This document shows positions 1-21,466 of a stretch of 21,466 nucleotides of DNA, in pieces. Under the pieces are notes generated by a model. It searched no databases and was not told where the DNA came from. It saw nothing but the letters and a program-made list of their open reading frames with translations. Both the position numbers and the translations under genes were made by a program. Positions within the stretch are counted from its first letter, which is position 1. Every line of letters starts with the position of its first letter. The DNA is taken from positions 1-21,466 of IMG/VR virus record IMGVR_UViG_3300035698_012192; one strand, 5' to 3'. This stretch comes from a virus.

Positions 1-114
1 ATTATCTGCTTGTAGATCATACAAAGTCAACTCAGGGACAAGTCTTTCCTCGCTTCCACCAAACTGCTCTACAAGTATTGCTTTAATCTTAGATTCAACT
101 TCTTGTGCTTCCAC
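1..114 (-). CDS. Acyl carrier protein-like, N-terminal fragment (cut by window edge)
   Basis: The 38 codons visible on the minus strand run into the left window edge without a stop. I place the start at a GTG (112-114), eight bases after the AAGGAG that ends the upstream gene; no ATG is available in this frame. The peptide begins V-E-A-Q-E-V-E-S-K-I-K-A-I-L and ends L-Y-D-L-Q-A-D-N. This pattern matches helix I of acyl carrier proteins and the approach to their D-S-L phosphopantetheine site (usually L-G-A-D-S-L). The serine itself would be the next codon or so and is outside the window. ACPs carry acyl groups on a phosphopantetheine arm, and some large phages encode them. Identification rests on a short partial alignment from memory, so confidence is moderate. 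Confidence 0.55.
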   Translation of the reverse strand, partial: MEAQEVESKIKAILVEQFGGSEERLVPELTLYDLQADN

Positions 115-119
115 TGCAT

Positions 120-572
120 TTACTCCTTATCTATAATGATCCACACATCCCGTTCGCCACAAAGAACAATAGGATGCTCCTTACCATCTATCCCTTCACG
201 TGAACTATACCAAGGTACGTCTTTATTAAACATGACTAGTGAGCCCATAGGCAAAGTTGTAGGAACAAAATGTCCTTCTTGTGCATAGTACCCAGGACCT
301 ACGGTGAGCACAACAGCTTTCCATGATTTATAAAATTCTTGGTACTGAACAGGAATCTCTATCGGACTATCTCCATACTTCTCCTCTGAAGGAAGCGGAT
401 ATAATAAAACCTTATCATGAATAGTCCGCAAGTTTACTCTGACATGATGACACTCAGGACAATAAAAAGGTGTCTTCCTCATGTGATCCCACTTAGAAGC
501 TCTTGCAAAATATACTTGAGCAGAAGGTGCATATTCTTTTTCACATGTACTACATACATTTAACTCACTCAT
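120..572 (-). CDS. Zinc-ribbon protein with GroES-like co-chaperonin domain
   Basis: This 150-residue protein has two parts. Residues 7-41 carry two C-x2-C pairs (C7/C10 and C38/C41), a likely zinc ribbon. Residues about 50-148 follow the GroES/Cpn10 pattern: a D-K-V-L-L-Y-P-L start, a central V-G-P-G turn followed by a G-x-x-V-P and M-G-S-L-V-M-F stretch, and an ending V-L-C-G-E-R-D-V-W-I-I-I-D that resembles the GroES I-L-x-E-x-D-V-L-A-I-I. GroES caps the GroEL folding chamber, and T4-type phages bring their own cap (gp31) for capsid folding. The start ATG has GAGGAG five bases upstream. The N-terminal zinc ribbon is not part of normal GroES (about 95 residues), so this is a fusion or an extended variant. 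An RNA- or protein-binding role for the ribbon is only a guess. Confidence 0.7.
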   Translation of the reverse strand: MSELNVCSTCEKEYAPSAQVYFARASKWDHMRKTPFYCPECHHVRVNLRTIHDKVLLYPLPSEEKYGDSPIEIPVQYQEFYKSWKAVVLTVGPGYYAQEGHFVPTTLPMGSLVMFNKDVPWYSSREGIDGKEHPIVLCGERDVWIIIDKE

Positions 573-593
573 AATAACTCCTCACAATGTGCC

Positions 594-1334
594 TTATCCA
601 TGAACTAGTTCCTTAGTAGGAAACTTAAATTTCATATTCTCTAAATGAATTCTCTTAATCTTTTTGTGCCATATCTTCTTATCAGGGTCCCAGAAGAAGT
701 GTTCTGCCTTAGCCAACTCCTTATGATTAAAGTCAACTAACGCTTGCACATCCACAACGGGTGACTTAGAAACTTCTATCACACGATCTATATCATAATT
801 CTCTAACACCTTCATCATAGCTGCTACATCAAATACTGCACGATGAGGGAAAGGATTAACAAATCCATGGTAAGCACAAAGGTACATCATGTTCTTCGCT
901 ACGCAATGCTCAGGATACTCGACATCAGTCAAGGTATCTATCCAAGGCTTACCATGCAAGAGTAGTCCATACTTCTCACCAAATGTTTCTAAGCGAGGTT
1001 TATCAAACTCATTCCCATTATGAGCTACAATATAGTCTGCTTCATAGAACATTTCAGATAGCTCGCAGCAAAATTTATTGTTATTGTCATCAGCTTGTGA
1101 AAGTGTATTTATATCTTTAACTTCAGTCCCATGCTGGTTAAGCATATCATCTGTTATGCCTGTTAACTCAACAACACTATTAGATAACGGAGCACAATTA
1201 ACTGGGTAGCACATTTCAGAAAAGAACCGTACGGGTACTTTTATATCCCAGTCATAAAGTATAGCACCTATCTCAGTTATATATTCGTTCTGATCGTCCG
1301 CATTTGTTTCTATATCTATCCCAAGTAAATACAT
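594..1334 (-). CDS. DEDDh-type 3'-5' exonuclease (DnaQ/RNase T-like)
   Basis: The 246-residue protein opens with G-I-D-I-E-T (D7, E9), the ExoI motif of DnaQ-like exonucleases. It continues with V-A-H-N-G-N-E-F-D, the ExoII motif with its aspartate, and P-H-R-A-V-F-D, the ExoIII H-x4-D motif that makes it a DEDDh member. The E-L-T-G-I-T-D-D-M-L stretch before ExoII is also typical of the DnaQ family. Such enzymes remove nucleotides from 3' ends for proofreading, nucleic-acid trimming or nucleotide recycling. The DNA polymerase in this window has its own exonuclease motif, so a separate trimming or degradation role is likely. The start has GGGAG a few bases upstream. The last ~60 residues are basic and match nothing I recognise. 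Confidence 0.85.
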   Translation of the reverse strand: MYLLGIDIETNADDQNEYITEIGAILYDWDIKVPVRFFSEMCYPVNCAPLSNSVVELTGITDDMLNQHGTEVKDINTLSQADDNNNKFCCELSEMFYEADYIVAHNGNEFDKPRLETFGEKYGLLLHGKPWIDTLTDVEYPEHCVAKNMMYLCAYHGFVNPFPHRAVFDVAAMMKVLENYDIDRVIEVSKSPVVDVQALVDFNHKELAKAEHFFWDPDKKIWHKKIKRIHLENMKFKFPTKELVHG

Positions 1335-1343
1335 TACTACTCC

Positions 1344-1763
1344 CTAAACTAAATGACATACTTCATTGCCAGGCGTTTCTTCAAACACAACACTTGCCAA
1401 CTTCAACCTATGAGTTTCAACAGTACTATCTTCTAGACAATTATTTATTTCATAGACTAAAGACTCTGCTAGAACTTCAGCGGTAGGAGGACGACGAGTA
1501 ACTACAATACGTAATCCCATAGACTTTAAATAATCAATACAAGGGTCGCCATCTTTCAAAATTAATGTATGATCAAAAGAATTAACTATATCTTTCAACC
1601 AACCAAACTCGCCAAAATCTAAAATCATTCCTGTGTCATCATTAATGCCACCTTCAAGTGTAACTATGACTTTTCCACTATGCCCATGGATATTCTTACA
1701 CAAACCTTTATGATCAGGAAGCCTGTGTGCATACTCTACATAATACGTTTTTTGAATTAACAT
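1344..1763 (-). CDS. queD: 6-carboxy-5,6,7,8-tetrahydropterin synthase QueD
   Basis: This 139-residue T-fold enzyme has the size and motifs of QueD/6-pyruvoyl-tetrahydropterin synthase. The zinc triad is H13, H26 and H28 (in I-H-G-H-S), and C22 sits at the catalytic cysteine position. F-D-H-T (63-66) supplies the catalytic Asp/His, P-T-A-E-V-L-A-E (93-100) is the P-T-x-E substrate-binding motif, and V-V-F-E-E-T-P ends the fold with the pterin-anchoring glutamate. QueD converts dihydroneopterin triphosphate to 6-carboxytetrahydropterin, the second step of preQ0/queuosine synthesis. With QueE and the DpdA-like protein in the same window, it most likely feeds 7-deazaguanine modification of phage DNA. 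AAGGAG lies seven bases before the ATG. The gene lies about 17 kb downstream of queE, away from the main modification block. Confidence 0.9.
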   Translation of the reverse strand: MLIQKTYYVEYAHRLPDHKGLCKNIHGHSGKVIVTLEGGINDDTGMILDFGEFGWLKDIVNSFDHTLILKDGDPCIDYLKSMGLRIVVTRRPPTAEVLAESLVYEINNCLEDSTVETHRLKLASVVFEETPGNEVCHLV

Positions 1764-1776
1764 TTGTTATCTCCTT

Positions 1777-2331
1777 CTAAACTTTAACAATTGATCCTAT
1801 ACTTTTTGTGCCACGAAATCTTTCGCCAAACCCCATACCACAACCTACTAAAAACTCAGGTCCACTATGTTTAATTCCCACAATATCCTTATCCGTAAAA
1901 TAACTAGTCCGGTCTTCTGTTACTCTTTCTACCAATGTACAATAATGAATATCTTGGCTACACAATCCTGCTTTAATTAACTCATCATACACAAGTTCCA
2001 TTGTTTTTCCTGTATCAACTATATCATCAACTACCCAAATCTGCCTACCCTCAAGTTCTTTTATAGGCAAATCTAATGGATATGTTATCTCAGCCTCCGT
2101 AGGACTTGTATTTATGTCCTGATAACTTCGTACGCCTATAAAACCAAACCTACTAACATAAGGACCAGTTATAGTAATACGTTTAAGTAGTTCAAATCCT
2201 ACAAACGCTCCGCCTTTAAGTACCATAATCATACAGCATTCATGTTTAGCCAAAGCCATAAACCGCATGCTCATATTCTTAAATGCTCGATCAATGTCTT
2301 CCGTAGCATAAATCTCTTCGAATGATGCCAT
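1777..2331 (-). CDS. Hypoxanthine-type purine phosphoribosyltransferase
   Basis: The 184-residue protein shows the type I phosphoribosyltransferase PRPP loop, V-V-D-D-I-V-D-T-G-K-T (100-110), preceded by L-K-G-G (38-41), as in hypoxanthine/guanine phosphoribosyltransferases. V-G-C-G-M-G-F-G-E-R-F-R-G near the C-terminus matches the HPRT V-G-Y-G-x-D-x-x-x-x-x-R-x element. These enzymes join a free purine to PRPP to make a nucleotide. The ATG follows AAAGGA, and the upstream ATPase gene stops one base before it. Its place beside queD suggests purine salvage or handling of guanine released when the DNA base is exchanged. That link is inference; ordinary nucleotide salvage for replication is equally possible. 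Confidence 0.75.
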   Translation of the reverse strand: MASFEEIYATEDIDRAFKNMSMRFMALAKHECCMIMVLKGGAFVGFELLKRITITGPYVSRFGFIGVRSYQDINTSPTEAEITYPLDLPIKELEGRQIWVVDDIVDTGKTMELVYDELIKAGLCSQDIHYCTLVERVTEDRTSYFTDKDIVGIKHSGPEFLVGCGMGFGERFRGTKSIGSIVKV

Positions 2332-2332
2332 A

Positions 2333-2941
2333 CTATAATTCCTTTACTAAACTGATGCCATGACTTTGTGTTACCTCAAATGCCTTATCAGCTACTGAGA
2401 TCAAATCCTGTTCGTGTGTAACAATTATAAACTGAATAGATAACATCTCACTAAGCTTCTGAATCATCTCACCAAACGCATCTAACTTATCCTTCGATAT
2501 AAACTTGCCTGGTTCGTCTAATATAATTGTATTTGAAGTCCGAGGTGTTGCCATAGCCCACAATACTATACGAAAAGCAAACGAAACTACATCAACAACC
2601 CCGCCACCCAATTCATCTTTTAAAGTAAATCGCCTGCCACCAATCACTACGTACAAGAACATCTCCGGCTTATTCCTATTAATCCTACTCTCAACCTCAA
2701 ACGAATAGTCAAAGCCAAACACTGCCTGTAATGCTTGAGTGACAAGCGATTCGATAACATCCTTTGTCTTCTGCTGGGCTACTGTGCCTACAATATTCAT
2801 AACCTCTCTTGCTGATTCTAAATTGGAAAGGAGTGTTGAGGTTGCTGCACATTCCTTTATCCTTTCCAACCTAAGCTTGACAAGACGATTATGTTCAAAC
2901 CTTTTCTCTGTTAAGAACTTTTTATATTTTTCTATACTCAT
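2333..2941 (-). CDS. Rad50/SbcC-type ATPase, separate C-terminal half
   Basis: This 202-residue protein carries only the C-lobe of an SMC/Rad50-type ABC ATPase. Residues 1-65 are a basic helical coil. A G-G-G-V-V-D-V-V-S stretch (112-120) stands where the ABC signature L-S-G-G is expected. I-I-L-D-E-P (139-144) is Walker B with the D-loop, and I-I-V-T-H-E (172-177) contains the switch histidine H176. There is no Walker A. The missing N-lobe, with Walker A and a CxxC zinc hook, is at 5139-6365, so the two products probably pair to form a composite head that works with the Mre11-like nuclease at 3702-4643 on broken or palindromic DNA ends. Start and RBS (GGGGA) are clear, and no frameshift is visible; the gene looks genuinely separate rather than broken. 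Confidence 0.8.
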   Translation of the reverse strand: MSIEKYKKFLTEKRFEHNRLVKLRLERIKECAATSTLLSNLESAREVMNIVGTVAQQKTKDVIESLVTQALQAVFGFDYSFEVESRINRNKPEMFLYVVIGGRRFTLKDELGGGVVDVVSFAFRIVLWAMATPRTSNTIILDEPGKFISKDKLDAFGEMIQKLSEMLSIQFIIVTHEQDLISVADKAFEVTQSHGISLVKEL

Positions 2942-2946
2942 GATTG

Positions 2947-3123
2947 CTATCTACTTCCCCTTATGTTATCAATCGCACTCTGTTGGTTCTCAGTTATATG
3001 ATTGTTCTTATCAACCCAATCTCTAATACCGGTCAACGTATTTGTAGCAAAGCGAGTCTTGCCGTCTTCTAACATCTCATCTATATCATCAATAGCATAT
3101 TGCCATTTGCATTCTTCACACAT
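2947..3123 (-). CDS. Small hypothetical protein (58 aa) with N-terminal CxxC
   Basis: A 58-codon ORF fits exactly between its neighbours: its ATG (3121-3123) lies two bases after the TAG of the upstream gene, with AAGGTG as ribosome site, and its TAG lies five bases before the next ATG. The peptide starts M-C-E-E-C and continues with an acidic helix, then L-T-G-I-R-D-W-V-D and I-T-E-N-Q-Q-S-A-I-D-N-I. The last part looks like a short helical motif seen in many small phage proteins. No function can be assigned. The tight fit and good codon content support it as real. Confidence 0.65.
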   Translation of the reverse strand: MCEECKWQYAIDDIDEMLEDGKTRFATNTLTGIRDWVDKNNHITENQQSAIDNIRGSR

Positions 3124-3125
3124 AA

Positions 3126-3386
3126 CTACACCTTACGACGAAATACTCTATCCTTCTTACCCAAACAACACTTCTTAAACTTTTTGTTTGAACCACAAGG
3201 GCACTTCTCATTTCTACCTATAACCTTTCGCTGCAGAATTTGAACGGTACGCTTAGGCTTCCTTAGATTTTGAACCAAAGCATCCATTTTCTTGCCTACC
3301 TCTTCCTCCGTACCAGATACTAATTGTGTAACTAGTTGCGATCGTGCTTGTCCTTTATCATAATCTATTACTCTTAGTGATTGCAT
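3126..3386 (-). CDS. SEC-C zinc motif protein (86 aa)
   Basis: The C-terminal third contains G-R-N-E-K-C-P-C-G-S-N-K-K-F-K-K-C-C, a complete SEC-C motif, the zinc-binding tail first described in SecA and found in many small proteins that contact nucleic acid or protein partners. The first ~50 residues are helical and charged and not recognised. I use the ATG at 3384-3386 because AAAGGA precedes it by ten bases. A TTG 51 bases further upstream keeps the frame open but has no ribosome site and lies inside a GC-rich hairpin. The protein is very basic at the C-terminus, so nucleic-acid binding is plausible but not shown. Confidence 0.75.
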   Translation of the reverse strand: MQSLRVIDYDKGQARSQLVTQLVSGTEEEVGKKMDALVQNLRKPKRTVQILQRKVIGRNEKCPCGSNKKFKKCCLGKKDRVFRRKV

Positions 3387-3412
3387 TACAATAGCATCCT
3401 TTCTAAAGTAGG

Positions 3413-3447
3413 AGCCTGCGAGCCTATGTCTACTCAACCCGCAGGCT
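3413..3447 (-). promoter_or_regulatory. GC-rich hairpin upstream of the SEC-C gene
   Basis: AGCCTGCG (3413-3420) and CGCAGGCT (3440-3447) form a perfect 8-bp inverted repeat with a 19-base loop, in a 77-base gap in otherwise AT-rich DNA. No T-run follows on the minus strand, so it is not a standard terminator. Just upstream in the transcript is a pyrimidine run with CCUCC, which could pair with a ribosome site. An mRNA processing or translation-control hairpin is the most natural reading. Confidence 0.4.
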
Positions 3448-3463
3448 GGAGGAGGGAGAAAAA

Positions 3464-3712
3464 TTATTCTACATTAACTATTTTTTCTAGCTCAGTAACT
3501 ATATTCGTCAATTCCGTATGAGTAGCATCCAATTCCGTATTCATCTCAGACAATTTTGCTTCTGCTGCCTCAACCGTCTCGACATTAAAATTCTTCTTAA
3601 TGCTGCTCAAGATAACTTCACGCCTCCCTTCGAGACGAGACCTTTCCGACTTTGCATCGTCAGCTTTCTTTTTAATCTTATCGAGCTTCATTATAACTAA
3701 ATCAGTTGACAT
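3464..3712 (-). CDS. Small coiled-coil protein (82 aa)
   Basis: This is an 82-residue, highly charged protein that is almost wholly helical, with a heptad-like pattern over residues 10-78 (for example L-E-K-I-V and E-L-T-N-I-V near the end). It has no cysteine, no membrane segment and no catalytic motif. AGGAG lies seven bases before the first ATG, which supports the full-length start over the internal methionine at codon 8. The gene overlaps the end of the Mre11-like nuclease gene by 11 bp, so translation may be coupled. A partner role with the nuclease or ATPase is possible from position only; the function is unknown. Confidence 0.65.
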   Translation of the reverse strand: MSTDLVIMKLDKIKKKADDAKSERSRLEGRREVILSSIKKNFNVETVEAAEAKLSEMNTELDATHTELTNIVTELEKIVNVE

Positions 3713-4643
3713 TACATATCTCCTCTATACAAGTATCTATAAGACTTACTACTTCTTTATTAACTTCTTTTGTTGTGATAACTGTATCTAATATATCCCG
3801 CCAAGAAACTGAACACTCAGTATTCTTACGCAAGTTCTCTATAAACTCAAGCAGGTGTTCGTTCTTTTTAAGTTTTGTAGGAGTAAGGTCAAAAATCTCT
3901 TCTGCTGGCTTAATGGTAAGGAATTTAGTCATAATATCATTATGATCCGTATCGTATATAAATACTTGTGGGAGGAGCTCTAGATCACGTTCCCCTATAG
4001 TTTTCCTTACCAAAGCACCAGGATTACACACAACTCTCTCATCTACCTTTAACCTACGTTCTCCATACACATCAAGAAAAGTATAATGGTAATCGCCACA
4101 GCAGAATAAGTTTATGCCTGGATACTTATCTAGTAGTGAATGCGGCTTAGTTATCTCCTGCCCTGGATACAAATCTTCTGGGCCTATCATATCATGAATA
4201 ACTAAAACGTTAAACCGCGAAGGATCAACAAAGTCCTCTGGCATTTCTTGTCCGTAGGAACATCCGTACAGTGCTACATTACTCCACACCAGTGCCCCTC
4301 TGTCGTCTAGCACTGATATACAATTGGCTGCCTGTAATATTGCCATAGGGCTTCGAGGAAACGTGTACGACGAGTGTCCGACAATATCATGCTGCCCATA
4401 GATACAATAGATCTTTAACTCCCTCTCCAATATAAAAGATATCATTCGTGATATAACTTCATTACTTACAGTAGGAGAATCAAACAAGTCCCCTACCTGA
4501 ATAATAAACTCACACTCGTTGGAGGCATATATATCAGCAACCTGAGTTAACTTGTCCATAATAGTCTCGAAGTAGTCATAATCTTTTCGACGTTCAGGTT
4601 TCCTATTTGTTATGTGAGCGTCGCCTAGTATTAAAAACTTCAT
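3702..4643 (-). CDS. Mre11/SbcD-like DNA repair nuclease
   Basis: The 313-residue protein has the calcineurin-like phosphoesterase motifs in order: G-D-A-H (D8, H10), G-D-L-F-D (51-55, metal-bridging D52), G-Q-H-D (83-86), V-I-H-D (H150) and G-D-Y-H (183-186). In most Mre11/SbcD proteins motifs III and V read G-N-H-D and G-H-x-H, so Q84 and D184 are departures at metal-binding positions. The family cuts DNA ends and hairpins as a complex with Rad50/SbcC and processes ends for recombination. Both halves of a split Rad50-like ATPase flank this gene. I start at the ATG at 4641-4643, nine bases after GGAGGGG; two ATGs further upstream would overlap the previous gene and lack a spaced ribosome site. 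Confidence 0.85.
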   Translation of the reverse strand: MKFLILGDAHITNRKPERRKDYDYFETIMDKLTQVADIYASNECEFIIQVGDLFDSPTVSNEVISRMISFILERELKIYCIYGQHDIVGHSSYTFPRSPMAILQAANCISVLDDRGALVWSNVALYGCSYGQEMPEDFVDPSRFNVLVIHDMIGPEDLYPGQEITKPHSLLDKYPGINLFCCGDYHYTFLDVYGERRLKVDERVVCNPGALVRKTIGERDLELLPQVFIYDTDHNDIMTKFLTIKPAEEIFDLTPTKLKKNEHLLEFIENLRKNTECSVSWRDILDTVITTKEVNKEVVSLIDTCIEEICNVN

Positions 4644-4644
4644 A

Positions 4645-5136
4645 TTATCGTGCCCCTCCATCCATAGTAGGATAAGCAAACGCTGGTATAAGCCACTTAC
4701 ATTTTGCCGCCACCCTTTTACTCTTTTCTATGTCGTTATTTTCGACCTTAATTGCATAAACAGTATTCTTAATAGATATAAGCTCCTTCAACATAGATAT
4801 TACCATCGTATCACTTTTAATCTCAGGCAAGGATAATAATATCGAAGGGTTTAATTCCTTAATCATTCCTTCTTCCAACGGGTATGAAGAAAGCCTACTT
4901 ACAATAACTCCCTCTATTTCCTTGTACTTCTCCTCATATACCACAATGTCTTTATTATTCTTTTCAATTTCAAAATCGTAAGATATATGTACTACAGTGC
5001 GTACAACTGTTAATACCGTTAATAACACAGTACATATTATTGCAAAAGCAAGTAAGGACCCGTCCGCGTTTACAAAATGTTTTTGACCCCAAATTGCATA
5101 ACCAAGAAAAAGTAAAACTACAATCCACATTACCAT
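4645..5136 (-). CDS. Hypothetical membrane protein with two N-terminal hydrophobic segments
   Basis: The 163-residue product begins with a short hydrophobic segment (residues 3-17), a hydrophilic turn with N-A-D-G, and a longer membrane helix (27-48, rich in I, L, V and T). The remaining ~110 residues are charged and helical, beginning with E-K-N-N-K-D-I-V, and likely lie on one side of the membrane. No family is recognised. AAGGAG lies six bases before the first ATG, and it stops one base before the nuclease start. A membrane protein between an Mre11-like nuclease and its ATPase half is unexpected. It could tether the repair complex to the membrane, but nothing in the sequence proves this. 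Confidence 0.65.
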   Translation of the reverse strand: MVMWIVVLLFLGYAIWGQKHFVNADGSLLAFAIICTVLLTVLTVVRTVVHISYDFEIEKNNKDIVVYEEKYKEIEGVIVSRLSSYPLEEGMIKELNPSILLSLPEIKSDTMVISMLKELISIKNTVYAIKVENNDIEKSKRVAAKCKWLIPAFAYPTMDGGAR

Positions 5137-5138
5137 GA

Positions 5139-6365
5139 TTAACTCCTTAAAAAATATTTCTTAGTCTTCTCATCCATATCTTGTCCGCACGAAGGGCAAA
5201 CAATTAACTTAGTCATAAGATCTCTTTCTTCCAATCCCAAATTATGTATAGTATCCTGCAAGCATTGCAACTCACCTTTGTAATTAATTAAGCTGCGAAC
5301 TGCATCTTTAATCTCAACTATGCTATCTTCCTTCTTCTCAAAGGCTGTGCACAATTTATCTGCGTCAAATATTAAACTCGAACAATCACGCGGGCACATA
5401 CGCAAAGCAGCGGCGACGGCTTTGTATTCCTTAATCTCGAGTTCTAATTCATAACTCTTATTATCCAAGTTAACAAATACGTTGGACAAGTCCAATGCCT
5501 TCGCCAGTTGCTCAGTGACATCTTCTGGCAAAGCATCCAACCAATTTACTGTTACAGTGTACTGATCTAACTCCAGTCCACAACTGTTTATACGAGCATA
5601 TGTATCGTCATACTTATCCGCCAGTAACGATGCCCTGTCTACTAGTTCTGTAACATCAGGAGGCAATATTGATAATGCCTCCTCCGTATCGCCCAAGTCT
5701 TTACTTAGTAAGGATAAAGTCTCTGTATCTTTTTCTAATCTAGCTTGCTCTTCAATACAACTTTGATATGAAGCTATCTTTTTCTCCAGCAGATCCAAGT
5801 CATACTTCTTTAACTCGTTAAGATCTGCGTCAACAATATCTAACTCTTCCTGTAACTGTGTCTTTTTGCTGGCAGTATTACGTAGTTTCGTGCCAATAAC
5901 ACCCATAATATCGTCTAACTCCGACAGTTTGGTTATGGAGTTAATGTATTGGCCAACCTTACCAGGCGAGTCCATTACTAAAAAGTAGGGGGATAATTGT
6001 TCCTGCATGTTAATATCTGACATATTTACTGCATCGGATACTTCCTGAGGAACGTCTCCGCCTAGTGCGTCTAACTTAACCGTCTCCTCCTGACCTTGAC
6101 AGTCTATCTCATAACCATTGAACTTTTTATTCCTTTTCCTTGTAAGGCCTACCTTATCCATTATAACAATAGACGAAGCCTCAGACTCTCCCACCCTTAT
6201 AATACCGTCACTGCGTGGACGATTGTTAACTACCCAATTCACTGAGCGAATAATAGCAGTCTTACCTGAATTAGATGTGCCTGTTATTACATTTACTCCT
6301 TTGGACAGCTCCAATTCAGAAAACTTATGCGATTGGAAATTAGTTAGTATTAAACAGTTAAACAT
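5139..6365 (-). CDS. Rad50/SbcC-type ATPase, N-terminal half with zinc hook
   Basis: Residues 1-45 are the N-lobe of an SMC/Rad50 ATPase: L-T-N-F-Q-S-H, then Walker A G-T-S-N-S-G-K-T (29-36). A Q-loop region follows, then about 220 residues of coiled coil (roughly 160-385). The chain stops 19 residues after starting C-P-S-C-G-Q (C390, C393), the Rad50 zinc hook, which normally sits at the middle of the coil. Full-length Rad50/SbcC would return through a second coil to the C-lobe; here that part is a separate gene at 2333-2941. The TAA of the upstream RuvC-like gene overlaps this ATG (TAATG), and AAAGGG is upstream. The product presumably dimerises through the hook and pairs with the C-lobe and the Mre11-like nuclease. 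Confidence 0.85.
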   Translation of the reverse strand: MFNCLILTNFQSHKFSELELSKGVNVITGTSNSGKTAIIRSVNWVVNNRPRSDGIIRVGESEASSIVIMDKVGLTRKRNKKFNGYEIDCQGQEETVKLDALGGDVPQEVSDAVNMSDINMQEQLSPYFLVMDSPGKVGQYINSITKLSELDDIMGVIGTKLRNTASKKTQLQEELDIVDADLNELKKYDLDLLEKKIASYQSCIEEQARLEKDTETLSLLSKDLGDTEEALSILPPDVTELVDRASLLADKYDDTYARINSCGLELDQYTVTVNWLDALPEDVTEQLAKALDLSNVFVNLDNKSYELELEIKEYKAVAAALRMCPRDCSSLIFDADKLCTAFEKKEDSIVEIKDAVRSLINYKGELQCLQDTIHNLGLEERDLMTKLIVCPSCGQDMDEKTKKYFLRS

Positions 6366-7096
6366 TAAGTAGGATCCCTTTCTACAAAAGGCTGTGCTAA
6401 AATGTTAATCGGACGAGTAGCTGTTACGCGTAAGAATATATCTCTCTTTTTCTCAGCAAGCTCCTCTAATGTCGTTGTGCCACGGCGTAACTGTATTTCT
6501 GTTTCTAACATACGCGATAAGAAGTAAGCGTCAGCTAAATCTGTAGCCGGTCCGTCTAGCTCAGGGACAGGTCCTCTAGCTGTCTTCTTAGTAACATCAC
6601 TTCTAAGCTTGGGAAGCTGAAGAGCCTCAAAGCCTTCTTCTATTGCCTTATCCACCATGTTCATCTTCAAACAGTGTCCGTTACCTGTTGCATACATCTT
6701 GACTGTCAACGGATCGTAGTACCTCATCTTATAACACTTTGTATAAATTATCTGCCTGACAATTCCGCCTAGCTCGCCAATTTGATAAGTTGATCTAGAT
6801 TTGCTACCATAAGAGTAGTCTTCAATTGCTATATACATTTCACGAGGAGGAATATTCTGTCGAAGCAAAAAGCTATACATAGTTTTAGTGAGGTATTCCA
6901 ACCGACGCATATGAAAGTTTTCTTTATCCTTCCTAACTTCTTTTGAGAATTGCATGTAGTAACAATGGTCTGGTTCGTTTATAAAGTGCTTCTTCTTCTC
7001 TGTAATGTAAAGCCAATCATATATTTGACTGGTATCACTGTCGAGAGAAACCATTCCAAGATGATTCAAAGATAAATCTAATCCTACAATCCTCAT
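6365..7096 (-). CDS. RuvC-like Holliday junction resolvase
   Basis: The 243-residue protein has the RNase H-fold layout of RuvC nucleases: G-L-D-L-S (D7) on the first strand, A-I-E-D-Y (E92) after the second region, and D-G-P-A-T-D-L-A-D-A-Y (D181, D186, D189) on the last helix, which supplies the remaining acidic residues. RuvC-family enzymes cut four-way DNA junctions that arise in recombination and concatemer processing. It is somewhat longer than bacterial RuvC (about 170 residues) because of an insert at 35-65 and a C-terminal tail, as in other phage versions. It sits directly upstream of the Rad50-like half and close to the RecA-like gene, consistent with a recombination role. Confidence 0.75.
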   Translation of the reverse strand: MRIVGLDLSLNHLGMVSLDSDTSQIYDWLYITEKKKHFINEPDHCYYMQFSKEVRKDKENFHMRRLEYLTKTMYSFLLRQNIPPREMYIAIEDYSYGSKSRSTYQIGELGGIVRQIIYTKCYKMRYYDPLTVKMYATGNGHCLKMNMVDKAIEEGFEALQLPKLRSDVTKKTARGPVPELDGPATDLADAYFLSRMLETEIQLRRGTTTLEELAEKKRDIFLRVTATRPINILAQPFVERDPT

Positions 7097-7110
7097 AACT
7101 AGACCTTTCG

Positions 7111-7413
7111 CTACAGATCAACTGATTCTGTTAAGTCGCGTACTATATTTTGCAAACGTGCAACATGATTATAACATCCGCGAATCTCGTCCCCTAGTGT
7201 AGAAATAGGCTGCGGTTGTTTTACATCAGTTTCTAAAGGAAAGTTACCAATAACGCCACACACATTTGCTATTCTTTCTGCTAACTCACCTATTATATTA
7301 TCCAACTCAGCAATGGAATGCTTAAGCATATCCATCTGCTCACAAATAGTACCTTCATTTGTTTGTTTAGCCTTTACTTTAACCGCACGACTGTCCCCAC
7401 ATATTGCTACCAT
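7111..7413 (-). CDS. Hypothetical helical phage protein (100 aa)
   Basis: This 100-residue protein has an N-terminal ~25 residues with basic character and two cysteines. A helical segment follows (I-A-E-L-D-N-I-I-G-E-L-A-E-R-I), then a P-L-E-T linker and a second helix pair (E-I-R-G-C-Y-N-H-V-A-R-L-Q-N-I-V). This two-helix layout resembles small phage proteins of unknown function often found near replication genes. There is no membrane segment or catalytic motif. AAGGAG lies six bases before the ATG, so the start is firm. Its place between the RecA-like and RuvC-like genes is the only functional hint. Confidence 0.6.
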   Translation of the reverse strand: MVAICGDSRAVKVKAKQTNEGTICEQMDMLKHSIAELDNIIGELAERIANVCGVIGNFPLETDVKQPQPISTLGDEIRGCYNHVARLQNIVRDLTESVDL

Positions 7414-7441
7414 AACTTGCTCCTTAAAATATAATTAACAA

Positions 7442-8527
7442 TTACCCCCATACTCTAGCTTTCCTTTCCTCAGGACGATACACTTCTTGCCACACTTCAT
7501 ATACTAACTTCTCTAACTTCTCTTCTAAATTGTTGTTCTCTATATGAAGAATAAGATCATTCAATCTCCATTTCTTTCCTTCAAACGTAATCCATCCACT
7601 TGCTTTTTTCTTGCGACCTTCTAATGCCTCTTCTTTTTCTTCCACAACAACATCACTATAATCCTTCAAGAACTCTAAATTAGTAGCAATGTCATCTATA
7701 CCATATTCCCAAAGTATTTTGAACTTCCCTTCACGAAATGGGGGCCCTACTTTATTCTTTGATACTTTGTATCTAATCCAAGTCCCTATTGCAATGTCAT
7801 TCTTATTCTTAACCTTTTGTCCTGTTTTCAAATGAACCTGAACTGAAGCATAAAACTTAAGTGCTACTCCTCCCGCTACCGTTTCCTTTTCTCCAAACGC
7901 TACATCTATTTTCATCCTTGTCTGATCTATAAGAACAATTGTAGCATCGTTATCTATCAACGGACCAATACAAACTCGCAAGCCTCTTGACATTTGTTTA
8001 GCACGTGAGGTGCCCATTGTCGACTTAGTCATTGCTTCCTTTGTCTCTACTTCCGAAGGCATGGCAGCTATGCTATCAACAACAACGACTTTCTTTCTTT
8101 TATCTTTTAACTTGGCAACATCACCCAGTGTTGTATCAAAAGCATCCTCAAGTGTCCTGGGTAAACTATATCTCCATATGTCCTTATTATCTGATCTGAG
8201 ACCAAACAATCTAGCCCAGTATGGATCAAATGTTCTTTCAGAATCGCCAAAGAAAGCTATAGCTCCTTTCCTTTGCGCCGCCCCAAGTATAGTCATACCT
8301 AGTACAGTCTTACAAGTAGACTCTGCTCCAAAGATATGAACAAACCTGTTTACAGGAATGCCACCAGGATAGCAATTAGATATTGCACAATCAAGAACTG
8401 TACATCCTGTTGATATCCATTCAGTAACAGCAGGCTCTGGAGGAGGAATCATATCTGGAGCATCCTTTAATGCCTTACGAGCATCCGCTGCTATACTTCT
8501 TCTTCGTTTTGGTTCTGCTTCTGTCAT
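7442..8527 (-). CDS. RecA/UvsX-family recombinase
   Basis: The 361-residue protein has a RecA core: E-W-I-S-T-G-C-T-V-L-D opening, Walker A G-A-E-S-T-C-K-T (67-74), Walker B V-V-V-V-D-S (147-152), the Q-containing I-V-L-I-D-Q-T-R strand and a loop 2-like V-A-G-G-V-A-L-K-F-Y region. It would polymerise on ssDNA and carry out ATP-driven strand exchange in phage recombination and recombination-dependent replication. The second glycine of Walker A is a cysteine (C72; codon TGT). T4 UvsX also lacks this glycine (G-P-S-K-S-F-K-S), so activity is not excluded. The N-terminal 30 residues are basic and proline-rich, and the C-terminal ~60 are highly charged. It overlaps the UvsY-like gene by 4 bp. Confidence 0.85.
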   Translation of the reverse strand: MTEAEPKRRRSIAADARKALKDAPDMIPPPEPAVTEWISTGCTVLDCAISNCYPGGIPVNRFVHIFGAESTCKTVLGMTILGAAQRKGAIAFFGDSERTFDPYWARLFGLRSDNKDIWRYSLPRTLEDAFDTTLGDVAKLKDKRKKVVVVDSIAAMPSEVETKEAMTKSTMGTSRAKQMSRGLRVCIGPLIDNDATIVLIDQTRMKIDVAFGEKETVAGGVALKFYASVQVHLKTGQKVKNKNDIAIGTWIRYKVSKNKVGPPFREGKFKILWEYGIDDIATNLEFLKDYSDVVVEEKEEALEGRKKKASGWITFEGKKWRLNDLILHIENNNLEEKLEKLVYEVWQEVYRPEERKARVWG

Positions 8528-9069
8528 GCTTGATCTTCTTTTTCTTTATGAGCTTCGCGACGAGCTTCCCGTATCTTTTCCTCATTAGCTGCCTGCATAT
8601 CCCTAGTAGGAACTTCCTTGCCTTCTATAGTCGAATAGTAGTTATGAATATACAAACTTACCATATCTCTTAAGTTTGCTTTTCTTTGTTCTACAGAAGA
8701 TTGTAAGACTGATAACGTATTAGCCATCTCTTCTTTTTCTCTAAAATGTTCCTGTGCTGCCCTGACTTCTTTCGCATCAAGTACTGCAGAAGAAATGCCA
8801 GCTTCAGTCACCTTCCCTGGAATACCAAACGCTTCTGGATTTGTTCGAACCTCTCGTTGGAATTTAACTTTTGTGTACTCCAAAAGATCCTTGGCTCTGT
8901 TTGACTCGGCTCGAGCAGCACATGCTCTTTGTCCTACCTCAGCATACAAAACTGAATGGTAACTGCACTGCTCCTGTAACTTGCGTTCATTAATAGGCAA
9001 TTCTGCGTTAACGCGTTTTATAAACTCTAAGGTATCATCCTGCTCAATTGTAACCCGTTCGTCTGTCAT
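8524..9069 (-). CDS. UvsY-like putative recombination mediator
   Basis: The 181-residue protein is nearly all helical. It begins with a segment I-N-E-R-K-L-Q-E-Q-C-S-Y-H-S-V-L-Y-A-E, continues with a long charged helix, a T-E-A-G-I-S-S-A-V-L-D segment and a last helix with V-E-Q-R-K-A-N-L-R-D-M-V. This order (N-terminal L-Y helix, long A/R-rich helix, T-E-a-x-I, then a helix ending R-k-x-x-L) is what I recall for phage UvsY-like mediators, which load UvsX/RecA onto SSB-coated DNA. T4 UvsY is 137 residues; this one adds a basic C-terminal tail. The gene sits between the SSB and the recombinase and overlaps the recombinase by 4 bp, which fits. The call is by pattern and context, with no catalytic motif to confirm it. 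Confidence 0.5.
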   Translation of the reverse strand: MTDERVTIEQDDTLEFIKRVNAELPINERKLQEQCSYHSVLYAEVGQRACAARAESNRAKDLLEYTKVKFQREVRTNPEAFGIPGKVTEAGISSAVLDAKEVRAAQEHFREKEEMANTLSVLQSSVEQRKANLRDMVSLYIHNYYSTIEGKEVPTRDMQAANEEKIREARREAHKEKEDQA

Positions 9070-9185
9070 AATCGGAACTCCTTAAAACGCTTGTATTGTG
9101 CGTATAAAACAATTAACCCAAACCTGATACAAATATATATCCAATGCAACGATCGTTTAATGCCAGCCCCGACAAGGGCCTTACT
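9070..9185 (-). other. 116-base gap between SSB and UvsY-like genes
   Basis: No ORF fits here. On the minus strand a TATATT (within GGATATATATTTG) could be a -10 box, but the matching -35 (TTAAAC at 17 bases) is poor. GCCC/GGGC just after the SSB stop forms only a four-base stem without a T-run. The AAGGAG for the UvsY-like gene lies at the far end. It may hold a weak promoter or an mRNA processing site, but nothing is firm. Confidence 0.3.
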
Positions 9186-10220
9186 TTATGCCGTATCGCC
9201 ACCACGTAAACGTTTCATGCGACTTCCTACTCGTGCCTTAATGCCTTCATCTTGTCCAGTAGCTTCTTCTGCTGGAGGATCCACAGGGTTCCTTCTTTGT
9301 GTTGTGGCTTCTGCTGGCGTCTCCGTTTTGGCAGCAGGCTCTTCTACTGGTGCAGTCACAGCTTGTCGTCTACGTGAAACGGGTTCTTCTGCTGGAGTAG
9401 TCGTAGCCGGTGTCCTACGTGACGGAGCTTCTTCTACTGGAGCCTGCTCTTCGCCTGGAACTGCCTCCTCCGCTGGTGCAGTCACAGCTTGTCGTCTACG
9501 TGACGGAGCTTCATCAAACTCATCTTCCGCTGACGATCCACCATACAACTCGCGTGACATATCTTCATACGATATCAACTTAAGCACATCGTCAAAATCA
9601 GGGATGCCTACCAACCAAGAATCAGGAATGGGCTCGCGATTCTCAAATTCAAATCCACTATACCGCGTACCCTTGCCTTTGCCTGATCTGGTAAATATAA
9701 CATTCTTGCCTTCATCAGGTTCACTAACGTCTATTGCACCTCCTGTCCTACGATTGGTAGATAAAGAAACAACATCCTGCTTGACTTGACTTGCTGCATC
9801 AAACCACTTAGTGCCTTGCTCGCCTGCAAACTTGTCCTTAACATCTCTTACAAAGAAAAGATAGCGAACTGCCACTTTCAACTTCGCTGCAGCTTCATCC
9901 TCAGGGTCACCTACTTTAAGTTTTGTTATGTACTCACAAACAGGACAGTCTTTGTTAAACATACGTTTCGGACAAAGGTATGTATGATTGTCCGCACCCA
10001 CATTGCGATGGATGAAAATTTCCTTGAAGTACATCTTATCGCCATTTGGATCGTTCGGCGGAGGCAATATGCATATATAATTGTCGCCATCTTCAGGCTT
10101 ATACTGAATCACACCTTTCCGCTCTAGGGCATCGACTTCCACATAGCAGTAAGCTGCAATGCCTTTGGAATCTTGCCTGGTTTTTTCGTTTGCTACTTTT
10201 TCAGCTCTACTAGATGCCAT
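9186..10220 (-). CDS. gp32-like ssDNA-binding protein with long repeat-bearing tail
   Basis: The first ~235 residues resemble the phage gp32-type SSB core: a basic N-terminus, an OB-fold-like stretch I-C-I-L-P-P-P, an I-H-R-N-V-G segment and a zinc site, C-P-K-R...C-P-V-C (C83, C92, C95 with H71 or H79). It would coat ssDNA and recruit replication and recombination partners. From about residue 240 the chain becomes a ~100-residue low-complexity tail of P, A, E, T and R. It carries the S-R-R-R-Q-A-V-T-A-P unit twice and related units (S-R-R-T-P, T-Q-R-R-N-P) in between, and ends basic (R-M-K-R-L-R-G-G). This differs from the short acidic tail usual for SSBs. AAGGAG lies seven bases before the ATG. 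The start overlaps the preceding membrane-protein gene by 11 bp. Confidence 0.75.
   Translation of the reverse strand: MASSRAEKVANEKTRQDSKGIAAYCYVEVDALERKGVIQYKPEDGDNYICILPPPNDPNGDKMYFKEIFIHRNVGADNHTYLCPKRMFNKDCPVCEYITKLKVGDPEDEAAAKLKVAVRYLFFVRDVKDKFAGEQGTKWFDAASQVKQDVVSLSTNRRTGGAIDVSEPDEGKNVIFTRSGKGKGTRYSGFEFENREPIPDSWLVGIPDFDDVLKLISYEDMSRELYGGSSAEDEFDEAPSRRRQAVTAPAEEAVPGEEQAPVEEAPSRRTPATTTPAEEPVSRRRQAVTAPVEEPAAKTETPAEATTQRRNPVDPPAEEATGQDEGIKARVGSRMKRLRGGDTA
9347..9503 (-). repeat. 31-bp direct repeat inside the SSB tail
   Basis: The 31 bases at 9347-9377 are identical to those at 9473-9503 (126 bp apart, a multiple of three). They encode the same S-R-R-R-Q-A-V-T-A-P unit twice. The intervening sequence holds diverged copies. 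This points to recent in-frame duplication and a tail whose length may vary by recombination. Confidence 0.85.
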
Positions 10221-10398
10221 TGTTTTTCTCCTTATCTAAATCGTCGTTACTATCAGAAAAGCTCTTACGGAACTTTTCGACACTGTGTTTACCAAAATAA
10301 TACGCTTTTGTCCAATAGTATATCCCTATTGTCAACATAACAATTGCTAACAAAATTAATACTGTATATACAAATAGTTGATACAAATCTAATGACAT
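10210..10398 (-). CDS. Small single-pass membrane protein (62 aa)
   Basis: The 62-residue product has one strong membrane helix (residues 8-30, L-F-V-Y-T-V-L-I-L-L-A-I-V-M-L...), a short aromatic Y-Y-W-T-K-A-Y-Y-F edge and a hydrophilic C-terminal half with K-F-R-K-S and an acidic D-D-L-D-K-E stretch. GAGGT lies six bases before the ATG. It starts two bases after the clamp loader stop, and its end overlaps the SSB start by 11 bp. No family is recognised. A small membrane anchor expressed with replication proteins could place replication at the membrane, but this is conjecture. Confidence 0.65.
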   Translation of the reverse strand: MSLDLYQLFVYTVLILLAIVMLTIGIYYWTKAYYFGKHSVEKFRKSFSDSNDDLDKEKNNGI

Positions 10399-10400
10399 TG

Positions 10401-11336
10401 TTATACCTCAAAGCATGCCTGAACAACCAATGAACCGAGAGCAGGCCTGCCTCCATAATAAGTTGACGTGGAAAATATTCTCATTAACTTTCCAAGATCT
10501 TTTGCATACTCCACATCTGAACACCCCTTAAGTTTATTTAACATAAGTGTAAGAATAGCTCTTCGTATACGTTCTGGTTCATCGTCTATACAAAAGAATG
10601 CGTCAACTATTTCTTTCCATCTCTGTTGCCTAATTGCCGGCTCCATCACAAGAAGCTTACATAGGTCTATCACTGTAGCATCGCGATCTGTTCCACGAAC
10701 TAGTAGATCTATAATCTCTTCCTCATCCGTTACCCCTATAATTTGTTCCAAAGAAACAAGAGCAGTCCGAGGCGATCCGTCTGCAACCATAGCTACGGCT
10801 CCGATAATATCATCAGAAATATCCAACCCTTCCCTTAAACATATGTCTTTAAGGAGTGCGGTCATTTCGCGATCGCCCAAAGGAGTTACGGAATATTGGG
10901 TACATCTATTTCTTATTGTCTTAATAAGGTTCTCAGGCTCTGTTGTACAAAATACAAAGTAACAATGCTTTGGGCAGTCCTCCAGTGTTTTCAATAAAGC
11001 TTGCTGTGCTTGGGTTGTCATCTGATGTGACTCATCCATAAGATACATTTTTGCTTTGCCAGATAGTGAACTTAACGTAGAACCTTTAGCAATTTCCCTT
11101 ATTGTATCAATCCCACGAGTGTTTGCTGCATTTAACTCAATGAAGTCTAAATCAGACACCTCCAACATATTAGCAAGTATCCTTGCGATAGTTGTTTTGC
11201 CACATCCTGTAGGTCCTGATAACAATATAGCATGGGATAATTTATTATCGTACACGTCTTTCTCTAATGCTTTAATAGTAGAGATATTGCCGTATACATC
11301 TTTAAATTCTTTAGGTCTTACATCATTGTATAGCAT
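10401..11336 (-). CDS. Clamp loader ATPase (DnaX/RFC-like)
   Basis: The 311-residue AAA+ protein begins Y-N-D-V-R-P-K-E-F-K-D-V-Y-G, the standard start of DnaX/RFC proteins. It has Walker A G-P-T-G-C-G-K-T (41-48), a D-E-S-H Walker B (101-104), an R-N-R-C-T motif (142-146) matching the S-R-C arginine-finger box, and G-S-P-R-T-A-L sensor 2. It would use ATP to open the sliding clamp (13919-14965) and load it on primed DNA. The ATG at 11334-11336 follows AAGGA by six bases; an upstream in-frame start is not supported. No small loader subunit such as T4 gp62 is seen here. A promoter at 11372-11400 appears to give this gene its own transcript. Confidence 0.88.
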   Translation of the reverse strand: MLYNDVRPKEFKDVYGNISTIKALEKDVYDNKLSHAILLSGPTGCGKTTIARILANMLEVSDLDFIELNAANTRGIDTIREIAKGSTLSSLSGKAKMYLMDESHQMTTQAQQALLKTLEDCPKHCYFVFCTTEPENLIKTIRNRCTQYSVTPLGDREMTALLKDICLREGLDISDDIIGAVAMVADGSPRTALVSLEQIIGVTDEEEIIDLLVRGTDRDATVIDLCKLLVMEPAIRQQRWKEIVDAFFCIDDEPERIRRAILTLMLNKLKGCSDVEYAKDLGKLMRIFSTSTYYGGRPALGSLVVQACFEV

Positions 11337-11371
11337 ACACAGTCCTTTTTTATAAGCCCCCTGCCAATAAT

Positions 11372-11400
11372 AATATATCATCTGACTCAGTAAATGTAAC
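11372..11400 (-). promoter_or_regulatory. Leftward promoter before the clamp loader gene
   Basis: On the minus strand GTTACA (11395-11400) and TATATT (11372-11377) are spaced by 17 bases, with TG in the extended -10 position. The 12-mer ATGATATATTAT (11370-11381) and the preceding AG are identical to the promoter before queE. It lies in the 81-base gap after the polymerase gene, about 35 bases before the clamp loader ATG. Confidence 0.65.
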
Positions 11401-11417
11401 CATAAAACAAAAAATAA

Positions 11418-13919
11418 TTAAAGTTCTTCCATCTCTAACCAGTTGTTGCCTATTTCCCAAGAAACGGTTAAAGGGACAACCCCTTGCCATTCAAATCGTT
11501 TTGCTGTCATTATCCTAGTAGCTAACATAACTACTTCCTCCAACTCCTCTATCACCACATCGAATAAAATACTATCATGCACCTGATTGATAATAGTTGT
11601 TTTCAACTTCTTCCTTGTAAGTTCCGTATCTATCTTAATTAAAGCATCCAATAAAAGATGAAAAGCCAGCCCCTGCACTGGAGTGTTAAGCAACTGCTCT
11701 AAACTTAGCGGGCCTGAACGACGAAAACCTGACAGGCCTACTACACAACCAGTCGAATTGTACTCATCAATAACACGGTTCTGCCACTCCTTGACTTTTG
11801 CATACTCAGACCAAAACTGATTATGTAATGCTGTAATAAACTTCTCGTTCTTCTTCAATCCCTTAGCTATAGATGTAGGTTGTGCACCGTAAAATGAAGG
11901 GAATACAAACTTATTCTTTGCATAAAACCTCTGCTCTCCAGTTATCTTATCAAACTCTTCCTCATATATACGAGACGCCCAGAGACGATGTGTATCAAAC
12001 TCATCTTGGATCTGCTTAGTCAAAACAGGATCCTTTGAGTACATAGCAATGCCTCTTACTTCCTGTCCGTCAAAATCGCCTTCAACAAGTACTCTCCCTT
12101 CTGAAGGAATAATACATCGTCTTAATTGCTTGAGCAAGTCATCATGCTTCGGAATATTATGAACATTAGGATCACTTGAACTAGAACGGTAAGTCTCTGC
12201 CACATCCAAATGAAAAGAAGAATGTAATTTTCCGTCTGAACAAACAAAATTACCGTAGGTAACAAGCTTCTTAACAAAACTTTCATACTTCTTATAGCTC
12301 TGCACGTCCTCAATAAACTTAATTGCCTTTTTGTTCTTGCCGTCTTCTACAAGAGCTGTCAGTACCTTATCATCAACAGACCGCTGCCCTTTAGTTGTCT
12401 TCCTTTTAGGTGCAAGGCCGAATAAATCAAAAAGTACCTTTGCAAGCTGCGGTCCAGAGTTGACATTAAACTCCTTCTCTTCCTTCTCATTAAATATTTT
12501 TACGATCTCACATTGGCTAATACCTTCTTTACATGCTGAAGCCTTAGCCCTATACTCACTATCAAACTCCTTTAACAAATCAGTGTCAAAGTTTATGCCC
12601 GTCTCTTTCATATTTGCTAAAGTAATAAGTCCATCCTTAAGCAAATTATCAAAAGATCTTAATCCCTTTGTCAACATAGTGTCCTGCTTGTAATGAGACA
12701 TCAATGTGTATCTAGAATCGAGTACGTTGTACACTGCTACTTTTTCCAAAGGTTCGGACTCTAACTTGCTTACTTCAACCATTCCTTTGTAGTCATCTCC
12801 TGTTAAAAGTTTAACTTGGAAGTCTAAATTAGCTGTACCACGTCGGCAGTGTATAACATGATGAGTTGATAGTGTGTCACGAAGTAGATTATGCATAGGT
12901 TGCTTAAGATGAACCCGTCCCCAAAGCTCTTCCATATTAAAATTCTGAACAACTTTTGGAACATTGCCTGCAAGAAATCTCTTAAACATTCCCCAAACAA
13001 AAGCATTCTCCATCTCGTTCCAATTGTTCAGTCCTAAAGGTATGCAATATCCTTTATCTACGTTATTTGCAATTGCTACTGTAAGTATGCGAGCGTCTTT
13101 GTCATAAGGAGATATTGCTGTAGTTTCATAATCAAACGCCGTCGGAATGTTCTGCTCAACTACTTCCCTCAAAAGTTCCCCACAATCTTTTGACTCAGTA
13201 AGTAAATAGCACTCGTTCCTGTCTAACAGTTTAGGCAATGACTTGTCCTTTGTAGATATCATATCACATAGATCATAAGCAAATATATGTTCTTTACTTT
13301 CGTCCCTTAAAATTGCGGCGGGATGATATGTTGCACCTACTCTACAAAAGTATTCCTGATAAGGAAAAACTAAACCGTGTATACTTAACAACTTTGTACT
13401 GGTTAGTTTAAGTGGCTTCATTATGACTGATGAAGGTATGTCACCCAAACATATAATTAACTTAGGTTTTAAGGCAACAATCTCAGAAAATACTCTTAGA
13501 TGACAACTAACAATCTCGTCTTTGAAAGGTTCCCTGTTCTTGGGCAGCATACATTGTATGACGTTTGTTCTATAACAATCCTTATCCAAGTCGATGTTTA
13601 AGTACCCTAGTGTCTTTCTCAGCAGTCTGCCCGAAGGTCCTATAAAAGGTACACCAGATCGATCCTCCTCTCGTCCTGGAGCAATGCCAACTATTAAAAT
13701 CCGTTCCTTACCTTCCCCATAAAATTCCATTTTAGGTGACTGGCAACCTTTATACAATCCGCAAGTTTCACAATCATAAACTTTAGGTTGAGCTTTGGTT
13801 CCTTTGGCTCGTCTGCCTGAACCTTTCCTACTTGTTGCCTTACGAGTACGCTCCCGTTCGACTATATCTTTACGTAGTATCTCGTTGCGGTCTACTAAGA
13901 ATGCTTGTTGGTCTGTCAT
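11418..13919 (-). CDS. Fusion of family 4-type uracil-DNA glycosylase and family A DNA polymerase
   Basis: Residues 48-220 match family 4 (iron-sulfur) uracil-DNA glycosylases: cysteines C50, C53, C123 and C139 for a [4Fe-4S] cluster, G-I-A-P-G-R-E-E-D (78-86) with P-F-I-G-P-S-G-R-L-L, T-N-V-I-Q-C, and the Y-H-P-A-A-I-L-R motif (H199). Next comes a 3'-5' exonuclease domain with F-D-Y-E-T (D263, E265). The remainder is a Pol I-type polymerase with E-G-D-F-D-G-Q-E (motif A), K-N-K-F-V-F-P-S-F-Y-G (motif B) and Q-V-H-D-S (H781, D782) as motif C, where Pol I usually has H-D-E. It would be the replicative polymerase. The first 45 residues are a basic leader. The start overlaps the clamp gene stop (TAATG). 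The glycosylase part could scan the template or hold the primer-template; whether it still excises uracil is unknown. Confidence 0.9.
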   Translation of the reverse strand: MTDQQAFLVDRNEILRKDIVERERTRKATSRKGSGRRAKGTKAQPKVYDCETCGLYKGCQSPKMEFYGEGKERILIVGIAPGREEDRSGVPFIGPSGRLLRKTLGYLNIDLDKDCYRTNVIQCMLPKNREPFKDEIVSCHLRVFSEIVALKPKLIICLGDIPSSVIMKPLKLTSTKLLSIHGLVFPYQEYFCRVGATYHPAAILRDESKEHIFAYDLCDMISTKDKSLPKLLDRNECYLLTESKDCGELLREVVEQNIPTAFDYETTAISPYDKDARILTVAIANNVDKGYCIPLGLNNWNEMENAFVWGMFKRFLAGNVPKVVQNFNMEELWGRVHLKQPMHNLLRDTLSTHHVIHCRRGTANLDFQVKLLTGDDYKGMVEVSKLESEPLEKVAVYNVLDSRYTLMSHYKQDTMLTKGLRSFDNLLKDGLITLANMKETGINFDTDLLKEFDSEYRAKASACKEGISQCEIVKIFNEKEEKEFNVNSGPQLAKVLFDLFGLAPKRKTTKGQRSVDDKVLTALVEDGKNKKAIKFIEDVQSYKKYESFVKKLVTYGNFVCSDGKLHSSFHLDVAETYRSSSSDPNVHNIPKHDDLLKQLRRCIIPSEGRVLVEGDFDGQEVRGIAMYSKDPVLTKQIQDEFDTHRLWASRIYEEEFDKITGEQRFYAKNKFVFPSFYGAQPTSIAKGLKKNEKFITALHNQFWSEYAKVKEWQNRVIDEYNSTGCVVGLSGFRRSGPLSLEQLLNTPVQGLAFHLLLDALIKIDTELTRKKLKTTIINQVHDSILFDVVIEELEEVVMLATRIMTAKRFEWQGVVPLTVSWEIGNNWLEMEEL

Positions 13920-14965
13920 TAAGCCCTTACCTTTACTACAGCCTCAAAATTGTCTGACTGAATAAATACGTACTGCTGTTTATCATAGAAAAACATCACT
14001 GAATCTTTTTCAACAATGTCCTTAAGAAACAAAGGGTTAATCAAAAAAGTTAGCTTTACACCTGTAGCCTTTTCTAACATAACCTTCTCATCTAAATTCC
14101 CTACAATATTATCCTCTGTCATAAGTAAAACAAAATCATCGTTGATCTCCACCGCAGTTTCTTTGTCAAAACTCTCACGTGATGACTGGAAAGCTGCATG
14201 CCTTTCCAATGCTTCAATAATAATGTCAGGAAAGATAAGTGGAACACATTCGTCTGACTCTGAAGGGTTTTCTGGAAAGTACGGAACCAGATCTGGAAAC
14301 TCGCCCGCTAACAATGTAGAAGCTATGGAAAAGTTCTCGCCTGAAAACAACACTAACTTTGACTCCAACAATGAGAACCCTGTAAACTTTTTCTCATTCA
14401 TGTCAATAAGTACTTTAACAAACTTAAGTGGCAAGGTTAAGCCTACAAGTTTTTTGCCTTCTTCTGTTAAAGTAATAGACGAACGAACAACCCTGAACCT
14501 ATCAGTAGAGTATAAATAGTTCTCACCTATGTGAATGCCACAAAGTGTGCCTTGAGTCTCGTCATCTGAAGCTCCGTACAAACAACTGGCTAAAGCAGGT
14601 ATAATTAAAGAAAAATCTAACTCGTGTTCACATGTGTGATTCTTGAGTGCAAATTCCTCTGACGCTAAAAGAAAACTTCCTACAAGCTCTTTTGTTTCAA
14701 CAAACAAGTTGTCCTTGTCATGCTCAATAGTAACCGCTTCTTTCTTTAAGCTCTCCAATAATCTGAGCAAAGGGGGCCCGCTTACACGACAATTTAACTT
14801 AGTGTCGCACTCAAGTCGTTTCTCGATTGTCAACGTTCCGTCAGACGCGGCAAGAATCTCGTTAGAAAATGTAAATGATTGAAACACTGGCACTAAACTA
14901 TTTGATCCCAATGCCGGAGATACTTCTTTTAACGCACCTAAAAGGTACTTTCTGTCAAAATGCAT
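13919..14965 (-). CDS. dnaN: DNA polymerase sliding clamp (beta subunit-like)
   Basis: The 348-residue protein follows the bacterial beta-clamp pattern. It opens with a D-R-K-Y-L-L-G-A-L-K-E-V helix and continues with A-S-D-G-T-L-T-I-E near residue 40. A middle-domain Y-L-Y-S-T-D-R-F-R-V-V-R matches the T-D-x-x-R-L clamp motif, and S-T-L-L-A-G-E-F-P-D-L matches the L-x-G-x-F-P-D element. Three clamp domains fit the length (E. coli DnaN has 366 residues). As a ring dimer it would tether the downstream polymerase to DNA. AAGGG lies a few bases before the ATG. The stop overlaps the polymerase start, so clamp and polymerase are probably translated together. Confidence 0.88.
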   Translation of the reverse strand: MHFDRKYLLGALKEVSPALGSNSLVPVFQSFTFSNEILAASDGTLTIEKRLECDTKLNCRVSGPPLLRLLESLKKEAVTIEHDKDNLFVETKELVGSFLLASEEFALKNHTCEHELDFSLIIPALASCLYGASDDETQGTLCGIHIGENYLYSTDRFRVVRSSITLTEEGKKLVGLTLPLKFVKVLIDMNEKKFTGFSLLESKLVLFSGENFSIASTLLAGEFPDLVPYFPENPSESDECVPLIFPDIIIEALERHAAFQSSRESFDKETAVEINDDFVLLMTEDNIVGNLDEKVMLEKATGVKLTFLINPLFLKDIVEKDSVMFFYDKQQYVFIQSDNFEAVVKVRA

Positions 14966-14977
14966 AATAAATCCCTT

Positions 14978-16117
14978 CTAAAAGAAACTGTTACTCGAAC
15001 GTAAAAACTTACTATTGTCAACACTTAATTCAGATTTCATTAACTCAGAATAGTAATGAACACACACTTTTGTTCTCTCACATATATCAGTCCCTATAAT
15101 CTCAGGGGTTGTTCCTGATTCTCTAAAAAATCGCTCCACATGCTTCTGACCTTCTTCACTCATTGTATACTTATAATGTACTCCACTTGCTCGCTTAGTC
15201 ACAAGAGACTGATCCGAAACGATACATATAAACGGTTGCTTGGTATAATCAAAACTATCCGTCTTAGAATCATATGCTGGAACAAGAACACGACCATAGG
15301 CTGGAAGTTTAACCCACGTGGTGCTGTCGACCGAATACCACGGGTACCTTGTCATAAGATTAAATGCTGTTGCAGCAAAGCCGTGTATCTTAAACTTCTG
15401 CCCGCTCTCTAAAAGTAATCTAAACACCCTGTCACCAAACGATTGACAATACTGCTTCTTCCTAATATCAGCACCCAATCCACTTATTCCAATATACTCA
15501 TACTTATCCATATACTTCTTTAGCCAGGAAAAGTCCTCGCCAAAATGGAACACTGGGATAGGTTCTAATCCACATGACTCAAGATACTGTTGGTACTCCC
15601 AAGTCTTCTCAGGGTTAAAAATTATGTCCATATTAACATAGCCATAAAGTCTATCCTTATACTTGTGCACAAAGGCTATGTACTTCTCAGTAAACTCTTT
15701 AACCTCTTTGCTATCAGTAAATGAATAGTCGGTAAACTTACTCGCCCCACATTTCAAAGCGCCATCGCGACTAACCTTACCCAGCTTGCCTGTACTACGT
15801 CCTGACACAGCTAATTGTGAGTTAGAGTCTAGGGCATCAAACTCATCTCTACTATACTCAACATAAGCAAAACCGGCATCATCTTCTTTGACGCCCTGCA
15901 GTTTTGTATAAACACTAAGTAAGCTATGTGCACCTGAGTCAAGAAATATCTTTATATCAGGATTATCATCTAGGAGCTTTGTTACCTTAACTGTCTTCCA
16001 ATATGTCTCCAATGTATAGGCACCACAATTTGCAACAAGATCTAAATAATAGGGCGAATCTTTTTTTGCACCACTAGTAAGTAGATTGGCTAAGTAGATC
16101 CTTTGTAATACATCCAA
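14978..16117 (-). CDS. dpdA: DpdA-like DNA guanine transglycosylase (TGT fold)
   Basis: The 379-residue protein resembles phage DpdA, a relative of tRNA-guanine transglycosylase that swaps guanine in DNA for a 7-deazaguanine. Recognisable parts are F-L-D-S-G-A-H-S (around 58-65, the catalytic-aspartate region), V-F-H-F-G-E, Y-I-G-I-S-G-L-G, K-I-H-G-F-A and the very typical Y-P-W-Y-S-V-D-S-T-T-W (258-268). A ~60-residue stretch after D-S-G-A has no obvious counterpart in TGT. QueD and QueE elsewhere in the window make the precursor. I start at TTG 16115-16117, eight bases after AGGGAG; a GTG at 16126 is also in frame but sits only two bases from the ribosome site. The gene overlaps the glycosyltransferase gene by 44 bp, which is long and suggests coupled translation. 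Confidence 0.75.
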   Translation of the reverse strand: MDVLQRIYLANLLTSGAKKDSPYYLDLVANCGAYTLETYWKTVKVTKLLDDNPDIKIFLDSGAHSLLSVYTKLQGVKEDDAGFAYVEYSRDEFDALDSNSQLAVSGRSTGKLGKVSRDGALKCGASKFTDYSFTDSKEVKEFTEKYIAFVHKYKDRLYGYVNMDIIFNPEKTWEYQQYLESCGLEPIPVFHFGEDFSWLKKYMDKYEYIGISGLGADIRKKQYCQSFGDRVFRLLLESGQKFKIHGFAATAFNLMTRYPWYSVDSTTWVKLPAYGRVLVPAYDSKTDSFDYTKQPFICIVSDQSLVTKRASGVHYKYTMSEEGQKHVERFFRESGTTPEIIGTDICERTKVCVHYYSELMKSELSVDNSKFLRSSNSFF

Positions 16118-17084
16118 TTGCTTCACTCCCTTTCATTAGAAGTCGTGCTTTGTTAACCTGCAAACGTTCCCAATATTTTTCGTAGTCATCCATTATCTGC
16201 TGCACAAACCGAACACACCCTGCAAAATCATTATACTGAAAGACGCGGTCATACATCTCTAGATAGCTTAAACGATTAGGTACCACTGGCACACAATCAG
16301 CAAACAATGCTTCCTGCTGAGCTATGCCCCAAGTCTCCTGCAGTGCAAACGAAACTGCTATCTTAGCCTTACTTAAGATGTGATAGTATGCATTCTTATC
16401 TCCCTCCCATAAATCTTTCGTTCTTATAAACTCCCACCCAGAGCCCTTAAACTCTTTAGCCAGCTCGTCGAACATCTCAGGCTGCTTCTCAGGACTTAAC
16501 CTATGAGGGAATACAACTATATTCTCCTTAAGGTAAAGAAATTTATCTTCGGAAGGATAAATAGGCAGCCCAGTTATAACCACCTTATCCCAGTTAACAA
16601 TTCTATTGTTGCATAGTAACTTGCGATGAAAGCCAGTGGCAACATATATTCTATCTACAAAAGACAACCAGCTGTTTTCTAATTGTTCAGCCCAACTCCC
16701 CATACCTTTTTGAGAAAGATAGTCCCACTCATCATAAGTGCCTGCATGAAGTATCCCGCAAATCTTAAACTTAATTCCCAACGCACTCCGCATGTATGCT
16801 AACATCTCTAGGCCTGGAAACCACAGATCGTGAAAGAAAAACACGTCTCCATCCTTAATAACATTATGGTCAAATAACTTACATATTACTCTAAGTTGAT
16901 GGGCCTTAAAATGATTAGTCCCTATCACATCCAAAAACTCGCCGTTGCTAATCGTATCTCTTAACGAATCCCCTAAGATAGTATTATATGCAACATGTTC
17001 AGTGTGCCAGTACTCAGGAAACCAATTATTCCAATCAGCACTATACCGCTCAGGAATACTCTCTATAGGAACATTGAATATCAT
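16074..17084 (-). CDS. GT-B glycosyltransferase (GT4-like)
   Basis: The 336-residue protein has the two-domain layout of GT-B enzymes. The first half contains H-A-G-T-Y-D-E-W-D (113-121). The nucleotide-sugar half begins with V-V-F-P-H-R-L-S-P-E-K-Q-P (190-202) and holds E-T-W-G-I-A-Q-Q-E (250-258), the E-x7-E signature of family 4 retaining transferases. The N-terminus N-V-P-I-E-S-I-P-E-R-Y-S resembles starts I recall from phage glycosyltransferases linked to DNA or base modification. It overlaps the radical SAM gene (ATGA) and runs 44 bp into the DpdA-like gene, so the three are almost certainly co-translated. The acceptor may be the modified DNA base or an intermediate, but a cell-surface or virion target cannot be excluded. 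AAGGA lies ten bases before the ATG. Confidence 0.78.
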   Translation of the reverse strand: MIFNVPIESIPERYSADWNNWFPEYWHTEHVAYNTILGDSLRDTISNGEFLDVIGTNHFKAHQLRVICKLFDHNVIKDGDVFFFHDLWFPGLEMLAYMRSALGIKFKICGILHAGTYDEWDYLSQKGMGSWAEQLENSWLSFVDRIYVATGFHRKLLCNNRIVNWDKVVITGLPIYPSEDKFLYLKENIVVFPHRLSPEKQPEMFDELAKEFKGSGWEFIRTKDLWEGDKNAYYHILSKAKIAVSFALQETWGIAQQEALFADCVPVVPNRLSYLEMYDRVFQYNDFAGCVRFVQQIMDDYEKYWERLQVNKARLLMKGSEAIGCITKDLLSQSTY

Positions 17085-17992
17085 TTTTTGTTCTTCCTTA
17101 TCGAATTAACAAACAGTTCCCAATGTAACAACGTAGGACTTCTCATATAACACTTGGAGCATATTGGTTCGTAATGTCCCATAGCATGTTGCTCACGTAA
17201 CTTCTTGACATTGTCTCCGTTCCAAATATCTTTTAATGAATTCTTGTGTAAATTACCAAGAATAATATCATCGCCAAAGCAAAAGCAGCATGGCACAACG
17301 TTCCCATTCGCTTGTACACTTACACTAAGCCAAGGATTCAAACACGGGGTATGCTTCACTGGGTACACGTCTGCTTCATTAAACAGTGTGAGAAAGCAGT
17401 CAGGTACAGTACGGATCTCGCCATTTACCTTATAACCAAACATTGAACGCACATCAGTAAGCCGCTTTTCGTACCCTGGAAGTTCTACTAATTGAAGATC
17501 CACAACTGTCTTATTCAGATCTAAACTATCAAATAAGAAATTAATATTTCGGCGAAGACGATCAGGATCTCCGTTTCTTCTTATATTACGGTATTCTTCT
17601 TTGTCAAGAGAATCCACACTAACAGTTATGTAGTCTAATAACTGCAGTCCTTCAATCTTCTCCTGTATAAAATGTCCGTTAGTACTTAACCCTAAACATA
17701 GGTCAGGTAGATAATTCCTAACCTTTTCTATCATTTGTGTGAACCCAGGATGAAGAAGTGGCTCCCCTGCCATTTGAAATTCCAAAAAGTAAGATCCGTC
17801 AAAGTCCTTCCTATGCAACATGGTTGTAAGAAGATCGACGTCAAAAAATTGACTGTCGTCCGCTCGCTTATACTTCTTTCGCGGACACATAACACAATCA
17901 AAATTGCAAGCAGACGACAGTTCTATCTGGTATATCTCAGGAAGTGAGACAGTAAAAGGCCCTGGTAAATCTTTTGTCTTTATAGTAGTCAT
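17081..17992 (-). CDS. Radical SAM enzyme with SPASM domain
   Basis: The 303-residue protein has the radical SAM cluster motif C-N-F-D-C-V-M-C (C29, C33, C36), the S-adenosylmethionine-binding A-G-E-P (75-78) and S-T-N-G. A C-terminal SPASM domain carries C217, C235/C236, C238, C278 and C281 for extra iron-sulfur clusters, with the typical G-N-L-H-K-N-S-L-K-D-I-W-N stretch. SPASM members modify peptides, RNA-linked substrates or sugars by radical chemistry; the substrate cannot be read from the sequence. It starts right on the stop of the QueD-like gene (TAATG) and overlaps the glycosyltransferase by 4 bp. I infer a role in further elaboration of the 7-deazaguanine base, or modification of a carrier, together with those neighbours. 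Confidence 0.85.
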   Translation of the reverse strand: MTTIKTKDLPGPFTVSLPEIYQIELSSACNFDCVMCPRKKYKRADDSQFFDVDLLTTMLHRKDFDGSYFLEFQMAGEPLLHPGFTQMIEKVRNYLPDLCLGLSTNGHFIQEKIEGLQLLDYITVSVDSLDKEEYRNIRRNGDPDRLRRNINFLFDSLDLNKTVVDLQLVELPGYEKRLTDVRSMFGYKVNGEIRTVPDCFLTLFNEADVYPVKHTPCLNPWLSVSVQANGNVVPCCFCFGDDIILGNLHKNSLKDIWNGDNVKKLREQHAMGHYEPICSKCYMRSPTLLHWELFVNSIRKNKK

Positions 17993-18318
17993 TATGTAAC
18001 CTTCGCTCCGTTTTCGCCATCTTCAAATACACTTACGGACTTGACTGGAAGATCTAAATGCAAATGTATATCAATAGCAATCATCTCACACGACAAACTT
18101 CTTAAGTGCTTGTTTGCAAAAAACTGATTGATGTAAGAATTGATATGCTTCTTACAGATAAAGAACTCCAAATCCCTATCATCATGATCTATATTAAGTT
18201 CCACCTCAACCCAAAACTCGTGCCGATGCTCATTGCGTAAGAACTTTACTTCCTCAGGAGCTTTGGGCCAACAGTGAAAGGCAACAAACCTTGTCCGTAT
18301 TATGATAGTTTTTTCCAT
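17992..18318 (-). CDS. QueD-fold (T-fold) paralogue lacking the usual catalytic cysteine
   Basis: The 108-residue protein keeps the zinc-binding frame of the 6-pyruvoyl-tetrahydropterin synthase family: F-V-A-F-H (H15), then H-R-H (H31, H33) starting a strand E-F-W-V-E-V-E-L. The F-H-C-W-P-x-A-P-E-E-V-x-F-L-R-N-E-H-R-H-E-F block is one I associate with short QueD-like proteins in phages that carry 7-deazaguanine genes. It differs from the true QueD at 1344-1763: there is no cysteine at the catalytic position before H-x-H (C16 directly follows H15), and no clear P-T-x-E motif. The last strand V-S-V-F-E-D-G replaces the family V-x-V-x-E-T. It probably binds a zinc and a pterin or purine but runs another reaction, or assists a neighbour. 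AAGGT precedes the ATG. Confidence 0.6.
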   Translation of the reverse strand: MEKTIIIRTRFVAFHCWPKAPEEVKFLRNEHRHEFWVEVELNIDHDDRDLEFFICKKHINSYINQFFANKHLRSLSCEMIAIDIHLHLDLPVKSVSVFEDGENGAKVT

Positions 18319-18323
18319 TTAAC

Positions 18324-18875
18324 TTAACCTTCTACTGGCGGCTCTGGAGTCTCTGGCGGGGCTTCAGGAGTTGCTGGAGCTGATCCACCATCTTTGCCTT
18401 CACTTGCTGGAGGGCCTTCTAGTTCTGTGCCTTCACTTGCTGGAGTTGCTAGAGTTGTTGCTTCAGCTACGGGAGGAGCCTGCATCTTTTTGACTACGTC
18501 GCCGTAGATAGCATTGGCACGAGCTCTGGAATACTTCTCATCTTTGCCACGAGAAGTGTACTCGGCTGCAAGTGTGTTCTTAATCTCGCCGATCTCTACC
18601 CCTTGCTCAATAAGAGTACGACACAACTGCTTCATGTTCGGTTTCTTCACAACATCTGCTTGTGTAGTTTCATCAGTCATAGTTTTACCTTTCGAATCTT
18701 TAGAAATAGTTTCTGGTTCATCCATAGAGTCTAAGATAACCTTAGATCTCTTTTCACATTCTTTATATTGCTGAGGAACTTCTTTTGCACATGCAATACA
18801 TTCCTCCGCGTCTGATTTATGTCCTGTACCAAAACAGGCACAGTCTACTTCAAAATCAAGCTCTTCTGTTGACAT
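18324..18875 (-). CDS. Hypothetical Cys-knuckle protein with P/A/E-rich tail
   Basis: The 183-residue protein has three regions. Residues 12-29 hold C-A-C-F-G-T-G-H...C-I-A-C (C12, C14, C26, C29 plus H19), a small zinc-knuckle-like site. Residues 80-132 form a helical domain (M-K-Q-L-C-R-T-L-I-E-Q-G...Y-S-R-A-R-A-N-A-I-Y-G-D-V-V-K-K) that looks like a small DNA- or protein-binding module. The last 50 residues are a disordered tail of P, A, E, T and G with P-A-S-E-G twice. The tail is similar in composition to that of the SSB at 9186-10220. No function is recognised. AAGGA lies eight bases before the ATG. It lies inside the modification operon, between QueE and the QueD-like gene. Confidence 0.6.
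   Translation of the reverse strand: MSTEELDFEVDCACFGTGHKSDAEECIACAKEVPQQYKECEKRSKVILDSMDEPETISKDSKGKTMTDETTQADVVKKPNMKQLCRTLIEQGVEIGEIKNTLAAEYTSRGKDEKYSRARANAIYGDVVKKMQAPPVAEATTLATPASEGTELEGPPASEGKDGGSAPATPEAPPETPEPPVEG
18395..18445 (-). repeat. 18-bp direct repeat in the tail of the Cys-knuckle gene
   Basis: The 18 bases at 18395-18412 recur exactly at 18428-18445, 33 bp apart and in frame, giving the repeated P-A-S-E-G unit. A related but diverged copy lies at about 18366-18380. This is the second low-complexity tail in the window that grew by short in-frame duplication. Confidence 0.75.
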
Positions 18876-18879
18876 AATA

Positions 18880-19215
18880 TTATTCCTTACATTTTTTGAC
18901 TAAGTTATGTATTTGAATTGAAAGATCGCCTACAAACGGCCACTGAAGTTTAAAGCCTTCTATAACATAGTACTCAAGAACTTCCAAAAGTTGTTCTTCA
19001 CTTGTTGCTTCATAAGAGTCAAGATCACCTTCCAATGCTCTTTCGTCGTAATTATACGATACTATTGAAAGATTATCTAAATCACTTAATATATCTAGTG
19101 GAATTGTGCTTCCAACACTAGGAGAAAAAGTTAGTGATAATCTTTTGGTTGCACCTACTATATTCCCGTTGCAATCAAATGTTTTGGTAACATCTACTGG
19201 AACTTCAATTTGCAT
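18880..19215 (-). CDS. Hypothetical acidic protein (111 aa)
   Basis: The 111-residue protein begins with strands (Q-I-E-V-P-V-D-V-T-K-T-F-D, then T-K-R-L-S-L-T-F-S-P), followed by an acidic region and a helix E-Q-L-L-E-V-L-E-Y-Y-V-I-E-G-F-K, ending with W-P-F-V-G-D-L-S-I-Q-I-H-N-L-V-K-K. The beta-then-helix layout could be a small mixed fold. No cysteine cluster (two cysteines only), membrane helix or known motif is visible. GAGGAG, formed by the last codons of queE, lies seven bases before the ATG, so translation follows queE directly. The I-Q-I-H-N-L-V-K end faintly resembles the queE C-terminus, but this is too short to use. Confidence 0.55.
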   Translation of the reverse strand: MQIEVPVDVTKTFDCNGNIVGATKRLSLTFSPSVGSTIPLDILSDLDNLSIVSYNYDERALEGDLDSYEATSEEQLLEVLEYYVIEGFKLQWPFVGDLSIQIHNLVKKCKE

Positions 19216-19216
19216 C

Positions 19217-20863
19217 TTAATGCTCCTCTGTAGGCGGCCTGTCCCACCAAATAAGTTTATGAATCTGCAAATTAAAATGAATATCGTCCAAATGATCTTC
19301 CAACATCCACTTAACTAGATCTTTAGCAATATTCATCGAGTAGTGTTCTTTTTCATCTTCTCTTATTAAAGCCGGACTAAAAACTATTTGAGCTTCCCAA
19401 TCAGGATGTTTGCCTAGAACTGCTAATGCTTCTGAGTAATCGTCTTTTTCAGTTATAACAAACTTAATTGCATCTAATGAACACAAATCGTCAAACGTCT
19501 CCAAACGCATGCTTTCTTGCTCACCAGACGAATCAAGTTTATAATCAACAACAAACCGCATAGAAGTTGAACTCGCTAACTCAGGCACTGCCTCCCAACA
19601 AAATATATCCCTTGTCCCATTGGTTTCTATAGTTACAAGATAGTCCTCGTATAACATAGCTTTTACTAATCGAATAACTTCAGTACGCTGCAATAAAGGT
19701 TCCCCGCCTGTTATTGTCACCTTCCTGCAATGAATTTGATTCATTATCTCCTCTATTGTCATATCATTAACAGTAGGTTTTGTTTGGGCATACTTCGTGT
19801 CACAATTATGAACCCACATATTATCCACTAAGTATGAGTTATAAGGCGAGCACGTCAAATTATACACCTTCAAAGGAGGGGGTTGTGTGGAAGCACACCT
19901 TTTTAATCTCTCAATATGTTTAACCGCCACTACTTCAAACCCGTTAGCTGCAATAAGTTTTTTTCCATCGGTCCGCTCAGAACCCCAAAAATTATAGCCT
20001 CGCTGATGTACCTTACTATGACAAGGATGACAAATAGTTATAAGATTACCCAAATTATCATTATTAGAATCTTCATCTAAATGATGGACCTCAAGTTTAT
20101 TCCTCTCACTACAAGTTTGGCAAACTGTTAATTCTGCGTTTGAACATCTTTTAGCTAACTTTATAGCGTTTTGGTTAAATCCTTTATAATTAGGATTTTT
20201 CACACCTTGTTTTGTCTCTGAGTATTTCCTACGAACAACCTCACGTTGTTCTGGACTAAGTCTCTCCCAAGGAGAAATATAAGTGCCTGCTTGTATCTTA
20301 GCTCGCATAACTTTTGAAATCTTTTCTCCGACTCGGCTGTAGTTAGTACTTAAAACTTTTTGAATTGCAACCCTAGGGTCTTTCATAGGATTCCGTTCTC
20401 CTCGCTTCATAAAGGATAGTTTGTCCTGAAAAGAAGAATGTAATACCATATCACCAGGGTTTAAATCTTTAGCAAATACAAGTCCTCGAGTAGTAAAAAA
20501 GGGATGTTCCTCTGTTACAAAATACTCTCTACTTTTACTACACTCAATATCTATAGCTATCTTTACACTATACCAAGTGTCAACTTCCCTAGTATGCACC
20601 TCATCCACTTGGGTTTCAACTAACTGCTTCTTATCGTTAAAAGTTAAAAGAACATCTCCTACCTGAACCTCAGGAAGTTTTTTGTTTTTTCCTCGACTAG
20701 TAGTAATTCTGGGAATCCGTCTTCCTGGCTTAACACCAAAACACCATCTACAGCGTAAGTTACATCCTTGGAGTCTAATAAAAGTACACAACTGTCCCGC
20801 TCCCCTAAATCCGTTATACTCGCCGTCAACGGAATCAAATATACTATTCACTGCCAATTTCAT
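19217..20863 (-). CDS. queE: 7-carboxy-7-deazaguanine synthase QueE, interrupted by an intein
   Basis: The 548-residue precursor consists of a 40-residue N-extein, a 313-residue intein and a 195-residue C-extein. Joined, the exteins give a 235-residue QueE with a normal length. V-N-S-I-F-D-S-V-D-G-E is the QueE start, C-N-L-R-C-R-W-C-D-T (C34, C38 and the restored third cysteine) is the radical SAM motif, and T-I-T-G-G-E-P-L-L-Q and T-I-E-T-N-G-T follow. QueE turns 6-carboxytetrahydropterin into 7-carboxy-7-deazaguanine by radical SAM chemistry. The intein sits between W40 and the third cluster cysteine, so the enzyme can bind its cluster properly only after splicing. GGGAG precedes the ATG. 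A strong leftward promoter lies upstream, making this the first gene of the long leftward run. Confidence 0.92.
   Translation of the reverse strand: MKLAVNSIFDSVDGEYNGFRGAGQLCTFIRLQGCNLRCRWCFGVKPGRRIPRITTSRGKNKKLPEVQVGDVLLTFNDKKQLVETQVDEVHTREVDTWYSVKIAIDIECSKSREYFVTEEHPFFTTRGLVFAKDLNPGDMVLHSSFQDKLSFMKRGERNPMKDPRVAIQKVLSTNYSRVGEKISKVMRAKIQAGTYISPWERLSPEQREVVRRKYSETKQGVKNPNYKGFNQNAIKLAKRCSNAELTVCQTCSERNKLEVHHLDEDSNNDNLGNLITICHPCHSKVHQRGYNFWGSERTDGKKLIAANGFEVVAVKHIERLKRCASTQPPPLKVYNLTCSPYNSYLVDNMWVHNCDTKYAQTKPTVNDMTIEEIMNQIHCRKVTITGGEPLLQRTEVIRLVKAMLYEDYLVTIETNGTRDIFCWEAVPELASSTSMRFVVDYKLDSSGEQESMRLETFDDLCSLDAIKFVITEKDDYSEALAVLGKHPDWEAQIVFSPALIREDEKEHYSMNIAKDLVKWMLEDHLDDIHFNLQIHKLIWWDRPPTEEH
19805..20743 (-). 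mobile_element. Class 1-like intein with HNH homing endonuclease in QueE
   Basis: Residues 41-353 of the precursor form the intein. Block A starts with C41 (C-F-G-V-K-P-G-R-R-I-P) and includes V-Q-V-G-D-V-L-L-T-F (67-75). Block B is V-T-E-E-H-P-F-F-T (116-124, with T117 and H120). The end is K-V-Y-N-L-T-C...N-S-Y-L-V-D-N-M-W-V-H-N (block F/G, terminal N353) followed by Cys +1, so all splicing residues are present. In the middle is an HNH nuclease: C248/C251, V-H-H-L-D (259-263), N270-N273 and C278/C281-H282. Ahead of it are N-P-M-K-D-P and N-P-N-Y-K-G segments resembling NUMOD3 DNA-binding motifs. It should splice itself out and could home into intein-free queE alleles. Confidence 0.92.
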
Positions 20864-20903
20864 ATTTCAGTCTCCCACAGTAAAACTTATGTCCCTATCA
20901 ACT

Positions 20904-20982
20904 ATAATATATCATCTAGTTACTAAAATGTGAAAACTTTTTATTTTTCTGCAAAAAATTTCTTTAGTTCATGATATATTAT
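20904..20982. repeat. 12-bp inverted repeat spanning the divergent promoter region
   Basis: ATAATATATCAT (20904-20915) and ATGATATATTAT (20971-20982) are exact reverse complements 55 bases apart. Each overlaps an extended -10 box, one facing left and one right. They may simply be the two -10 regions, or also a binding site for one regulator controlling both directions. Confidence 0.7.
20906..20934 (-). promoter_or_regulatory. Leftward promoter before queE
   Basis: On the minus strand TTCACA (20929-20934) is followed after 17 bases by TATATT (20906-20911), each one mismatch from the sigma70 consensus, with TG at the extended -10 position. Transcription would start near 20899, about 35 bases before the queE ATG. 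It probably drives the modification and clamp/polymerase genes as one long transcript. Confidence 0.75.
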
Positions 20983-20985
20983 TTG
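20971..20985 (+). promoter_or_regulatory. Possible rightward promoter (extended -10)
   Basis: TGATATATT (20972-20980) gives an extended -10 box on the plus strand, about 50 bases before the rightward ATG. No good -35 is found at 16-18 bases (the region is CAAAAA-like), but an A/T-rich tract lies upstream. It may need an activator or rely on the extended -10. Confidence 0.45.
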
Positions 20986-21028
20986 TAATGCTATCCAAAA
21001 TCTTGTTTACTAGTTTAAGGGGACGTAC

Positions 21029-21466
21029 ATGATAATACGAATTAAACACCAAACTAATTTTGTTGTAATATCTAAAATACCATTAGAAGATTCAAGAATG
21101 ACCTTCAAAGCAAAAGGGATATTAGCTTACCTTTTATCAAAACCTGATGATTGGGAAACAAATGTATTTGACTTAGCCAAACATTCTATTGAAGGACAAA
21201 CTTCTATACGATCTGGACTAAAAGAATTGGCTCAACTAGGGTATGCTAAAGTATCCCAGTCTAAAAATAAGCAAGGTCAATTTGAGAAAATTGAGTGTAC
21301 TATCTACGAAGAGCCCAATAAGAAAAGAATACGAACCTCATTTACTTATAAAGAAAACCCGCTAGCGGAAAACCTGTTAGCGGAAAAACTGTGTACAGAA
21401 AACCGTACTGTAATAAATAATAATATTAATAATAATTATATTACTAAGAATGATAATACAGATAAG
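21029..21466 (+). CDS. Winged-helix, replication-initiator-like protein (cut by window edge)
   Basis: An open frame of 146 codons runs rightward to the window edge with no stop. AAGGGG lies six bases before the ATG. The first ~85 residues, with M-T-F-K-A-K-G-I-L-A-Y-L-L-S-K-P-D-D-W, D-L-A-K-H-S, then S-I-R-S-G-L-K-E-L-A-Q-L-G-Y, match the winged-helix N-terminal domain of phage and plasmid replication proteins (helix-turn-helix, DnaD-like initiators). It presumably binds DNA; replication initiation or regulation are both possible. After residue ~100 it turns into a linker with an L-A-E-N-L/L-A-E-K-L duplication and an asparagine-rich stretch, as is common between the two domains of such proteins. 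It is the only rightward gene and faces away from the queE promoter. Confidence 0.65.
   Translation, partial: MIIRIKHQTNFVVISKIPLEDSRMTFKAKGILAYLLSKPDDWETNVFDLAKHSIEGQTSIRSGLKELAQLGYAKVSQSKNKQGQFEKIECTIYEEPNKKRIRTSFTYKENPLAENLLAEKLCTENRTVINNNINNNYITKNDNTDK
21362..21391 (+). repeat. Tandem 15-bp repeat in the linker of the rightward gene
   Basis: Two adjacent 15-base units (21362-21376 and 21377-21391) differ at two positions and encode L-A-E-N-L and L-A-E-K-L. They lie just before the asparagine-coding AAT-rich tract (about 21414-21437). Such linker repeats often vary in copy number between related phages. Confidence 0.6.

Follow-up and report, generated by a model that had tools for sequence, protein, structure and literature searches.

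The stretch of viral DNA analysed here (the window) comprises 21,466 nucleotides, positions 1 to 21,466 of the IMG/VR virus record IMGVR_UViG_3300035698_012192. The gene under study, at 17992-18318, shares this contig with several deazaguanine genes:

1344..1763, minus strand: canonical QueD (PF01242, E = 6e-23, and alignment)
1777..2331, minus strand: HGPRT-like phosphoribosyltransferase adjoining QueD, function putative (PF00156; TIGR01203, E = 5e-19)
14978..16126, minus strand: DpdA-type DNA guanine transglycosylase of phrog_887 (E = 2e-40; phage 9g DpdA is among the relatives)
16074..17084, minus strand: GT4-like GT-B glycosyltransferase (Pfam of relatives and AlphaFold2 model)
17081..17992, minus strand: radical SAM/SPASM protein between the T-fold and glycosyltransferase genes (PF04055, PF13186)
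17992..18318, minus strand: T-fold protein of the phrog_17812 family (108 aa, ATG start)
19217..20863, minus strand: QueE (7-carboxy-7-deazaguanine synthase), interrupted by an intein (phrog_2076, E = 1.1e-29; Intein_splicing, HNH)

The HNH-containing intein of QueE appears to interrupt the cysteine motif of the radical SAM site (GCNLRCRW / CDTKY). Phosphoribosyltransferases were also found amid the que genes of Synechococcus phage BUCT-ZZ01 and of record G033. Elsewhere in the window, a single open reading frame at 11418-13919 fuses an N-terminal domain of the uracil-DNA-glycosylase superfamily to a family A DNA polymerase, and 120-572 encodes a 150-aa protein with a Cpn10-like domain (PF00166, E = 6e-8) and zinc-finger-like cysteines.

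A chance open reading frame at 17992-18318 was ruled out by its profile match and its homologues. The profile of phrog_17812, a family of unknown function, covers residues 2-108 of the 108-aa protein, i.e., its full length, with an E-value of 2.7e-20. Homologues with 30-40% identity were found by tblastn in 15 phage records, and 28 viral contigs also carry them; the annotation at every listed phage-record match is 'hypothetical protein'. A scan of genome contigs with one pattern, which is of limited sensitivity, gave no confirmed homologue on bacterial chromosomes.

The relation to QueD is distant in sequence. The Pfam PTPS profile (PF01242) matches the protein below threshold (E = 0.043, 14.2 bits against a cut-off of 22.4), and a profile search with the NCBIfam QueD model gave no match, so that structure was required to support a QueD fold. 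The AlphaFold2 model, built with 24 relatives in the alignment, has a pLDDT of 95.9 and is a T-fold. The closest solved fold is that of E. coli QueD (VIA Z 14.5, rmsd 2.0 Å over 106 residues), followed by P. horikoshii PH0634 (Z 14.2), which was also the best PDB profile match in an independent search (full length, E = 3.7e-4). The proposal of the earlier note that this gene encodes a shorter QueD-fold paralogue was thereby borne out.

The product has the T-fold without being a QueD. A joint alignment was made of 24 family members and 12 phage QueDs of the same pathway. QueD and PTPS (PF01242; E. coli QueD 4NTK, P. horikoshii PH0634 2DJ6) have in common with the family the T-fold, the length, the H-x(n)-H-x-H triad, the S/T-x-E motif and the anchoring glutamate. 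The predicted zinc ligands H15, H31 and H33 are kept in all 24 members, as are Glu78 and the substrate-anchoring Glu99. The catalytic cysteine of QueD (C-x3-H-G-H, 12 of 12 QueDs), by contrast, is replaced by Leu27 in the window protein and by leucine in all 24 aligned members, so the three histidines and the missing cysteine noted earlier are both real. The Asp-His of the catalytic triad, invariant in the 12 QueDs, is not conserved either, and the glycine between the zinc histidines of QueD is arginine in the 24 aligned members, which also add a C-terminal FEDGENGA.

The motif set particular to the family consists of R32, R48, E51, S-C-E and F-E-D-G-E-N-G. The invariant polar residues in the 24-member alignment are H15, H31, H33, E51, S76, C77 (within S-C-E), E78, E99, D100, E102 and N103. 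The member in phage PA5oct, which lies outside the 24, has Phe at the position of Arg32 and deviates in the C-terminal motif too, which suggests that not all of the conserved residues are essential. The three-histidine site would be expected to bind zinc.

The loss of the cysteine and of Asp-His implies that the protein is unable to perform the side-chain chemistry of QueD. A second QueD was considered as a candidate and rejected, as an intact QueD lies alongside: at 1344-1763 every catalytic position (H13, C22, H26, H28, D64/H65 and E129) is present, in agreement with the earlier note, which had called this gene complete and the paralogue dispensable for the same step. A true QueD was found in 32 of the 38 records that carry the T-fold family, which argues that the family is not a substitute for QueD.

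The family belongs to phages with deazaguanine genes and is not found chiefly in phages devoid of them, the distribution that would have told against the earlier note. A clear QueE was present in 32 of the 38 records, with one further marginal match, and T-fold genes adjoin QueE, FolE and DpdA in family loci. A DpdA of the phage 9g type (phrog_887) was found in 13 of the 38, and the transglycosylase-like family phrog_10773 gave strong matches in 10 more. The relatives of phrog_10773 include the group of phage nt-1, which has been named DpdA2 (PMC6884629). The gene therefore usually, not always, travels with DpdA. Faecalibacterium phage Roos (L036 10001-11219) carries the T-fold gene next to a DpdA but neither QueE nor QueD; its precursor may be supplied by the host.

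The most informative fact about the family is the absence of QueC, which the first reading of the sequence missed. QueC was absent from the family carriers except for two marginal cases. The QueC-like match in Xanthomonas X1 is below the cut-off and looks by eye like an NAD-synthase-type protein. In Vibrio phage D479, the match exceeds the Pfam cut-off; it is a QueC-like PP-loop protein, partial and ambiguous. For comparison, 22 control records were picked by QueE and not by the T-fold family. They were drawn from single-QueE scans and phage records, the single-QueE scans being used because the QueE alignment was too diverse for a scan of viral contigs. QueC occurs in 18 of these 22. The T-fold family was detected in G030 and G033 alone, and each of these is one of the four records that lack QueC; weaker profile matches in two mycobacteriophages fall at the position of QueD and were left out of the count.

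After removal of near-duplicates, a clear QueC was found in none of 30 family-positive QueE records versus 18 of 20 family-negative ones (Fisher p ~1e-11), or in 1 of 30 if D479 is counted as QueC (p = 2e-10), both values ignoring phylogenetic relatedness. Several contigs are fragments. The exclusion gave p = 1e-9 in records of at least 40 kb and p = 8e-6 in isolates alone, again with relatedness ignored. PA5oct, which was reached via its glycosyltransferase, provides an independent case, as it has a T-fold family protein and an annotated QueE without QueC.

The earlier note also proposed a dedicated role from the position directly upstream of the radical SAM gene. The deazaguanine part of this proposal is supported by the QueE and QueD counts above; the link to this particular radical SAM gene is not, as no detectable homologue of that protein was found in any other T-fold family locus. 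The conserved neighbour is instead the glycosyltransferase. The glycosyltransferase at 16074-17084 was assigned from PF00534, present in 17 of its 21 relatives, and from an AlphaFold2 model (pLDDT 92.4) whose best PDB matches are retaining GT4 enzymes, e.g., MshA and BshA. It is the commonest companion of the T-fold gene: of 36 distinct loci, 26 have it, in most cases next to the T-fold gene or within two genes of it, compared with 1 of 20 family-negative QueE records (p = 8e-7). However, it was not detected in ten family loci, including the complete genomes of phi13:1, Bakedbeans and Rhizobium RHph_I1_18, and homologues of it co-occur with QueC, without the T-fold family, in the phages PhiXhv-12 and G032. 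Taken together, this indicates that the glycosyltransferase is likely to act downstream and to be separable. In the Xanthomonas phage PhiXhv-12 (L080 4639-7873), a Gat-QueC, a BshB-like deacetylase and the glycosyltransferase homologue are consecutive with no T-fold gene, a row that suggests glycosylation on a QueC-derived base too.

The slot between the T-fold and glycosyltransferase genes is variable. In four loci (L001, L006, L007 and L008), it holds an AprD4/HpnJ-like radical SAM protein unrelated to the radical SAM/SPASM protein of the window; in L013, it holds a PAPS-reductase-like protein; in L020 and L024, a fusion of an adenylyltransferase with a mannose-6-phosphate-isomerase C-terminal domain; and in some loci, nothing. 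A GDP-mannose 4,6-dehydratase follows the glycosyltransferase in L021 and L022. The glycosyltransferase and the occasional sugar-nucleotide genes suggest a glycosylated 7-deazaguanine, presumably in DNA.

T-fold enzymes such as QueD and PTPS grip the 2-amino-4-oxo-pyrimidine edge of their substrate by a glutamate, and CDG has such an edge. CDG is the product of QueE, and QueC is the usual next enzyme (PMC13329287, PMC6884629). Since QueC is absent, the T-fold protein most likely uses CDG, and it very probably replaces QueC at the CDG step. The protein has no apparent ATP site, which makes decarboxylation to 7-deazaguanine the simplest change; that it decarboxylates CDG is about evenly balanced. 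According to the proposed pathway, CDG would be made by FolE, QueD and QueE and then be taken by the T-fold protein rather than by QueC. Glu99 would grip the 2-amino-4-oxo-pyrimidine edge, as the pterin is held in QueD, and the 7-carboxylate would be placed at the His15/His31/His33 zinc site. The most likely reaction would be the decarboxylation of CDG to 7-deazaguanine, which DpdA would insert into DNA. A sugar would probably then be added by the GT4-like glycosyltransferase, here and in most relatives, with the adjacent radical SAM protein perhaps modifying the base or the sugar further. The fold, the lost residues, the mutual exclusion with QueC and the linkage to QueE, QueD, DpdA and the glycosyltransferase come from the computation, whereas zinc binding, CDG as the substrate, decarboxylation and DNA as the target of glycosylation are inferences. 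As a whole, the reading of the family as a divergent T-fold enzyme of QueC-less phage 7-deazaguanine DNA modification, with CDG decarboxylation as the favoured reaction, is marginally better than an even call. Points that weigh against it include the Phe of PA5oct at the Arg32 position, the ambiguous QueC-like protein of D479, the lack of QueE and QueD in Roos and the fragmentary state of several contigs. The wider picture is more tentative: a widespread QueC-less system of glycosylated 7-deazaguanine may exist, in which DpdA inserts what the T-fold protein makes from CDG and a dedicated GT4-like enzyme decorates it, with sugar-nucleotide genes and radical SAM enzymes added in some phages.

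The decarboxylated base would offer the glycosyltransferase no obvious nucleophile but ring C7, so the carboxyl could be kept. The T-fold protein might then rearrange or activate CDG, or the CDG base in DNA, without decarboxylation, enabling the sugar to be attached, e.g., at the carboxylate. The enrichment of the glycosyltransferase in family loci speaks for such a role, as do the GDP-mannose 4,6-dehydratase and HldE-type adenylyltransferase genes of some cassettes. However, the ten loci in which no glycosyltransferase was detected imply that the family works without it, its homologues also occur with QueC where the family is missing, and there is no apparent ATP-binding site for activation of the carboxylate. 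Activation without decarboxylation is thus rather unlikely.

It is less probable again that the protein is a non-catalytic CDG-binding partner of DpdA, which delivers CDG for insertion and so gives dCDG in DNA. A protein that has given up the three catalytic residues of QueD but retained the anchoring glutamate would fit a carrier, a possibility already raised in the earlier note, and DpdA adjoins the T-fold gene in several loci, e.g., Roos, G033 and L005. Against this, the invariant histidine triad and the other polar residues look catalytic and not just ligand-binding, and no carrier is known to be required by other DpdAs or TGTs. A pterin enzyme, i.e., a second QueD/PTPS variant for a carboxytetrahydropterin or biopterin step, is very improbable despite the fold nearest to QueD and PTPS, the weak PTPS profile match and PH0634 as the best PDB profile match, since most family records have a bona fide QueD, the catalytic Cys and Asp-His are absent, and the family tracks the absence of QueC and not that of QueD.

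The favoured enzyme, a CDG decarboxylase, would occupy the same pathway position as QueC (PF06508), directly after QueE. QueC, an ATP-dependent Rossmann-type enzyme, is unrelated in both fold and chemistry, and the two are mutually exclusive in the genomes examined, with the marginal cases given above. The DpdA cassettes of phages 9g, CAjan and nt-1 (PMC6884629) have FolE, QueD, QueE and DpdA in common with those described here. The T-fold cassettes differ from them in lacking QueC and in having the T-fold family instead, usually together with the GT4-like glycosyltransferase.

Cui et al. in 2023 reportedly detected dDG and dCDG in the DNA of phages and are said to have proposed a CDG decarboxylase, 'DpdL'. 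DpdL would fill the same step, i.e., it would act on CDG where QueC is missing. The T-fold family has the occurrence of a DpdL-type enzyme, QueE and DpdA without QueC, with the two DpdA profiles positive in part of the records. Should the family prove to be DpdL, the enzyme would be one already proposed in the literature. No earlier report of the quantified QueC exclusion or of the coupling to a glycosyltransferase was found in the literature available.

These observations give a testable role to a family that is annotated merely as 'hypothetical' in all carrier records listed, and they would account for the many phages whose deazaguanine pathway lacks QueC. A deazaguanine that carries a sugar in DNA would broaden the known anti-restriction chemistry of phages. 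No carrier phage turned up with a published base analysis. The cultivable carriers include Cellulophaga phage phiST, Acidovorax phage ACP17, the PA5oct/Paride jumbo group of Pseudomonas and Synechococcus phage BUCT-ZZ01. The glycosyltransferase is present in ACP17, PA5oct and Paride, whereas phi13:1, which is nearly identical to phiST, has none. Since isolated phages are among the carriers, mass spectrometry could identify the base directly.

The T-fold domain also occurs as part of larger proteins. In Chryseobacterium phage MA9V-3 (L034 9461-10342), it is C-terminal to an endonuclease VII/HNH-like domain, and in Vibrio phage Bakedbeans (L032 9215-10366), it follows about 260 unassigned residues at the C-terminus.
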